Source: Octadecabacter arcticus 238
GTDB lineage: Bacteria; Pseudomonadota; Alphaproteobacteria; Rhodobacterales; Rhodobacteraceae
Direction: 5' to 3'
NCBI RefSeq assembly: GCF_000155735.2
Contig: NC_020908.1
Span: 3,787,001 to 3,851,000, forward strand
DNA: 64,000 nt
Shown here: one piece after another, positions 1-64,000 of the stretch
How positions within the stretch are numbered: position 1 is the stretch's first letter
Layout: each line of letters begins with the position of its first letter
Position numbers and translations under genes: made by a program
The notes under the pieces: model-generated
The model's database searches: none
Told to the model about the DNA's origin: nothing
Seen by the model: the letters and a program-made list of their open reading frames with translations, nothing else

Positions 1-259
1 CGTCTTTCACCTTGCCGATAAAGGCCGTCTGCAAACCAAGTTCACCAATGCCGGCAATCGTGTTGGCGACCGATCCACCCGGCGCTTCGACGCGGCTGTC
101 CATGGACGCATACAGCAATTCCGCGCGGTCGCGTTCGATCAGCTGCATGATGCCTTTGGTGATGCCCATCTGGTCCAGAAACGTGTCGCTGCTGGGGGCG
201 ATCACATCGACAATTGCGTTGCCGATACCGATGACGTCGTAATTTACTGGGTTACTCAT
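1..259 (-). CDS. PfkB-family sugar/nucleoside kinase, probable adenosine kinase (3' end outside window)
   Basis: Only the first 86 codons are inside the window. The N-terminus reads MSNPVNYDVIGIGNAIVDVI and continues to the early PfkB glycine motif APGGSVANTIAGI, which shapes the ribose or sugar pocket in ribokinase-like kinases. This pattern is typical of the proteins annotated as adenosine kinase in Rhodobacterales, but substrate residues lie beyond the edge. Its ATG overlaps the TGA of nth by four bases (ATGA), so the two genes are probably translated together on the minus strand. The family assignment is secure; adenosine as the substrate is inference. Confidence 0.8.
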   Translation of the reverse strand, partial: MSNPVNYDVIGIGNAIVDVIAPSSDTFLDQMGITKGIMQLIERDRAELLYASMDSRVEAPGGSVANTIAGIGELGLQTAFIGKVKD

Positions 260-900
260 TCTGTTTTATCCTCAAACTGGCATAGGTCACGGATGTGACA
301 GGCCTTACATTTAGGTTTGCGCGCGATGCAGATATACCGGCCGTGCAAAATCATCCAGTGGTGGGCGTGCAATTGAAAATCCGCAGGGATATTATCCTCA
401 ATCGCGCGTTCAACTGCGTCGACATTTTTGCCCGGCGCAATGCCGCTGCGATTACCGAGCCGGAAGATATGCGTGTCGACCGCCTGTGCGGGCTGGCCCC
501 ACCACATATTCAGCACCACATTGGCCGTCTTGCGCCCGACACCGGGCAGGGATTGCAAGGCGGCACGGGAGTTCGGCACGACGCCATCATATTCATCGAC
601 CAAAAGCTGGCTCATCTTGATAACGTTCTTGGCTTTGTTGCGAAACAACCCGATGGTTTTGATGTGCTCAACCACGCCATCAAGACCCAGATCCAGCATC
701 TTTTGCGGCGTATCGGCGATCTTGAACAGTGCGGCGGTGGCCTTGTTCACGCCCTTGTCGGTCGCCTGCGCCGATAGCGCCACTGCAACAACCAAGGTAT
801 AGGCATTCACGTGATCCAGCTCCCCCAAGGGTTCCGGTTCGCCCGCCTGAAAGCGGGTAAAAATCTCGCGGATCGTGTGATAATCTAATTGCTTAGCCAT
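256..900 (-). CDS. nth: endonuclease III (DNA glycosylase/AP lyase)
   Basis: Base-excision repair enzyme that removes oxidised pyrimidines and cleaves the abasic site. The 214-residue product has the helix-hairpin-helix LPGVGRKTANVV with the catalytic lysine, the catalytic aspartate in VDTHIFRL, and the C-terminal iron-sulfur loop C-x6-C-x2-C-x5-C (CIARKPKCKACHIRDLC). The start at 900 (MAKQLDYHTI) is preferred over an in-frame ATG at 945 because the extension is unlike the family and the protein then has the normal length of about 210 residues. It is the first gene of a two-gene minus-strand unit with the PfkB kinase, which overlaps its stop. Confidence 0.95.
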   Translation of the reverse strand: MAKQLDYHTIREIFTRFQAGEPEPLGELDHVNAYTLVVAVALSAQATDKGVNKATAALFKIADTPQKMLDLGLDGVVEHIKTIGLFRNKAKNVIKMSQLLVDEYDGVVPNSRAALQSLPGVGRKTANVVLNMWWGQPAQAVDTHIFRLGNRSGIAPGKNVDAVERAIEDNIPADFQLHAHHWMILHGRYICIARKPKCKACHIRDLCQFEDKTE

Positions 901-985
901 GCATCCCTTTTGCCGAAACCTGTCCCAATGAACAAGGCGCAACAATCGGGTCGCACCAAAGGTCGCGCACCGTTACTTTCATGTC

Positions 986-1828
986 ATGGAACAGTCTGAC
1001 CGATATCATTACCATGTCATCCGCCGCGCGTTGGACGCGATCGATCAATCGCCAACGCCGCTCACGCTCGACGGGTTGGCGGCGGCAATGAATATGTCGC
1101 CCGCGCACTTCCAACGGGTTTTTAGCCGCTGGGTAGGTGTGTCGCCAAAGCGCTACCAGCACTACCTGCGGCTGGATCATGCCAAGACAATGCTGGCAGA
1201 AAACTTTACCACGCTTGCCACAGCGGACGCTGTCGGTCTGTCTGGATCTGGTCGCCTGCACGACCTATTCCTGAAATGGGAAGCGATGAGTCCAGGTGAG
1301 TACGCCAAAGGCGGCGCGGATCACTATATTTTTTGGGGTTGGTTTGAAAGCCCCTTTGGCCCGTCGATTGTCATGGGCACAGACAAAGGGATTTGCGGCC
1401 TCGGTTTCGCCGATGAAATGGGCGCTGACGCCGCGATGCACGATCTGCTGCGCCGCTGGCCGAATGCCAGATTTGCGGAAAACCCTGCCCGCCTGAAGCC
1501 TTGGGTCGACACCGCGTTTGGCGTGACCCCGACAGACGACAAGGCACCGCTTTATCTGATCGGCGCGCCGTTCCAGCTCAAGGTGTGGGAGGCGTTGTTG
1601 TCAATCCCGTCAGGCCACGTCACCAGCTATTCCGACATCGCGCAATCCATCGGCGCACCGCGTGCTGTGCGGGCTGTCGGCACCGCTGTTGGGCGCAATC
1701 CGGTCAGTTGGCTGATTCCCTGCCACCGTGCTTTGCGAAAATCCGGCGCATTGGGTGGCTATCACTGGGGTCTGCCCGTCAAACGCGCCCTTCTCGCGTG
1801 GGAAAGTGCGCGTGAGGATGCAATCTAA
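986..1828 (+). CDS. Ada-type AraC regulator fused to O6-methylguanine-DNA methyltransferase
   Basis: The 280-residue protein joins an AraC helix-turn-helix domain (about residues 10-95) to a methylguanine-DNA methyltransferase domain (about 170-275). The acceptor cysteine is in the PCHR motif near residue 245, followed by the GALGGYHWG loop. The N-terminal zinc/phosphotriester domain of E. coli Ada is missing, so this is the shorter form. It would remove alkyl groups from O6-methylguanine by suicide transfer and may regulate its own gene. It is divergent from nth with about 85 bases between, which places two DNA-repair genes back to back. Confidence 0.92.
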   Translation: MEQSDRYHYHVIRRALDAIDQSPTPLTLDGLAAAMNMSPAHFQRVFSRWVGVSPKRYQHYLRLDHAKTMLAENFTTLATADAVGLSGSGRLHDLFLKWEAMSPGEYAKGGADHYIFWGWFESPFGPSIVMGTDKGICGLGFADEMGADAAMHDLLRRWPNARFAENPARLKPWVDTAFGVTPTDDKAPLYLIGAPFQLKVWEALLSIPSGHVTSYSDIAQSIGAPRAVRAVGTAVGRNPVSWLIPCHRALRKSGALGGYHWGLPVKRALLAWESAREDAI

Positions 1829-1971
1829 GATGTTGTTTTACATCTATACTTTATTCAACCATCGGCGGAACTTTGCCAAACCTCATCGCGTTATTGGATA
1901 ACATGAGGCGATGACCGATATATCAGACCTTAAGTGCACCATGTTCGGTGCCCAACAATGGAATTTGAATA

Positions 1972-2631
1972 ATGATCCTGTCCAAAATGACCTTCGCCGT
2001 TGCTCTGTCTGGCGTCTTGGTACTCTCTGCCTGCGACACAGTGACTGATCCAAACAACCCGAACCGCAACGCTCAGACGGCCGCTATTGTCGGCGCTGGC
2101 CTCGGCGCTGCCGTTGGCATCGCCCGTGGTGACAGCGCTGGAGAACGCAATCGCGGCGCAGTCCTTGGTGCCCTTGTCGGTGCTGGCCTTGGTGCAGGTG
2201 TCGGGACGCTGCTTGATCGCCAAGAAGCAGAACTGCGCCAGCAGATGGGGTCCAACGCGCAGATCGTGAACACAGGCAGCCAGCTTATCGTGACACTGCC
2301 ACAAGACATCCTGTTCGACACGGGCAGCGCCGCCCTGTCTGGTGGATTGCGCAGTGATCTGAATGCACTGGCCGCATCAATGAACAACTTCCCGAACTCG
2401 ACTGTCAACGTCATCGGCCATACAGATTCGGACGGAACTGCCGCGTTTAACCAAGACCTGTCCGCGCGCCGTGCGCAGGCCGTGTCGTCTGTGTTGATCC
2501 AGTCCGGTGTGTCCGCGAACCGCATCCGGTCTATCGGGCGCGGCGAAGATGCGCCCATCGCGTCCAACCTAAACGCAGAAGGTAAACGTCAAAACCGCCG
2601 CGTGGAAATCACGATCACGCCAAACGGCTAA
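1972..2631 (+). CDS. OmpA-family outer membrane lipoprotein
   Basis: The 219-residue product starts with a signal peptide ending in the lipobox LSAC, so Cys-21 should be lipidated. A glycine-zipper segment rich in GAGLGA repeats follows (about residues 40-75). The C-terminal half is an OmpA peptidoglycan-binding domain (about 105-217) with the motifs FDTGSA, GHTDSDG and NRRVEI. The layout matches the YiaD type of lipoproteins that tether the outer membrane to the cell wall. It stands alone with its own downstream terminator. Confidence 0.93.
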   Translation: MILSKMTFAVALSGVLVLSACDTVTDPNNPNRNAQTAAIVGAGLGAAVGIARGDSAGERNRGAVLGALVGAGLGAGVGTLLDRQEAELRQQMGSNAQIVNTGSQLIVTLPQDILFDTGSAALSGGLRSDLNALAASMNNFPNSTVNVIGHTDSDGTAAFNQDLSARRAQAVSSVLIQSGVSANRIRSIGRGEDAPIASNLNAEGKRQNRRVEITITPNG

Positions 2632-2647
2632 ACTCTGCCTCTCTAAA

Positions 2648-2685
2648 GAAAGGGCCGTCCCTATATGGGGCGGCCTTTTTTTGTT
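2648..2685 (+). terminator. Rho-independent terminator of the OmpA lipoprotein gene
   Basis: The stem GGCCGTCCC pairs with GGGGCGGCC (one G-U pair) around a TATAT loop and is followed by seven T residues. Confidence 0.85.
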
Positions 2686-2776
2686 TTCGGACGCAGGTTA
2701 CGGGGCCAGTCAGACTCATCACTTCCCTTAGGTGGCGTTTGGTCATATCATCTTACCAATCTCTGAAAGGGGTCCT

Positions 2777-3544
2777 ATGCCGTTCGAACCCATCCAGCCT
2801 GAGAAGATATCGCAAACTGTTGTGCGCCAGATCGAACAGTTGATTCTGCGCGGCATCCTTAAACCGGGTGAACGTTTGCCGTCAGAACGCGAACTGTCTG
2901 AACGCCTCAGCGTGTCCCGCCCGTCCCTGCGCGAAGCATTGGCGGAGCTGCAAGACAGCGGCCTTCTGGCCAGCCGCGCCGGATCAGGTGTGTTCGTCGG
3001 CGACGTGTTGGGATCGGCGTTTTCAGAAACCTTGGTGCGGCTGTTTTCAAGCCACGACGAAGCCGTGTTTGACTACATCGACTTTCGCCGCGACATGGAA
3101 GGGCTGGCCGCGCACCGCGCCGCAACGGTGGGCAGTGACACCGACTTAAACATCACCGACGCGATCTTCATGAAAATGGAGGCCGCCCACGCCAAACGAA
3201 ATCCCGCCGAAGAAGCCGCGCTAGACGCGGATTTTCATCTGAGCATCATCGAGGCGAGCCATAATGTCATCATGCTGCACATGATGCGTTCGATGTATCA
3301 ACTGCTGCAGGAAGGCGTGTTTTATAACCGTCAGGTCATGTTCAAACAACGCACCACCCGCGACATGCTGCTGGATCAGCACCGTGCGATCAACGACGCC
3401 TTGCAAGCGCGCGACGCCGAAGGCGCACGCACCGCGGTTGAACAACATTTGGGGTTCGTCGAAGACGCACTGGTTAACCACAAAAAGGCCGAACGCCACG
3501 AAACGATTGCCAAGAAACGGTTTCAACACGAGCTTAAGCGATAG
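2777..3544 (+). CDS. GntR-family regulator, FadR/PdhR-LldR subgroup (FCD domain)
   Basis: This 255-residue regulator has an N-terminal winged helix (GERLPSERELSERLSVSRPSLREAL, given in part: PSERELSERLSVSR) and a C-terminal all-helical FCD effector domain with the metal-site pattern DADFHLSIIEASHN and a distal DQHRAINDAL. The closest layout I recall is PdhR/LldR, which sense carboxylic acids such as pyruvate or lactate; the effector here is unknown. The start at 2777 is chosen because AAAGGGG lies just upstream; an ATG at 2732 would put that site inside the gene. No co-transcribed target is adjacent, since the next genes run the other way. Confidence 0.88.
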   Translation: MPFEPIQPEKISQTVVRQIEQLILRGILKPGERLPSERELSERLSVSRPSLREALAELQDSGLLASRAGSGVFVGDVLGSAFSETLVRLFSSHDEAVFDYIDFRRDMEGLAAHRAATVGSDTDLNITDAIFMKMEAAHAKRNPAEEAALDADFHLSIIEASHNVIMLHMMRSMYQLLQEGVFYNRQVMFKQRTTRDMLLDQHRAINDALQARDAEGARTAVEQHLGFVEDALVNHKKAERHETIAKKRFQHELKR

Positions 3545-3550
3545 CCAAAC

Positions 3551-3591
3551 GAAAAAGGCCCCGCGCATCAGTGCGCAGGGCCTTTTTTTAA
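3551..3591. terminator. bidirectional terminator between the FCD regulator and atpF
   Basis: AAAAAGGCCC and GGGCCTTTTTTT form the outer stem with GCGC/GCGC inside. A-rich and T-rich flanks allow it to serve both convergent transcripts. Confidence 0.85.
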
Positions 3592-3604
3592 ATTCATCTG
3601 GGCT

Positions 3605-4177
3605 CTAGTGCAGTTTCGCGCCGACCTCGGCAATTGCATCATCAATCAACTTGTTCGCATCGGCAGGCGTTGTCTGCGCGGCAATCACATCCTGTGCAGC
3701 GGCAACAGCCACCTTCACAGCCTGATTTCGCACTTCGCGAATGGCGGATGCCTTTGCGCTTGCGATCTGGTCTTCAGCAGCGGCCAAACGGCGCACGATC
3801 GACGACTTGATGTCTTCTTTGGCCTGCTCACCCGCGAGGGTCGCTTCTTCTTTGGCGTTTGCCACGATCCGGTCCGCTTGCGCCTGAACTTCACGTTGCT
3901 TTCGCTCGTATGAGGCCAGCAAAGTCTGAGCTTCTTCGCGCAGTGCCTTGGCTTCATCTATATCGGATTTGATGCCTTCGGCGCGCTTGTCCAGCAGACC
4001 CGTCAGCATCCCCGGAACCTTGTACTTAAGCAGCACGCCGATGAAGATGATAAACGCGATCAGAACGATCAGGTCCGTGTTGTCCAGATGCCAGAAGTCG
4101 GACGAGAACGGGTTCTTGCTGGCCGCCAATGCAGGCGATGCAGCGAGTGTGATCAGGGTTGCGAGTTTGAATTTCAT
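3605..4177 (-). CDS. atpF: F0F1 ATP synthase subunit b
   Basis: The 190-residue subunit b forms half of the peripheral stalk that holds F1 against the proton channel. A short hydrophobic leader ([13 protein letters not shown]) precedes the single membrane segment [15 protein letters not shown]. The rest is a long charged alpha-helical coiled coil (about residues 60-190) rich in Ala, Glu and Lys. It is the last gene of the atpI-B-E-F'-F unit and ends at the bidirectional terminator. As in photosynthetic and other alphaproteobacteria, two unlike b-type subunits are present; this one is the copy with the processed-looking N-terminus. Confidence 0.93.
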
Positions 4178-4181
4178 GTCA

Positions 4182-4712
4182 TTACCCTTTCATCCGTGCG
4201 GTGACGGCTTCAGTTACCGCCTTGGCGTCTGCTTTGCCGCCGAACGCGGCAATGATCTCATTGGCAGTGTCTTTGGCGACGGCTTTCACCGCGTCAGTGG
4301 CACCGGCATGAATATCGGCAATTGCTTTTTCGCTTTCAGCCGTTTGCGCGGCGATCTCGGCGTCGGCCTTGGCCATCTGCACGTCCAGCTCTCCTTGGAT
4401 GTCAGCCTTGGCTTGCGCCACGATCTTACCGGCCTCAGAACGGGCATCGGCGAGGGCTTTGTCGTATGCGGCCTCAGCCTCAATCGCGCGTTGCTTAAGT
4501 TCTTCAGCAGCCGCGATGTCATTTGTAATGGTGCCCTGACGTTCAGCCAAAACCGCGCCAATCCGTGGCAACGCCACGCGGGACAAAATCATGTAGATCA
4601 CGACGAGCGTGACCAGGAGCCAGAAAATCTGGTTCGGGAAGGTCGAAAAATCTAGCTGCGGCATTCCTGCCCCGCCAGCGTCGGCCCCGTGTTCGACCGG
4701 TGTATCAGCCAT
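4182..4712 (-). CDS. F0F1 ATP synthase subunit b'
   Basis: The 176-residue product is the second, divergent b-type subunit (b'), which pairs with subunit b in the peripheral stalk. A 35-residue soluble leader precedes one membrane helix ([20 protein letters not shown]). An Ala/Glu-rich coiled coil runs to the C-terminus. Only four bases separate it from atpF, so the two stalk halves are translated in step. It is usually named atpF', atpF2 or atpX; no symbol is given because usage varies. Confidence 0.93.
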
Positions 4713-4792
4713 GGATCGCGTCCCTCTCGAAAATCTGGTGTGATGTCGGCCCGTCCCCTATAGGAAATTCGGCCAAAATCGGGGGTCTTAAT

Positions 4793-4823
4793 TTAGGGGG
4801 AAACCGTTGGATTCCCCCCCTAA
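4793..4823 (-). promoter_or_regulatory. stem-loop in the atpE-atpF' intercistronic gap
   Basis: TTAGGGGGAA (4793-4802) and TTCCCCCCCTAA (4812-4823) are inverted repeats around a nine-base loop, inside the 135-base gap after atpE. There is no T run on the transcript side, so it more likely protects or processes the mRNA, raising atpE over the stalk genes, than terminates it. The role is inference. Confidence 0.5.
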
Positions 4824-4847
4824 GCGTAAGGATCTTGATGTTGTGTC

Positions 4848-5072
4848 TTAGACCGCGAACATCAGCAGCAATGCGACGAGGAACGAGAAGATCCCCAGTG
4901 CTTCTGCGAATGCGATGCCGATAAACAGCGTAGCAGTCTGACCGGCAGCAGCCGATGGGTTACGCAGCGCGCCTGCGAGGAAGTTGCCAGCCACGTGACC
5001 AACACCGATTGCGGCAGCGCCGGAACCGATTGCAGCCAAGCCAGCGCCGATGTGTGCGAGTTCGCCTTCCAT
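4848..5072 (-). CDS. atpE: F0F1 ATP synthase subunit c
   Basis: The 74-residue hairpin proteolipid forms the proton-driven rotor ring. Two hydrophobic helices flank the polar loop ALRNPSA. The glycine-rich first helix ([17 protein letters not shown]) packs the ring, and the proton-carrying glutamate lies in the second helix (AFAEALGIF). The glutamate with ordinary flanking residues indicates proton rather than sodium coupling. Long gaps on both sides within the operon (67 and 135 bases) set this gene apart, as expected for the subunit made in the most copies. Confidence 0.96.
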
Positions 5073-5139
5073 AGTATATCTCCTTACGATTGGAAGTTTA
5101 GCATCCCGGGGCTATTCCCCGAGGAAGCATTCTTAGTAA

Positions 5140-5898
5140 TTAGTGTGACGGGTGAAGCGCGTCTTTTAGATAAACGCACGTCAGGATTGTGAACACGTAG
5201 GCCTGAATGGCCGATACGAGGACTTCGAGCGCGTAGATCGCGACGACGCCGAGAATGGCGATGGGCGCAACCAACAGGCCGACCTGTGCAAAGCCCGCAA
5301 AGACCTTGAGAACGGCGTGTCCCGCCATCAAGTTGCCCGCCAAACGAATGGAGTGGCTGACCGGACGAACGAAGTAAGAGATGATTTCGATCACGGCGAG
5401 GATCGGACGCAGCGCCAATGGCGCACTGGAAACCCAGAACAGACCCAAGAAAGCGGCGCCGTTTTTGACAAAGCCAAGGATCGTGACGGTAAAGAACACT
5501 GCAAACGCAAGGATCGCCGTCACCGCAATGTGGCTGGTGGTGGTGAACGCCATCGGCAACAAGCCAAGGAAGTTCGAAAATAGAATGAAGATGAACAACG
5601 TGAAGATATAGGGGAAATACTTGATCCCATCCTTACCCGTTACGTCTTCGACCATTGTGTAAACGAATCCGTACAGCGTTTCAGCGACCGACTGTGTGCG
5701 GCTCGGAACAACAGCGCGTTTGCGCGTGCCGATAACCAGCAACAAAACGATACAGACAACAGCAATCGCCATCCACATGGTGACGTTGGTAATTGTATAC
5801 CAATGGATCGGACCTTCGCCGAACATGCGGTGAACTTCGAACTGATCAAGCGGGTGGAATTCAAGTCCGCCGCCTTCGCTGTGTACTTCGCCTGCCAT
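5140..5898 (-). CDS. atpB: F0F1 ATP synthase subunit a
   Basis: The 252-residue subunit a carries the two proton half-channels. Five or six hydrophobic helices are visible. The essential arginine is in the penultimate helix, [17 protein letters not shown]. Its ATG overlaps the TGA of atpI by one base (TGATG), so translation is coupled. Confidence 0.95.
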
Positions 5899-6239
5899 CA
5901 GTCGCCCTCACTCTTGTCGGCCTGTTTGACCAACTGTTCGTTTTGCATCTCAGCCGCGGATCGCATCATGGTTTTTATACCAGCCGCAAACCCGAGCAAT
6001 ATAAACAGCACCATAAAGATGGGCATGGTCCCGAACAAAACGTCCAGCCCGTACCCGATGCCGAAACCGATCCCAAGACCGGCCACTAATTCGATCACCA
6101 TCCGCCACGCCATATTGGCTTGTGAATAATGCTCCTCGGACCGGGGCTTTTTGACTTCACCGCCTTTGGCCGTCGCAATCCTGTCTTCCAGCGCCTTGAG
6201 GCGGGTGGCGTGATCGTTCGGGTCGTGCGGATCGGACAT
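5898..6239 (-). CDS. atpI: AtpI/AtpZ-type ATP synthase assembly protein
   Basis: This 113-residue protein has a charged N-terminal 45 residues and two membrane helices ([20 protein letters not shown] and [15 protein letters not shown]) with glycine-rich faces. AtpI is thought to help assemble the c-ring. It leads the F0 operon and overlaps atpB by one base. The family assignment rests on size, topology and position rather than a catalytic motif. Confidence 0.88.
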
Positions 6240-6267
6240 GACAAAGCCTATTCCTTGGTTGGATGTT

Positions 6268-6295
6268 GGATAAGATGCGGGCCGGACAGAGTCAA
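6268..6295 (-). promoter_or_regulatory. candidate promoter of the F0 operon
   Basis: On the minus strand, TTGACT (plus 6290-6295) and TTATCC (plus 6268-6273) are spaced by 16 bases, about 30 bases upstream of the atpI start. Confidence 0.4.
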
Positions 6296-6396
6296 GCTGA
6301 GGAATGGCGTAGCTAAGCTGCTGTTTTTATTGAGTTGTACTGGTCAAGATGAAGGGGAGCGGGGCGTTTTGGGCCGTTGGTGCGGACTTGCGATAT

Positions 6397-6412
6397 TCAA
6401 CCAAATGGTTGA
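6397..6412. promoter_or_regulatory. palindromic operator for the adjacent ArsR regulator
   Basis: TCAACCA-AA-TGGTTGA is a perfect 7-2-7 inverted repeat about 30 bases before the ArsR start. Palindromes of this form are known targets of ArsR-type winged-helix repressors, so autoregulation is likely. Confidence 0.7.
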
Positions 6413-6442
6413 CGTTTCGCGCACATCACGCTTGATGACGCC

Positions 6443-6790
6443 ATGATGATGTCCCTCGATACCGTATTCGCCGCCCTAAGCGACCCCACCCGCCGCACCA
6501 TCCTTGCGATGTTGTTGGAAGACGATATGGCTGTGACCGACGTGGCACACCCGTTCACAATGTCACTGGCAGCGATTTCCAAACACCTGCACGTGCTAAC
6601 GGCGGCGGGCCTGATCAGCCAAGAAAAACGCGGTCGGGTGAAGTGGTGCAAACTGGAACCGGACGCCCTGCGTGAAGCGTCGATCTGGATGCAAAGTTTC
6701 GGACAATTCGAAGCGGTCAATCTTGATGCGTTCGAGCGGTTCTTGGCAACAGAGTTGCCCGACACGGCCATCGACGCGCCGAGCGACTAG
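6443..6790 (+). CDS. ArsR-family winged-helix regulator
   Basis: The 115-residue protein begins with the typical LDTVFAALSDPTRRTIL helix and a recognition helix in SLAAISKHLHVLTAAGLI. No metal-binding CxC motif is present, so it belongs to the metal-independent group often paired with an AHSA1/SRPBCC gene. Here that partner is absent: the next gene is a convergent LysR regulator whose stop codon shares the bases CTAG with this one. The operator at 6397-6412 suggests it represses itself. The start could be any of three ATG codons at 6443, 6446 or 6449. Confidence 0.9.
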   Translation: MMMSLDTVFAALSDPTRRTILAMLLEDDMAVTDVAHPFTMSLAAISKHLHVLTAAGLISQEKRGRVKWCKLEPDALREASIWMQSFGQFEAVNLDAFERFLATELPDTAIDAPSD

Positions 6791-7665
6791 AGCTCCCAGC
6801 CTTCCGCTTCTTTCTTCAGAAATGTCAGGAAGGCCTGCACCTTCGTCGTGCGATGTAAATCGACGTGCGTGACAAGCCACAATGGACCGGACCATTCCTC
6901 CTCACTCGGGATGACTTCAACCAGTTCAGGATGCCGTTTGAGTTCCCACGTGGCGACGAATCCAATCCCCGCCCCCTCAAGAACCGCATCAAACATCGCG
7001 CGGTGATCCGTTGTGCGAAACACAATCCGGTTTTGCGGCACCTTTTCGGTCAGCCAGCGATTGAACGGAGCGCGGCTTTCAGCGCTATCGTGGCCAATAA
7101 ACCAATGATTGACCAAATCGCTCTCTCCGTCTGGCAAACCGTACTCCGCAATGTAGGACGGCGCTGCCACCAGATGCATTGTCTGGCTCACAAACGGCTG
7201 CACGACATTGTCCGGCTGGTTGGGGGCTTCGCCCGCGCGGATCGCCACATGTGCCTCACCATATTCCAGTCGAAACAGCCGATCACCCGTCAGGAACCGC
7301 ACGGTCAGATCGGGGTTTTCGCGGCGGAATTTTGCTAGAACCGGCGTCAGGATTGGCGACAGCATGATCAGTGACGTCACCACCAGATCGCCTGACACGC
7401 CTTCGCCTTGGCCGCGAATGCGCCCCGCCAACTGAGTGAACTGGTCATCCGTCGCGGCGGCCACCTGCATTAAGTCCTGCCCGGCTTCCGTTGCGGTATA
7501 GCCGCGCGCGTGGCGCTGAAACAGTTTCACCCCAAGCCGCTGTTCCAACGCGTCAATATGGCGAATGACAGTGGCATGGTGCACGCCCAGCACATCGGCG
7601 GCACCGCTCACCGTGCCAATCCGCGCGACCTGAAACGCGGTGCGGATTTCATCCCAGTTGTCCAT
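6787..7665 (-). CDS. LysR-family transcriptional regulator
   Basis: The 292-residue LysR protein has an N-terminal winged helix (AADVLGVHHATVIRHIDALE) and a type-2 periplasmic-binding-like effector domain from about residue 90. The start at 7665 (MDNWDEIRTAF) fits the family; the open frame runs about 100 codons further upstream without LysR-like sequence. It is divergent from the small membrane protein gene at 7865 across 199 bases, its most likely neighbour target. The effector is unknown. Confidence 0.9.
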   Translation of the reverse strand: MDNWDEIRTAFQVARIGTVSGAADVLGVHHATVIRHIDALEQRLGVKLFQRHARGYTATEAGQDLMQVAAATDDQFTQLAGRIRGQGEGVSGDLVVTSLIMLSPILTPVLAKFRRENPDLTVRFLTGDRLFRLEYGEAHVAIRAGEAPNQPDNVVQPFVSQTMHLVAAPSYIAEYGLPDGESDLVNHWFIGHDSAESRAPFNRWLTEKVPQNRIVFRTTDHRAMFDAVLEGAGIGFVATWELKRHPELVEVIPSEEEWSGPLWLVTHVDLHRTTKVQAFLTFLKKEAEGWEL

Positions 7666-7864
7666 GGTCACCCCTGTGCGAATACGAACAATTGCTGCTC
7701 CATTTCTCTTATAGCGTTTATTCATGCAAATACCATATACCCTCTTTCGCCCCTCACAATAGACGCTCTCTGCGTCCTCGCTCGACATCAATCCCCCTAC
7801 GCACCACGGGGTTAGGCCCGCGCCCCGCGACCCTCGGTTGACAGTGGTCACTGGCCTTGCTTGA

Positions 7865-8380
7865 TTGTGGTCGAAAAGCAAAGGCCCATGGCACCCGTTG
7901 AAGATATCGCGCAACACCCCAGACCAGTTGATCCTTGATAACCAACCTTGGTTTATCGCGCTGCTTCTGGGTTTCATGGTGCTGGCGTTTGTCGGCGGCG
8001 GTCTTGGCTTGATGGTCTCTGGCGATCCGCTTCAGGGCTTTGTGTTAATCGTCAGCACGACACTAATCTTGTCACTGTTTTTCTGGGCCTTCGTGCGCCG
8101 CAATCAACTTATTCTGGATCGCCACAGCGGCACGCTGACCCACCGTCGCCGCACCCTTTTGGGATACCGCAAGACCGTGCACGAGCTTCACCATCTGGAC
8201 CGCGCCATGGTTGAAACATCATCAGGCGCCTACAGCGACACTTACCGCATGTCCTATTTGCTGCTCGGCGGCATGGACGAAGGCACCCACCCCTTTACGG
8301 CCGCCTATTCAAGCGACGCAGGCGCGCGCCGCGCGGCCAAAGCGGTTAACGACTGGCTTGCGGCCAATCCATCGCAGTAA
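7865..8380 (+). CDS. small membrane protein of unknown function
   Basis: I do not recognise a named family. The protein of up to 171 residues has two adjacent hydrophobic helices (FIALLLGFMVLAFVGGGLGL and FVLIVSTTLILSLFFWAFV) followed by a soluble C-terminal domain of about 90 residues with an RRNQLILDRHSGTLTHRRR segment, like proteins with a PH-type domain behind a membrane hairpin. The start is uncertain: no ATG fits the frame. TTG at 7865 gives the longest form and TTG at 7898 gives MKISRNTPDQL, which looks more natural. It is divergent from the LysR gene. Confidence 0.6.
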   Translation: MWSKSKGPWHPLKISRNTPDQLILDNQPWFIALLLGFMVLAFVGGGLGLMVSGDPLQGFVLIVSTTLILSLFFWAFVRRNQLILDRHSGTLTHRRRTLLGYRKTVHELHHLDRAMVETSSGAYSDTYRMSYLLLGGMDEGTHPFTAAYSSDAGARRAAKAVNDWLAANPSQ

Positions 8381-8447
8381 TCCTCCACCGCATCAGGCGC
8401 AGATCGCTTGACTCACCCGCAGTGGATGCCTAAGAGCTTACAGAAAT

Positions 8448-8518
8448 CCGGAGTGACAAACCTCCGGTCCTTGCCCACGCAAGGATCGCCCCCAGTCAGC
8501 GCGTTGCGCCCACTGGGG
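8448..8518 (+). ncRNA. structured leader with three consecutive hairpins upstream of ffh
   Basis: Three stems follow each other: CCGGAG/CTCCGG (8448-8467), CCTTGC/GCAAGG (8469-8484) and a long one, CCCCAGTCAGCGC/GCGCCCACTGGGG (8490-8518), with a GTT loop and a 2x2 internal loop. They lie 65 bases before the ffh start and have no clear T run. From memory a candidate ffh leader motif exists in RNA family collections, but I cannot confirm that this is the same. The SRP RNA signature is not present. Confidence 0.45.
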
Positions 8519-8582
8519 TTAAACTGCTTTTACCCGTTCCCTATATTGGGGACACCGATGAAACGACGCGAAGGACGCGCCC

Positions 8583-10091
8583 ATGTTTGAGTCACTATCA
8601 GATCGCCTGTCAGGTGTATTCGATCGCCTCACCAAACAGGGCGCGCTGTCTGAGGACGACGTTAAGACAGCGCTGCGCGAAGTTCGCATTGCGCTGCTTG
8701 AGGCGGATGTATCCCTTCCCGTCGCGCGCGATTTAATCAAAGCGGTGCAGGAAAAGGCGTCCGGCCAGTCTGTAACCAAATCCGTCACGCCCGGCCAGCA
8801 AGTCGTCAAGATTGTGCACGACGAGTTGGTCCATGTCCTGCAAGGCGACGGCGACCCCGGTGCACTGAAAATCGACAACCCGCCCGCGCCGATCCTGATG
8901 GTCGGCCTGCAGGGCTCCGGTAAGACAACAACCACCGCCAAACTGGCGAAACGTCTGAAAGATCGTGAGGGCAAGAAGGTCCTTATGGCGTCGCTTGACG
9001 TGAACCGCCCTGCCGCGATGGAACAGCTGCAAATCCTTGGCGCGCAGATCGGCGTCGATACGCTGCCGATCGTCAAAGGCGAAGACCCTGTTCAGATCGC
9101 CAAGCGCGCCAAAACAGCTGCGGCGATGGGCGGCTATGATGTCTATATCCTCGACACGGCTGGACGTTTGCACATTGATGCCGAACTCATCGCGCAGGCC
9201 GCTGCCGTGCGCGATGTTGCGCAGCCGCGCGAAACGCTGCTGGTGGTGGATGGTCTGACTGGCCAAGACGCCGTCAACGTCGCGACAGAGTTTGACGACA
9301 AAATCGGTGTGACCGGCGTGGTCCTGACCCGAATGGACGGCGATGGTCGCGGTGGTGCCGCCCTGTCGATGCGGGCCGTCACTGGCAAACCGATACGTTT
9401 CGTCGGTCTTGGCGAAAAGTTGGACGCGATTGAAGAATTCCACGCCGAACGCGTCGCGGGCCGTATCCTTGGCATGGGCGACATCGTATCGCTGGTGGAA
9501 AAGGCGCAACAAACGATTGAGGCCGACCAAGCCGAACGCATGATGAAACGGTTCCAGAAGGGCCGCTTCAACATGAACGATATGCGCATGCAGCTCGACC
9601 AGATGCTTAAGATGGGTGGCATGGAAGGCATGATGGGCATGATGCCCGGCATGAAGAAGGCCGCAAAACAGGTCGAAGAATCTGGCATGGACGACAGCGT
9701 CCTGAAACGCCAGATCGCCCTGATCAATTCAATGACCAAGACAGAACGCGCCAACCCGCAGCTGTTGCAGGCCAGCCGCAAGAAACGCATCGCTGCCGGT
9801 TCCGGCCTTGAGGTGCGCGAACTCAACCAACTGATCAAAATGCACCGCCAGATGGCGGACATGATGAAAAAGATGGGCAAAGGCGGCATGCTGAAACAGG
9901 CTATGAAAGGCATGTTTGGCAAAGGCGGCGCACCGGATATGAACGATCCAGCGGCGATGGAAGCGGCGGCAAAACAGCTCGGCTCGATGCCAAGCGGCGG
10001 CGCGAACCCGTTCGGCGGTGGTGCAAATCCGTTTGGTGGCGGCGGTGCGGCCCTGCCCCCCGGTCTGTCGGGCTTTGGTAAAAAGAAATGA
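8583..10091 (+). CDS. ffh: signal recognition particle protein Ffh (SRP54)
   Basis: The 502-residue GTPase binds signal sequences of nascent membrane proteins and docks at FtsY. The N and G domains (about 1-295) show GLQGSGKTTTTAKLA, DTAGRLHID and TRMDGDGRGGAA. The methionine-rich M domain (about 320-440) has GRFNMNDMRMQLDQMLKMGG. The tail is rich in Gly and Met and ends in GFGKKK. It heads a run of overlapping genes leading to rpsP, and its stop overlaps the next ATG by four bases. Confidence 0.97.
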   Translation: MFESLSDRLSGVFDRLTKQGALSEDDVKTALREVRIALLEADVSLPVARDLIKAVQEKASGQSVTKSVTPGQQVVKIVHDELVHVLQGDGDPGALKIDNPPAPILMVGLQGSGKTTTTAKLAKRLKDREGKKVLMASLDVNRPAAMEQLQILGAQIGVDTLPIVKGEDPVQIAKRAKTAAAMGGYDVYILDTAGRLHIDAELIAQAAAVRDVAQPRETLLVVDGLTGQDAVNVATEFDDKIGVTGVVLTRMDGDGRGGAALSMRAVTGKPIRFVGLGEKLDAIEEFHAERVAGRILGMGDIVSLVEKAQQTIEADQAERMMKRFQKGRFNMNDMRMQLDQMLKMGGMEGMMGMMPGMKKAAKQVEESGMDDSVLKRQIALINSMTKTERANPQLLQASRKKRIAAGSGLEVRELNQLIKMHRQMADMMKKMGKGGMLKQAMKGMFGKGGAPDMNDPAAMEAAAKQLGSMPSGGANPFGGGANPFGGGGAALPPGLSGFGKKK

Positions 10092-10420
10092 TCACCTGCA
10101 CCGTCAGATACGAGATCGATCCAGATCAGCTTGGGGCCTTTGAGGTCTATGCGAAAGCGTGGCTGCACCTTGTTGCGAAATTGGGCGGGGTCCATCACGG
10201 CTACCACCTGCCCCATGAAGGCCCTAACGACATCGCCTATTGCCACTTTTCGTTCCTGTCCCTTGCTGACTATGAAGCGTACCGCGAAAAAATGCGCGCC
10301 GACCCGGAGTGTTTGCGCGCCTATGCCCATGCACAGGCAACCAAATGCATCCGCCGCTATGACCGCTCTTTCACCAAGCCGCTGTTTGTTGGCGCCAGTG
10401 TGGATGAGTTGGGCCTATGA
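10088..10420 (+). CDS. NIPSNAP-family protein
   Basis: The 110-residue protein fits the NIPSNAP ferredoxin-like fold: an early YEIDPDQLGAFEVYAKAW helix, the HHGYHLP turn and YCHFSFLSLADYEAYREKM. No enzymatic activity is established for the bacterial members. It overlaps ffh at the start (ATGA) and the decayed GNAT gene at its end (ATGA), so it belongs to the ffh transcript. Confidence 0.8.
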   Translation: MITCTVRYEIDPDQLGAFEVYAKAWLHLVAKLGGVHHGYHLPHEGPNDIAYCHFSFLSLADYEAYREKMRADPECLRAYAHAQATKCIRRYDRSFTKPLFVGASVDELGL

Positions 10421-10587
10421 CCCTGATCGCCACCATCCCCACGTTGCAGACCGAGCGTCTGGTGCTGCGCGTGTCGGACGTGTCGGACGTGGAACACTAC
10501 ATCGCCAACGCGCCGGGTGCTGAGTCCCATTCGGACGGCGGCCCGTTGGTGAACATCTGGCGCCATCACAAAGGAGCGCTCACATGA
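10417..10587 (+). pseudogene. GNAT acetyltransferase remnant with internal in-frame deletion
   Basis: The open frame encodes 56 residues. The first 28 (IPTLQTERLVLRVSDVSD) match the N-terminal strand of RimJ/RimL-type acetyltransferases. The last dozen ([12 protein letters not shown]) look like the C-terminus of the same family. The 120 or so residues holding the acetyl-CoA site are missing. Both ends keep ATGA overlaps with the neighbouring genes, so an internal in-frame deletion is more likely than truncation. No activity is expected, but translation through it would still couple its neighbours. Confidence 0.65.
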
Positions 10588-10910
10588 GTGACGCACCAAA
10601 CATGCGTGCCAGTGGTGACACGACCCGCGCTGCGGACCTCCTCAAAGAACATCGTGAAAGCATTGATCGCCTTGATGCTATTCTGGTTTACTCGCTCGGT
10701 GAGCGGTTCAAGCACACGCAGGCTGTGGGGAAACTCAAAGCCAGCCACGACCTTCCCCCGTCCGATCCCTCGCGCGAAGCCGCGCAGATCGCACGGCTAG
10801 AAGATTTGGCAAAGCAGGCCGATCTGGACCCTGCTTTCGCCAAGAAGTTTCTCAACTTCATCATCGCTGAAGTCATTCAGCATCATCAATCGCATCAATC
10901 CAAACCTTAG
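10584..10910 (+). CDS. chorismate mutase (AroQ type)
   Basis: The 108-residue all-helical protein matches monofunctional chorismate mutase, which converts chorismate to prephenate for Phe and Tyr synthesis. The N-terminal helix has [23 protein letters not shown], shown in part as [19 protein letters not shown], with the active-site Arg and Lys pattern continuing in [10 protein letters not shown]. The distant [14 protein letters not shown] closes the domain. It overlaps the GNAT remnant by four bases and precedes rpsP by 44 bases. Confidence 0.88.
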
Positions 10911-10954
10911 CGCACCATTGGTGCAACAAGACAAACCCTGAAGGAATTAATATC

Positions 10955-11452
10955 ATGGCTATGAAAATTCGCCTCGCACGTGGTGGCTCCAAGAAGCGCC
11001 CGTTTTACCGTATCGTTGCTGCTGACTCGCGTATGCCACGTGATGGTCGCTACATTGAAAAGCTCGGCACATATAACCCGCTGCTGGCCAAAGACGACGA
11101 AACACGCGTCACAATGGACATGGAACGTGTGAACTACTGGTTGGGTGAAGGCGCACAGCCAACAGACCGTATTTCTCGTTTCCTCGAAGCGGCTGGCGTC
11201 ATCGAAAAGAAAGAGCGCGCCAACATGAAAAAAGGCGAGCCAGGCAAAAAAGCCGCCGCCCGTGTTGACGAAAAAGCCGCTAAAGTGGTCGCAGCAGCAG
11301 AAGCCGCAACCGCAGCAGAGGAAGCCGAAAAAGAGGCAGCAGCAGCCGCTAAGATCGCAGCCGCAGAAGCCGCAGCAGCACCTGCTGTTGAAGAAGCTCC
11401 TGTCGCGGACGACGCACCTGCCGAAGACGCAACAGCCGAAAAAGCTGAATAA
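10955..11452 (+). CDS. rpsP: 30S ribosomal protein S16 with Ala/Glu-rich C-terminal extension
   Basis: Residues 1-80 are a standard S16 ([46 protein letters not shown]). The remaining 80 or so residues are a low-complexity Ala, Glu and Lys tail ([20 protein letters not shown]) that should be helical and acidic. Such tails are common on S16 in alphaproteobacteria. A strong terminator lies directly downstream, so rimM-trmD need readthrough or their own promoter. Confidence 0.96.
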
Positions 11453-11461
11453 TAAGCCAAC

Positions 11462-11493
11462 AAGGCGGGGCAGCGTGTTTGCCCCGCCTTTAT
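11462..11493 (+). terminator. terminator or attenuator after rpsP
   Basis: AAGGCGGGGCA and TGCCCCGCCTT form an 11-base-pair stem around GCGTGTT, followed by only a short T stretch (TTTAT). Partial readthrough into rimM is plausible. Confidence 0.75.
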
Positions 11494-11533
11494 ATGCCCA
11501 CCCCTCTCTCATCTCGCCCCCACCGACGCAGGA

Positions 11534-12085
11534 ATGCCCATGTCAGATGATCGTATTGTTGTTGGAACACTCGCCGGATCCTTTGGGGTCAATGGTGACG
11601 TGCGCCTGAAATCCTTCTGCGCCGACCCCGAAGCGCTGGCGGATTACACTCCGCTGACCCGCGCTGACGGCAGCGAGATCACGACCATTGTGATCAAAGG
11701 CCAAACCAAAGGCTCGCTCATTGCGCGGGTCGACGGAATCACCACCAAAGAAGAAGCCGACGGGCTGCGCGGCATGGAGCTTTATGCGCGGCGCGATCAA
11801 TTGCCGTCGCTTCCCGACGATGAATATTACCACGCCGACCTTGTGGGTTTAATGACCTATGACACCGGCGGCGCCAAGTTGGGCCGCGTCAAAGCGGTGC
11901 AGACCAATGGCGCCGATGACCTGTTGGAAATCATCAGCCCGTCCGACAAAGACACTGTGCTTGTGCCATTCACCAAGGTCATCGTTCCAACTGTAGACCT
12001 TGCATCTGGTCGCATCGTTCTGGACCCACCGCGCGGGTTGTTCGCGGACGAGGCCGACACACAAGACACACCAGCGGCTGACTGA
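11534..12085 (+). CDS. rimM: 16S rRNA processing protein RimM
   Basis: The 183-residue RimM matures the 3' domain of 16S rRNA and contacts S19. The N-terminal barrel has [19 protein letters not shown]. The PRC-barrel domain (about 95-170) shows YYHADLVGL and [20 protein letters not shown]. The start may be ATG 11534 or 11540. It keeps the usual order rpsP-rimM-trmD, broken only by a decayed gene between rimM and trmD. Confidence 0.95.
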
Positions 12086-12101
12086 TGCGTCGTTTTATCT
12101 G

Positions 12102-12901
12102 ATGCCGGGACGCCGCGTTATCGTCCACGCTGGCTTTCACAAGACCGCAACGACGTCGGCACAGAAATTTCTGCGCGCCAATGGCAAAAACATCTGGCCG
12201 CGCTGTTCACTGGTTTTGCCAGGCAAATTGCGCAAGGGTGCGGCGCTTATGGCGGTTCGGTATTCGCGCTACGGCAAACCCGCGCTGCTTGATGCGTTCG
12301 GCGAAGACCTGCACGGGACGCTGTCAAAGATAGATCAGAACAGCAGCCGCAAAGTCCTAATTTCGGACGAAAACATTGCAGGTCGGATGCCCGGTCGGGA
12401 TGGTCAGTTAAGCTACAACGCCACCCCCGCACTCATGGCGCGGGCTGAGGAGGTAATCTGCGATGTCTTTGGCACGGAATCCGGTGTCGTCTTTTATTTA
12501 CCACCCGCGATCCAGACTCGTGGCTCAAATCGACCTACAAACACAACCTGCGCACGTCACGCCTGACGATGGACGAGGCCACGTACACGGCCACCTACGC
12601 ACCCGCCGCCGATCTTGCAGGCGTCGCAAAGGCCGTGGCCGACGCGGTCACTGGCACCGTTCACACAGTCGATCTTCTTGATCTGACGGGACCAAATGGC
12701 CCTGCGCAGCCGTTAATCGACCTGATCGAATTGCCAGACTACCGACGACGCAAACTCGTCCCGCACCCTGTGGAAAACGCAGGACCGGACGATGGGCTTA
12801 TGGATGACCTTCTTGCGCTCAACCGATCAAACCTATCCGATGGCAACCTGAACGCAGCGAAGGCAGACTTGCTTGGAAAGGCACAAAACGATGACGGATA
12901 A
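12102..12901 (+). pseudogene. sulfotransferase-like gene with a single-base frameshift
   Basis: Two frames together give one protein of about 265 residues. Frame one runs from MPGRRVIVHAGFHKTATTSA, a PAPS 5'-phosphate loop of the sulfotransferase type, to GVVFYL. The other frame continues TTRDPDSWLKSTYKHNLRTS to the TAA at 12901. One base is missing in the T run near 12498-12499; adding it restores the expected LTTRDPDSW motif. The gene sits between rimM and trmD and overlaps the trmD start by 11 bases, so the lesion could alter ribosome flow into trmD. A sequencing error cannot be excluded. Confidence 0.75.
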
Positions 12902-13718
12902 ACCCGACGTTCCCCCAATCAAAGACCCAAAAAAGCAACCCAGCCGATCCATCGGACGCAAATCTGTGCAGGTCAGCGCACAGCCGCAAGAACTGATCAG
13001 CGACAGGGTCACATTGGCGCATGCTTGGACGGCGCAAGTCATCACCCTTTTTCCGGACGCATTTCCCGGATTGCTGGGCGAAAGTCTGACTGGAAAGGCG
13101 CTGAAAGACGGAATTTGGCAGCTACAAACCACCGACCTGCGCCGGTTCGGAGAGGGGAAACATCGCAACGTCGATGACACGCCTGCGGGCGGGGGCGCGG
13201 GCATGGTTTTACGGGCCGATGTCTTGGGTAATGCCATTGCCGACACCCGCCGCCGCGCCAAAGGGCGGATGCCGCTGATCTACCTGTCGCCGCGCGGGAT
13301 GCCCTTTACGCAGGCTATGGCGCAACAGTTTGCGGCGCAAGACGGTGTAACGTTGCTGTGCGGCCGGTTTGAGGGCGTGGATGAACGCGTTCTGGAGCAT
13401 TTCGAGGTCATGGAAGTGTCGATGGGGGATTACGTCCTGACCGGTGGCGAATTGCCCGCGATGACACTGATCGACGCCTGCGTGCGCCTGCTGCCCGGTG
13501 TGCTGGGCAACGCGGATTCCGCAGTAGAGGAAAGCCATTCCAACGGGTTGCTGGAACATCCGCAATACACGCGACCCGCCGAATGGGAAGGCCGCGTGAT
13601 ACCGCCGGTGCTGACGTCTGGGGATCACAAGAAAGTCGCGCAATGGCGCCGCGAGATGAGTGAGAAGCTGACGCAGGATCGGCGGCCAGATTTGTGGGCG
13701 AAAAAGACAGACGAATGA
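12891..13718 (+). CDS. trmD: tRNA (guanine-N1)-methyltransferase TrmD
   Basis: The 275-residue SPOUT enzyme methylates G37 of tRNAs that read CNN codons and prevents frameshifts. The knot and active-site segments are clear: DDTPAGGGAGMVLRADV, YLSPRGMPFTQ, LLCGRFEGVDERV, GDYVLTGGELPAM and the C-terminal EESHSNGLLEHPQYTRP. About 45 extra N-terminal residues precede the fold (AWTAQVITLFPDAFPG). The start at 12891 (MTDKPDVPP) is preferred to 12873. An IS30 element begins 15 bases after the stop, cutting it off from rplS. Confidence 0.96.
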   Translation: MTDKPDVPPIKDPKKQPSRSIGRKSVQVSAQPQELISDRVTLAHAWTAQVITLFPDAFPGLLGESLTGKALKDGIWQLQTTDLRRFGEGKHRNVDDTPAGGGAGMVLRADVLGNAIADTRRRAKGRMPLIYLSPRGMPFTQAMAQQFAAQDGVTLLCGRFEGVDERVLEHFEVMEVSMGDYVLTGGELPAMTLIDACVRLLPGVLGNADSAVEESHSNGLLEHPQYTRPAEWEGRVIPPVLTSGDHKKVAQWRREMSEKLTQDRRPDLWAKKTDE

Positions 13719-13736
13719 CGGCTAAGCGAGGTGATC

Positions 13737-14919
13737 TCAACCGGTCAACGCAACACATGCATTGAAACGCTCTGAGGGGTTTCGTATCCCAGCGTCATTC
13801 GTTGTCGTTCGTTGAGCTGTCTTGCGACGGCGCTCAGCTTTGCTTGACTGTGTATCGACAGATCTGTGCCCTTTGGAAAGTACTGTCACAGCAGGCGCTT
13901 TGTGTTTTCGTTTGAACCACGTTGCCATGGGCTGTGAGGCTCGCACAAATAGACGTCAATTTTGGTGGCCAAGGTGAACTTCTTGTGCCCAGCCATCTCC
14001 GTCCCGCGATCCCATGTCAGCGACTTATAAAGCTCTTTGGGCAACTTACGTGACTGCTTGATCAACGCTGTGACTGTCTTTGTTGCCAACCTTTGCCAGC
14101 ATCACGTAACGCGTGCTTCGCTCGACCAAAGTGGCGATAAAACTGTTTCCAGAGCCCGCTATCAAGTCTCCCTCCCAGTGCCCTGGTACAGCTCGATCTT
14201 CTAATTCTGCCGGTCTATCACGGATGGATACCGCATCATTGAAGCGGCCAACGCCGCTGCGCTTCATGGTCGCGTGACGAGACCGACGAATGGCTCGGGT
14301 TGCCCTCAGATGTGCTAGCAATTCCTTCTTAAGTGCGCCGCGTGTCTGGATAAACAGGCTTCTATAGATCGTCTCGTGCGAGATCCGCTTGTCTTCATCA
14401 TCAGGATGTTCACGCATCAGCCAGCCTGCGATTTGTTGCGGGGACCACTTACGGATCAGCTTGGCTGATATTGCCCCCTCTCACACATGCAAGCATGCGT
14501 TGCCGGGCAGTGGGCAGAGATAGACAGCCTGCCAGCTTACAGGGTTTGGGTCGGTGAGAACGGTCACACGCCGCCGTATCTGATGCTGCCGCACGATATT
14601 CTTTGACGCCTCCATTACGCCTGACTTCGCGGCCGATTGTAGACGTCGATCGCTTTAAGCTTCGCGCAATTGATCACAAGGACACCTGCGCCCGCAAGCC
14701 CCTCGATATCTCTTCTCGATCAGCCAGGGTCAGAGCAAGGCGCGATCTTATGCGCTCCAGTGGACGAATGCCGCCAGTGCGGGCAAGAAGGGGATAAATC
14801 GACGATGATCCGCGATCAAAGCCCCGCCTAATCGAGCTCATCGACTCTCCCCGTTGCCACCGATCCCAAATCTCCGACTTCTGCTTATCCGTGAAAAATA
14901 CGCGGCGACGATACTTCAT
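13737..14919 (-). pseudogene. IS30-family transposase, multiply frameshifted
   Basis: Fragments in different frames together cover an IS30 transposase. The N-terminal helix-turn-helix region is at 14674-14919 (MKYRRRVFFTDKQKSEIWDR). The middle part at 14046-14417 has SHETIYRSLFIQTRGALKKE and the first catalytic Asp in PGHWEGDL. The second Asp and third acidic residue are at 13886-14089 (LTWDRGTEMAGH, WQRGSNENT). The C-terminus ends in ERFNACVALTG. The reading frame changes at least three times, so no full transposase can be made. Confidence 0.85.
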
Positions 14920-15091
14920 GTTGATAACTCCATCTCTTCCTAAAGATTAAAGTGTGGCTCTTCTCCGCTTTGTTGAGTTATTCTAGGATTTCAAATAGAA
15001 CATATACTCCCGCGCCTGAATTGACCTGAGGTTTTCCCCTCAAATCACTTTGTATTCCTTGAGCGATATGACGCGGAAGTTGTCGGTGACG

Positions 15092-16179
15092 GCTTGGATT
15101 CAAACATCAAGTGCAACGGTTGATTTGAAGGCCGCGATTTCGTCGGCCATGGCTTCAGCGGGTGTTCTCCAACCGAGAGTTTTTCTCGGGCGGTTGTTCA
15201 TCAGGTTTGCAACGTCGTTCAGCCATGTTTGGCTTGCACCGTTCAGGTCAGTTCCTTTGGGCATGTACTGACGCAGCAGTCCGTTGGTGTTCTCGTTGCT
15301 GCCACGCTGCCAAGGCGCATGCGGATCGCAGAACCAGATATCGATCTTCAACCGTCTGGCGAGTTCGGGGTGGCAGGCCATTTCGGAGCCGCGGTCGTAG
15401 GTCATGCTCTTGCGCAAAGCAGCGGGTAGTCGTCTCATCTGGCGGGTGAAGCTGTCGAGCGCGGCCTCGGCCCCATTGCCGTCCATTTTGCAAAGAATGA
15501 CAAAGCGTGTCTTGCGCTCGACCAAGGTCCCCACTGACGAGCGATTGAATGCGCCCTTGATGAGGTCGCCCTCCCAATGGCCTGGTACCAGTCGCGCTTC
15601 GATCTCTTCAGGGCAATTGATAATGCGCAATGATTCCGGGACCATAGCACTGCCCGCCGCTGTCCTGCGCTTGAGCCCACGCTTAGGCTTCGCTTGACGC
15701 AACGCCTCGATCATCGCCGCCTTCAGCCCACCACGTGGCTGCGCGTAAATCGCGGCATAGATGGTCTCATGGCTTACATGGGCGGATGGATCATCAGGCT
15801 TCATGAGACGCAGTCTCTGCGCAATCTGCTCAGGCGACCAGTGCAGATGTACGAGCTTGCCATGAACAAAACGATAAAGATCGCTCCCCTCCACAAGCTT
15901 GCGCTCGCGGCGGCAGCGCGCACGCCGGGCATCATAGGCCTGCCGCGCCGCTTGCGGGCAATAGCTGCCGTCTTCCTGCCGACCTCGCGCCAGCTCACGG
16001 CAGATCGTGCTCGCCGGGCGATGCAAAAGCTGGCCGATCAACCGCTGACTGCTGCCCCTATTATGCTCGGCTAATATCACGCCACGGTCCTCGCTGCTGA
16101 GGTGCTTGCTTCGTATGTCCATCACAACATCCTATGCCCAAAGGGCTCTGAGTGTTGCATTTGAAACTTGAGCCTAAGC
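15092..16179 (-). mobile_element. IS30-family element, intact, nested in IS630 copy 1
   Basis: Imperfect 26-base terminal repeats share the pattern GCTT.G..TCAA...TCAA.TGCAAC. By comparison with the uninterrupted IS630 copy 2, a 2-base duplication (GG) was made at the target, normal for IS30. It is 1088 bases long with one transposase gene whose stop codon lies inside the end repeat. Confidence 0.9.
15100..16125 (-). CDS. IS30-family transposase (intact)
   Basis: This 341-residue transposase differs from the outer IS30 copy. The N-terminal helix-turn-helix (LSSEDRGVILAEHNRGSS) is followed by the zinc-rich-like basic region and a DDE core. The catalytic residues are Asp in VPGHWEGDLIKG, Asp in MTYDRGSEMA and Glu in WQRGSNENTNGLL. 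The C-terminus has the usual NNRPRKTLGWRTPAEAM. No frameshift or stop is present, so it could be active. The start may be ATG 16125 or 16122. Confidence 0.93.
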   Translation of the reverse strand: MMDIRSKHLSSEDRGVILAEHNRGSSQRLIGQLLHRPASTICRELARGRQEDGSYCPQAARQAYDARRARCRRERKLVEGSDLYRFVHGKLVHLHWSPEQIAQRLRLMKPDDPSAHVSHETIYAAIYAQPRGGLKAAMIEALRQAKPKRGLKRRTAAGSAMVPESLRIINCPEEIEARLVPGHWEGDLIKGAFNRSSVGTLVERKTRFVILCKMDGNGAEAALDSFTRQMRRLPAALRKSMTYDRGSEMACHPELARRLKIDIWFCDPHAPWQRGSNENTNGLLRQYMPKGTDLNGASQTWLNDVANLMNNRPRKTLGWRTPAEAMADEIAAFKSTVALDV

Positions 16180-16192
16180 GGTGTCGCGGAAC

Positions 16193-17630
16193 GGGAATGT
16201 CCCGAAGAATGTTGAAATTTTAATTTAGGGTGGCGTTGCTTCCCCTGAGCCGTAGGCTCTGGGTGTTTAATCGCAAAAGGAAGCAACACCATGAAGAAGA
16301 CTATCACAGCAAGCGCTGGACTTGCCAGCGCGTCGAATGTTCATCAACTCGTGGAAACAGCCTGGGACAAAGTTGGCGAGAGCTTCGAGCAGTTCTGCCT
16401 GACGGCGGGCGTCGCCAGTCTGGTTCAGATGTTTGGTGAGGACGCAGATACGCTGGCGGGTGGCCGATACGAGCATTGCACTGACAAGCCTGGCCACAGA
16501 TGGGGCACCGCGAAAGGTCAGGTTGGGTTCCATGGTGGGAAGATTGAGCTGGAGCGCGCCCGTGTGCGCGATAAAGTGACCGGTAAAGAGATTGTCCTGC
16601 CGAGCTGGGAAGAGGCCTCCTCGGGTGGCTTCCTTGAACAATGGGCAATGAGCCTAATGTTGATGAATGTTTCCACCCGTAAGTATGACCGAGCTGTACG
16701 GCTGCCCGAAGCGAAGGTGCCTAATAAGGCAGGGAGCGGGCTGTCCAGGTCAGCAGTTTCGCGTCGCTTCAAAGCACTCACCCAAGCGCGCCTGGATGAG
16801 TGGATGTCATCTGATCTATCGGAGCTTGACCTTGTAGCGATCCAGATCGACGGGCTGCATTTGGACGATCATTTGTTGGTGCTTGCGGCCGTGGGTGTGG
16901 AGGTTTCAGGCGAAAAGCACCCTCTGGGCGTCATTGAAGGGGCGACCGAGAACGCCGCGACGGTTCAGGCGCTTTTGGACAATCTGATAGAGCGTGGGCT
17001 CGATCCAGCGGGCTGCTATTTGTTCATCGTAGATGGGGCTAAGGCACTGACCAAGGCAATTCGGCGCACATTTGGTGCCGATATTCCCATCCAAAGATGC
17101 CAGATACACAAGGCCCGCAACATAACTGACAGGCTTCCTCCAAAGCTGCACGCCTCCGTACGCCGCGCGCTGAAGCAAGCATGGGAGCTTGATGATGCCG
17201 ACAAAGCCGAGCGGTTGATGCGGAATCTTGCCCAGCGACTAGAGCTTGAGGCTCCGGACGTTTCAAAGTCGATCCTTGAGGGCCTAGACGAAATTCTAAC
17301 TGTTGTTAGGTTGGGGCTACCTGTGGAATTGAGACGCTCATTGGCCAGCACCAACATCATTGAATCTATGAACAGCGTGATCCGACAGGTCTGTCGAAAC
17401 GTCAAACGCTGGCGCGATGCAAAAATGGCGCTGCGCTGGACAGGGGCTGGTATGCTGGAAGCCGCGAAAGGCTTCCGCCGCCTAAAGGCCTACAAGCAAC
17501 TCCCCATTCTCAAGCAAGCTTTGCTAGATCATCGCAATACCGTAACGCTTGACCAAATCAAGGACGTCGCCTAACCATCAATCAAGCAGCGCCACTCGCC
17601 CGATTTTCAACATCGTACGGGACATCCCCT
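16193..17630 (+). mobile_element. IS256-family element nested in IS630 copy 1
   Basis: Terminal repeats GGGAATGTCCCG (left) and, complemented, AGGGGATGTCCCG (right) bound 1438 bases. The 8-base duplication CGCGGAAC occurs at 16185-16192 and 17631-17638 and only once in the uninterrupted IS630 copy 2. This fixes both the boundaries and the insertion event. Confidence 0.93.
16291..17574 (+). CDS. IS256-family (Mutator-type) transposase
   Basis: The 427-residue transposase has the DDE triad of the Mutator group: Asp in VAIQIDGLHL, Asp in FIVDGAKAL and Glu in ASTNIIESMNSVIRQ. The C-x2-H motif in QRCQIHKARNI, typical of this family, lies between the second Asp and the Glu. The N-terminal half is helical with a zinc-free DNA-binding region. 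The gene is intact and starts about 98 bases inside the left end. Confidence 0.95.
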   Translation: MKKTITASAGLASASNVHQLVETAWDKVGESFEQFCLTAGVASLVQMFGEDADTLAGGRYEHCTDKPGHRWGTAKGQVGFHGGKIELERARVRDKVTGKEIVLPSWEEASSGGFLEQWAMSLMLMNVSTRKYDRAVRLPEAKVPNKAGSGLSRSAVSRRFKALTQARLDEWMSSDLSELDLVAIQIDGLHLDDHLLVLAAVGVEVSGEKHPLGVIEGATENAATVQALLDNLIERGLDPAGCYLFIVDGAKALTKAIRRTFGADIPIQRCQIHKARNITDRLPPKLHASVRRALKQAWELDDADKAERLMRNLAQRLELEAPDVSKSILEGLDEILTVVRLGLPVELRRSLASTNIIESMNSVIRQVCRNVKRWRDAKMALRWTGAGMLEAAKGFRRLKAYKQLPILKQALLDHRNTVTLDQIKDVA

Positions 17631-17643
17631 CGCGGAACTCTGG

Positions 17644-18642
17644 CTATTTTTCTGGCAGGGTCTTGCGGAAGAAGTCGAAAATGGCCTCTGTGAATTGGTT
17701 GAACGTTGCATAGTGCCGATTGTGGGTGACCCATTTGTGCATAACACCCCAAAGACGCTCGATCGGGTTGAGGTGCGGGGCATATGCTGGCAAGAAATGC
17801 AACTTCACCCGACGTTCTGGGCTGTCCAGCCATGGCTGTAGTATCTTGGCATGATGATAGCGGGCATTGTCGACAAAGACGTGGATGGCCGTCTTGGTTT
17901 GGTTGTTGCGTTCCAACTTTTCCAGCATCTGTCGGGTTGTCTGGGCATTGATCTTCTCGCCTTCCACAAAGGTGAACTGGAAAGTCTCAAGGTCAAGCGC
18001 GCCCTGAATGTTGAGCCGCTTGCGCCCTGATGTCGCCTTCAGGGCCGTCTTTTGTCCCTTGGGGAACCAACCATGGGCGGGGCGGCTCTGGTGTTCGGGG
18101 TGGACAGCGTCCGAAAAGACAACCATCTCATCTGCGGCCAACCCGTTCATCAGGGCCTCATATTTGGCAATAAACGCAGCCTGCTTGGCTTCATCGGCCT
18201 GTGCAGGCAGCAATTGTGGTTTCTTATACGCGAACCCCAGGCGGCGCATCAGCTTGGCGGCTCCCGACGTGCTGTAGTTTTGGTCGCACTCGGCTAGAAC
18301 ATAGGCACAGACCTCATCGGCATTGCGGGCAGGCTGCGCGGTGAAATGGGCTCTCACCACCTGCTCTTGCACGACGGACAAATGACCCTGACGCTGGCTG
18401 TAGTCCTTCAGACCGAAAAACGATAATCCCGCACCGGCAAAGGCAAATCGCCACTCCGTCAAAACTGTCGGGCCAATATCCAAAATCCGGCAAACCGTTC
18501 CGGCGTCTTCTCCTGCGTCCAAAAGAAGAAACGCGCGCGCCCGTTTCCAAACAAGGGCGTCAACTTTGCGGCGGCGGCAAAGCGCTTCAAGTGCTATGCG
18601 CTGCTCGTCGGATAAGGAGACTGTTTTGTATTGCTTGCTCAT
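17644..18642 (-). CDS. IS630-family transposase, copy 1 (C-terminal tail cut by a stop codon)
   Basis: The 332-residue protein starts MSKQYKTVSLSDEQRIALEA. It has two helix-turn-helix segments (about 20-130) and a DDE/DDD core with VFSDAVHPEH, HVFVDNARYHHAK and YAPHLNPIERLWG. After LPEK the gene has a TAG, and the same frame would continue PEFRDTVTDNFRVISL, the usual IS630 C-terminus. Copy 2 has the same TAG, so it predates both insertions. The IS256 insertion begins 14 bases after this stop, and the IS30 lies further downstream. Confidence 0.92.
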   Translation of the reverse strand: MSKQYKTVSLSDEQRIALEALCRRRKVDALVWKRARAFLLLDAGEDAGTVCRILDIGPTVLTEWRFAFAGAGLSFFGLKDYSQRQGHLSVVQEQVVRAHFTAQPARNADEVCAYVLAECDQNYSTSGAAKLMRRLGFAYKKPQLLPAQADEAKQAAFIAKYEALMNGLAADEMVVFSDAVHPEHQSRPAHGWFPKGQKTALKATSGRKRLNIQGALDLETFQFTFVEGEKINAQTTRQMLEKLERNNQTKTAIHVFVDNARYHHAKILQPWLDSPERRVKLHFLPAYAPHLNPIERLWGVMHKWVTHNRHYATFNQFTEAIFDFFRKTLPEK

Positions 18643-19813
18643 AAACTCAAAATACAGACTGAACCGCCTTTGGCCATGCTACGAAGTGAATCGCAGGCCC
18701 AAAATCGTCAGGTCAATTCAGGCGCAGGAGTATAGATTGATTATCTGGGATGGATGATTGTCTAATTTTGAGTTTGAAGTATTCGGTATCCCTGATGCCC
18801 CTGGCTCGTTTGCGGATCATTCCTATACTGACATTACCAGCCTCTATCCTGGCGCTTGTCAGCTTGTGTTTCGCGTAGTTGCATATGCCCACACAATGTT
18901 TTCTTAGGGATTTTGCGAACTTTTTCAGATAGAGCATGTGTGACTGATCTGCGATCAGGCACCAATTTTCCAGTTGCTCTGACATCCCCTCAAATGATGG
19001 GGCGCTCCACAGAGCCTGAAGCTGTTCTTTTAAGACGTAAAGCGTATTCAGGTTGCTATTGCTCTCCAGCAACGTTTGCAGCTTGTTACTTTGTTTTTCA
19101 TTCAACTTATCCGCATTTTTGAGCAACAGATAATGCGTGCCCTTCATCAACTCTTTACCACTTGGATCGGCCTTCCTGAACTCAAGGCGACGCTGATTAT
19201 GGATAGCCTTGCTGTAGTTTTTCATGACGTGGAAACGGTCAAATACGATGTCGGCCATCGGCAAGGACTCCCTGACAGCCTTTTGGTAGGCAGGCCCCAT
19301 ATCCATCGACACGGCCTTTATTTTATGGGCTGTATCTGGCCGCAGCTGTTTCAAAAACCTTGAAAAAACTTCGGCAGTTCGACCGGCTTCCACCCAGATC
19401 AGATGCCCTCCGACCATATCGTAGACCACCGTCATATAGTCATGACCTTTCGCCCGGGCCACTTCATCGACACCAATGTATTCCAAGCCAGCAAGCTGTG
19501 CGGGATCAAGCGCAGGGAGCGTTTCCATCAGGTATGCCTTGTCGATATTCTTTACCGTCTCCCATCGTATACCTAAATGCCTGGAGACAGCCAGAATGGA
19601 TAAATGACGGCACAATCCACTGATAAGATGGCAAAATCGATGGGTGAAACGGCACCCTTTTATCAACAAAAGGACACGCCTCAATGCGGCGCTCACCCTT
19701 GCTAATAAAAACCTGCGCTAGCTCAATCTCAATCACACAAGGATACCCAAAAAACGGGATGTCGTTTACTTGTCGGCGAATATGTTGGTTGATGCTACCC
19801 TTCTTGCCGGTTG

Positions 19814-20946
19814 TGAATAAGTTCAGATAGATGTGAGACAAAATTTTGTTGCCAAGATTTAGGCGACCTCGGAGACTGAGAATTGAAAGAAACCAGCTCA
19901 CGAGGCCAATATGCAAATCATCGGACTGCACAAGAACGTTTATAAACTTTATGCTTGGGCGCGGACACAAGAATGTTTGGACGTGTACCGTATCAAATAC
20001 GAAGGTCAGGTTCGGCAATGGGACGACTTACGTACAGAGGGCGTTTCTCTATCAAAGTGCGCTGAATTCGTCGGCATCTCGCGCGCGACATATTACCGTC
20101 ACAAGCGTATTTTGAAGGATTTGGCGCAGGCAATCATACCGCCTTCAAAGGCTCCCAAACGCTGCAACAAGTCACAGTGGGGCGAGGCAGAAAAGCAATT
20201 GGTGCTTGAGGCCCGCCGCGACAATGAAACCTACGGTAAGGAGAAAATAGGGGCCATCTTGCGTCGCGACAAAAAGCAAACCATGAGCGATAGCACCGTG
20301 GGGCGCATTTTGAGCTTTCTAAGGAAAAAAGGCCTGATCACACGATCAAGATCTGCGCCCCAAAAGCGCAAGCGTAATTTTTCCAAGGGGCATGCCAAGG
20401 GATGGAAATATAGGGATTACAAAGATATTGTGGTTGGCGAGCGTGTGCAGATCGATCATATGACTGCCACGAAGAACGGCGTCACGTGCAAACACTTTCA
20501 AGCCTGGGAGAGGTGTAGCAAGCATATCCACGCGCAAGTTTATTCGAATGCCACGGCACGCTCTGCCAAACGGTTTTTGCAAGAACTCGTGGAAATAGCT
20601 CCCTATAAGATCATCTCAATTCAAGTCGATGGCGGGTCTGAGTTTATGGCCGATTTTGAGACAGCGTGCGAACAGATGGAGATCCCGCTCATTGTGCTGC
20701 CGCCAGCAAGGCCAAAATACAACGGTGGTGTCGAGCGCGGTAACCGCACCTTCCGCGAAGAGTTCTATGCATGTCGTGATCTCATTGCCGACAGCATAGG
20801 AGCGATGCGGTTTGAACTTCGAAAAGCCGTCGATAAATACAACACATTCAGGCCTCATCATGCCTTGAAAGGCAAGACACCAATGGAGTAAATTCGAATC
20901 ACTCAGGCCAAAGTCGTGTGAGTCTCAAAACACCTGAACCTATACA
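19814..20946 (+). mobile_element. IS481-like element nested in ISL3 copy 1
   Basis: Ends TGAATAAGTTCAG..TGTGAGAC (left) and, complemented, TGTATAGGTTCAG..TTTGAGAC (right) define 1133 bases. The flanks carry CCGGTTG: once at the left junction and as a tandem GTTGCCG repeat at the right (20947-20964), so the exact target duplication is ambiguous. The uninterrupted site is seen in ISL3 copy 2 near 34130. Confidence 0.85.
19911..20891 (+). CDS. rve-domain transposase of the IS481-like group
   Basis: The 326-residue protein has an N-terminal helix-turn-helix (SLSKCAEFVGISRATYYRHK) and an integrase core with Asp in ERVQIDHMTATK, Asp in SIQVDGGSEFM and Glu in NGGVERGNRTFREEF. The C-terminus reads HHALKGKTPME and stops at TAA. 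In the same frame IRITQAKVV then TGA follows, so a Tyr codon has probably become a stop, removing about ten residues after the catalytic core. Activity may be kept. IS481 versus a related integrase-like family is not settled. Confidence 0.82.
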   Translation: MQIIGLHKNVYKLYAWARTQECLDVYRIKYEGQVRQWDDLRTEGVSLSKCAEFVGISRATYYRHKRILKDLAQAIIPPSKAPKRCNKSQWGEAEKQLVLEARRDNETYGKEKIGAILRRDKKQTMSDSTVGRILSFLRKKGLITRSRSAPQKRKRNFSKGHAKGWKYRDYKDIVVGERVQIDHMTATKNGVTCKHFQAWERCSKHIHAQVYSNATARSAKRFLQELVEIAPYKIISIQVDGGSEFMADFETACEQMEIPLIVLPPARPKYNGGVERGNRTFREEFYACRDLIADSIGAMRFELRKAVDKYNTFRPHHALKGKTPME

Positions 20947-21372
20947 GTTGCCGGTTGCCGGTTGCAGGGTCTATAGCGCTCCTGCGGGCATCCCGACTGC
21001 ACTGAACAATAACCTTCGCACCGTCTTCAGCCAGCTCAATTTCATTTACACGTTGCCCCTTCAGGCGTAAAATATGTTGCGAGATGTGGATGGTCATATA
21101 CCTGCCCTATGTAAAGTTGTCAGAAACCTAACATATCAATAGGTTACTTGATGGTCGGCATCTTTTCTTACTCAACAAAGCGGAGAAGATCCTAAAGTGT
21201 TGCGTCAACCATTTGAAATCGCAGGACAAAACCGACCTAAGAGACTGCGGCACCAAAGGCAGCTTATTTGGAGACAGTTGCTCCGGATAGGTCTGGTCTC
21301 TTAGTGCTGCCTCGTGTCCCGAACCGGCATGAGGTCCGGCTTGGAAGATTATATTTGAAGCCAAAAGCGGGA

Positions 21373-21996
21373 CTAAGTAACTGCACGTTCAGCAGCGGCT
21401 TGAGGCACTGTCAGAGGTTGATCTGGGACCTGCATGACCTCTGGATCGTAGGGTTTGCGCGCGAACACGTCTCGTACCATAGGCGCAAAAAATGAGAGCG
21501 GTAACGTGTCATAGTCTGGGTCAAAACTGGTCTGGTCCCACCGTTCACAGAATTCCGCACAGTCGTCGAAATACTTCGCACCCCGATGACGTTCACGCTT
21601 GTTCTGATCGAATCCTTCCAGATGTTGCCCATAATATAGCATCTGAAAATCACCATGAGTTTCGACGCACCAACGGCATTGCTCGCGCACAAACGGCTTC
21701 AAGATAGTCGCGGCATATTCATCATGATTGTACGGTGCAAAAATATCCCCAATGTCATGCAAAAGAGTAGATACGACCCAATCGATGTCCGCCCCGTCGC
21801 GCCAAGCGCGGGTCGCAGCTTGCGCCGAATGCCCTAAGCGGGTGATTTGATATCCTGAAAGGCCTTCATCAAGATGCTCAAGAGCATGCATCAATCGGTC
21901 CGCGGTACCTTTGGTATAGTCGATCTCGTGAGCCGTCAGGAATTCATATTCTTCCTTCGTGCCATCTTTCATCTGGGTGAAATTCACACGTTCCAT
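21373..21996 (-). CDS. HD-domain phosphohydrolase/oxygenase-like protein (PhnZ/COG4341 type)
   Basis: The 207-residue protein has the metal pattern of HD-domain di-iron enzymes: His in TRLGHSAQAA, His-Asp in STLLHDIGD, His in YNHDEYAATIL, His in CVETHGDFQ and a late Asp in WDQTSFDP. The layout resembles predicted HD hydrolases that include the phosphonate oxygenase PhnZ and inositol oxygenase, rather than nucleotide HD enzymes. The substrate is unknown. The start at 21996 (MERVNFTQMK) is preferred to 22104. It is a single gene stranded between the IS nest and rplS. Confidence 0.78.
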   Translation of the reverse strand: MERVNFTQMKDGTKEEYEFLTAHEIDYTKGTADRLMHALEHLDEGLSGYQITRLGHSAQAATRAWRDGADIDWVVSTLLHDIGDIFAPYNHDEYAATILKPFVREQCRWCVETHGDFQMLYYGQHLEGFDQNKRERHRGAKYFDDCAEFCERWDQTSFDPDYDTLPLSFFAPMVRDVFARKPYDPEVMQVPDQPLTVPQAAAERAVT

Positions 21997-22436
21997 GTTC
22001 CGCCTCCAAAGTGCATATAGATATTCGATTGAATTATCAGTTTTACGGGCGGTCCAAAAGAGCGGCGATAAGAAATGTCTTGTCGTGTTAACAAATTGGG
22101 TCAAGCAAACCCTTGTTGAAGCCTAAAGCTGATATTCGCTACATCGCAGAAATCGGTAGAGTAGGCTCTTTGCGGACATTGACGCAGTCACGTCCCAATC
22201 CCCCTTGCCCAAAACACCTCTCCCGCCTATACGCTGCAGTGTCTGCGACCCTTATGAGTCGTAGACCTGTTTGGTATGACTCCGACCTCTTCACCGGAAA
22301 CCCGCCAGACGGCAAAGCACGGCCGTTAAACCTCCGGTGGGCGCCCCGTATCAAAGCGGTATTTGACCCAATGAAGACCGAAGCTCTGGCAGCCCTCACA
22401 TCCGCGGAAAACCGCGTGACTATTTAGGAGACGATC
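21997..22436. other. 440-base gap with promoters for the HD gene and for rplS
   Basis: No convincing gene is present. Because the IS nest cuts rplS off from trmD, a promoter for rplS-rpmE must lie here. Just before rplS a small hairpin CCGCGG-AAAA-CCGCG (22402-22416) lies ten bases upstream of AGGAG (22426-22430), which could hide or present the start site. A GC-rich stretch near 22310-22350 may also fold. Confidence 0.5.
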
Positions 22437-22823
22437 ATGAACCTGATCGCACAAATCGAGGCGGAACAAATCGCCGAACTGGGCAAAACCATCCCAGACT
22501 TCAGAGCCGGTGACACCATTCGCGTCGGCTTCCGCGTGACCGAGGGTACACGTACCCGTGTGCAGAACTACGAAGGCGTCTGCATCGCACGCAAAAACGG
22601 TAAGGGCATCGCTGGCTCTTTCACTGTTCGCAAAATCTCATTCGGTGAAGGCGTGGAACGTGTGTTCCCGCTGTACTCCACCAACATCGACGAAATCACT
22701 GTTGTACGCCGAGGCCGCGTTCGTCGCGCCAAGTTGTACTACCTGCGTGAGCGTCGCGGTAAGTCCGCACGTATCGTGGAAAAGACAAACTACCGTGCGC
22801 CTTCCAGCGCCGACAAAGCGTAA
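22437..22823 (+). CDS. rplS: 50S ribosomal protein L19
   Basis: The 128-residue L19 lies at the 30S-50S interface. It has [49 protein letters not shown] and [18 protein letters not shown]. It normally follows trmD directly; here about 8.7 kb of insertion sequences and one gene intervene. AGGAG eight bases before the ATG supports the start. It is followed by rpmE after 11 bases. Confidence 0.97.
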
Positions 22824-22834
22824 GGATCTTCGAG

Positions 22835-23056
22835 ATGAAAAAAGACATTCACCCCGAGTACCACGTCATCGAAGTCAAAATGACCGATGGCACGGCACTA
22901 GAGATGAAATCCACGTGGGGCAAAGAGGGCGACAGCTTGCAGCTGGACATCGACCCATCCGTGCACCCTGCATGGATTGGCGGCACCTCGCGCCTGATGG
23001 ACACTGGTGGCCGCGTTTCCAAGTTCAAGAAAAAGTACGAAGGTCTGGGCTTCTAA
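22835..23056 (+). CDS. rpmE: 50S ribosomal protein L31 (zinc-free form)
   Basis: The 73-residue L31 starts [19 protein letters not shown] and ends [12 protein letters not shown]. It has no cysteine, so it is the zinc-independent form found in alphaproteobacteria. It closes the rplS-rpmE unit and is followed by a terminator. Confidence 0.95.
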
Positions 23057-23077
23057 GAACCCTGCCTTTTGGAATAG

Positions 23078-23108
23078 AAAACGCCGCTCCTGTTTGGGCG
23101 GCGTTTTT
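23078..23108 (+). terminator. terminator of rplS-rpmE
   Basis: AAAACGCCGC and GCGGCGTTTTT form a strong stem around a ten-base loop, with a T run. Confidence 0.85.
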
Positions 23109-23172
23109 CGTTTGGCGTTCCAATACAGCAAGCCCATGCTATCCTTGAGGCAGTCATCGAAAGGAAAGCACT

Positions 23173-23508
23173 ATGTCATTCGCAGGTTTTATGGATCATT
23201 TCCCGGCGCTCGACGTTCCGATCCCACAAAGCATCGTGACGACCCGCGCCATCGCATCGGATTCGGGTCTGGTCGTGTTCTTTACGTTTCATGAGGACTT
23301 CGAGCTTCCGGCCCACTCTCATAAGGGTCAATGGGGGTCGGTGATTTCAGGCCAACTGGAACTGACAATTGATGGCAAGACCGTGATCCACGGGCCAGGC
23401 GATGACTACGACATCCCATCGGGCGTAGTGCACAGCGTAAAAGTTACGGCAGGCACCCGCGCCATTGACGTCTTTGAGGAAAGTGACCGCTACGGCCTTA
23501 TGGCCTGA
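23173..23508 (+). CDS. single-domain cupin protein
   Basis: The 111-residue protein is a small cupin barrel. The first cupin motif has the metal ligands in ELPAHSHKGQWGSVISGQLE (two His and a later Gln/Glu position), and the second is PSGVVHSVKV. Such proteins bind a metal and act as isomerases, dioxygenases or sensors; the reaction here is unknown. It stands alone between the L31 terminator and the convergent phosphate permease. Confidence 0.85.
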   Translation: MSFAGFMDHFPALDVPIPQSIVTTRAIASDSGLVVFFTFHEDFELPAHSHKGQWGSVISGQLELTIDGKTVIHGPGDDYDIPSGVVHSVKVTAGTRAIDVFEESDRYGLMA

Positions 23509-23543
23509 CACACCTTCAGGCCAGAACGATGTGGCGCGCGGCG

Positions 23544-25040
23544 TTAACCTGCCCCGACAACAGTCACCAAGCCATAAAATATCAACGCCGACAGCAATGC
23601 CGCAGCGGGCACTGTAATGATCCACGCTGCGATAATCGTCATGAAATGCGAACGGCGCACCAGCTTGCGGCGACGGCGTTCTTCAACCGAATAGGCGGGG
23701 CGGTCCGACGTTGCGGCACGGGCGTTGCGCAAGCGGCGCTCTGCGTCCCATTCACGATAGAACCCGACGCCAAACACACCGCCTACGGCGATATGGGTGG
23801 AGCTGACGGGAAGACCCAACCAAGACGCCACAATCACTGTGATCGCCGCGGATAGGGCCACGCAATAAGCGCGCATGGGATTCAGTTTGGTGATCTGGCT
23901 GCCGACCATTTTGATCAGCTTTGGCCCGAACAGAAACAGACCGAATGAGATACCGAACGCGCCGATGACCATAACCCAAAACGGAATGCTGAAATCGTGG
24001 GTGAAATCACCCGATTGCGAGACTTGCACGATTGCGGCCAGCGGACCAACCGCATTGGCCACATCGTTGGCGCCATGCGCAAAGCTCAGCAGTGCCGCCG
24101 ATACCACAAGCGGGATGCCAAACAGCACTTTGAGGGATTTGTTGCGGTTCTCAAGGCCCTCAGACTGCTTTTTGATGACGGGAATCATCACCAGCCAGAC
24201 CAAAACAGCGATCCCCAGACCGATCAGCAGCGCGGTCGGCATGTCGATCTTGATGATCTTCTTGAGACCCTTCAGTGCCAGATACGCACCGAATGCACCC
24301 GCCATGATGCCGACCAAGACAGGCACCCAACGACGGGCCGCAGCGATCTTATCATCGCGGTAGATGATCCGTGATTTGATCACGAACAGGAAAAATGCCG
24401 CGACAGCACCGCCCAGAACAGGTGAAATCACCCAAGATGCGGCAATTGCGCCCATGGTGTCCCAGCTGACAGCGGCAAAGCCTGCGGCGGCAATGCCCGC
24501 ACCCATCACACCACCAACAACCGAATGGGTCGTAGACACAGGTGCGCCGACGTATGTGGCGAGGTTCACCCACAACGCCGCCGACAGCAGTGCCGCCATC
24601 ATCGCCCAAATAAACGTCGCAGGATCGCCCATGCTTTCGGGCGCAATAATTCCTTTGGCGATGGTCGAGACAACGTCACCACCCGCCAGCAATGCGCCTG
24701 CGCTTTCAAACACTACAGCAATCGCAATCGCGCCACCCATGGTCAGCGCATTGGCACCAACTGCCGGACCCATGTTGTTGGCCACGTCATTGGCACCGAT
24801 GTTTAGTGCCATATAAGCCCCAAGACAGGTCGCAACGATGACGATCATCGCATTGTTGGTCTGGCCAAAGAACAGCGCAGCGCCCAAACCTGCCAATAAA
24901 ATGAACACCAGCGAAATGCCCGGACCGACGATGGGCCGTGCTACATATTGTGTCGCCATTTCAAGTCGGGAAAAACGCGCCAGATCTCGATCTAGCGTGT
25001 CGAGGTGGCGCAAATCGCCGTTGTCATTGTTGTCGGTCAT
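23544..25040 (-). CDS. PiT-family inorganic phosphate transporter
   Basis: The 498-residue permease has both copies of the PiT signature: GANDVANNMGPAVGANAL near the N-terminus and HGANDVANAVGPLAAI in the second half. About eleven hydrophobic helices surround a cytoplasmic loop. It should import phosphate, or metal phosphate, with protons or sodium. The start at 25040 (MTDNNDNGDL) has a G-rich ribosome site before it; four extra residues are possible. The N-terminal 50 residues are soluble. No PhoU-like partner is adjacent. Confidence 0.93.
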   Translation of the reverse strand: MTDNNDNGDLRHLDTLDRDLARFSRLEMATQYVARPIVGPGISLVFILLAGLGAALFFGQTNNAMIVIVATCLGAYMALNIGANDVANNMGPAVGANALTMGGAIAIAVVFESAGALLAGGDVVSTIAKGIIAPESMGDPATFIWAMMAALLSAALWVNLATYVGAPVSTTHSVVGGVMGAGIAAAGFAAVSWDTMGAIAASWVISPVLGGAVAAFFLFVIKSRIIYRDDKIAAARRWVPVLVGIMAGAFGAYLALKGLKKIIKIDMPTALLIGLGIAVLVWLVMIPVIKKQSEGLENRNKSLKVLFGIPLVVSAALLSFAHGANDVANAVGPLAAIVQVSQSGDFTHDFSIPFWVMVIGAFGISFGLFLFGPKLIKMVGSQITKLNPMRAYCVALSAAITVIVASWLGLPVSSTHIAVGGVFGVGFYREWDAERRLRNARAATSDRPAYSVEERRRRKLVRRSHFMTIIAAWIITVPAAALLSALIFYGLVTVVGAG

Positions 25041-25095
25041 AGTGCCCCCCAAGGTTGGCGGCAGGTTTGTCAGCTACGGGGGGTCAAATCAATGC

Positions 25096-25608
25096 TTATG
25101 ACGCACCCTTGGGGGCCATCACGTTCAGGATCGACTTCAATTCCGGCTCATCCACCAAATTTGCGGCCTCTGTCGGGGAGACCCAACGCAACTCGCGTTG
25201 CCCCGCTTCTGGAAATTCGCTCTCAAGGCCTTGGACGCTGACCGAATAAATAAGTGCCTCAACCGGCACCGGCAATCCGCTGCCCATGGTCTTGTCGTAG
25301 GCGTAACTGCCGATTGGTTCGGCTTTCGCTGTGGCGTCTTTTACGCCCGCTTCTTCCCACGCTTCTTGCAAGGCCGCTTGCGACGACGCGAGACCGCGAA
25401 TGGGCCAGCCTTTCGGCAAAACCCAACGCCCTGTGCCACGGCTGGTGATCAACAAAACCTGCTCATCATCGCCCACGCCACGGGTGCACAGGGCTGCGAC
25501 CTGCAACCCTTTGGGGCGACGAAACATCGGCGCGACATAGTCACGCAAAACGCGGTTCAGGGAGGATCTCATTCTAATACTGCCAATTTTCTTTTTATCT
25601 TTGGACAC
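25096..25608 (-). CDS. Nudix hydrolase with an altered Nudix box
   Basis: The 170-residue protein has the LPKGWP entry found in diphosphoinositol and diadenosine polyphosphate hydrolases. The Nudix helix reads GLASSQAALQEAWEEAGV. Compared with the consensus GX5EX7REUXEEXGU, the first Glu is missing and the Arg of REU is Gln, while the metal-binding EE remains. It may have weak or changed activity, though similar forms occur in relatives as I recall. It lies just upstream of the phosphate permease, 55 bases away on the same strand. Confidence 0.82.
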   Translation of the reverse strand: MSKDKKKIGSIRMRSSLNRVLRDYVAPMFRRPKGLQVAALCTRGVGDDEQVLLITSRGTGRWVLPKGWPIRGLASSQAALQEAWEEAGVKDATAKAEPIGSYAYDKTMGSGLPVPVEALIYSVSVQGLESEFPEAGQRELRWVSPTEAANLVDEPELKSILNVMAPKGAS

Positions 25609-25651
25609 TTACATAAACGTAATTGTCCAAAAATGCAACTGGCGCGCCGAT

Positions 25652-26983
25652 TTACGCTGAAGCGCTGCTCGGCTTACGACGGCGATTGCCGCCGCCACCA
25701 CCACCACCACCAGCGGGGCGACCGCCGCCAGCATTCGGGCGACCACCACCAGGCTTGCCGCCCGGACGTCCGCCGCCACCGCCACCTCCGCCAAAACGAC
25801 GGCCACCACCGCCGCCACCGCCACCGCGCTTGGGCTTGGCTTCTTCTTCGGATTTCTCCCATGGGCGACCACCGGCCACTGGGATGTCAGCCTTCATCGC
25901 CTTTTGGATGTCGCGCAATTCGCCCATTTCATCGGGCGCACAGAACGCAATTGCCATGCCATCCGCACCAGCGCGCGCCGTGCGGCCAATACGGTGGACA
26001 TAGTTTTCGGCCACGTTTGGCAGGTCGTAGTTATAAACGTGCTTCACCTCTGGAATATCCAGACCACGCGCCGCAACATCCGTCGCAACCAGGATTGTCA
26101 CCTTGCCCGCTTTGAAATCGGTAATCGCGCGATCGCGCTGACCTTGGGATTTATTGCCGTGGATAGACGCAGACAAAAAGCCCTTGCTCGCCAGCAGCTT
26201 GTGCAGCTTTTCAGACCCGTGCTTGGTGCGACCGAAGACAATCGCGCGTTCATCGCGGTGCTTGTCGATCAGTTCGAGCAACAAATCAGTCTTTGCCGCC
26301 TTGGCGACGAAGTGAACCGATTGTTCAATCCGCTCAACAGGTTTGCCGGGTGCATCGACCTGCACGCGCATCGGATTCTTAAGGAAAGCACCCGCGAGTT
26401 CGGCCATCAATTTCGGCATTGTCGCTGAAAACAGCATCGTCTGACGTTCTGGGGCCAGCAGCGGTGCAATCTGGCGCAGCGCATGGATGAACCCCATGTC
26501 GAGCATCTGGTCCGCTTCGTCGAGGACCAAGAACTTCGTATCGCCCAAACGCACAGCGCGGCGTTCCAGCAGGTCGATCAGACGACCCGGCGTGGCGACC
26601 AACAGGTCAACGCCGCGTTCCAGTTTACGGATTTGACCCGTAATACCTGCGCCACCGACGACCAGCATGGTCTTGAGGTGGGTGCCCTTCGTATAGGCCT
26701 CGAGGTTTTCTTGAATCTGTTTGGCAAGCTCACGCGTTGGCGCGAGGATCAAAGCGCGGGCAGTCTTACCCTCGGGCTTGCCTTGCTCTTTCAGCAGCAT
26801 ATCAATCATCGGCAGTCCGAACGCCGCAGTCTTACCGCTGCCCGTTTTGGCGAGGCCCATGACGTCGCGGCCATTCATTGCATGTGGGATTGCCTGTGCT
26901 TGGATCGGCGTCGGATCAACGATCCCTTGGCTTTTCAGTTCAGCAATCAGTCGGGGCGCGAGGCCCAGCATATCGAAATCCAT
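25652..26983 (-). CDS. DEAD-box RNA helicase (RhlE type) with glycine-rich tail
   Basis: The 443-residue helicase has the Q motif (TPIQAQAIPHAM), AKTGSGKTAAFGLP, PTRELAKQI, DEADQMLDMGF, SAT, the ARGLDIPEVKHV region and HRIGRTARAG. After about residue 375 the tail is low complexity, with long Gly stretches broken by Arg, Pro and Asn, which would bind RNA without sequence preference. These helicases aid ribosome assembly and growth in the cold. The start at 26983 (MDFDMLGLAP) fits the family; an ATG at 27064 would add a foreign leader. Confidence 0.93.
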   Translation of the reverse strand: MDFDMLGLAPRLIAELKSQGIVDPTPIQAQAIPHAMNGRDVMGLAKTGSGKTAAFGLPMIDMLLKEQGKPEGKTARALILAPTRELAKQIQENLEAYTKGTHLKTMLVVGGAGITGQIRKLERGVDLLVATPGRLIDLLERRAVRLGDTKFLVLDEADQMLDMGFIHALRQIAPLLAPERQTMLFSATMPKLMAELAGAFLKNPMRVQVDAPGKPVERIEQSVHFVAKAAKTDLLLELIDKHRDERAIVFGRTKHGSEKLHKLLASKGFLSASIHGNKSQGQRDRAITDFKAGKVTILVATDVAARGLDIPEVKHVYNYDLPNVAENYVHRIGRTARAGADGMAIAFCAPDEMGELRDIQKAMKADIPVAGGRPWEKSEEEAKPKRGGGGGGGGRRFGGGGGGGGRPGGKPGGGRPNAGGGRPAGGGGGGGGNRRRKPSSASA

Positions 26984-27346
26984 GTGTTTTCCTTGGATCG
27001 GGGCGGGCACAACTGCACCCGCAAAAAAGTCACGCCGCGGGCCCGAACGGCTGCGGCATCGCAAAAGGATAACGCCAAAGGCTACGGTGGGCCGAATGCC
27101 CCTGCCCGTTTATATAACGGAGCCCGCCGATTGGCGCGGCACCCCTGCGTGATGGAAGGAACCTTAGGTCGATGCACCTTTGCGCGTCTCATGCGCCTGC
27201 TCACGCGGCAGCTAGCATCGAACCTGTTGCGCAAATGGGCCTTTGCGCCACACAAGTCAATCCCTCTTTGCCTTGCGTCCTCTGCGACGTATAGTTACCC
27301 CAACGATCTGGACAACGATCCGGGTCAGCACATAGGGGCACAGGCA
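26984..27346. other. divergent promoter region between the helicase gene and mipZ
   Basis: This 363-base gap holds the 5' regions of both genes. The open frame on the plus strand continues through it in phase with mipZ, but the translation is not MipZ-like and no ribosome site supports it. I see no other feature. Confidence 0.5.
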
Positions 27347-28156
27347 GTGGCACATATTATCGTCGTGGGGAACGAAAAGGGCGGGGCGGGCAAGTCCACC
27401 GTGTCGATGCACGTGGCAACGGCACTGTCGCGCATGGGGCATAAGGTTGGCACGCTCGATCTGGACCTGCGCCAGAAGACGCTTGGCCGCTACATCGAAA
27501 ACCGCACCAAGTTTCTCGGTGAAAAGGGGTTGACCCTGCCGACACCCACCTATCACGAGCTGCCCGAAATCGATCCTTCGACGCTGAAAGAGGGTGAAAA
27601 CATTTTCGACCATCGCCTGTCGGTGGCCGTGGCGGGGCTTGAGCCTGACAATGATTTCATTCTGATCGATTGTCCGGGCAGCCACACCCGCCTATCACAG
27701 GTCGCCCATTCGCTGGCCGACACACTCATCACGCCACTTAACGACAGTTTTATCGACTTTGACCTGCTCGCGCATATCGCCAGTGATGGCGAAACGATCA
27801 CCGGACCCGCGGTTTATTCGCAGATGGTCTGGAGTGCGCGTCAGTTGCGTGCGCAAGCAGGGTTTGAACCCATCGACTGGGTCGTCGTGCGCAACCGCAT
27901 AGGTGCGCAGAACATGGTCAACAAGCAAAAGATGGAGGCCGCGATTACAAAGCTCTCCAAACGCATCGGGTTCCGCACGGCCCCCGGTTTCAACGAACGG
28001 GTGGTCTTTAGAGAACTGTTCCCGCGCGGCCTGACGCTGCTGGACCTGCGCGATATTGGCGTGAAGGGGCTTAACATTTCCAACATCGCTGCGCGCCAAG
28101 AATTGCGCGAATTGATCAAGTCGCTGAATTTGCCCGGTGTGACGGTAGATTTCTAA
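27347..28156 (+). CDS. mipZ: division-plane positioning ATPase MipZ
   Basis: The 269-residue ParA-like ATPase has the deviant Walker A motif GNEKGGAGKSTVSMH, the Walker B DFILIDCPG and the C-terminal region DLRDIGVKGLNISN that marks MipZ. In alphaproteobacteria MipZ binds ParB near the chromosome poles and blocks FtsZ polymerisation, so the septum forms at mid-cell. The GTG at 27347 is the chosen start (AHIIVVGNEKGG), with AGGGG ten bases ahead; no ATG fits. It is convergent with an unknown membrane protein only eight bases away. Confidence 0.93.
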   Translation: MAHIIVVGNEKGGAGKSTVSMHVATALSRMGHKVGTLDLDLRQKTLGRYIENRTKFLGEKGLTLPTPTYHELPEIDPSTLKEGENIFDHRLSVAVAGLEPDNDFILIDCPGSHTRLSQVAHSLADTLITPLNDSFIDFDLLAHIASDGETITGPAVYSQMVWSARQLRAQAGFEPIDWVVVRNRIGAQNMVNKQKMEAAITKLSKRIGFRTAPGFNERVVFRELFPRGLTLLDLRDIGVKGLNISNIAARQELRELIKSLNLPGVTVDF

Positions 28157-28164
28157 AGTGGTTC

Positions 28165-29481
28165 TTAGCTGAGACCCATGCCGCCGATGCGGGTTCTTGG
28201 CAGCAGCGAACGACGCACCATCAAATACATCGGGACCATGATCGACACGGCGAAAATGCTGCCGCCGATCATAAGAAGTGTCATCAGCGCGTCTGTGTCG
28301 CCCGACAGCGCCAGCAGCCATTTCGCCACGACCCATTCCGCAACAAAACTGACGTCAATGTCTGTCCAGTGGCGGTCGGGGTCGGCATCGGGGATGATTG
28401 CGGCGGCCACCCCTTCGGCGAGCAGTTCTTCAAAACTTTGGACGGCAACAGTTTCGACAGGCGTGGATTTCGCGATCAGATCGGAGACTGTCGAGACCAA
28501 CCCAAGAACGAACATCCCGCCCACAAGACCAATCAGAACCTTACGCACACCGAACCATCGGCGCGGTTCGCGCAACCCAGAACTATCGTGGGTCGGATCA
28601 AGCACATCTGGCTCAATGTCGGCGGGCTCAATTGGTGCGAGTTCAAAATCTTGGCTCAGTTCGGTGGCGCTGTCATCCAAGAACCCGCTGCGTTGTTTCC
28701 ACAGTGGCATTGCCTTGGTGACAGGCATTTCGACAGGAATCGGGGGTACGTCCGCGATCTCAGGCGCCTCAGGAACCTCATCCGGCTTGTTGGTGAACAC
28801 CAACTTCGCCAAGGCCAACAAACCAATCACACCAGCGATCTTGGACAGCAGCCCGAATATCGTCAACTCACCAGCCGCAGCCGGGGCAAGCGCCACGTCG
28901 CGGCCTTCCATATATGGCCAGACAATCACCGCGTTTGCGGGCATGATCAGACCTGCATCCGCAAAGAACTCGGCGGTCAATTCGTCCCACTGGCCCATGC
29001 CGCCCAATTCACCATTGTAGTTGATCATCGAGCCGACACCGCCGAACCCGATCATGCCTGTCATCAGCAAGGCTGGCGTGATGTCGTCGAACGCGTCGGT
29101 CGCGGACGGGAAATAAGCGATGCCGACAATGTCTGTCTCAGTGCTTGATCCTGTCGCGACGAGGGGCAGCATAAACACGTGATCATCACCCGCATTTTTG
29201 TGCAGCGTTAGACGCTGGGCCAATTCCCTAACCGGCTGCGCCTGCACAACAACCTCGCGCAATTGGGTCATGTCGCGGTCTCGATTAAATTGTTCAATCG
29301 CAACGGACGCCGGCGGGCCAGCCGCAAGGGCAGCCACTTTCAAACCGTCGCGGTCGTTCTGAGCGACCTGTAAATAATATCCGAGCGCCAAAATCGCCAC
29401 AGAAATCGCGCCAAGTCCCAGTGGACCAAGCCGCACGAACCGATACACCGTTTTAGGCCACGCCATTCTGACAGTACTCAC
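28165..29481 (-). CDS. membrane protein of unknown function
   Basis: I recognise no family. The 438-residue protein has an N-terminal membrane helix (about 18-38), a periplasm-like domain of about 160 residues, a second helix (about 205-225, IFGLLSKIAGVIGLLALAKL), an acidic linker rich in Pro and Glu, a third helix (about 320-340, VLIGLVGGMFVLGLVSTVSD), another soluble part and a C-terminal helix ending in RRSLLPRTRIGGMGLS. It is convergent with mipZ. Nothing in the context gives a role. Confidence 0.7.
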   Translation of the reverse strand: MSTVRMAWPKTVYRFVRLGPLGLGAISVAILALGYYLQVAQNDRDGLKVAALAAGPPASVAIEQFNRDRDMTQLREVVVQAQPVRELAQRLTLHKNAGDDHVFMLPLVATGSSTETDIVGIAYFPSATDAFDDITPALLMTGMIGFGGVGSMINYNGELGGMGQWDELTAEFFADAGLIMPANAVIVWPYMEGRDVALAPAAAGELTIFGLLSKIAGVIGLLALAKLVFTNKPDEVPEAPEIADVPPIPVEMPVTKAMPLWKQRSGFLDDSATELSQDFELAPIEPADIEPDVLDPTHDSSGLREPRRWFGVRKVLIGLVGGMFVLGLVSTVSDLIAKSTPVETVAVQSFEELLAEGVAAAIIPDADPDRHWTDIDVSFVAEWVVAKWLLALSGDTDALMTLLMIGGSIFAVSIMVPMYLMVRRSLLPRTRIGGMGLS

Positions 29482-29663
29482 ATAACGTTAGAGCGCTTTT
29501 TGCATCGGGTTTCTGGCAGAATTCGGGCGGGCCTTGGTCCATTTTTGGGGCGAGTGGCCCCAGTCGGGGCGCAACTTTTAGGTGATTTCACACTCATTTC
29601 CCAAGCGACTTGCATCGGATCTGCGGCATGCGCGCCTCACTCTTCGCCGCGGCTGCATCCATT

Positions 29664-29696
29664 TTGGCCCTAAAGCCACAAACTGACTGGCCCTAT
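29664..29696 (+). promoter_or_regulatory. paired direct repeats upstream of tpa, probable TauR boxes
   Basis: TTGGCCCTAA (29664) and CTGGCCCTAT (29687) are direct repeats with starts 23 bases apart. The same arrangement lies upstream of xsc. From memory, TauR of Rhodobacter capsulatus binds direct repeats of the form CTGGACYTAA, so these are likely its operators. Confidence 0.65.
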
Positions 29697-29771
29697 CTGC
29701 GGCAAAGTGAAAGCGTGATACTATGACATCGCGCCCTTGTGGCGTCCCTGAGTCCATGCGGAGGTTTCACT

Positions 29772-31160
29772 ATGGATACCATGACAGCAAACGACCTGAG
29801 CCATGTAGTTGACGCCGACCGCGCCCACGTCTGGCACCACCTTGTGCAACACAAACAGTTTGAAACCGGTGAGCCGCGTATCATTGTAGAGGGAAAAGGC
29901 ATGCGCGTCTGGGACCAGCATGGCAAAGAACACATTGATGCCGTCGCGGGTGGTGTCTGGACAGTCAACGTCGGCTATGGCCGCGAAAGCATTGCAAACG
30001 CAGTGCGCGATCAAATCCTGAAGATGAACTTCTTTGGCGGCACCGTCGGGTCAATCCCCGGCGCGCTGTTTGCCGAAAAGCTGATCTCGAAGATGCCGGG
30101 CATGACCCGCGTTTACTACGCAAATTCAGGTTCTGAGGCCAATGAGAAGGGTTTCAAGATTGTCCGCCAAATTGCCCACAAACGGTACGGCGGCAAAAAG
30201 CATAAGATCCTGTATCGTGAACGCGACTACCACGGATCAACCCTTGCGACGATGTCGGCGGGCGGTCAGGACGAACGCAACGCGCAATACGGCCCGTTTG
30301 CACCGGGGTTCATCCGCGTTCCCCATTGCATGGAATACCGCAAGCACGAACAGGACGGCGCACCCGATGAGGGATATGGCGTCTGGGCCGCCAACCAAAT
30401 CGAAGAGGTGATCCTGCGCGAAGGTGCGGATACGGTCGGCGCGCTTTGCCTTGAACCTGTCACAGCTGGCGGCGGCGTCATCACGCCCCCTGAAGGCTAT
30501 TGGGACCGCGTTCAGGAAATCTGCAAAAAGTACGATATCCTGCTGCACATCGACGAAGTCGTCTGCGGCGTTGGGCGCACAGGTGTCTGGTTTGGCTACC
30601 AGAACTACGACATCAAGCCTGACATTGTGACGATGGCCAAAGGCGTGGCATCCGGTTACGCGGCGATTTCGTGCTGCGTCACGACCGAAGCCGTGTTCGA
30701 TCTGTTCAAAGACGACAGCAGTGACCCGATGAACTATTTCCGCGATATTTCGACCTTTGGCGGCTGCACCGCAGGTCCGGCAGCAGCACTCGAAAATATG
30801 CGCATCATCGAAGACGAAGACCTGATGGCCAACACGCTTGTCATGGGGGACCGCATGGTCGCCAACTTGCAGGCCTTGGCTGAAAAGTTCCCCGCCATCG
30901 GGGATGTACGCGGCAAGGGTCTGTTTATTGGCGCAGAACTGGTGACAGATCGCGACACCAAAGACCCGATGGACGAAAAACGCGTCGGCGCGGTCGTTGC
31001 CGATTGCATGCAGCAAGGCGTTATCATCGGAGCCACAAACCGATCCATCCCGGGCAAGAACAACACGCTGTGTTTCTCACCTGCGTTGATTGCGACGGCG
31101 GATGATATCGACGAAATCACTGATGCGGTGGACGCTGCGTTGGGGCGTGTTTTCGGCTAG
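29772..31160 (+). CDS. tpa: taurine-pyruvate aminotransferase
   Basis: Tpa moves the amino group of taurine to pyruvate, giving sulfoacetaldehyde and alanine. The 462-residue class-III PLP aminotransferase shows NSGSEANEKGFKIVRQ, HIDEVVCGVGRTGVWFG and the PLP lysine in VTMAKGVASGYAAISC. The N-terminus ANDLSHVVDADRAHVWHHL is the form I associate with roseobacter Tpa. The start at 29772 follows GGAGG by seven bases. The xsc-tauR block lies 5-8 kb downstream on the same strand, separated by the interrupted protease gene, and carries the same promoter boxes. Confidence 0.92.
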   Translation: MDTMTANDLSHVVDADRAHVWHHLVQHKQFETGEPRIIVEGKGMRVWDQHGKEHIDAVAGGVWTVNVGYGRESIANAVRDQILKMNFFGGTVGSIPGALFAEKLISKMPGMTRVYYANSGSEANEKGFKIVRQIAHKRYGGKKHKILYRERDYHGSTLATMSAGGQDERNAQYGPFAPGFIRVPHCMEYRKHEQDGAPDEGYGVWAANQIEEVILREGADTVGALCLEPVTAGGGVITPPEGYWDRVQEICKKYDILLHIDEVVCGVGRTGVWFGYQNYDIKPDIVTMAKGVASGYAAISCCVTTEAVFDLFKDDSSDPMNYFRDISTFGGCTAGPAAALENMRIIEDEDLMANTLVMGDRMVANLQALAEKFPAIGDVRGKGLFIGAELVTDRDTKDPMDEKRVGAVVADCMQQGVIIGATNRSIPGKNNTLCFSPALIATADDIDEITDAVDAALGRVFG

Positions 31161-31180
31161 GCGGTCGCAACAATTGAACG

Positions 31181-31217
31181 GGGTTCAGGATCAGTGATGG
31201 ACCTGAACCCTTGTTTT
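31181..31217 (+). terminator. terminator of tpa
   Basis: GGGTTCAGG and CCTGAACCC form a nine-base-pair stem around 12 bases and are followed by TTGTTTTG. Confidence 0.7.
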
Positions 31218-31260
31218 GCGTCAGGCTGGGGCAACCATTTCAAGATCAAAGGTTTTTAGT

Positions 31261-31814
31261 ATGCTCCGGTCCCTCCTTGTTGCACTGACTTTCATCATTG
31301 CCCTCCCCGTCGCAACGCCAGCTTGGGCGCAAGACAACTGCGAGTATGCCGGCGATAACGAATGTGACGAGGCCCAGTACGGTGGCCAAGGATATTGTGA
31401 CGCGGGCACCGACACCGCCGACTGTTCATTGCTCAGCCAAGGAATACGCGACGACAGTTGCGTCTTTGCCAACGACAAAGAATGTGACGAATTCCGCTAC
31501 AATGGCACTGGGTCATGTCAGGACGGTTTAGACACCAGTGATTGCGCCGCTGAGCAGATCACCCGCGAAAGCGACTTTTTGGATCGCGCACGCGGCCTGC
31601 TTCTGGCAGAAAACACGATCCTGAATTTGGGCAACAACACCTGCCGCTGGAATAATGACGGCGAATGTGACGACGTGACCTTTGGCGGCACAGTCTTTTG
31701 CGACGTCGGCACGGACGCCACCGATTGCCGCGCCATGGCTTTGGGCGGCGAAGACAGCTGTCGTTGGGCCAATGACAACGAATGTGACGAACCCGGCATC
31801 GGCACCGACAATTG
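31261..31814 (+). pseudogene. secreted trypsin-like protease, N-terminal fragment (interrupted by ISL3)
   Basis: The fragment begins with a signal peptide (MLRSLLVALTFIIALPVATP, then AWAQ). Four cysteine-rich modules of about 30 residues follow, each of the form C-x5-D-x-E-C-D-x7-G-x2-C-x2-GTD-x2-DC; the fourth is cut after GTDN. Joining the sequence at 31814 to 35584, which removes ISL3 and one copy of the duplication GACAATTG, restores the frame and the missing cysteine. The whole ancestral protein would have 473 residues. The original reading frame now runs into the ISL3 end and stops within about 10 codons. Confidence 0.88.
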
Positions 31815-31863
31815 GGCTCTTCTCCGCTTTGTTGAGTTATTCTAGGATTTCAAATAGAACATA

Positions 31864-33055
31864 TACTTCTGCGCCTGAATTGACCTGACGATTTTGGGCC
31901 TGCGATTCACTTCGTCGCATGGCCAAAGGCGGTTCAGTCTGTATTTTGAGTTTATGAGCAAGCAATACAAAACAGTCTCCTTATCCGACGAGCAGCGCAT
32001 AGCACTTGAAGCGCTTTGCCGCCGCCGCAAAGTTGACGCCCTTGTTTGGAAACGGGCGCGCGCGTTTCTTCTTTTGGACGCAGGAGAAGACGCCGGAACG
32101 GTTTGCCGGATTTTGGATATTGGCCCGACAGTTTTGACGGAGTGGCGATTTGCCTTTGCCGGTGCGGGACTATCGTTTTTCGGTCTGAAGGACTACAGCC
32201 AGCGTCAGGGTCATTTGTCCGTCGTGCAAGAGCAGGCGGTGAGAGCCCATTTCACCGCGCAGCCTGCCCGCAATGCCGATGAGGTCTGTGCCTATGTTCT
32301 AGCCGAGTGCGACCAAAACTACAGCACGTCGGGAGCCGCCAAGCTGATGCGCCGCCTGGGGTTCGCGTATAAGAAACCACAATTGCTGCCTGCACAGGCC
32401 GATGAAGCCAAGCAGGCTGCGTTTATTGCCAAATATGAGGCCCTGATGAACGGGTTGGCCGCAGATGAGATGGTTGTCTTTTCGGACGCTGTCCACCCCG
32501 AACACCAGAGCCGCCCCGCCCATGGTTGGTTCCCCAAGGGACAAAAGACGGCCCTGAAGGCGACATCAGGGCGCAAGCGGCTCAACATTCAGGGCGCGCT
32601 TGACCTTGAGACTTTCCAGTTCACCTTTGTGGAAGGCGAGAAGATCAATGCCCAGACAACCCGACAGATGCTGGAAAAGTTGGAACGCAACAACCAAACC
32701 AAGACGGCCATCCACGTCTTTGTCGACAATGCCCGCTATCATCATGCCAAGATACTACAGCCATGGCTGGACAGCCCAGAACGTCGGGTGAAGTTGCATT
32801 TCTTGCCAGCATATGCCCCGCACCTCAACCCGATCGAGCGTCTTTGGGGTGTTATGCACAAATGGGTCACCCACAATCGGCACTATGCAACGTTCAACCA
32901 ATTCACAGAGGCCATTTTCGACTTCTTCCGCAAGACCCTGCCAGAAAAATAGCCAGAGTTCCGCGACACCGTCACCGACAACTTCCGCGTCATATCGCTC
33001 AAGGAAAACAAAGTGATTTGAGGGGAAAACCTCAGGTCAATTCAGGCGCGGGAGT
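31864..33055 (+). mobile_element. IS630-family element, copy 2
   Basis: 1192 bases with ends TACTTCTGCGCCTGAATTGA and the near complement (..GGCGCGGGAGTA), bounded by TA. It sits at the same TA of ISL3 as copy 1 but in the opposite orientation. Confidence 0.93.
31954..32952 (+). CDS. IS630-family transposase, copy 2 (C-terminal tail cut by a stop codon)
   Basis: The 332-residue protein is almost identical to copy 1 (one visible change, Ala for Val in VVQEQAVRAHF) and has the same DDE residues (VFSDAVHPEH, FVDNARYHH, NPIERLWG). It has the same TAG after LPEK; the frame would run 22 more residues, PEFRDTVTDNFRVISLKENK and VI, before TGA. Unlike copy 1, this downstream tail is not interrupted. 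The start at 31954 is chosen over 31894, which lies in the terminal region. Confidence 0.93.
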   Translation: MSKQYKTVSLSDEQRIALEALCRRRKVDALVWKRARAFLLLDAGEDAGTVCRILDIGPTVLTEWRFAFAGAGLSFFGLKDYSQRQGHLSVVQEQAVRAHFTAQPARNADEVCAYVLAECDQNYSTSGAAKLMRRLGFAYKKPQLLPAQADEAKQAAFIAKYEALMNGLAADEMVVFSDAVHPEHQSRPAHGWFPKGQKTALKATSGRKRLNIQGALDLETFQFTFVEGEKINAQTTRQMLEKLERNNQTKTAIHVFVDNARYHHAKILQPWLDSPERRVKLHFLPAYAPHLNPIERLWGVMHKWVTHNRHYATFNQFTEAIFDFFRKTLPEK

Positions 33056-34269
33056 ATAGATTGATTATCTGGGATGGATGATTGTCTAATTTTGAGTTTG
33101 AAGTATTCGGTATCCCTGATGCCCCTGGCTCGTTTGCGGATCATTCCTATACTGACATTACCAGCCTCTATCCTGGCGCTTGTCAGCTTGTGTTTCGCGT
33201 AGTTGCATATGCCCACACAATGTTTTCTTAGGGATTTTGCGAACTTTTTCAGATAGAGCATGTGTGACTGATCTGCGATCAGGCACCAATTTTCCAGTTG
33301 CTCTGACATCCCCTCAAATGATGGGGCGCTCCACAGAGCCTGAAGCTGTTCTTTTAAGACGTAAAGCGTATTCAGGTTGCTATTGCTCTCCAGCAACGTT
33401 TGCAGCTTGTTACTTTGTTTTTCATTCAACTTATCCGCATTTTTGAGCAACAGATAATGCGTGCCCTTCATCAACTCTTTACCACTTTGATCGGCCTTCC
33501 TGAACTCAAGGCGACGCTGATTATGGATAGCCTTGCTGTAGTTTTTCATGACGTGGAAACGGTCAAATACGATGTCGGCCATCGGCAAGGACTCCCTGAC
33601 AGCCTTTTGGTAGGCAGGCCCCATATCCATCGACACGGCCTTTATTTTATGGGCTGTATCTGGCCGCAGCTGTTTCAAAAACCTTGAAAAAACTTCGGCA
33701 GTTCGACCGGCTTCCACCCAGATCAGATGCCCTCCGACCATATCGTAGACCACCGTCATATAGTCATGACCTTTCGCCCGGGCCACTTCATCGACACCAA
33801 TGTATTCCAAGCCAGCAAGCTGTGCGGGATCAAGCGCAGGAAGCGTTTCCATCAGGTATGCCTTGTCGATATTCTTTACCGTCTCCCATCGTATACCTAA
33901 ATGCCTGGAGACAGCCAGAATGGATAAATGACGGCACAATCCACTGATAAGATGGCAAAATCGATGGGTGAAACGGCACCCTTTATCAACAAAAGGACAC
34001 GCCTCAATGCGGCGCTCACCCTTGCTAATAAAAACCTGCGCTAGCTCAATCTCAATCACACAAGGATACCCAAAAAACGGGATGTCGTTTACTTGTCGGC
34101 GAATATGTTGGTTGATGCTACCCTTCTTGCCGGTTGCAGGGTCTATAGCGCTCCTGCGGGCATCCCGACTGCACTGAACAATAACCTTCGCACCGTCTTC
34201 AGCCAGCTCAATTTCATTTACACGTTGCCCCTTCAGGCGTAAAAGATGTTGCGAGATGTCGATGGTCAT
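33037..34269 (-). CDS. ISL3-family transposase, copy 2 (last codons replaced by IS630 sequence)
   Basis: The 410-residue transposase starts MTIDISQHLLRLKGQRVNEI. A short zinc/helix-turn-helix N-terminal part precedes the core with Asp in GLEYIGVDEVARAKGHDY, Asp in IKAVSMDMGPAY and a late Glu in the C-terminal helices. IS630 inserted after IPDNQS, so the natural end (FYLKS, readable across the junction) is swapped for ILPRLN. IS1595 inserted 11 bases upstream of the ATG, removing the native 5' signals. The coding core is intact, but expression is doubtful. Confidence 0.9.
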   Translation of the reverse strand: MTIDISQHLLRLKGQRVNEIELAEDGAKVIVQCSRDARRSAIDPATGKKGSINQHIRRQVNDIPFFGYPCVIEIELAQVFISKGERRIEACPFVDKGCRFTHRFCHLISGLCRHLSILAVSRHLGIRWETVKNIDKAYLMETLPALDPAQLAGLEYIGVDEVARAKGHDYMTVVYDMVGGHLIWVEAGRTAEVFSRFLKQLRPDTAHKIKAVSMDMGPAYQKAVRESLPMADIVFDRFHVMKNYSKAIHNQRRLEFRKADQSGKELMKGTHYLLLKNADKLNEKQSNKLQTLLESNSNLNTLYVLKEQLQALWSAPSFEGMSEQLENWCLIADQSHMLYLKKFAKSLRKHCVGICNYAKHKLTSARIEAGNVSIGMIRKRARGIRDTEYFKLKIRQSSIPDNQSILPRLN

Positions 34270-34279
34270 ATACCTGCCC

Positions 34280-35482
34280 AAGGCTTATCCCTTTTAGTCC
34301 GGTTGCCCCACATGTTGACGCGGCGCAGAATCTTGCCCTTGTGGCTTTAGAGGCGGATCGGATCAGTTTGTAACGTCTGGTGGGTTTATAGGGCGTGGCT
34401 TTTGCCGTGAACGAGGCCCTTCAGGCGCGCTGTTCAACAAAATCACGATATGTCGCTGGCCCGAGACCAACACCGATCCCCAGCAGCGTGTCGAAGGCGC
34501 TTCGCATGTGTCGCCGTCGGTTCCAGCGGAACACGAATTCGTCGAGATAGCGTTGTAGATGGCACTTTCTGAGGCCGTGGAAGACGCCTTTTGCCCACGT
34601 TTTTAGGTTGGAGAACACGCGGTGGACCCAGTGGAGTATGTCGTGTGCCTTCTTGCCGCTGACGACCTTTGCCTCATGCGTGTTTGCAGGAGGATTTTCG
34701 TAACCGAGCCAGCCATCCGTGATGATGTGAGCGCCAGGCTCTACAGCCTGACCAATGAACCCGTGCAGCGTCTTTGACGCGCCGTCGGGAATGTGTTTCA
34801 TCCTGATACGGCGCGGATGTCCGTCACTTGATAACTCGACGGCACAGACGACAAACATCTTTCCAACCGGGCTCCGCCCACCCTTTGGCCGGTCCTCGGG
34901 ATCATGCCGGGACCGGAACGGCATCTCTGTTTCATCGATTTCGACAAGGTCTTTCAGGGGGTTGCGGTCAGGGTTGACCATCGACCGCCGCAGCTTTTGC
35001 AAGAGGAGGTCGCCGAGAAGCGCCATCGGTCCGAGCGACGATGGCGACCCGTCTTGTAGCTGCCAAGGCCAAGTTGCGCCTGAAGTTGCAGCGCTGACAT
35101 GCCGTTGGAATGGCTGGTGATGATGTGCGCGGCAAGAAACCAAATTCGCAACGGCAAATGGCTGCTGTGCATTACCGTGCCAGCCGTCACGGATGTCTGC
35201 CGTGCGCAACCGGCACATTCCCAAGTCGCGCGATTTCGCTTTAACGGCCAGCCCTTGCAGGTGCCACAGGAAGGACAGACGAAGCCCTCAGGCCAACGAT
35301 GTTCCACCAGATAATGCGAACACGCTTCCTCATCAGAAAACCTGGCGTCGAACGCGGGGCGGGACATGGGTTTGTCGTTTTTCCATCTGGCTGGCATGGG
35401 AAGAACAATACCAGAACATTCTAGATTGGCAAGCCGCTTCGCACTACATCAGGTGCCGCCGGAGCAAAGGGGATAAGCCTTT
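34280..35482 (-). mobile_element. IS1595-family element nested in ISL3 copy 2
   Basis: Ends AAGGCTTATCCCTTTTAGTC and, complemented, AAAGGCTTATCCCCTTTGCT bound 1203 bases. The 8-base duplication ACCTGCCC occurs at 34272-34279 and 35483-35490 and once in ISL3 copy 1. Confidence 0.92.
34421..35397 (-). pseudogene. IS1595-family transposase with frameshift
   Basis: The N-terminal part (35397 down to about 35065) has the zinc ribbon CPSCGTCKGWPLKRNRATWE..CAGC and the helix-turn-helix up to LQAQLGLGSYKT. The C-terminal part in another frame has the ISXO2-like DDE core: VEIDETEMPFRSR, HIITDGWLGYENP and HRVFSNLKTWAKGVFHGLR. The shift lies near 35020-35065, where an inverted repeat CGCCATCG/CGATGGCG adds bases not expected between SYKT and LLLQKLRR. 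A programmed frameshift is possible but not usual for this family. Confidence 0.82.
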
Positions 35483-35583
35483 ACCTGCCCTATGAAAAGT
35501 TGTCAGAAACCTAACATATCAATAGGTTACTTGATGGTCGGCATCTTTTCTTACTCAACAAAGCGGAGAAGAGCCGACAATTG

Positions 35584-36451
35584 CACCTCCGGCACGGATG
35601 TGACCGATTGTGCCGCTGTGGCCTATCTGCGCAACCGCACCGACACCTGCGCCACCGCCTTTGACGGTATTTGCAACGAAGCCTCTGGCGGCAGCGGCAC
35701 ATGTGAGCCGTTTTCGGACACCGCTGACTGCCTGGGCCGTTCGCGTCCAGCCGGTCTGGAAAACCATTTCTTTGGCCGCGACGACCGCTTCTTGGTCGAT
35801 GTTACACAATCACCTTGGCGCTCTATCGGCTCACTTACTTTGCAGGACGGCACCTGCACGGGGACGCTTGTGGGCCCGGCTCTGGTCCTGACGGCGGCGC
35901 ATTGTGTCACAGATACTGGCAATGAAACGCTCACACCTGTCAGCTTTTCAGCGGGTCTGTCGTTGGGCAATTCACAAGGCGACGCCAAGGTCATCGGCGC
36001 GGTCTTTGATCCCTCCTACTCTCCGGAAACCCAGCCTGCGGGCGGTGGCAATGGCCACGACTGGGCGCTGGTCGTTCTGGATCGTAACCTTGGGGATGAG
36101 GTCGGCTATCTTGAAGTCCACGAACTCACCGCTGCGAACCTGTCACAAATCGGACGCTCCGGTCTGCTGGTCAATCAGGCTGGCTATTCTTGGGACACGG
36201 GCGACAATATGTCGGGCAACCAAGGCTGCCGCATCGTGCAGGCGTTTGAAGACAATTCGATCCTGCACGAATGTGACACGGCCCAAGGCGACAGTGGATC
36301 ACCGTTCTTGCTTAACGTGGATGGTGAATGGAAAATCATCGCGGTCGACAGCCAATTCTTCAGTGCGGATGACGATAAAACTCCGTTTGCGCAGTCCAAC
36401 CTCGCAGTGGACAGCCGCGCGTTTGCCGCAGCCGTCGCGCAACAGCAATAA
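35584..36451 (+). pseudogene. trypsin-like protease, C-terminal fragment
   Basis: This is the 3' part of the protease gene broken at 31814. It holds the end of module four, a fifth cysteine-rich module (DTCATAFDGICNEASGGSGT) and the S1 protease domain. The catalytic His is in LTAAHCVTD, the Asp in HDWALVVLD and the Ser in TAQGDSGSPFLLN. An open frame from ISL3 sequence runs into it, but it lacks a signal peptide and would not be exported. Catalytic residues are all kept, so the disruption looks recent. Confidence 0.88.
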
Positions 36452-36486
36452 ATTGCGACGCCCCGTCTTTTGACGAGGGCTGCGCG

Positions 36487-36518
36487 ATAAGACCAGTTTA
36501 CCTTGACCATGGGGCCAG
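36487..36518 (-). promoter_or_regulatory. possible TauR boxes before tauR
   Basis: On the minus strand CTGGCCCCAT and CTGGTCTTAT are 22 bases apart, just upstream of the tauR start. They resemble the tpa and xsc boxes but the match and the spacing are poorer, so autoregulation is only suggested. Confidence 0.35.
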
Positions 36519-36531
36519 TTAGAACAGCCCC

Positions 36532-37995
36532 ATGGCTCTCCCCGTCGAAACCTTCTTTCTGCAACCGGATGCCAGTGGCACCCTGCAGACCCAAATTCGC
36601 CAATTGGTCGCAGAAGGCATCCTTGCGGGACGGTTCCGACCGGGTGAAAAGCTGCCGTCGTCGCGCAAACTGGCTGTGCACCTCGGCGTCAGCCGCATCA
36701 CTGTCACCCTCGCGTTTACCGAATTGCTGGCAGACGATTATATCGTGGCGCATGGTCGATCAGGCTATTTCGTGTCCGAAAACGCGCCCGAACCACCCGC
36801 GTTTCCCGCCACCAGCAGCGACCACAGCACCGTTGATTGGACCCGCGCCATCGGCCAGCGGTTCACCACAACGCAAGGCATGTCAAAACCCGCTGATTGG
36901 GCGACATTCCGGTATCCGTTCATCTACGGACAGGCCGACCCGACGTTGTTTGATTCCGCCAACTGGCGCCTTTGTGCCCTTGAGGCTTTGGGCCGCAAGG
37001 ATTTCGACGCGTTAACCGCAGACTATTTCGACAGCGACGATCCCAAACTGCTCGACTTTATTGCGCGCCAAACCCTGCCCCGTCGCGGCATCCTAGCGCA
37101 GCCGGATGAAATCCTGCTGACGATGGGGGCGCAAAATGCGCTTTGGCTGACGGCGCAGGTTTTGTTGACCCAGCGCCGCACCGCCGCGATCGAGGACCCC
37201 TGCTATCCCGCTTTGCGTGGCATTCTGGAACAATCGCGCTGCCATTTGCACGCGATCCCTGTCGATCAGGATGGCCTGCCGCCCGACGCGTTGCCGCCTG
37301 AAACAGATGTGGTTTTCACGACCCCCAGCCACCAATGCCCGACCGCCGCGACGATGCCGATGTCGCGCCGTCGCGCTTTGCTTGATAAAGCGGAACAAGA
37401 TGACTTTCTGATTGTCGAAGATGACTATGAATTTGAAATGTCGTTCCTGAAACCGCCATCCCCCGCGCTGAAGTCCCTCGATAAAAACGGCCGCGTGATC
37501 TATGTGGGCAGTTTCTCAAAATCGCTATTTCCCGGGCTGCGTCTGGGCTACCTCGTCGGCCCTGCACCTTTCATCCGCGAGGCCCGCGCCCTGCGCGCGT
37601 CCGTGCTGCGCCACCCCCCCGGCCACATCCAGCGCACCGTCACCTATTTCCTGTCACGCGGTCATTACGACGCCCTTGTTGGTCGGATGAGCCGCGCCTA
37701 CCATGATCGGCGCAAAACCATCGACACCGCACTTTCTGAACACGGTCTGACGGTTGCGGGGGCGGGCAGTTTTGGCGGATCAGCGTTGTGGATGCGCGCA
37801 CCCGAACATGTGGACACCCGCGTCCTTGCCCAGCGCCTTGCGGAAAAAAGTGTGCTGATCGAACCGGGGCACGCGTTTTTTAGCGGCCCCTCTGCGCCGA
37901 ACAATTTCTACCGCCTTGCCTATAGTTCGATCCCGACACCGCGGATCGCAGGCGGCGTCGAAATCCTAGCAAAAACACTCGCCGAGATAAACTAA
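36532..37995 (+). CDS. tauR: MocR-type GntR regulator of taurine catabolism (TauR)
   Basis: The 487-residue protein fuses a GntR winged helix (KLPSSRKLAVHLGVSRITVT) to an aminotransferase-like PLP domain with EDDYEFEM and the PLP lysine in GSFSKSLFPGLRLGY. TauR proteins of this type activate tpa and xsc when taurine is present. It sits directly upstream of xsc on the same strand with 174 bases between that hold the putative boxes. The assignment rests on the domain pair plus position; sequence alone would give only MocR. Confidence 0.88.
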   Translation: MALPVETFFLQPDASGTLQTQIRQLVAEGILAGRFRPGEKLPSSRKLAVHLGVSRITVTLAFTELLADDYIVAHGRSGYFVSENAPEPPAFPATSSDHSTVDWTRAIGQRFTTTQGMSKPADWATFRYPFIYGQADPTLFDSANWRLCALEALGRKDFDALTADYFDSDDPKLLDFIARQTLPRRGILAQPDEILLTMGAQNALWLTAQVLLTQRRTAAIEDPCYPALRGILEQSRCHLHAIPVDQDGLPPDALPPETDVVFTTPSHQCPTAATMPMSRRRALLDKAEQDDFLIVEDDYEFEMSFLKPPSPALKSLDKNGRVIYVGSFSKSLFPGLRLGYLVGPAPFIREARALRASVLRHPPGHIQRTVTYFLSRGHYDALVGRMSRAYHDRRKTIDTALSEHGLTVAGAGSFGGSALWMRAPEHVDTRVLAQRLAEKSVLIEPGHAFFSGPSAPNNFYRLAYSSIPTPRIAGGVEILAKTLAEIN

Positions 37996-38078
37996 CACCG
38001 CGCGCAGTGTGGCTGACTCTAGAACTGACTCGACAAAGTCAGCCCATAATGAGACGATAAGTCTTAATAATTGACTGG

Positions 38079-38111
38079 CTGGTCCTAAAATTGGGATCCA
38101 TCTGGACCTAA
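38079..38111 (+). promoter_or_regulatory. paired direct repeats upstream of xsc, probable TauR boxes
   Basis: CTGGTCCTAA (38079) and CTGGACCTAA (38102) are direct repeats with starts 23 bases apart, 59 bases upstream of the xsc start. The second matches exactly the CTGGACYTAA form I recall for R. capsulatus TauR. Confidence 0.75.
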
Positions 38112-38169
38112 CTCGCCCATCGCCAAAGCCATATGTTACACGCAAACTTGCACCGAAAGGGATTCCAAA

Positions 38170-39951
38170 ATGAAAATGACGACCGAAGAAGCCTTCGTAA
38201 AAACACTTCAGATGCACGGCATCGACAACGCATTTGGGATTATCGGCTCTGCCATGATGCCAATCTCGGACATTTTCCCTGATGCGGGCATCAAATTCTG
38301 GGACTGTGCGCACGAAACAACTGGCGGCATGATGGCCGACGGGTTCACCCGCGCCACTGGCAAAATGTCGATGATGATCGCGCAGAACGGTCCTGGCATC
38401 ACCAACTTTGTCACCGCCGTGAAGACCGCGTACTGGAACCACACACCGGTGCTGCTGGTCACACCGCAAGCGGCCAACAAAACCATCGGTCAGGGTGGTT
38501 TTCAGGAAATGGAACAGATGAACCTGTTCAAAGACTGTGTTGCCTACCAAGAAGAAGTGCGCGACCCATCGCGCATCGCCGAGACGTTGAACCGTGTCAT
38601 CATGCAGGCGAAACGTGCGTCTGCCCCCGCACAGATCAACGTGCCACGCGATTTCTGGACACAGGTCATCGACATCGACCTGCCAGTGATTGTCGACTTT
38701 GAATTGCCACAGGGCGGCGAGGATGCCGTGTCCAAGGCCGCTGAGTTGTTGTCCTCCGCCAAGTTCCCCGTCATCCTGAACGGTGCTGGTGCAATCCTGT
38801 CCGCAGGCGGCATCGAAGCCTCGCGTATCTTGGCAGAAACCCTCGACGCGCCTGTTTGTGTTGGCTACCAGCACAACGACGCGTTCCCGGGCAACCACCC
38901 GCTGTTTGCTGGCCCATTGGGCTACAACGGTTCCAAGGCCGGCATGGAATTGATTTCCAAGGCTGATGTTGTTCTCGCGCTTGGCACACGCCTCAACCCG
39001 TTTTCTACTCTGCCGGGTTACGGCATTGATTACTGGCCAACAGACGCCAAGATCATTCAGGTCGACATCAACCCTGACCGCATCGGCCTGACCAAAAAGG
39101 TCACTGTCGGTATCGTCGGTGACAGCGCCAAAGTGGCAACTGCGATCTCTGCTAAATTAACAGACACCGCAGGCGACGCGGGCCGCAAGGACCGCAAGGC
39201 AATGATCGCACAGACAAAATCCGCATGGGCGCAGGAACTGACGTCGATGACCGAAGAGCAGGACGATCCGGGCACTGACTGGAACCAGCGTGCCCGCAAA
39301 GCCAAACCTGACTGGATGGCACCGCGTATGGCATGGCGTGCAATTCAGGCCGCTTTGCCTGTTGAGGCGATCATCTCAAGCGATATTGGCAACAACTGCG
39401 CCATCGGCAACGCCTACCCGTCGTTCAACGAGAGCCGCAAGTACCTCGCCCCCGGTCTGTTCGGCCCCTGTGGCTACGGTCTGCCGTCCATCGTTGGCGC
39501 GAAAATCGGCCGCCCAGACGTTCCGGTTGTCGGCTTTGCTGGCGACGGCGCGTTCGGCATCTCGGTCAACGAGCTGACTGCGATTGGTCGCGGCGACTGG
39601 CCTGCAATCACCCAAATCGTGTTCCGCAACTACCAGTGGGGCGCAGAAAAGCGCAATTCAACGCTGTGGTTTGACGACAATTTTGTCGGCACCGAGCTGG
39701 ACGAAGATGTGTCCTATGCTGGCATCGCCAACGCCTGTGGTCTCAAAGGCGTCGTTGCACGCACACAGGACGAACTGACAGCGGCACTGGCCCAAGCGAT
39801 CAAGGACCAGATGGAAAACGGCATCACCACGCTGATCGAGGCGATGATCAACCAAGAACTTGGCGATCCATTCCGTCGCGACGCCATGAAGAAGCCTGTT
39901 GAAGTGGCCGGTATTTCTAAAGACGACATGCGTCAGCAAACAATGGCTTAA
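38170..39951 (+). CDS. xsc: sulfoacetaldehyde acetyltransferase
   Basis: Xsc is a thiamine diphosphate enzyme that splits sulfoacetaldehyde with phosphate into acetyl phosphate and sulfite. The 593-residue protein has the Glu-containing N-terminal CAHETTGGMMADGFTRAT, the Xsc-type SMMIAQNGPGITNFVTAVK, and the ThDP/Mg site GFAGDGAFGISVNELTAI with NYQWGAEKRN. It follows tauR and is first in the xsc-pta-ackA-tauE-soe series. AAAGGG precedes the ATG. Confidence 0.96.
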   Translation: MKMTTEEAFVKTLQMHGIDNAFGIIGSAMMPISDIFPDAGIKFWDCAHETTGGMMADGFTRATGKMSMMIAQNGPGITNFVTAVKTAYWNHTPVLLVTPQAANKTIGQGGFQEMEQMNLFKDCVAYQEEVRDPSRIAETLNRVIMQAKRASAPAQINVPRDFWTQVIDIDLPVIVDFELPQGGEDAVSKAAELLSSAKFPVILNGAGAILSAGGIEASRILAETLDAPVCVGYQHNDAFPGNHPLFAGPLGYNGSKAGMELISKADVVLALGTRLNPFSTLPGYGIDYWPTDAKIIQVDINPDRIGLTKKVTVGIVGDSAKVATAISAKLTDTAGDAGRKDRKAMIAQTKSAWAQELTSMTEEQDDPGTDWNQRARKAKPDWMAPRMAWRAIQAALPVEAIISSDIGNNCAIGNAYPSFNESRKYLAPGLFGPCGYGLPSIVGAKIGRPDVPVVGFAGDGAFGISVNELTAIGRGDWPAITQIVFRNYQWGAEKRNSTLWFDDNFVGTELDEDVSYAGIANACGLKGVVARTQDELTAALAQAIKDQMENGITTLIEAMINQELGDPFRRDAMKKPVEVAGISKDDMRQQTMA

Positions 39952-39970
39952 TAGCCCTTGCAAGATTGTG

Positions 39971-39996
39971 CCGAGGCGGGGGAAACTCCGCCTCGG
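39971..39996 (+). promoter_or_regulatory. intercistronic hairpin between xsc and pta
   Basis: CCGAGGCGG and CCGCCTCGG form a nine-base-pair stem with an eight-base loop. There is no real T run, so it may stabilise the xsc message or partly terminate before pta. Confidence 0.6.
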
Positions 39997-40024
39997 TTCT
40001 CCAATTCCGAAAGGCCTCGTTTCA

Positions 40025-40951
40025 ATGTCATCCTTCCTGTCTGACGCCGTGGCCGACGCCCCCGCACTTCTCATCCGTCAAGCGCAGGACGCGCCCACCC
40101 CGCGTGTGGCGATTGCCCGCGCCGGCGCGCCATTGCCGATGCTCGCCGCGATGGAAGCCACGCAGGCCAACATGATGGTGCCGCTGTTCACCGGCGAACG
40201 CGATATGATCCAAGCCGAAGCTGACAAGCTGGGTTGGGACATTTCCCCATACGAGATCATCAACACGACCGGCGAAATCGAAGCAGGCAACGCCGCCGCT
40301 ATGGCCTGCGGAGAGGGGCGCGCTGACGTCTTGATGAAAGGCCAGTTGCACACCGACGTATTCATGCGCGCCGCCGTATCGCGCGATGCCGGCCTACGTA
40401 CCGGCAAACGCTTCGTGCATATTTTCCATATCACCACACCGGATGGGTCGGGGTCGATCACAATCAGCGACGCGGCGGTCAACGTGCACCCCAACATCGA
40501 CACCCGCAAAGACGCAACGCGCGAAGTCGTCGATCTATTGCACAAAATTGGCAACCCGCGCCCCAAGGTCGCATTCTTGTCTGCCACGGAATCCCCGATT
40601 GAGGCTGTCCCGTCATCAACGGAAGGCCGAGAGCTGCGTGACTGGGCGATTGAAAACATCCGCGACGCCGATTTTTCCGGCCCGCTGGCGTTCGATCTGA
40701 TCATGTCACCCAAAGCCGTGCAGGACAAAAAGCTGACAGGCGACCCGGTCGCGGGCCAAGCCGACGCTATCATCGTGCCCGATATCGTTTCGGGCAACGC
40801 GCTGTTTAAATCCTTCGTCTATCTGTCGGGCGGCTGCGCAGGCGGCATCGTCATGGGCGCCAAGGTTCCAATTCTGCTGACATCGCGCGCGGACCCCGCA
40901 GCGGCACGTCTGTCGTCCATCGCGCTTGGCGCAATCGTGGCGGCTGGCTGA
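40025..40951 (+). CDS. pta: phosphate acetyltransferase
   Basis: The 308-residue enzyme converts acetyl phosphate and CoA into acetyl-CoA. It has the Pta/Ptb fold signatures GRADVLMKGQLHTDVFMRA, ISDAAVNVHPNIDTR and the C-terminal KSFVYLSGGCAGGIVMGAKV. The short form without the regulatory N-terminus is the one found beside xsc in many bacteria. The start at 40025 (MSSFLSDAVAD) is preferred over upstream ATGs that would enter the hairpin. Its stop overlaps the ackA start by one base. Confidence 0.93.
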   Translation: MSSFLSDAVADAPALLIRQAQDAPTPRVAIARAGAPLPMLAAMEATQANMMVPLFTGERDMIQAEADKLGWDISPYEIINTTGEIEAGNAAAMACGEGRADVLMKGQLHTDVFMRAAVSRDAGLRTGKRFVHIFHITTPDGSGSITISDAAVNVHPNIDTRKDATREVVDLLHKIGNPRPKVAFLSATESPIEAVPSSTEGRELRDWAIENIRDADFSGPLAFDLIMSPKAVQDKKLTGDPVAGQADAIIVPDIVSGNALFKSFVYLSGGCAGGIVMGAKVPILLTSRADPAAARLSSIALGAIVAAG

Positions 40952-42012
40952 TGATCCTTGTCGTCAACGCAGGCTCTAGCTCAATCAAGGTGGCGCTGTT
41001 TCAGCCCGATCTGACCGAAGTCATGGCTGGTCAGGTCAGCGGGATCGGCGGTCCACTTGCCCACATCACGCTTGGTACACACGACAAAGACATCGCCGCA
41101 CCCGATCACGATGCAGCGCTGAGCGCGATCCTTGGGTCACTCAGCGCGCAGGGCATCACCGCCGACACCCTCACAGCCGCTGCGCACCGCGTTGTTCATG
41201 GCGGCACATCGCTGGTGCAGCCGTGTCGCATCACCGATGATGTGATTGCGGGCATCGAGGCGGCGACGCCATTGGCGCCACTGCACAACCCCAACAACCT
41301 CGCGGGCATTCGTGCGCTGCAGAAACTGGCCCCTGACCTGCCGCAATACGCGAGCTTCGGAACCGCGTTTCACGCGACAAATCCACCTGTCGCCACAGCC
41401 TATGCGATCCCGAAAAAAGACCGCGACATGGGCATCCGACGCTACGGCTTCCACGGATTGTCGTATGCGTGGATCGTCACCCAATTTGAGGATCGCTTGC
41501 CTGATCGCCTTTTGGCGTTCCACCTCGGGTCCGGCGCGTCGCTTTGTGCGATCCACAAAGGAAAATCCGTCGCAACGTCGATGGGCTATTCGCCGCTGGA
41601 CGGGCTGACGATGGGCACGCGGTCCGGTGCGATTGATGGCATGGCGGTGTTACGCATGGCTGAGATTCACGGCGCGGCTGAGGCATCGCGGCTCCTAAAC
41701 AAGGACTCTGGCCTCAAGGGTCTTGGCGGTGCCACCGATATGCGCCTTCTGCTCGCCGCTGATACCGATCAAGCCAACTTTGCTGTCGATCATTTCTGCT
41801 ACTGGGCCGCGCGGCATGCGGGCAGCGCCGTCGTTGCCATGGGCGGCCTTGACGCTGTCGCATTTACAGGTGGCATCGGTCAGAATTCCGCCGACATCCG
41901 CAACCGAATCATGGCGCACCTCGCGTTTCTTGGTGACGTACCTGTGCATGTGATCAACGCCGACGAAGAACGCCAGATCGCGCTGGACGCCACATCGATT
42001 GCGTCCGCATAG
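40951..42012 (+). CDS. ackA: acetate kinase
   Basis: The 353-residue acetate kinase has the N-terminal VVNAGSSSIKVALF, the catalytic Arg region RRYGFHGLSYAWI, AFHLGSGASLCAIHKG and GFTGGIGQ-like VAFTGGIGQNSADIR. It is shorter than the E. coli enzyme (400). With Xsc it gives a direct route from acetyl phosphate to acetate and ATP, so acetyl phosphate can feed growth (Pta) or energy (AckA). It overlaps pta by one base and the exporter gene by one base. Confidence 0.93.
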   Translation: MILVVNAGSSSIKVALFQPDLTEVMAGQVSGIGGPLAHITLGTHDKDIAAPDHDAALSAILGSLSAQGITADTLTAAAHRVVHGGTSLVQPCRITDDVIAGIEAATPLAPLHNPNNLAGIRALQKLAPDLPQYASFGTAFHATNPPVATAYAIPKKDRDMGIRRYGFHGLSYAWIVTQFEDRLPDRLLAFHLGSGASLCAIHKGKSVATSMGYSPLDGLTMGTRSGAIDGMAVLRMAEIHGAAEASRLLNKDSGLKGLGGATDMRLLLAADTDQANFAVDHFCYWAARHAGSAVVAMGGLDAVAFTGGIGQNSADIRNRIMAHLAFLGDVPVHVINADEERQIALDATSIASA

Positions 42013-42773
42013 TGGATTGGATCCTGCAAGCCACCGCGCTGACGCAAAGCGAATTCCTGATCCTGATCGGGCTGGCAATCCTTGCGGGGATCGTGCGTGG
42101 ATTTTCGGGCTTTGCATTGTCGGCCATGGTTATGGCGACGGCCGTGATTATCCTGCCGCCAATCGAGCTGCTCCCGATGCTGTGGTGGCTGGAAATGTCC
42201 GCTTCGATCCTAATGCTCAAGAACGGTTGGGACGGCGCGGATAAAACCATGACCTACGCGCTTGTTATCGGTGCCACTATCGGCTGGCCCATCGGGTTGG
42301 CGCTGACTATCGCCATATCTGTCGCAGCGTCGAAAACCATCGCCCTCGCGGTGATCGGGCTTCTTGCGATCACGCTGCTCGCCAAAATCCGCATGCCGTT
42401 TCTGGCCACGAAACCCGGTCTTTACGGGTCCGGCGTCCTGTCCGGCATGGTGTCCGGTGTGGCGGGGGTCGGTGGCATGGTCGTTGCAGTTTACGTCTTG
42501 GCAGCTGACGCGCCCGCCAAAGTCATGCGCGCGTCGCTGGTGCTTTATCTGTTCCTAAGCGCTGGCATATCTATGGTCGTGCTCACGGTCTTTGGCGTTA
42601 TGGACATGTCCGGCATTGCGCGCGGCCTTTTCTTCGCGATTCCAACGATGTTCGGTGTCTTCCTTGGACAACAGCTGTTTACCGAACGATTAGCACCGTA
42701 TTATCGCCCATTTTGCCTTATCCTTTTGATCGGCCTTGCTATGCTAGGCTTGATCCGCACCCAATTCGCCTGA
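42012..42773 (+). CDS. tauE: TauE/SafE-family exporter, probable sulfite exporter
   Basis: The 253-residue protein has about eight hydrophobic helices with the TauE glycine motifs GIVRGFSGFALSAMVMAT and GMVSGVAGVGGMVVAVY repeated in the two halves. It uses a GTG start that overlaps the ackA TAG. Position between the sulfite-forming Xsc genes and the sulfite-oxidising soe genes suggests that it exports excess sulfite; the ion has to be inferred. Confidence 0.85.
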   Translation: MDWILQATALTQSEFLILIGLAILAGIVRGFSGFALSAMVMATAVIILPPIELLPMLWWLEMSASILMLKNGWDGADKTMTYALVIGATIGWPIGLALTIAISVAASKTIALAVIGLLAITLLAKIRMPFLATKPGLYGSGVLSGMVSGVAGVGGMVVAVYVLAADAPAKVMRASLVLYLFLSAGISMVVLTVFGVMDMSGIARGLFFAIPTMFGVFLGQQLFTERLAPYYRPFCLILLIGLAMLGLIRTQFA

Positions 42774-42790
42774 ACTGAAAGGTCACCCAG

Positions 42791-45637
42791 ATGCCCAAAG
42801 ATCAACCGATCCTCGACACATCGCCCAAGGTCTCAGACGAGGTCCGCAAGACGACCTGTTACATGTGCGCCTGCCGCTGCGGCATCGATGTGCATATGAA
42901 AGCCCAACCTGATGGACAAATGAAAGTTGCCTATATTGAGGGCAACAAGGACCACCCCGTAAACCAAGGCGTTTTGTGCGCCAAAGGGTCTGCGGGCATC
43001 ATGCAGGTCAACGCACCGTCGCGCCTGAAGGCCCCGCTGAAACGCGTCGGCCCGCGCGGATCGGGTGAGTTTGAGGAAATTTCGTGGGAAGAAGCGCTGA
43101 CAATTGCCACCGACTGGCTAAAACCGATCCGCGAAGAAGCCCCCGAAAAGCTGGCGTTCTTTACAGGGCGCGACCAGTCGCAGTCGTTCACATCGCTTTG
43201 GGCGCAAGGGTTTGGCACGCCAAATTACGCAGCCCACGGGGGGTTTTGTTCGGTGAACATGGCCGCCGCTGGAATCTACACCATGGGCGGGGCGTTCTGG
43301 GAATTTGGCCAGCCTGATTGGGAGCACACCAAAATGTTCGTGCTGTTCGGCGTCGCTGAAGATCACGACAGCAACCCGATCAAAATGGGCATTGGCAAAA
43401 TCAAAGGCCGTGGCGCGCGCATGGTCGGCGTCAATCCGATCCGCACGGGCTACAATGCTGTGGCCGATGACTGGTTCGGCATCACACCGGGCACGGACGG
43501 TCTGCTGATCATGGCGTTGATCCATGAATTGTTCAAAGCAGGTAAGCTCGATCTCGACTACCTCGCGCGGTTCACCAATGCGTCCTGCATCGTCAATGAG
43601 GACCCCAAAAGCGATCAGAACGGCCTGTTGTTGCGCGACAGTGACGGCCAGCCGCAAGTGATAGACAAAAACACGGGCCATCTGGCGCCGTGGAATGGTC
43701 AAGGTGTCGAGCCCGACCTTGCCAGCACACACCGCGCCGCTGGCGTCACGCACCGCCCTGTGTTCCATCTAATGGCGGATCGTTTTCTTGATCCGAAACA
43801 CGCCCCTGAAATGGTTGCGGACGCAACGGGCATTTCGGCGGAGCGGATCAAACGCCTAGCGGCGGATATGGCGCATGTAGCGTTTGACGAAGCCATTGAA
43901 CTTGATCGCCCGTGGACTGATTTCCGCGGCAAAAAGCACGCCAAAATGATCGGCCGCCCCGTGTCTATGCACGCCATGCGCGGTATTTCTGCCCATTCCA
44001 ACGGGTTCCAGACCTGTCGCGCGCTGCATATGTTACAGATCGTGCTTGGTGCTGTGGAAACCCCTGGCGGCATGCGTTTCAAACCGCCCTACCCCAAGCC
44101 CGCGACAGCGCACCCCAAACCACACGGCAAAGTCACCCCCGGTCAGGCGCTTAACGGTCCGCACCTCGGGTTTGTGCACAGTCCAGAAGACCTGATGCTG
44201 AATGAGGACGGGTCTGCCATTCGCATCGACAAAGCGTTTACATGGGACAACCCGCTGTCGTCGCACGGCATGATGCACATGGTGATATCCAACGCCCACG
44301 CAGGCGATCCGTACAAGATCGATACGCTATTTATGTATATGGCGAATATGTCGTGGAATTCGTCGATGAACACGACCGGCGTGATGGAAATGTTGACCGA
44401 CAAAGATGAAGAGACCGGCGAATACGTCATTCCGCGCATCATCTATTCGGACGCCTATTCCTCGGAAATGGTCGCCTACGCCGACCTGATCCTGCCCGAC
44501 ACCACATACCTTGAACGCCACGATTGTATCTCGCTTTTGGACCGGCCGATATCGGAAGCCGACGGCGTTGCAGACGCAATCCGCTGGCCGGTCATTGAAC
44601 CGGACCGCAACGTACGCGGGTTCCAATCGGTGCTGTGCGAACTTGGTGCACGCCTCGACTTGCCGGGTTTCGTGAACGAAGACGGATCGCAGAAATACGA
44701 AGACTACGCCGACTACATCACCAACCACATCCGCCGCCCCGGAATTGGCCCGCTTGCAGGCTTTCGCATGGGCGAAAATGGATTGACCGAAGGACGCGGC
44801 GCCCCCAACGAAGGCCAGATTGACAGCTACATCAAAAACGGCGGCTTCTGGGTGTCCCACGTCCCCGAAGAGGCGTCGTATTACAAACCCTTCAACATGG
44901 CCTACCAAGCATGGGCGGTGAAAATGGGCTTTTATGACAGCGAACAGCCCTACATTTTCACGCCCTACGTTGAACCACTGCGCCGCATGCAGTTGGCGGC
45001 AGAGGGGCATGGCCGTGTGCAGCCGCCAGACCATCTGCGCGAACAGGTCAAACGCACCATGGACCCGCTGCCGATGTGGTACGCGCCACTGTCCGATGAT
45101 TTGATCGACACGAGCGAATTCAACGTCCACGCGCTGACCCAGCGCCCAATGGCGATGTATCATTCATGGGGCACGCAAAACGCATGGCTGCGCCAAATTC
45201 ACGGGCTGAACCCGCTGTATGTGCCGACCAAGATTTGGGAGCAGCACAGCTTTGCAGACGGTGATTGGGCAAAAGTCACATCCCCGTCGGGCGTCATCAC
45301 GGTGCCCGTCGCACACATGGCCGCATTAAACGAAAACACAGTCTGGACGTGGAACGCGATCGGCAAACGCAAAGGCGCGTGGGCTTTGGATGAAAAGGCC
45401 CCCGAGGCAACGGAAGGCTTCCTTCTCAACCACCTGATCCACGAACTTCTGCCTGAAAAAGCTGACGGAATGCGCTGGTCCAACTCCGATCCGATCACAG
45501 GACAAGCTGCATGGTTCGACCTGCGGGTTAAGATCGAAAAAACAACTACCCCTGCGGAATCCCAGCCGGTCACACTCGCGCAAAAGTCCCCCGTTGGAAA
45601 GGGGCCGAAATCCCAAGCATGGAAGGTGGGCAAATGA
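42791..45637 (+). CDS. soeA: sulfite-oxidising enzyme, molybdopterin catalytic subunit
   Basis: The 948-residue subunit belongs to the DMSO-reductase family. An N-terminal [4Fe-4S] motif reads CYMCACRCG followed by CAKGSAG, and the bis-MGD domains contain FFTGRDQSQSFTSLWAQGF and FMYMANMSWNSSMNTTG. No twin-arginine signal is present, so the enzyme faces the cytoplasm, as in SoeABC of purple sulfur bacteria and roseobacters. With SoeB and SoeC it would oxidise the sulfite made by Xsc and pass electrons to quinone. The stop overlaps the next ATG by four bases. Confidence 0.88.
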   Translation: MPKDQPILDTSPKVSDEVRKTTCYMCACRCGIDVHMKAQPDGQMKVAYIEGNKDHPVNQGVLCAKGSAGIMQVNAPSRLKAPLKRVGPRGSGEFEEISWEEALTIATDWLKPIREEAPEKLAFFTGRDQSQSFTSLWAQGFGTPNYAAHGGFCSVNMAAAGIYTMGGAFWEFGQPDWEHTKMFVLFGVAEDHDSNPIKMGIGKIKGRGARMVGVNPIRTGYNAVADDWFGITPGTDGLLIMALIHELFKAGKLDLDYLARFTNASCIVNEDPKSDQNGLLLRDSDGQPQVIDKNTGHLAPWNGQGVEPDLASTHRAAGVTHRPVFHLMADRFLDPKHAPEMVADATGISAERIKRLAADMAHVAFDEAIELDRPWTDFRGKKHAKMIGRPVSMHAMRGISAHSNGFQTCRALHMLQIVLGAVETPGGMRFKPPYPKPATAHPKPHGKVTPGQALNGPHLGFVHSPEDLMLNEDGSAIRIDKAFTWDNPLSSHGMMHMVISNAHAGDPYKIDTLFMYMANMSWNSSMNTTGVMEMLTDKDEETGEYVIPRIIYSDAYSSEMVAYADLILPDTTYLERHDCISLLDRPISEADGVADAIRWPVIEPDRNVRGFQSVLCELGARLDLPGFVNEDGSQKYEDYADYITNHIRRPGIGPLAGFRMGENGLTEGRGAPNEGQIDSYIKNGGFWVSHVPEEASYYKPFNMAYQAWAVKMGFYDSEQPYIFTPYVEPLRRMQLAAEGHGRVQPPDHLREQVKRTMDPLPMWYAPLSDDLIDTSEFNVHALTQRPMAMYHSWGTQNAWLRQIHGLNPLYVPTKIWEQHSFADGDWAKVTSPSGVITVPVAHMAALNENTVWTWNAIGKRKGAWALDEKAPEATEGFLLNHLIHELLPEKADGMRWSNSDPITGQAAWFDLRVKIEKTTTPAESQPVTLAQKSPVGKGPKSQAWKVGK

Positions 45638-45774
45638 AGCGAACACTCATCCTCATCTTTGCCGCCCTCGCGCTTATGATTGGCAGCTTCGTCTGGTTCG
45701 TCGCGACATGGGACGCGGCAGCCGAAGACCCCATCAGCATGACCCAACCCATCCACATAGGGGCCACCACATGA
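45634..45774 (+). CDS. 46-residue single-pass membrane microprotein in the soe operon
   Basis: MKRTLILIFAALALMIGSFV continues into WFVATWDAAAEDPISMTQP and ends IHIGATT. One membrane helix (about 3-22) is followed by a short acidic tail. It overlaps the soeA stop and the soeB start by four bases on each side (ATGA at both ends), which is strong evidence for translation. I recognise no family. Possible roles are anchoring or assembling the Soe complex; these are inference. Confidence 0.7.
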   Translation: MKRTLILIFAALALMIGSFVWFVATWDAAAEDPISMTQPIHIGATT

Positions 45775-46577
45775 CAACTTTACCGACCTCAACCGCCAAA
45801 AAACTTGGCCTCGTGATTGACCTTGATACCTGCGTCGGCTGCCATGCTTGCGTGATCTCATGCAAAGGCTGGAACACGGAAAACTACGGCGCACCGCTGA
45901 GCGATCAGGACCCTTATGGCGAAAATCCAACGGGGACATTCCTCAACCGTGTGCACAGCTATGAAATCCAGCCCCCCGATCTTGGCCAAGGCGCCGCGCC
46001 TGCGCAACTGGTCCATTTCCCCAAATCCTGTCTGCACTGCGAAGACGCGCCTTGCGTAACCGTCTGCCCGACCGGTGCCAGCTATAAACGTGTCGAAGAC
46101 GGCATCGTTTTGGTCAATGAACAAGACTGCATCGGCTGCGGATTATGTGCGTGGGCCTGTCCCTACGGTGCGCGCGAAATGGACGCCGAAGCGAAGGTCA
46201 TGAAGAAATGCACCCTTTGCGTTGACCGTATTTACAACGAAAACTTGCCCGAACGTGACCGCGAACCGGCCTGCGTGCGCACCTGCCCATCTAACGCACG
46301 CCACTTCGGGGACTTCGCGGACCCGGACTCAAACGTGTCCAAACTGACCGCAGAACGCGGCGGCATGGACCTAATGCCCGAAATGGGCACCAAGCCCGTC
46401 AACAAATACTTGCCACCGCGCGTCAAAGACCGTGACCGCAGCCAAGACGTCGATATCCTCGCACCGTTCCTTGAACCTATCGCGACAGAAACGACGGGCT
46501 TCCTTGGCTGGCTCGACAAGGCACTGGAATCGATGCCCGGGTCTTCAAAGGGCAACACGAAGGGAGGGTCAAACTAA
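45771..46577 (+). CDS. soeB: sulfite-oxidising enzyme, iron-sulfur subunit
   Basis: The 268-residue ferredoxin-like subunit has four cysteine clusters for four [4Fe-4S] centres: CVGCHACVISC, CLHCEDAPCVTVCPTGA, CIGCGLCAWACPYGA and CTLCVDRI..CVRTCPSNA. It wires SoeA to the membrane subunit. The ATG at 45771 overlaps the microprotein stop; longer frames upstream run through soeA and are not real. It overlaps soeC by one base (TAATG). Confidence 0.92.
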   Translation: MTTLPTSTAKKLGLVIDLDTCVGCHACVISCKGWNTENYGAPLSDQDPYGENPTGTFLNRVHSYEIQPPDLGQGAAPAQLVHFPKSCLHCEDAPCVTVCPTGASYKRVEDGIVLVNEQDCIGCGLCAWACPYGAREMDAEAKVMKKCTLCVDRIYNENLPERDREPACVRTCPSNARHFGDFADPDSNVSKLTAERGGMDLMPEMGTKPVNKYLPPRVKDRDRSQDVDILAPFLEPIATETTGFLGWLDKALESMPGSSKGNTKGGSN

Positions 46578-47449
46578 TGCATCCCGCACCATCCGTCATT
46601 CTGTTCTCGACCCTCTCCGGCCTTGGCTTTGGTCTGCTGGCGTTCCTCGGCCTTGGCATGCCCGCCCCCACGGGCTGGGTCGCGTTCGTGTTTTTCGCCA
46701 TCGCCTATCTGCTGGCCGTCGGCGGGCTGATCGCATCGACTTTCCACCTCGGCCATCCCGAACGCGCGCTTAAGGCGTTCAGCCAGTGGCGGTCCAGCTG
46801 GCTGTCACGCGAAGGCATTTGTGCCGTTTCCGCCCTTATTATTATGGCGATCTATGGTGCAGGCCTTGTGTTTTTTGGCACCCGTTGGGACGTCTTAGGC
46901 GTCATTGGCGCGGCTCTGTCTATCGGCACGGTGTTCACGACCGCAATGATCTACACACAAATGAAGACAGTGCCGCGCTGGCATAATTTCACCACGCCAG
47001 CGATGTTCCTGACAATCTGTATTGCTGGGGGTGCACTGTTGGCCGGGCAAATACCCCTTGCGATGCCGCTGCTGGTCCTCGCGGGGGCGGCGCAAATCGC
47101 GCACTGGGTGCTGGGTGACACGGCGCTGGCAAGGTCTGGGACGACCATCGCGACGGCAACGGGTCTGGGAGCACGCGGCGAGGTTCGGGCGTTCGAACCG
47201 CCCCATACAGGGACGAACTATCTTCTAAAGGAATTCGTCTACGTGATCGGCCGCAAACACGCGCTCAAACTGCGCATTATCGCGATTGTTCTGATGGTCG
47301 CGCTGCCGCTTGTGCTGCTGCTGCTCAGCCACTCCCACATTCTTGCGGGCTTGGCCGTCATAAGCCACCTAATCGGTGTCTCTGCCGCACGTTGGCTGTT
47401 CTTTGCAGAAGCCGAACACGTCGTTGGGCTTTATTACGGCAAACGCTAA
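46577..47449 (+). CDS. soeC: sulfite-oxidising enzyme, DmsC-like membrane anchor
   Basis: The 290-residue protein has eight predicted membrane helices. It matches the DmsC family with STFHLGHPERALKAFSQWRS in the second loop, a region linked to quinone binding. It anchors SoeAB to the cytoplasmic membrane. Last gene of the xsc-to-soe series; a strong terminator follows four bases after the stop. Confidence 0.9.
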   Translation: MHPAPSVILFSTLSGLGFGLLAFLGLGMPAPTGWVAFVFFAIAYLLAVGGLIASTFHLGHPERALKAFSQWRSSWLSREGICAVSALIIMAIYGAGLVFFGTRWDVLGVIGAALSIGTVFTTAMIYTQMKTVPRWHNFTTPAMFLTICIAGGALLAGQIPLAMPLLVLAGAAQIAHWVLGDTALARSGTTIATATGLGARGEVRAFEPPHTGTNYLLKEFVYVIGRKHALKLRIIAIVLMVALPLVLLLLSHSHILAGLAVISHLIGVSAARWLFFAEAEHVVGLYYGKR

Positions 47450-47453
47450 CGAA

Positions 47454-47481
47454 AAGGGCGCGCCAAGCAGCGCGCCCTTAA
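47454..47481 (+). terminator. terminator after soeC
   Basis: AAGGGCGCGC and GCGCGCCCTT pair around CAAGCA, with a short TTAAT tail. Confidence 0.75.
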
Positions 47482-47512
47482 TACTAATTTAACAAACCTT
47501 TCCAATACCTTA

Positions 47513-47530
47513 CCTTATCCGCGGATAAGG
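47513..47530. repeat. perfect 18-base palindrome in the soeC/ABC-ATPase convergent gap
   Basis: CCTTATCCGCGGATAAGG reads the same on both strands. It lies between two convergent stops, 26 bases past the ATPase stop. It may be a protein-binding site or an mRNA-end hairpin; no T run follows on either strand. Confidence 0.6.
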
Positions 47531-47556
47531 GCGCGATGGATAAGGCTTGGTTTGGC

Positions 47557-48618
47557 CTACGTGCGGATGCGCAGTTCGGTCTCTGCGTCAAACAGAAAGA
47601 CGCGTTTGTTCTCAAAGCTCAGCCCGACCATTTGGCCCTCAGACACCCGCTCATCACCGCGCTCTTCGATGACGAGCCGCTCTCCGGTTTCAGCGACGAG
47701 GTAGGCATAACTCACCCCGCCGAGGCTTTCGGTCAGATCAACCCGCATCGCATCGCCCGTTGGATCAATCATAAGGTGTTCAGGACGCAAACCAACGCTG
47801 ACAGATTTCCCTTTGTAGGCTGGCGCAATCGTGGCCGGCACAGTCATCTTCAAGGCTGCGACCTCAACCGCGTTGTCACCCACAACACCATTCATGAAAT
47901 TCATCGCAGGGCTGCCAATGAAACCAGCGACGAATTTGTTGTCGGGGTCGCGGTACAGATCCATCGGCGCACCGACCTGTTCAATAATGCCCTTGCGCAA
48001 CACGACGATCTTGTCGGCCAGCGTCATCGCTTCGACCTGATCGTGGGTCACATAGATCATCGTCGCACCGATTTCTTTGTGCAGACGCGCGATTTCCACC
48101 CGCATTTCAACGCGCAATTCAGCATCAAGATTTGACAGTGGTTCGTCGAACAAGAACACTTCGGGGCCGCGGACAATCGCACGGCCAATCGAAACACGCT
48201 GGCGCTGACCACCCGATAGAGCCGCAGGTTTGCGCGACAGATAGTCTTCGAGTTTGAGGATCCGTGTCGCTTCCGCGACCTTCTCCTCAATCTCTTTTTT
48301 GGGGTGGCGGTTCATCTTCAGACCGAACCCCATGTTTTCTTTAACGGTCATATGCGGGTAAAGCGCGTAGGTCTGGAACACCATTGCCACGCCACGCTCG
48401 GACGGGTCCATGCGGGTCACGTCACGCTCCCCGATGCTCATGGTTCCGCCTGTCGTTTCTTCCAGACCCGCAACCATCCGCAGCAGCGTAGACTTGCCGC
48501 AACCTGACGGGCCGACAAAGACGCAGAACTCACCGTCTTCGATTTCAAGGTTGATCCCGTGGATCACTTGAACGTCGCCGTATTTCTTGATCACGTTATT
48601 CAGCGTTACACCAGACAT
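47557..48618 (-). CDS. ABC transporter ATP-binding protein (MalK/UgpC type)
   Basis: The 353-residue ATPase powers the CUT1 sugar importer encoded across the divergent promoter. It has Walker A (FVGPSGCGKSTLLRMVAG), signature LSGGQRQRVSIGRAIVR, Walker B VFLFDEPLSNLD and the switch His in YVTHDQVEAM. The C-terminal OB-type regulatory domain (about 235-353) holds VSVGLRPEHLMI. It follows the IclR gene by 15 bases on the minus strand, so the regulator and the ATPase share one transcript. Confidence 0.93.
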   Translation of the reverse strand: MSGVTLNNVIKKYGDVQVIHGINLEIEDGEFCVFVGPSGCGKSTLLRMVAGLEETTGGTMSIGERDVTRMDPSERGVAMVFQTYALYPHMTVKENMGFGLKMNRHPKKEIEEKVAEATRILKLEDYLSRKPAALSGGQRQRVSIGRAIVRGPEVFLFDEPLSNLDAELRVEMRVEIARLHKEIGATMIYVTHDQVEAMTLADKIVVLRKGIIEQVGAPMDLYRDPDNKFVAGFIGSPAMNFMNGVVGDNAVEVAALKMTVPATIAPAYKGKSVSVGLRPEHLMIDPTGDAMRVDLTESLGGVSYAYLVAETGERLVIEERGDERVSEGQMVGLSFENKRVFLFDAETELRIRT

Positions 48619-48633
48619 GATGTTGGTTCCTTC

Positions 48634-49422
48634 CTAGGATGATCTGGCTGGGATCGGAAAGTGCCATGAGCTGGCGTCTTTCGCGATGGCCTCAGCCGTC
48701 GTGCGGATGCGTTGAACGAGGCTTTCGAGCCCCGCAAGGTTGGTGCGGGTTGTGGTGCTGGTCACCGAAATGGCCCCCAAAGCACGGTTCGTTTCGGTCA
48801 GGATCGGCAGCGCGATGCAAATGATCCCGGGTTCATGTTCTTCGCGATCAAACCCGTAGCCATTGGCGCGGATGTCGGTGAGTTCGGCGCGCAGGCTTTC
48901 GACGGTTGTGTGGGTGGTGTCGGTGAAGCGGTGAAAGCTTTGCTGGCCCAGCGCGTCAACCAAATCCGCCTCGGGCAGATACGCCATCATCACCTTGCCC
49001 ACGCCCGTGCAATAGGCCGGCCCGACCTTACCGGATTGGCTATACATCTGCACCGGATCGGCGGCGTTGCGTTTGTCGACATAGATCACCTGCGCATGGT
49101 CGAGCTGCGCAAGATGAACCGTTTCACCGACATCCGCGCTGAGGCGATCAATATGACCTGCCGCGATTGGCGCCAGCGACGCCGTCTGCCAAGCGGCATG
49201 GGCCAAACGGACCAACCGCATCCCCGGAGCATAGGTTCCGCGGTCAGGATCAAACGCCAGCATGCCCTGATTGGTCAACGTCTGAACGAATCGGTAGAGC
49301 GTCGCCTTGGGAAATCGCGACGCGCCCTGCAGTTCAGAAAAACGGACAGGGCGACCATAAGACGCCACGTTATCCAATACTTCTAACGCTTTACCGACGG
49401 TTCCGCCCCCTGATGCAGCCAC
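48634..49422 (-). CDS. IclR-family transcriptional regulator of the galactoside operon
   Basis: The 262-residue regulator has an N-terminal winged helix (GTVGKALEVLDNVASYGRPV and FPKATLYRFVQTLTNQGML) and an IclR effector domain with GPAYCTGVGKVMMAYL and GYGFDREEHEPGIICIA. The start is GTG at 49422, set by a perfect AAGGAGG five bases in front. The ATG at 49452 would place that site inside the gene. It is divergent from the binding-protein gene and probably controls both directions. Confidence 0.92.
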   Translation of the reverse strand: MAASGGGTVGKALEVLDNVASYGRPVRFSELQGASRFPKATLYRFVQTLTNQGMLAFDPDRGTYAPGMRLVRLAHAAWQTASLAPIAAGHIDRLSADVGETVHLAQLDHAQVIYVDKRNAADPVQMYSQSGKVGPAYCTGVGKVMMAYLPEADLVDALGQQSFHRFTDTTHTTVESLRAELTDIRANGYGFDREEHEPGIICIALPILTETNRALGAISVTSTTTRTNLAGLESLVQRIRTTAEAIAKDASSWHFPIPARSS

Positions 49423-49428
49423 GATGTC

Positions 49429-49435
49429 CTCCTTA
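49429..49435 (-). promoter_or_regulatory. ribosome-binding site fixing the GTG start of the IclR gene
   Basis: AAGGAGG on the minus strand, six bases before GTG 49422. Confidence 0.8.
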
Positions 49436-49461
49436 GATCCCGAAATCCTCAAACCTCAGTA

Positions 49462-49490
49462 TTGACAAGCATGGGCGATTCGAGATTAAA
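49462..49490 (+). promoter_or_regulatory. candidate promoter of the galactoside operon
   Basis: TTGACA (49462-49467), a 17-base spacer and ATTAAA (49485-49490). A-T-rich sequence with two TTTCAA repeats follows (49490-49516) and could hold the IclR site. Confidence 0.5.
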
Positions 49491-49556
49491 TTTCAATATT
49501 CAAAACTAAGTTTCAACTAATGGAACTTTTGATGCCGGAATCTAAGGGAGGAAACC

Positions 49557-50816
49557 ATGAATTCCATTATTAAAGCATCCGCTGCGGCGCTTGCTCTGGG
49601 TGTCGCATCGACATCCGCCTTCGCCGACGCGCATTCGCTCGCCGGTGAACTTCGTATCGTTTCAGACATGTCTAACCCTGCACCACGCGCAGTGATGGAA
49701 GGTCTGGTCGCCGATTTTGGCGCATTGAACCCGGACCTGAACATCGAACTTGAGATCGTTGACCGTGAGGCTTGGAAAACACAGATCCGCAACGCGCTGT
49801 CCGCAAATGCACCAGACGTTGTGAACTGGTACGCCGCAACCCGTATGACACCATACGTCGATGCTGGCCTGTTCATGGACATCTCCGATCTGTGGGAAGA
49901 TCCAGCGATGGACGCACTTGCGTCCACCAAAGGTGCGATGACACTGAACGGCGCCCAGTGGGGCGTGCCTTACACGTACTACCAATGGGGCGTGTACTAC
50001 CGCAAAGACATCTTTGAGGAGCTGGGTCTAGAAGAACCGGCAACTTGGGATCAGGAACTGGCGAACTGTCAGGTCATCATCGACTCTGGCCGCAAGTGCT
50101 ACACCATCGGCACCAAGTTCCTTTGGACAGCTGGCGGTTGGTTCGACTACATCAACTCCCGCACCAACGGCTATGAGTTCCACATCCAGCTCGCCAATGG
50201 CGAAGTAGAATGGACAGACGAGCGCGTGCGCGACACGTTCGCAAACTGGCGTCAGCTGATCGACATGGGTGCCTTCATCGACGATCACCAGTCCATGAGC
50301 TGGCAGGACGCGATTCCTCCCTTCTTGAACGGCGATGCGACAGCCTACCTGATGGGTAACTTTGCGGTTGCGGCGTTCCGCGATGGCGGCCTGACGGACG
50401 ATCAGCTGGACTTCTACCAGTTCCCGCAGATCAACCCTGACGTTGCACCAGCCGAAGACGCACCTACGGATACGTTCCACATTCCGGCGGCTGCACAGAA
50501 CGTAGAAGCGGCAAAAGCATTCCTGCTTTATGTCACATCTGCTGATGTTCAGGGCGAGATCAATGGCGGCGACGCCCTCGGTCAGCTTCCAGTGAACGCA
50601 TCCGCGTCCGTGTCCGATGACAAGTTCATCCAGGAAGGCTTTGAGATGCTGTCCGACAACGCATCTGGCGGCATCATGCAGTTCTTTGACCGCGACTTCC
50701 CTGCTGAGATGGCATCTTCCGGCATGGAAGGCCTGCAGGAGTTCATGGTGTTCCCAGACAATCTGGACGACATCCTTGAGCGCCTCGAAGAGACACGCCA
50801 GCGCGTCTACCAGTAA
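49557..50816 (+). CDS. extracellular sugar-binding protein of the CUT1 ABC importer
   Basis: The 419-residue protein begins with a signal peptide (MNSIIKASAAALALGVASTS, AFADA) and continues as a family-1 solute-binding protein with the motif SAFWTxG-like region FLNGDATAYLMGNFAVAAF. It should catch a galactoside in the periplasm. GGGAGG precedes the ATG by a few bases. A hairpin right after the stop probably raises the amount of this protein over the permeases. Confidence 0.92.
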   Translation: MNSIIKASAAALALGVASTSAFADAHSLAGELRIVSDMSNPAPRAVMEGLVADFGALNPDLNIELEIVDREAWKTQIRNALSANAPDVVNWYAATRMTPYVDAGLFMDISDLWEDPAMDALASTKGAMTLNGAQWGVPYTYYQWGVYYRKDIFEELGLEEPATWDQELANCQVIIDSGRKCYTIGTKFLWTAGGWFDYINSRTNGYEFHIQLANGEVEWTDERVRDTFANWRQLIDMGAFIDDHQSMSWQDAIPPFLNGDATAYLMGNFAVAAFRDGGLTDDQLDFYQFPQINPDVAPAEDAPTDTFHIPAAAQNVEAAKAFLLYVTSADVQGEINGGDALGQLPVNASASVSDDKFIQEGFEMLSDNASGGIMQFFDRDFPAEMASSGMEGLQEFMVFPDNLDDILERLEETRQRVYQ

Positions 50817-50826
50817 CCAAAATTTG

Positions 50827-50850
50827 GGGCAGGCCTTTCGGGACCTGCCC
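50827..50850 (+). promoter_or_regulatory. hairpin between binding-protein and permease genes
   Basis: GGGCAGGCC pairs with GG(A)CCTGCCC, one base bulged, around TTTCG. Stems at this place in sugar ABC operons commonly protect the upstream message. Confidence 0.6.
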
Positions 50851-50922
50851 TACTTCCCTCCAACTCATCTGCAAGCCGCCGCTTCGCGCCTTTCACATGT
50901 GTTGACCCGTCAGGAGACCATC

Positions 50923-51840
50923 ATGACCACGACCACTGCCCCCACCCGAAGCTGGTACAAGCGCAACGAAATCGCCGTTACCCCGTGGCTTTTCCTGATC
51001 CCCGGCATCATCTTTTTCGCGCTCTATGTGATTTTCCCGATCTTCCAGTCGTTCTGGATTTCGTTCCATGAATGGGACGGTCTGGGCGAAAAGACATGGG
51101 TCGGGACGGCGAACTACGAACGTCTTCTGGGGGGGGATCGCAAGTTCGGTATCTCTTTCTGGAACAACGTGCGCTGGCTCGCTCTATACCTGCTGGCGAT
51201 CCCGATGGGGCTGTTCATATCATTGTTCCTGAACCAGAAAGTGTTCGGCATCCGGCTCTATAAGTCGTTGTTTTTCTTTCCGTTCGTGATTTCTCAGGTG
51301 GTCGTTGGCCTCGTGTTTTCGTGGTTCTACCTGCCCAACGACGGGCTTTTCGACATCATCGTCGGCACAGTTGGCATCGATGTTTCTGGCGGAATCTTAG
51401 GTAATCCCAACACCGCGACCTACGGCATTATCACGGCGGGGCTGTGGCCGCAGACGGCCTATTGCATGATCCTGTATCTGACCGGTCTGAACGCTGTTGA
51501 TCCCGAACAGGTCGAGGCAGCGCGTCTGGATGGTGCCAAGGGTGCGCGGATGTTGTGGTATGTCATCCTGCCGCAACTGAAACCGGCCACTTTCATTGCC
51601 TTCGTGGTGACGATCATCGGCGCTCTGCGCTCGTTTGACTTCATCGCTGTGATGACCAACGGCGGCCCCTTCGGGTCCACCCGCGTGCTGAGTTTTTATA
51701 TGTTCGAGGAGTCGCTCTCCGAGTTCGGATTCCGCATGGGCTACGGTGCAGCGATTGCTGTGGTGCTGTTCTTCCTGATGCTGATCTTCATCACCTACTT
51801 CCTGTGGTCCATGTACCAAGACGAAAAAGGGGCGCGCTGA
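50923..51840 (+). CDS. sugar ABC transporter permease (MalF type)
   Basis: The 305-residue permease has six membrane helices and the EAA loop EAARLDGAKGARMLWYVILP that docks the ATPase. The start at 50923 (MTTTTAPTRSWYKRNEI) follows AGGAG; the upstream open frame belongs to shadows of the binding-protein gene. It overlaps the next permease by one base (TGATG). Confidence 0.93.
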   Translation: MTTTTAPTRSWYKRNEIAVTPWLFLIPGIIFFALYVIFPIFQSFWISFHEWDGLGEKTWVGTANYERLLGGDRKFGISFWNNVRWLALYLLAIPMGLFISLFLNQKVFGIRLYKSLFFFPFVISQVVVGLVFSWFYLPNDGLFDIIVGTVGIDVSGGILGNPNTATYGIITAGLWPQTAYCMILYLTGLNAVDPEQVEAARLDGAKGARMLWYVILPQLKPATFIAFVVTIIGALRSFDFIAVMTNGGPFGSTRVLSFYMFEESLSEFGFRMGYGAAIAVVLFFLMLIFITYFLWSMYQDEKGAR

Positions 51841-52688
51841 TGTTTCCGACACCAATAGAAAAACGCTCCCGCCAATGGCAGCTGGGCTATCAGGCCTTGT
51901 TGCCCGTCGTACTGGTCATCTGGCTGCTGCCGCTGATCGCCGTTGCGATCTTTTCGATCAAACCGGAGGCGGATTTCGTCAACGGCAACTACTGGGGCAT
52001 GCCCAGTTCGTTCGAGATGTTCACCAACTACGGCAAGGTTTTCTTCGAAAGTGACATGCCGCGCTATTTACTGAATTCGGTATTCATCACAGTGCCGACA
52101 GTTATCGGCGCGGTCATCCTGTCGTCGATGACAGGCTTTGCGTTGGGCGTTTACAGGTTTCGCGGCAACTTGCTGATCTTTTTCATGTTCATTGCGGGCA
52201 ATTTTGTGCCGTTCCAGATCCTGATGGTCCCTGTGCGCGACCTAACGCTGAACCTCGGCCTTTATGATACGAAAATGGGTCTGATCCTGTTTCACGTGGC
52301 GTTCCAGACCGGGTTCTGCACGCTGTTCATGCGCAATTTCATTCGCCAATTGCCGTTTGCATTGATCGAAGCGGCCCGCGTTGAAGGTGTGTCCGAATGG
52401 CGCATTTTCGTCTATGTTGTGCTGCCCCTGATGAAACCAGCACTCGCCGCCCTGTCCGTGCTGATCTTTACCTTCATCTGGAACGATTATTTCTGGGCGA
52501 TCGTGCTGACCCAAGGGCCCGACAGCCAGCCAGTCACCGCAGGTATCACCAGCTTCAACAGCCAATTCCGTTCGGCTTATCACCTGATGTCCGCAGGCAG
52601 CATTGTCGCCGCCCTCCCCCCCGTCGCGATGTTTTTCCTGATGCAGAAGCACTTCATCGCGGGCCTTACCCTCGGAGCCGTCAAGTAA
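51840..52688 (+). CDS. sugar ABC transporter permease (MalG type)
   Basis: The 282-residue second permease has six helices and the EAA loop EAARVEGVSEWRIFVYVVLP. It pairs with the MalF-type subunit to form the channel. Start and stop both overlap neighbours by one base, the stop with the alpha-galactosidase gene (TAATG). Confidence 0.93.
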   Translation: MFPTPIEKRSRQWQLGYQALLPVVLVIWLLPLIAVAIFSIKPEADFVNGNYWGMPSSFEMFTNYGKVFFESDMPRYLLNSVFITVPTVIGAVILSSMTGFALGVYRFRGNLLIFFMFIAGNFVPFQILMVPVRDLTLNLGLYDTKMGLILFHVAFQTGFCTLFMRNFIRQLPFALIEAARVEGVSEWRIFVYVVLPLMKPALAALSVLIFTFIWNDYFWAIVLTQGPDSQPVTAGITSFNSQFRSAYHLMSAGSIVAALPPVAMFFLMQKHFIAGLTLGAVK

Positions 52689-54766
52689 TGAAAACATGGC
52701 GATTGGATGATGGCCGTCAGACACTGGTTCTGGCTGCAACGCGCGAGCGTTTGCCAGAAGTGGTCTATTGGGGCGCAATGCTGCCCAAGGACGAAGACCT
52801 GTCCGCGGTGCACGCGGCCAATGCCATTGATGTTACAGGTGGCATGTTGGATGAAAATCCGGACCTGTCGCTGTGTCCTGAGGCATCGCGCACCTTCCCC
52901 GGTCAACCCGGCCTGATCGTGCGCCGTAAAGACGGCACGCCGTTGCTACCAAAATTCCATTTCGCATCGGCCGAGAACGAAAAAGGCCTGATCCTGAAAT
53001 ACCGCGACTCCGACAACGGTTTGACCCTGATGTTTGAATTTGAAACCGATCCAGACACCTACATCATTCGCGCCAAGACAACCCTTCAGGCCGATGCGCC
53101 CGTGCATCTGCACTGGCTTGCCGCCCCTGTGATGCCTGCACCGCAACTGTCGGATGAAATGATTGATTTTTCAGGCCGCTGGTGTCGTGAATTTGAAACG
53201 AACCGCACGCCGTGGTCCCCCGGCATCCGTTATCGTGAAAACCGCACAGGGCGCACCGGACACGAGCATTTCCCCGGTCTAATCGTGCCTTGCGTTGGCG
53301 CAACCAATACCCACGGCGAAGCCTACGGGTTTCATTACGGCTGGTCGGGCGGGCACCGCATGGTCGCCGAAGAACTGCCCGATGGCCGCCGCCAAATCCA
53401 ATGGGGCCACGCGGCCCGCATGGAACCAGAAGCCGCGACGCAATTCAGCACAGCGCCGCTATACATGACCTATTCCGACACCGGCCTGAACGGCTGTGCT
53501 GTGTCGTTTCAGCGCCACGTGCGGGACCGCATTGTCACGTGGCCTAAACCCAAGAACCCGCGCCCCGTGCATTACAACTGCTGGGAAGCTGTCTATTTCG
53601 ATCACAAACTTGACGTGCTGACAGACATCGCCAACCGCGCCGCAGCCCTTGGCGCGGAACGCTTCGTGCTCGACGATGGCTGGTTTGGCAACCGCGACGA
53701 TGACACCCGCGCGCTGTCTGATTGGGAAGTCGATGTACGCAAATACCCCGACGGTCTGACGCCGCTCATTGATCATGTGCGCGGGCTTGGCATGTCGTTC
53801 GGCATCTGGTTTGAACCCGAAATGATCAACCCCGACAGCGACATCCACCGCGCCCACCCCGATTGGGCACTGGGCAGCGAAGACCAGACGCTGGGCCGTC
53901 AGCAAAAGGCCCTCAACATGGCCCTGCCAGAGGTGCGCAATTTCATCTACACCCGCATGGCTGCGATCCTTGCAGGCCACGACATCGACTACATCAAGTG
54001 GGACCACAACCGCGTGCTGCCGATGCCCGACGCGGCACAAACCCGCGGGTCATACGAGCTGATTGACCGTCTGCGCGACGCATTCCCCGATGTGGATATT
54101 GAAAGCTGTGCGTCGGGCGGCGGGCGCATTGATTTCGGCATCCTGAAACGCACACAACGCGTCTGGCTGTCAGACAGCAACGACGCGCTCGAACGGCTGC
54201 ACATCCAACACAACGCAGCCCTGTTCTTGCCCTTGTCGATCACCGGATCGCATGTGGGTCCGCGCCGCTGTCACACCTCCGGCCGTACGCTCGACATTTC
54301 GTTTCGCGCCTGGGTCGCAGCACAGCGGCATATGGGGTTCGAAATGGACCCGCGTGAACTGGATGACCATGAAATCGCTGTTTTGACAGAAGTCACCAGC
54401 TGGTGGAAACACAACCGCGACTGGATGGAAAACGCCGACATATTGCGCCTCGACAGCCCCGATCCGGCAATTATCGCAGAACAGCAGATGCCACCGAGCG
54501 GCGAACGGTTCGTCGTTTTCGCAGGCAAAGCCGCAACATCTACGCAAATCGCCCCGCGTCCGCTGCGCCTGACAAGTCTGGCCCCGACCGCCATGTACGA
54601 CGTGTCCCTGATCAACCGCACATCGGCCCCGACCCTGTCACGCGGCACGCCCGCGCTGAAAGAAGGCGCCACCAAACTTTCCGGCGCCTACCTGATGCAT
54701 CACGGTCTCACCTTGCCATGGTCCTTCCCAGAGACCATGTGGGTCTTGGAAGGACATCGCGTATGA
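52688..54766 (+). CDS. GH36 alpha-galactosidase
   Basis: The 692-residue glycosidase has the GH36 layout: an N-terminal beta domain, a TIM barrel (about 290-600) with VLDDGWFGNRDDD, GIWFEPEMINPDSD, the nucleophile Asp in DYIKWDHNR (about 438), ESCASGGGRIDFG and the acid/base Asp in WLSDSNDALE (about 495), and a C-terminal beta sandwich. No signal peptide, so it acts on imported sugar in the cytoplasm. It should release galactose from alpha-galactosides. Start at 52688 is set by the overlap with the permease stop; it overlaps the kinase gene by four bases. Confidence 0.95.
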   Translation: MKTWRLDDGRQTLVLAATRERLPEVVYWGAMLPKDEDLSAVHAANAIDVTGGMLDENPDLSLCPEASRTFPGQPGLIVRRKDGTPLLPKFHFASAENEKGLILKYRDSDNGLTLMFEFETDPDTYIIRAKTTLQADAPVHLHWLAAPVMPAPQLSDEMIDFSGRWCREFETNRTPWSPGIRYRENRTGRTGHEHFPGLIVPCVGATNTHGEAYGFHYGWSGGHRMVAEELPDGRRQIQWGHAARMEPEAATQFSTAPLYMTYSDTGLNGCAVSFQRHVRDRIVTWPKPKNPRPVHYNCWEAVYFDHKLDVLTDIANRAAALGAERFVLDDGWFGNRDDDTRALSDWEVDVRKYPDGLTPLIDHVRGLGMSFGIWFEPEMINPDSDIHRAHPDWALGSEDQTLGRQQKALNMALPEVRNFIYTRMAAILAGHDIDYIKWDHNRVLPMPDAAQTRGSYELIDRLRDAFPDVDIESCASGGGRIDFGILKRTQRVWLSDSNDALERLHIQHNAALFLPLSITGSHVGPRRCHTSGRTLDISFRAWVAAQRHMGFEMDPRELDDHEIAVLTEVTSWWKHNRDWMENADILRLDSPDPAIIAEQQMPPSGERFVVFAGKAATSTQIAPRPLRLTSLAPTAMYDVSLINRTSAPTLSRGTPALKEGATKLSGAYLMHHGLTLPWSFPETMWVLEGHRV

Positions 54767-55662
54767 CACCTGAATGGATTGCAGCAGACTGGGGAACATC
54801 CAACGTCCGATTTTGGGCGATCGGGGCGGATGGCACGGTGCTGGGCGAACGCACGTCCGCCGATGGAATGAATTCCCTAGCGTCATCCGAATACGATGCT
54901 GTGCTAACTCAATCCTGTGCAGATTGGCTTAAGAAAGCGGCGACAGTCGTGGCCTGCGGCATGGTCGGATCGCGCCAAGGCTGGGTCGAGGCGCCCTATC
55001 AAACAACGCCCTGCGCGGTATGCCCGTCAAGAATGGTCACCGCCCCGACACTCCGTTCGGGGCTCACAGTTCATGTCATCCCCGGCATTCGCCAAACCGA
55101 TCCGGCAGACGTGATGCGCGGCGAAGAAACCCAGATCGCTGGATTTCTGGCGCAAAACCCCGGCTGGGACGGCGTCCTCTGCCTGCCCGGAACCCACACC
55201 AAATGGGCCCATATTTCGGCAAACGAAGTCATCAGCTTTCAGACATTCATGACGGGTGAAATGTTTGCTTTGCTGGCGGGCCAATCCGTGTTGCGCCATT
55301 CCATCGCCGACAGTGGCTGGGACGACGATGCCTTTGGCGACGCCATGTCACAAACACTGGCGCGCCCAGAAGGACTGGCCGCGCGTTTGTTTTCACTGCG
55401 CGCCGCACAATTGGTCCATAATACAGATACAATCACATTACGCGCCCGCCTGTCCGGTCTGCTGATCGGTGCAGAACTTGCCGCTGCCAAACCTTATTGG
55501 CTTGGTCGGAACGTTGCGCTCATCGGGGCCGATGCGGTATCTGCGCCTTATATTACCGGCCTCGCATCACTCGGTGTGAACGCCGCGTGCGTGGACGCCA
55601 AGGAAATGACACTCGCTGGCATCAAAGCCGCGCACGCCCTGTTGGAGACCATAAATCAATGA
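54763..55662 (+). CDS. dgoK: 2-dehydro-3-deoxygalactonokinase
   Basis: The 299-residue kinase has the DgoK signatures [15 protein letters not shown] (phosphate loop), [32 protein letters not shown] and [13 protein letters not shown]. It phosphorylates 2-keto-3-deoxygalactonate in the De Ley-Doudoroff pathway. It is joined to the aldolase gene by a four-base overlap, so the two successive steps are made together. Confidence 0.93.
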
Positions 55663-56267
55663 CCCGCAATATCATCGCCATCCTGCGAGGAATCACCCCG
55701 ACAGACGCCGTCGCCGCCGCAAAAGTCCTGATTGAGGCAGGCATCACCCGCATCGAAGTGCCGCTGAATTCGCCCGAGCCGTTCGACAGTATCAAAGCGA
55801 TGTCAGATGCCTATGGCGACATCGCCCTGATCGGCGCAGGCACAGTGTTGTCTGTCGACGACGTGAACCGCGTCGCGCAAGCGGGCGGCAAGCTGGTCGT
55901 GTCGCCCAACATGGACCCGCGCGTCATCCATGCCACCAAGGTCGCTGGCCTGCAAAGCTGGCCCGGCGTGATGACCCCAACCGAATGTTTTGCCGCCCTG
56001 AAAAATGGTGCTGACGGTCTGAAAATCTTTCCCGGGTCCTTGCTGGGCCCCGACGGGCTGAAAGCGATCCGCGCAGTGCTACCCACAGGCACGCAGGTCT
56101 ACGCAGTTGGGGGTGCTGGGCCAGAAAACTTTGCCGACTGGTTTGCGGCGTCTGCGGATGGCTTCGGCCTCGGCTCTGCTCTTTATACGCCGGGCATGAC
56201 CATCCCCGAGATCGCCGCGCGCGCCGCTGACATCGTTGCGGCCTATGACGCAGCACGCCAGCCATGA
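55659..56267 (+). CDS. dgoA: 2-dehydro-3-deoxy-6-phosphogalactonate aldolase
   Basis: The 202-residue class I aldolase cleaves KDPGal to pyruvate and glyceraldehyde-3-phosphate. It has [43 protein letters not shown] and the Schiff-base lysine in [13 protein letters not shown]. Its place right after dgoK favours KDPGal over KDPG as substrate. Four-base overlaps on both sides. Confidence 0.92.
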
Positions 56268-57088
56268 TCTATGATGCCACCCAATGCGCCCTTGGCGAAG
56301 GCCCCCTTTGGCACCCCGAACGCGGGGAGCTGTTCTGGTTTGATATTCTGTCAAAGCGCTTGCACATCAAAGACCGCCATTGGCAGTTCGACCGCTATGT
56401 CTCAGCTGCTGGCTGGATCGACGACGACAGGTTGTTGGTGGCTGACAGCATCGGGCTGCACATCTTGGATTTGGCGACAGGCACCACCGACCAAGTCGCC
56501 CAGATTGAGGCCGACAACCCTCTCACCCGTTCCAACGACGGGCGCGCCGACCCGTGGGGCGGTTTTTGGATCGGCACTATGGGGATCAACGGCGAAGCCA
56601 AAGCAGGCGCGATCTATCGCTACTATCGCGGCGAGGTCCGGACACTTTTCACCGACATCACCACCACGAACGCGATCTGCTTTTCCCCCGATGGAACCTG
56701 CGCCTATTTCTGCGACACTCGGGTCGGTAAAATCATGCGCCAGAAACTCGCCGAAAAAGACGGCTGGCCACTGGGTGATCCCAACGTCTGGCTCGACTTT
56801 GGCGACACGTCATGGGGCCCAGACGGTGCAGTTATTGATGCGGCTGGCAATTTCTGGAATGCCCAATGGGGCGCAAACCGCGTGGCTTGCTATGCCCCCG
56901 ACTGCACACTGACCCAAACAATTGCATTCCCTGCCGTGCAAACGTCCTGCCCTGCATTTGGTGGGCCGGACTTCAAGACGCTGTTTTGCACCTCCGCCGC
57001 CGTTGGGTTGATCGGGGAAGACGACGGCAAAACCTTCGCGACATCTGTCGATGCCATTGGACAAGCCGAACACCAGATAATTCTCTAA
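56264..57088 (+). CDS. SMP-30/gluconolactonase-family sugar lactonase
   Basis: The 274-residue beta-propeller has the metal-binding Glu in [11 protein letters not shown], Asn in [19 protein letters not shown] and Asp in [20 protein letters not shown]. Such lactonases open sugar lactones; galactono-1,4-lactone fits the operon. It could also act on arabinono- or gluconolactone. Overlaps dgoA by four bases. Confidence 0.88.
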
Positions 57089-57128
57089 TTGCGCCTTCAT
57101 CTTGGCCAATACAACTCAAAGGTGCCCC

Positions 57129-59021
57129 ATGAAACGCACACTCGGCGTCTGCTATTATCCCGAACATTGGCCCGAACATATCTGGGCGGACGACGCGGCG
57201 CGCATGGTCGATGCTGGGCTGTCATGGGTCCGCATCGGCGAGTTTGCATGGCAGCGGCTGGAACCCAAACCGGGTGAGATGGACTTCGGCTGGCTTGATC
57301 GCGCGATTAATGTCCTTGGCGATGCTGGCCTGAAAATCATCCTCGGCACACCAACCGCAACGCCGCCGCGCTGGATGCTCGACAAACACCCCGACATGCT
57401 GGCGATTGACGAACAGGGCCGCCCGCGCGGGTTCGGATCACGGCGGCACTACTGCTTTTCCCATCAGGGATTTCGCGCTGAATCCAGGCGCATCACGCGG
57501 CTGTTGGCGCAACGCTACGGATCAAATGAACACATTCAAGCGTGGCAAACGGACAACGAATATGCCTGTCATGACACAACGCGCAGCTATTCTTATGCTG
57601 CCACAGAGGGTTTTCAAAACTGGCTGGCCCAGAAATACCAAAGCACGGCTGCGCTAAACCGTGCGTGGGGCAATGTGTTCTGGTCGATGGATTACGACGA
57701 CTTCGCGGACATTGGCCTGCCCAATTTGACAGTGACAGAACCCAATCATCCGCATGTGCTGGATTTTTACCGCTACTCATCGGATATGGTCGTGCAATTC
57801 AACCGCGAACAGGTCGTCGAAATCCGCGCGCAGTCCGTGGCACCAATTATCCACAACTACATGGGACGCGAAACCTCGTTTGATCATTTCAAGGTTGGCG
57901 CCGACCTCGATATCGCATCATGGGACAGCTATCCGATCGGGTTTCTATCAGATCGCATCGAAGGCACCCCCGCCCACAAACGCCGCTTCCTGCGCCAAGG
58001 CGATCCCGACAATCAGGCGTTCCACCATGACCTTTATCGTGCCGTAGGGCGCGGCAGGTGGTGGATCATGGAACAACAACCCGGCCCGGTAAACTGGGCC
58101 CCGTACAACCCTGCACCGCTTCCCGGAATGGCCCGCCTTTGGGCGTGGGAGGCGTTCGCCCACGGCGCTGAAACCGTCTGTTATTTCCGCTGGCGACAGG
58201 CCCCGTTCGCGCAAGAACAGATGCATGCAGGGCTGTTGCGGACCGATAGCGCAGACGCGCCAGCCTTGGCCGAAGCGCTGCAAGTCAGTCAAGAAATCAA
58301 TAATTTACCGGACGTCGGCACCACCCGCGCCGATGTCGCATTGGTCTTCGATTACGAATCCACTTGGGCGTGGGAAGCACAACCGCAAGGCGCGGACTTC
58401 GATCAATTCCGCCTCGCGTTTTCGGCCTACCGCGCTTGTCGGCGTGCAGGGTTAAACGTTGATATTGTGCCGCCTGATATTGCCGACCTATCGGCCTACA
58501 AATTTACCCTCGCCCCCGGAGTCATGCACCTCAGCGATCCGCTGCGCGCAGCGCTTGCAGACGCCACCGCGCTGATCGGCCCGCGCACGGATACCAAGAC
58601 GGAACACCTCTCAATCCCGACCCCGTTGGGGCCAAATATCGCCTCGCTTCATGTCTCGGTCGTTCTCACCGAAAGCCTGCCACCGGACGTAGGTGTGCCG
58701 CTGGAGAACGGCGGGCAGTTTGTCCATTGGCGTGAAATCCTTGAGGGTGACGCACCCGTGCAATTGCGAACGACAGACGGTCATAGCGCGATTGTTGGCG
58801 ACAAATTGCGCTACATTGCAGGGTGGCCGGATGATTCGACATGGGACCTGATCCTGCGCGATCTGTGCGTCGAGGTTGGGTTGACACACTATGCCCTTCC
58901 AGACGGGTTGCGCCTGCGCGACACGGACACCCACCGCTTTGTGTTCAATTACGCACCAGAACCAATGGACTGGCGTGGAACGGAAATCCCGGCCGCAGGG
59001 GTCCATTGGGAAACCCTATGA
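57129..59021 (+). CDS. GH42 beta-galactosidase
   Basis: The 630-residue glycosidase has the GH42 pattern: GVCYYPEHWPEHIWADD at the N-terminus, the acid/base Glu in WQTDNEYACH (about 143), SWDSYPIGF, the nucleophile Glu in WWIMEQQPGPVNWAP (about 313), then the trimerisation and C-terminal beta domains. No signal peptide. It would remove beta-linked galactose in the cytoplasm. The start at 57129 follows AAAGGTG. It overlaps galM by four bases. Confidence 0.95.
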   Translation: MKRTLGVCYYPEHWPEHIWADDAARMVDAGLSWVRIGEFAWQRLEPKPGEMDFGWLDRAINVLGDAGLKIILGTPTATPPRWMLDKHPDMLAIDEQGRPRGFGSRRHYCFSHQGFRAESRRITRLLAQRYGSNEHIQAWQTDNEYACHDTTRSYSYAATEGFQNWLAQKYQSTAALNRAWGNVFWSMDYDDFADIGLPNLTVTEPNHPHVLDFYRYSSDMVVQFNREQVVEIRAQSVAPIIHNYMGRETSFDHFKVGADLDIASWDSYPIGFLSDRIEGTPAHKRRFLRQGDPDNQAFHHDLYRAVGRGRWWIMEQQPGPVNWAPYNPAPLPGMARLWAWEAFAHGAETVCYFRWRQAPFAQEQMHAGLLRTDSADAPALAEALQVSQEINNLPDVGTTRADVALVFDYESTWAWEAQPQGADFDQFRLAFSAYRACRRAGLNVDIVPPDIADLSAYKFTLAPGVMHLSDPLRAALADATALIGPRTDTKTEHLSIPTPLGPNIASLHVSVVLTESLPPDVGVPLENGGQFVHWREILEGDAPVQLRTTDGHSAIVGDKLRYIAGWPDDSTWDLILRDLCVEVGLTHYALPDGLRLRDTDTHRFVFNYAPEPMDWRGTEIPAAGVHWETL

Positions 59022-59962
59022 CGCCATTTGGCATCACGTCTGACGGTCGCGACGTTCACGCGCTGACCCTATCGGCGCACGGCCTGAGCGCGACCGTCTT
59101 GACCTTTGGCGCGATCCTGCAGGACCTGCGGCTGGACGGTGTCGCGTACAGCCTGACGGTCGGATCGGACCAACTGTCCGACTATGAGGGCGCGCTGAAA
59201 TACCATGGCGCGATTGTCGGCCCCGTGGCCAACCGCATCTCGAACGCCACGGCGACAATCGACGAAACGACCCACCATTTCGATACTAATTTTATCGACA
59301 AACACACGCTGCACGGCGGTACGACCGGAACGCAGACCCGCATTTGGCAGATCGCGCACCATCATCCGAATCGTTTGGATTTAACGCTCGACCTTGCTGA
59401 TGGCGATGGCGGCTTCCCTGGCAAACGCCATATTACGGCGCGGTTCGACATTGTCGCTGGCCCAGCGTTACGGCTCAGCATCACAATCAAAACCGCCGCG
59501 CCCAGTTTCGCCAATCTGACGAACCACAGCTACTGGAACCTCGACGGAACCGACCACATGCGCAACCACCATTTGCGCATCGACGCCGCCACGTACCTGC
59601 CGATTGACGATGAAAGCGTTGTGACCGGTGAGATCACGTCCATCAGTGACACGCCCTTCGATTTCACCGCCCCTACCCCGCTCACGCTCGGCCACGCTGC
59701 GCTCGACAATACTTTTTGCCTGTCCGATCAGCGCCGAGCATTGACCAAAGTTCTAGAGCTAAAAGGCGCGACCGGTATCGCAATGTCCGTCGCCACAACC
59801 GAGGCTGGAATCCACATTTTCGACAACCGCCCGACCTACGCCAGCATCGCAATTGAGGCGCAGGGTTGGCCCGATGCGCCCAACAGGCACGGCTTTCCAA
59901 GCATCAAAGTCACACCCAACAGACCAGTCATTCAAGTCACTGAATGGCGATTCACCCGCTAG
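59018..59962 (+). CDS. galM: galactose mutarotase (aldose 1-epimerase)
   Basis: The 314-residue epimerase interconverts alpha and beta galactose before oxidation. It has NRISNATATIDE, the His in KHTLHGGTTG, the catalytic His in NLTNHSYWNLDG and the late Glu in VTEWRF. Last gene of the operon. Its TAG shares the bases CTAG with the stop of the convergent oxoprolinase gene. Confidence 0.92.
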   Translation: MTPFGITSDGRDVHALTLSAHGLSATVLTFGAILQDLRLDGVAYSLTVGSDQLSDYEGALKYHGAIVGPVANRISNATATIDETTHHFDTNFIDKHTLHGGTTGTQTRIWQIAHHHPNRLDLTLDLADGDGGFPGKRHITARFDIVAGPALRLSITIKTAAPSFANLTNHSYWNLDGTDHMRNHHLRIDAATYLPIDDESVVTGEITSISDTPFDFTAPTPLTLGHAALDNTFCLSDQRRALTKVLELKGATGIAMSVATTEAGIHIFDNRPTYASIAIEAQGWPDAPNRHGFPSIKVTPNRPVIQVTEWRFTR

Positions 59963-62900
59963 GCTTTTCCCCAACCGCCGCCGCCTGGCGTTTCAAGGTA
60001 GAATGTCCCACCAGCGGGCAGATCAATTTCATCATTGCCCTGCAAATCGTGGCGCGTTCCATCCGGCAATACAGCCCAATTGCGCCCCACAGCGCCTGTA
60101 TTGCCGCCGTCCACACCAAATGGTGCGACGATGCGGTGCGAACACAGCGTCGTCACGGTCACGGGTTCCAAGAACGTCATGACGCGGCGCGCGCCGTTTC
60201 CGCCGGACCACTGTCCAGCCCCACCTGACCCGTCGCGCACCTCAAACCGATCCAGCCGCACTGGAAAGCGCTTTTCGAGAATTTCAGGGTCGGTCATCCG
60301 CGTGTTCGTCATGTGGCTTTGGACCGCATCACAGCCGTTGAAACCGGGGCCCGCGCCCGTGCCACCGGCGATGGTTTCATAGTTCTGGAAGCGATCATTG
60401 CCCCAGACAAAGTTGTTCATCGTCGCTTGGCTCCCAGCGATGACACCGAGCGCACCGTAGAGCGCATTGCACGCTGCTTGGCTGACTTCGGTGTTGCCCG
60501 CGATCACCGCCGCCGGATAGCGTGGGTTCAGCATCGTGCCTTCGGGTGCAATAATGTTGAGCGGCTTAAGGCAGCCTTCGTTGAGCGGGATCGCAGACCC
60601 CACAAGTGTGCGGAACACATACAACACAACCGCGCGACATACCGCAAAGGGCGCATTGTAATTGCCAATGTGCTGATCACTTGTCCCGGTAAAATCAACT
60701 GTCGCGGTGCGGGTGGATTTATTAACGGATACAGTGACTTGGATTGTCTGACCGATGTCCATCGGGTAGGTGAATTCACCATCGGACAGCCGATCAATCA
60801 CGCGGCGCACGCTTTCTTCGGCGTTGTCTTGCACGTGGCCCATATAGGCCGTCACCACGTCCGCGCCATAGCGTACACAGATGCGTTTCAGTTCCGCCAT
60901 TCCCGTCGCGTTGGCTGCGACTTGCGCCTTTAGATCGGCGATATTCTGGTCGATGTTGCGGCAGGGGTAACGCCCCGATGCAAGGGTTGCGCGGGCGTCG
61001 TCCTCAAGGAACCGGCCACCCGTCACAAGCTGCACATTGTCGATCAAAACGCCCTCTTCGTCGATGTGCTGGCTGTCGGGCGGCGCCGACCCCGGTGTGC
61101 GCCCACCGATGTCCGCGTGGTGCCCGCGCGACCCCAGCCAAAAGCGCGGCGCGCCATCGATAAACACTGGCGTGACGACTGTGACATCGGGCAAATGGGT
61201 GCCACCATTATAGGGCGAATTCAGCATGAACGCGTCGCCGTCAGCGACATCCGGCCAGCCGCGCATCACTGTTTTGATACTGTCCGACATCGATCCCAAA
61301 TGCACTGGAACGTGGGGCGCATTCGCCACCAGATCGCCCGTTGCATCGAAGATCGCACAGGAAAAATCGAACCGTTCTTTGATGTTCACCGATTGGCTGG
61401 TGTTGGCCAATGTCGCGCCCATTTGATCGGCCACGGACATAAACAGGTTCGACATTACTTCGAGTAGAACCGGATCGACCTCCGTGCTCGTCAACAGATG
61501 TCGCCCCACATTGGTGGACGCGAGGATGAGATTACCCAAGCCGTCTACTTCGGCCATCCATCCCGCTTCGATAACGTTCGTGCCAGTCGGTTCCAGAATG
61601 ATCGCGGGGCCGTTGACCGTGTCGCCAACGCCCATTTCGGTGCGATCATAAAACGGGCAATTCTTAATCTCGCCGCTGGAATGCATCGGTCCTATCGCCA
61701 CAGGTTTCGGCGATTGCGCCGGTTTGACGCCCAGATCCGGCAGTTTTGCGCCCTCGCCGATGGCCTCGACGCTCAGCATTTCAAACATGATCGGCGCGTC
61801 GGGGCTGATAAAGCCGAACCGCGACATGTGTGCGGCCTCAAACGCCAATTGCATGGCATCTATGCTGTCGAACGCCACTTTCAGGTCCTGCTGCGTGCCG
61901 CTGTAGCGCAGATGCGCCCACAGGTCCGTGCGCACGTCTTTGGCCCCTTGGGACACAACAGTATCGCGCGCATCGGTGGCCATGATCGCCAGTTGCGCGG
62001 CCGCCTTATCAACGTCCGACAACGGCGCGTCAAATTGCACTTCGCGCATGTCGCGCAGTTCCGCCAAGCCCATACCAAACGCCGACAATACACCGGCGAG
62101 GGGATGGATCAGCACCCGTGACATGCCCAGCGCCTGAGCCACCAGACAGGCATGTTGCCCGCCCGCACCGCCAAAACATTGTAGGGTGTAATCGGTCACA
62201 TCATGGCCGCGTTGAACGCTGATTTTCTTGATCGCATTGGCCATGTTGTCCACGGCGATGGACAGGAAGCCTTCGGCAATGTCTTCAACGGCGCGTGGCG
62301 CCTCACCCGTGCTCAGCGCGACCTCAGCCGCGAGGGTCGCAAATTTCGCACGCACAGTGTCCAGATCGAGGGATTGACCGCCGCCGATCCCGAAAACATG
62401 GGGGAAATGATCTGGGTTCAGCTTACCCAAAAGCACGTTGCAATCCGTGACCGTCAGCGGCCCGCCACGGCGATAACACGCAGGGCCGGGGTTGGCGCCC
62501 GCACTTTCAGGGCCAACCTGAAACCGACCGTCCGCAAAGCGGCAAATTGACCCGCCACCGGCTGCAACCGTGTGAATATCCATCATCGGCGCGCGCATCC
62601 GCACCCCCGCGACCTCGGTTTCGAACGAGCGTTCATAATCGCCCGCATAATGGCTGACATCCGTCGATGTGCCGCCCATGTCAAAGCCGATCAACTGATT
62701 GTAGCCCGCAGCTTGCGCCGTTTTCACCATGCCGACAATCCCGCCCGCTGGCCCCGATAGAATCGCATCGCGCCCTTGGAATCGCGCCGCATCCGTCAGA
62801 CCGCCACTGGATTGCATGAAGAACAGCTGTTCACACACACGCCCGACGTCCAAGGCAGTCGCGACGCGGTCGACGTATCGGCGCAAAATCGGCGACAGAT

Positions 62901-63534
62901 AGGCATCCACCACCGTGGTGTCGCCACGCCCGACCAATTTGGCGAGGCGGGAGACCTGATGGCTGGTGCTGATCTGGGTGAACCCGATGTCTGTTGCGAT
63001 CTTTGCAACCCGAACCTCATGATCCGGGTTCAGATAGGCGTGCAGAAATGCGACTGCAACGGCCCGCAGCCCTGCATCATATCCCGACTGCAATGCAGCC
63101 CGCACCGCGTCGACATCCAAAGGAACAAGAACGCTGCCGTCCGCATTCAACCGCTCAGGCACCTCGGCCACGTCGGCATACAATAATTCCGGCCGCACAA
63201 TTTCCAACGCGAACAGATCCGGTCGCGTTTGGTAGCCGATTTTAAGCAGGTCGCGGAACCCGTCGGTGATCAGCAGTAACACGCCTTCACCCTTTCGTTC
63301 CAACAGCGCATTGGTCGCAACAGTTGTGCCCATTTTCACCGCCGCAATAGACCCCGCCGCTGGGTTATCTGTGCCAATCAGATCATGCACACCTTGTACG
63401 GCGGCATCTGCGTAGTGTTCGGGGTTCTCGGACAGCAGTTTTTGCGTCACCACAGCACCGTCCGGCGTGCGCGCAACGATGTCAGTAAACGTGCCGCCAC
63501 GGTCGATCCAGAATTCCCATTGCTTTGCTGACAC
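59959..63534 (-). CDS. fused 5-oxoprolinase/hydantoinase (HyuA-HyuB)
   Basis: The 1191-residue ATP-dependent enzyme joins HyuA (about 1-680), with EFWIDRGGTFTDIVA, FDMGGTSTDVSHY and AAGGGSICRFADGR, to HyuB (about 700-1190), with FNSPYNGGTHLPDV-like MLNSPYNGGTHLPDVTVV and HHADIGGRTPGS. The length and order match 5-oxoprolinase, which opens 5-oxoproline to glutamate; hydantoin substrates remain possible. The start is GTG 63534, six bases after AGGAG; an ATG further out at 63621 adds an unlike leader. It is a single gene. Confidence 0.9.
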   Translation of the reverse strand: MSAKQWEFWIDRGGTFTDIVARTPDGAVVTQKLLSENPEHYADAAVQGVHDLIGTDNPAAGSIAAVKMGTTVATNALLERKGEGVLLLITDGFRDLLKIGYQTRPDLFALEIVRPELLYADVAEVPERLNADGSVLVPLDVDAVRAALQSGYDAGLRAVAVAFLHAYLNPDHEVRVAKIATDIGFTQISTSHQVSRLAKLVGRGDTTVVDAYLSPILRRYVDRVATALDVGRVCEQLFFMQSSGGLTDAARFQGRDAILSGPAGGIVGMVKTAQAAGYNQLIGFDMGGTSTDVSHYAGDYERSFETEVAGVRMRAPMMDIHTVAAGGGSICRFADGRFQVGPESAGANPGPACYRRGGPLTVTDCNVLLGKLNPDHFPHVFGIGGGQSLDLDTVRAKFATLAAEVALSTGEAPRAVEDIAEGFLSIAVDNMANAIKKISVQRGHDVTDYTLQCFGGAGGQHACLVAQALGMSRVLIHPLAGVLSAFGMGLAELRDMREVQFDAPLSDVDKAAAQLAIMATDARDTVVSQGAKDVRTDLWAHLRYSGTQQDLKVAFDSIDAMQLAFEAAHMSRFGFISPDAPIMFEMLSVEAIGEGAKLPDLGVKPAQSPKPVAIGPMHSSGEIKNCPFYDRTEMGVGDTVNGPAIILEPTGTNVIEAGWMAEVDGLGNLILASTNVGRHLLTSTEVDPVLLEVMSNLFMSVADQMGATLANTSQSVNIKERFDFSCAIFDATGDLVANAPHVPVHLGSMSDSIKTVMRGWPDVADGDAFMLNSPYNGGTHLPDVTVVTPVFIDGAPRFWLGSRGHHADIGGRTPGSAPPDSQHIDEEGVLIDNVQLVTGGRFLEDDARATLASGRYPCRNIDQNIADLKAQVAANATGMAELKRICVRYGADVVTAYMGHVQDNAEESVRRVIDRLSDGEFTYPMDIGQTIQVTVSVNKSTRTATVDFTGTSDQHIGNYNAPFAVCRAVVLYVFRTLVGSAIPLNEGCLKPLNIIAPEGTMLNPRYPAAVIAGNTEVSQAACNALYGALGVIAGSQATMNNFVWGNDRFQNYETIAGGTGAGPGFNGCDAVQSHMTNTRMTDPEILEKRFPVRLDRFEVRDGSGGAGQWSGGNGARRVMTFLEPVTVTTLCSHRIVAPFGVDGGNTGAVGRNWAVLPDGTRHDLQGNDEIDLPAGGTFYLETPGGGGWGKA

Positions 63535-63653
63535 GACGCGCTCCTGATCCAAGTTGGCGGACTTGAACAAGCTGTGACGCAAAGAACAACCCGCAAAGCA
63601 CGAGATTGGGTTTGACACCACCCCCGCCCGCGACTATTCCGCCCGCTGTGTAT

Positions 63654-63730
<77 letters not shown>

Positions 63731-63896
63731 CACTGCCTTTTGAAATGGAACACAGCGAGCGTCGTTTCCCAGAAACACGAGCCATCATTGGTGTGTGCAA
63801 CGTCATACTCAACGCCGCCACACTCCGACTTTACCGAACACGACGACCCTTTGATATCACACCAAAGTGGCATACATTCAGCTTCTGGGGGACGCT

Positions 63897-64000
63897 ATGG
63901 CACTACTGCAAGAATTTGCCGCTATTGTCGGCAAAGAATACGCACTGACGGGGAATGATACCGCACGCTGGTCAACCGACTGGACGGGCAAGTACTGCGC
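63897..64000 (+). CDS. FAD-linked oxidase (D-lactate/D-2-hydroxyglutarate dehydrogenase-like), 5' end only
   Basis: The first 34 codons read MALLQEFAAIVGKEYALTGN then DTARWSTDWTGKYC. This matches the N-terminus of FAD_binding_4 oxidases, where the region leads to the flavin-binding domain. The rest lies beyond the window. CTGGGGGA before the ATG could serve as ribosome site. Substrate cannot be told. Confidence 0.65.
   Translation, partial: MALLQEFAAIVGKEYALTGNDTARWSTDWTGKYC

Follow-up and report, generated by a model that had tools for sequence, protein, structure and literature searches.

A four-level nest of six insertion sequences between trmD and rplS in Octadecabacter arcticus 238

In a published comparison, Octadecabacter arcticus 238 was the most insertion sequence (IS)-rich genome (1076 IS, 21.02%), and non-random clustering of IS was reported (PMC9208149). 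Its IS include 39 ISL3, 83 IS630, 36 IS481, 93 IS256, 62 IS30 and 34 IS1595 (PMC3646047, Table 3), in a genome described as a 5.2 Mb chromosome with plasmids of 118 and 160 kb (PMC3646047). IS hot spots in general have been described as places where several families gather and where existing IS serve as targets (PMC9208149, section 8), and the same is seen at the locus reported here. Neither paper on this genome (PMC3646047, PMC9208149) describes the nest in the text that was searched; the word "nested" has no match in the main text of PMC3646047 and one, in a reference title, in PMC9208149. A literature search whose scope left out most subscription journals returned no paper on this nest.

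The nest is a further instance of a known phenomenon, and the heavy IS load of this genome was known before. What distinguishes it from the general account of nested IS in the available text of PMC9208149 is that its layers are resolved to the base, both by target duplications and by length closure with a clean copy. It is well resolved but ordinary, as expected in a genome of which about one-fifth is IS.

Architecture of the nest

The window, a stretch of 64,000 nt of O. arcticus 238 (NC_020908.1, positions 3,787,001-3,851,000; GCF_000155735.2), belongs to a genome of 5,478,249 bp (replicons of 5,200,279, 118,287 and 159,683 bp). The nest occupies positions 13731-21222 of the window, between trmD (12873-13718) and rplS, the L19 gene (22437-22823). 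A decayed IS30 contains an ISL3. Inserted in this ISL3 are an IS481-like element and an IS630, the latter interrupted in turn by a second IS30 and an IS256 (Table 1). The original prediction had placed these six elements in four levels at 13733-21220, and all six are present.

Table 1. Elements of the nest and of the comparison copy of ISL3, in window coordinates
Element	Level	Position	Strand	Target duplication (positions)	Remarks
Outer IS30, left part	1	13731..14955	(-)		decayed; NF033563; 76% to L143 over the entire part; includes the ISL3 duplication copy TAAAGTGT at 14948-14955
Outer IS30, right end beyond ISL3	1	21193..21222	(-)		both pieces aligned with L143
ISL3-1	2	14956..21192	(-)	TAAAGTGT, 8 bp (14948-14955, 21193-21200)	twice interrupted; NF033550; sister copies of 1355 or 1362 bp
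IS630-1	3	15005..18732	(-)	TA (15003-15004, 18733-18734)	3728 bp with two inserts; intact 332-aa transposase at 17644-18642
IS481-like	3	19814..20946	(+)	GTTG (19810-19813, 20947-20950)	1133 bp; intact 326-aa frame
Inner IS30	4	15093..16178	(-)	CGG (15090-15092, 16179-16181)	1086 bp; intact 341-aa frame
IS256	4	16193..17629	(+)	TCGCGGAAC, 9 bp (16184-16192, 17630-17638)	1437 bp; intact 427-aa frame
ISL3-2		31815..35575	(-)	GACAATTG	comparison copy
IS630-2 in ISL3-2		31864..33056	(+)		clean, 1193 bp
IS1595 in ISL3-2		34280..35481	(-)	TACCTGCCC (34271-34279, 35482-35490)	

Family labels are those of NCBIfam models scoring above their cut-offs: NF033550 for ISL3 (ISL3-1 268 bits, ISL3-2 302 bits; cut-off 180) and, for the transposases, NF033545 for IS630 (190.9 bits; cut-off 100), NF033563 for the inner IS30 (294.6 bits; cut-off 80), NF033543 for IS256 (232.9 bits; cut-off 150) and NF033547 for IS1595 (133.4 bits; cut-off 75). 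The exception has NF033577 as its best model (E 4.9e-47) at 160.8 bits, below the cut-off of 224, and is therefore called IS481-like.

Target duplications are clear for five of the six elements, the outer IS30 being the exception. Those of ISL3 and IS630 are as predicted. For the inner IS30 the duplication is CGG, not the GG claimed. The repeat proposed for IS256, CGCGGAAC, is real and covers eight of the nine bases of the full duplication. The IS481-like element was correctly placed inside ISL3 with no duplication given; the one now found lies within a run of TTGCCGG 7-mers. Given a 4-bp duplication, the site in this ISL3 would have held three such 7-mers before insertion. Among the ten other ISL3 copies compared, none has three; four (L018, L019, L020, L027) have two and the other six have one.

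The duplication lengths of the five elements agree with those of their sister copies, with IS256 off by one base, so that the duplications are characteristic of the families and no coincidence. The counts that follow take in the copies of the window itself wherever the sets of loci contained them. An 8-bp duplication is typical of the ISL3 family, and the sister copies here, of 1355 bp or 1362 bp, have 8-bp duplications: among 18 uninterrupted copies, 13 match at 8/8 positions and one at 7/8, three have none, and the ends of one were not found. The inverted ends of ISL3 are 23 bp long, with one mismatch in ISL3-1, and a one-base frameshift in ISL3-1 is common to another copy (L203). TA flanks both sides in 28 of 29 IS630 copies (one of 30 loci was skipped for length), and uninterrupted ISL3 copies carry GAACATAGATTG as the empty IS630 site. 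For IS30, a family with short duplications of 2-3 bp, 30 copies including that of the window gave an exact 3-bp duplication in 20 and none in 7, with ends not found in 3. Against the 8-9 bp of the IS256 family, twelve IS256 copies have 8 bp in eight cases, 9 bp in the window's copy, and 7, 3 and 0 bp in the others. An exact 4-bp duplication accompanies 16 of 25 IS481-like copies, the window's among them, and was not found for two.

The lengths close exactly. Subtracting both inserts with their duplications from IS630-1, 3728 - (1086+3) - (1437+9), leaves 1193 bp, which is also the size of the clean IS630-2, and the two sequences then align with five mismatches and no gap. The closure had been predicted; the clean size had been put at 1192 bp. 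Both inserts lie downstream of the IS630-1 stop codon, in a 104-nt tail.

The outer IS30 is decayed. Its best relative in the genome (L143) is 76% identical, its ends (GTGATCTCAA / GCGATTTCAA) are diverged but matching, and its transposase is fragmented: the fragment at 14046-14417 scores 96.2 bits with NF033563 (cut-off 80), and that at 14674-14919 matches no transposase model. Decayed relatives are also present in another genome (G006). Judged by this divergence, the outer IS30 is clearly old, and is the only measurably older layer of the nest. No exact 3-bp repeat stands at its ends, AG being the most that is shared.

The nearest relative compared, G017 (TrmD 98% identical), is homologous to the window until 13728 and again from 22160, with 524 different bp between and no IS between trmD and rplS. 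On the right, a segment beginning two bases past the outer IS30 (21224-22177) is 90% identical to Antarcticimicrobium sediminis (L218). This segment encodes a 243-aa frame with no Pfam match; relatives of the frame occur at 89 other loci, none of them near trmD or L19 (flanks of up to 10 kb). The outer IS30 thus sits where the backbone meets a segment that was probably acquired. It may have arrived with that segment; alternatively, the original flank may have been lost in an adjacent deletion. Since a clean duplication is missing and the two flanks match different sources, the first step of the nest may not have been a simple insertion. Its empty site was not found in the relatives compared. 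Nor were the fewer-layered intermediates that the original prediction had proposed to seek in related strains; the 16 other genus genomes with a TrmD match could be compared in part, as their flanks often end short of L19. Folding gave no hairpin signal in a repeat within the outer IS30 (z 0.61), and GGCAGGCGAT, with 12 occurrences in the window against 8.06 expected, shows no enrichment as a motif.

Order and origin of the layers

Containment settles 11 of the 15 pairwise orders. The four pairs left unordered by nesting are the IS481-like element against IS630, the inner IS30 and IS256, and the inner IS30 against IS256; the duplications of the last two (16179-16181 and 16184-16192) are separated by two bases, without overlap. 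Contrary to what had been claimed, the order of events is thus only partly fixed. Furthermore, nesting gives the order in which each host element received its insertions, and not the order of arrivals at this locus.

Private substitutions were considered as a clock and set aside, as they number 0-2 per element in layers 2-4 with no trend with depth. ISL3-1 carries two (one private substitution against the copies compared and, at its right end, one private base that is absent from all 56 end matches at the 32 other loci) and IS630-1 one among 31 copies. The inner IS30 also has two, at which all 28 others differ. IS256 and the IS481-like element have none: 5 of the 11 further near-full IS256 copies match that of the nest exactly, as do 3 of 24 others in the case of the IS481-like element. 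With layers 2-4 just 0-2 private changes from their nearest sisters, containment is the sole clock. An old outer IS30 with younger elements inside it was a correct expectation; the hope of dating elements against each other fails for layers 2-4, where divergence gives no dates.

For layers 2 and 3 an origin within this lineage is probable: a search for ISL3 and IS630 in the 18 other genus genomes gave no ISL3 and no close copy of IS630, which has short weak matches in two of them only. In a plasmid collection no record carried the nest, the best matches being single elements at 74-85%.

We propose that the nest began when ISL3 struck an old IS30 lying between trmD and rplS, on or close to the edge of a small foreign segment. 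The ISL3 would then have been struck by IS630, at a TA, and by the IS481-like element, and the non-coding tail of the IS630 by IS30 and IS256, each insertion in layers 2-4 leaving the target duplication of its own family. Each step would have taken place separately, and here. Being dispensable, IS DNA would retain insertions more often than other DNA does, and nests would grow; relaxed selection would thus account for the accumulation. The nest is very probably a neutral by-product of ordinary transposition in an IS-flooded genome. In favour of this view are the exact ends and duplications of five elements, the gap-free closure of IS630-1, the empty IS630 site in other ISL3 copies and the excess of insertions into ISL3 described below.

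This proposal can be compared with a simple simulation in which 1076 elements of 1070 bp were inserted into 4.33 Mb with IS DNA fully tolerant (400 runs). With a tolerant fraction of non-IS DNA of 1, 0.5, 0.25 and 0.12, the mean number of nests of depth four or more was 0.48, 2.45, 9.0 and 26; depth-4 nests with at least six elements arose in 4, 37, 98 and 100% of the runs at 100, 50, 25 and 12% tolerance. As part of a genome is usually intolerant, such a nest would be expected. Counting against the neutral view, uniform tolerance of non-IS DNA gives a six-element, depth-4 nest in only that 4% of genomes, and a clean duplication is missing at the outer IS30.

The inner layers might instead have come ready-made, as an IS630 already carrying IS30 and IS256, or an ISL3 already carrying IS630, that moved as a unit. 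Such movement is mechanically possible, as IS630-1 still has its two ends and an intact transposase frame, and both inserts lie past its stop codon. Yet no second copy of any compound occurs among the copies examined, which took in 30 of 42 IS30 matches and 30 of 40 full IS630 matches, many candidates being unscored. For IS256 all 33 candidates were scored; of the 21 matches, one besides that of the nest is inserted in an IS630, though at a different site (L097), and one IS30 copy (L080) sits in another IS630 about three bases from the site used in the nest. We consider ready-made layers unlikely. That the nest is an assembly artefact is highly improbable: layers 2-4 consist of multicopy repeats at 99-100% identity, a class prone to wrong joins, but every junction of these layers has the expected duplication, which a wrong join would not create, and the available description of the genome project reports finishing with manual editing and PCR (PMC3646047).

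Nests have a use as relative clocks of transposition where sequence divergence fails. One nest gives a partial order only; all the nests of a genome with about 1000 IS would yield a graph of who landed in whom, and hence a sequence of IS expansions.

ISL3 as a recurrent target

At least 34 ISL3 copies are present in the genome (18 uninterrupted, 13 interrupted, 3 truncated), as counted in a census of 41 matches with 40 of 54 candidates scored, whose figures are lower bounds. At least 21 direct insertions lie in 13 of the 31 full-length copies: four each of IS630 and IS1595, three each of IS66 and a second IS256 type, and two of IS200/IS605, the other five being single insertions of ISAs1, IS5, the IS481-like element, a second type of ISL3 and an unnamed element of 1169 bp. 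The number expected in 31 copies is 8.3 (Poisson P 1.4e-4), taking the published 1076 IS at genome-average density and ignoring differences in age among copies.

The second ISL3 copy of the window, ISL3-2, interrupts a gene whose second part matches trypsin. It also carries an IS630, and this lies at the same TA of ISL3 (48-49) as IS630-1 and in the opposite orientation, the copies being 17 kb apart; the coincidence is absent from the original prediction. The four IS630 insertions seen in ISL3 are at 48-49 (twice), 402-403 and 1033-1034. The two at the shared TA are probably independent, since the IS630 copies fall in different variant groups, as do the ISL3 copies. A single event would require that an ISL3 with its IS630 was copied by transposition or gene conversion and that the IS630 was then flipped between its 33-bp ends. 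The identical TA in two copies 17 kb apart speaks for this, but a shared TA among four insertions has a chance of 0.087 (68 TAs in ISL3, equal use), which is not small. The opposite orientations, the five sites at which the IS630 copies differ, the variants at 307 and 374 that IS630-1 has in common with other copies in the genome and not with IS630-2, and the different variant sets of the two ISL3 copies all speak against it, and we regard one event as quite improbable. Two independent insertions remain our reading.

The IS1595 of ISL3-2, which the original prediction did not name, has a counterpart: another ISL3 copy (L195) also carries IS1595 at 1262-1270, in the same orientation. Movement of ISL3 and IS1595 as a unit is disfavoured, as the variant sets of the two ISL3 copies differ. 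At positions 41-51 of ISL3, 11 bp near the end of the transposase gene, three families have struck a total of four copies: IS630 with two insertions of opposite orientation, IS1595 and IS66. Four of the 21 insertions thus fall in this interval; a cluster of four anywhere in the element has a P of 0.009 under uniform placement, in a test made post hoc. Tentatively, and with considerable doubt, ISL3 may carry insertion hot spots (41-51 and 1262-1270) common to unrelated IS families. If so, nests would grow along preferred sites and not randomly, with ISL3 as a landing pad for other elements.

Insertion sites in ISL3 and IS630

The same TA of ISL3 is occupied by IS630 in both window copies, in opposite orientations, and the variant groups of the copies suggest that these insertions are independent hits. 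ISL3 1262-1270 is the IS1595 site both in ISL3-2, the comparison copy, and in an ISL3 copy 0.47 Mb away (locus L195); the orientation is identical and the variant sets of these two ISL3 copies differ. A further ISL3 copy (locus L192) holds a second, distinct element of the ISL3 family. Among the fetched loci, which are not an unbiased sample, the 104-nt non-coding tail of IS630 received four of the seven insertions seen in IS630. At locus L069, one IS30 copy is interrupted by another copy of the same IS30. ISL3-2 itself interrupts a gene, whose second part carries the trypsin match.

Coordinates of the features (window positions unless a locus is given)
Feature	Position	Remark
IS630 in the nested ISL3	15003-18734	
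IS630 in ISL3-2	31862-33058	
IS1595 in ISL3-2	34280-35481	
IS1595 in ISL3 copy	L195:4751-5949	
ISL3-family element in ISL3 copy	L192:2169-3651	NF033550, 343.7 bits
IS630 tail insertions	15090-15092; 16184-16192; L080; L200	IS630 about 1095-1131
Gene split by ISL3-2	31216-31845; 35492-36451	
Dispersed repeat	14474-14515	about 32-43 nt
Segment right of nest	21224-22177	

Outer IS30 and the trmD-rplS interval

The outer IS30 contains a dispersed repeat, with further copies (81-97%) in the same genome and in G006, G017 and G002; it is possibly a seventh, small inserted element. The segment right of the nest is 90% identical to Antarcticimicrobium sediminis, is missing at the corresponding position of the genus relative G017, and includes a 243-aa frame without a Pfam match. 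The trmD-rplS interval is variable among the examined relatives.
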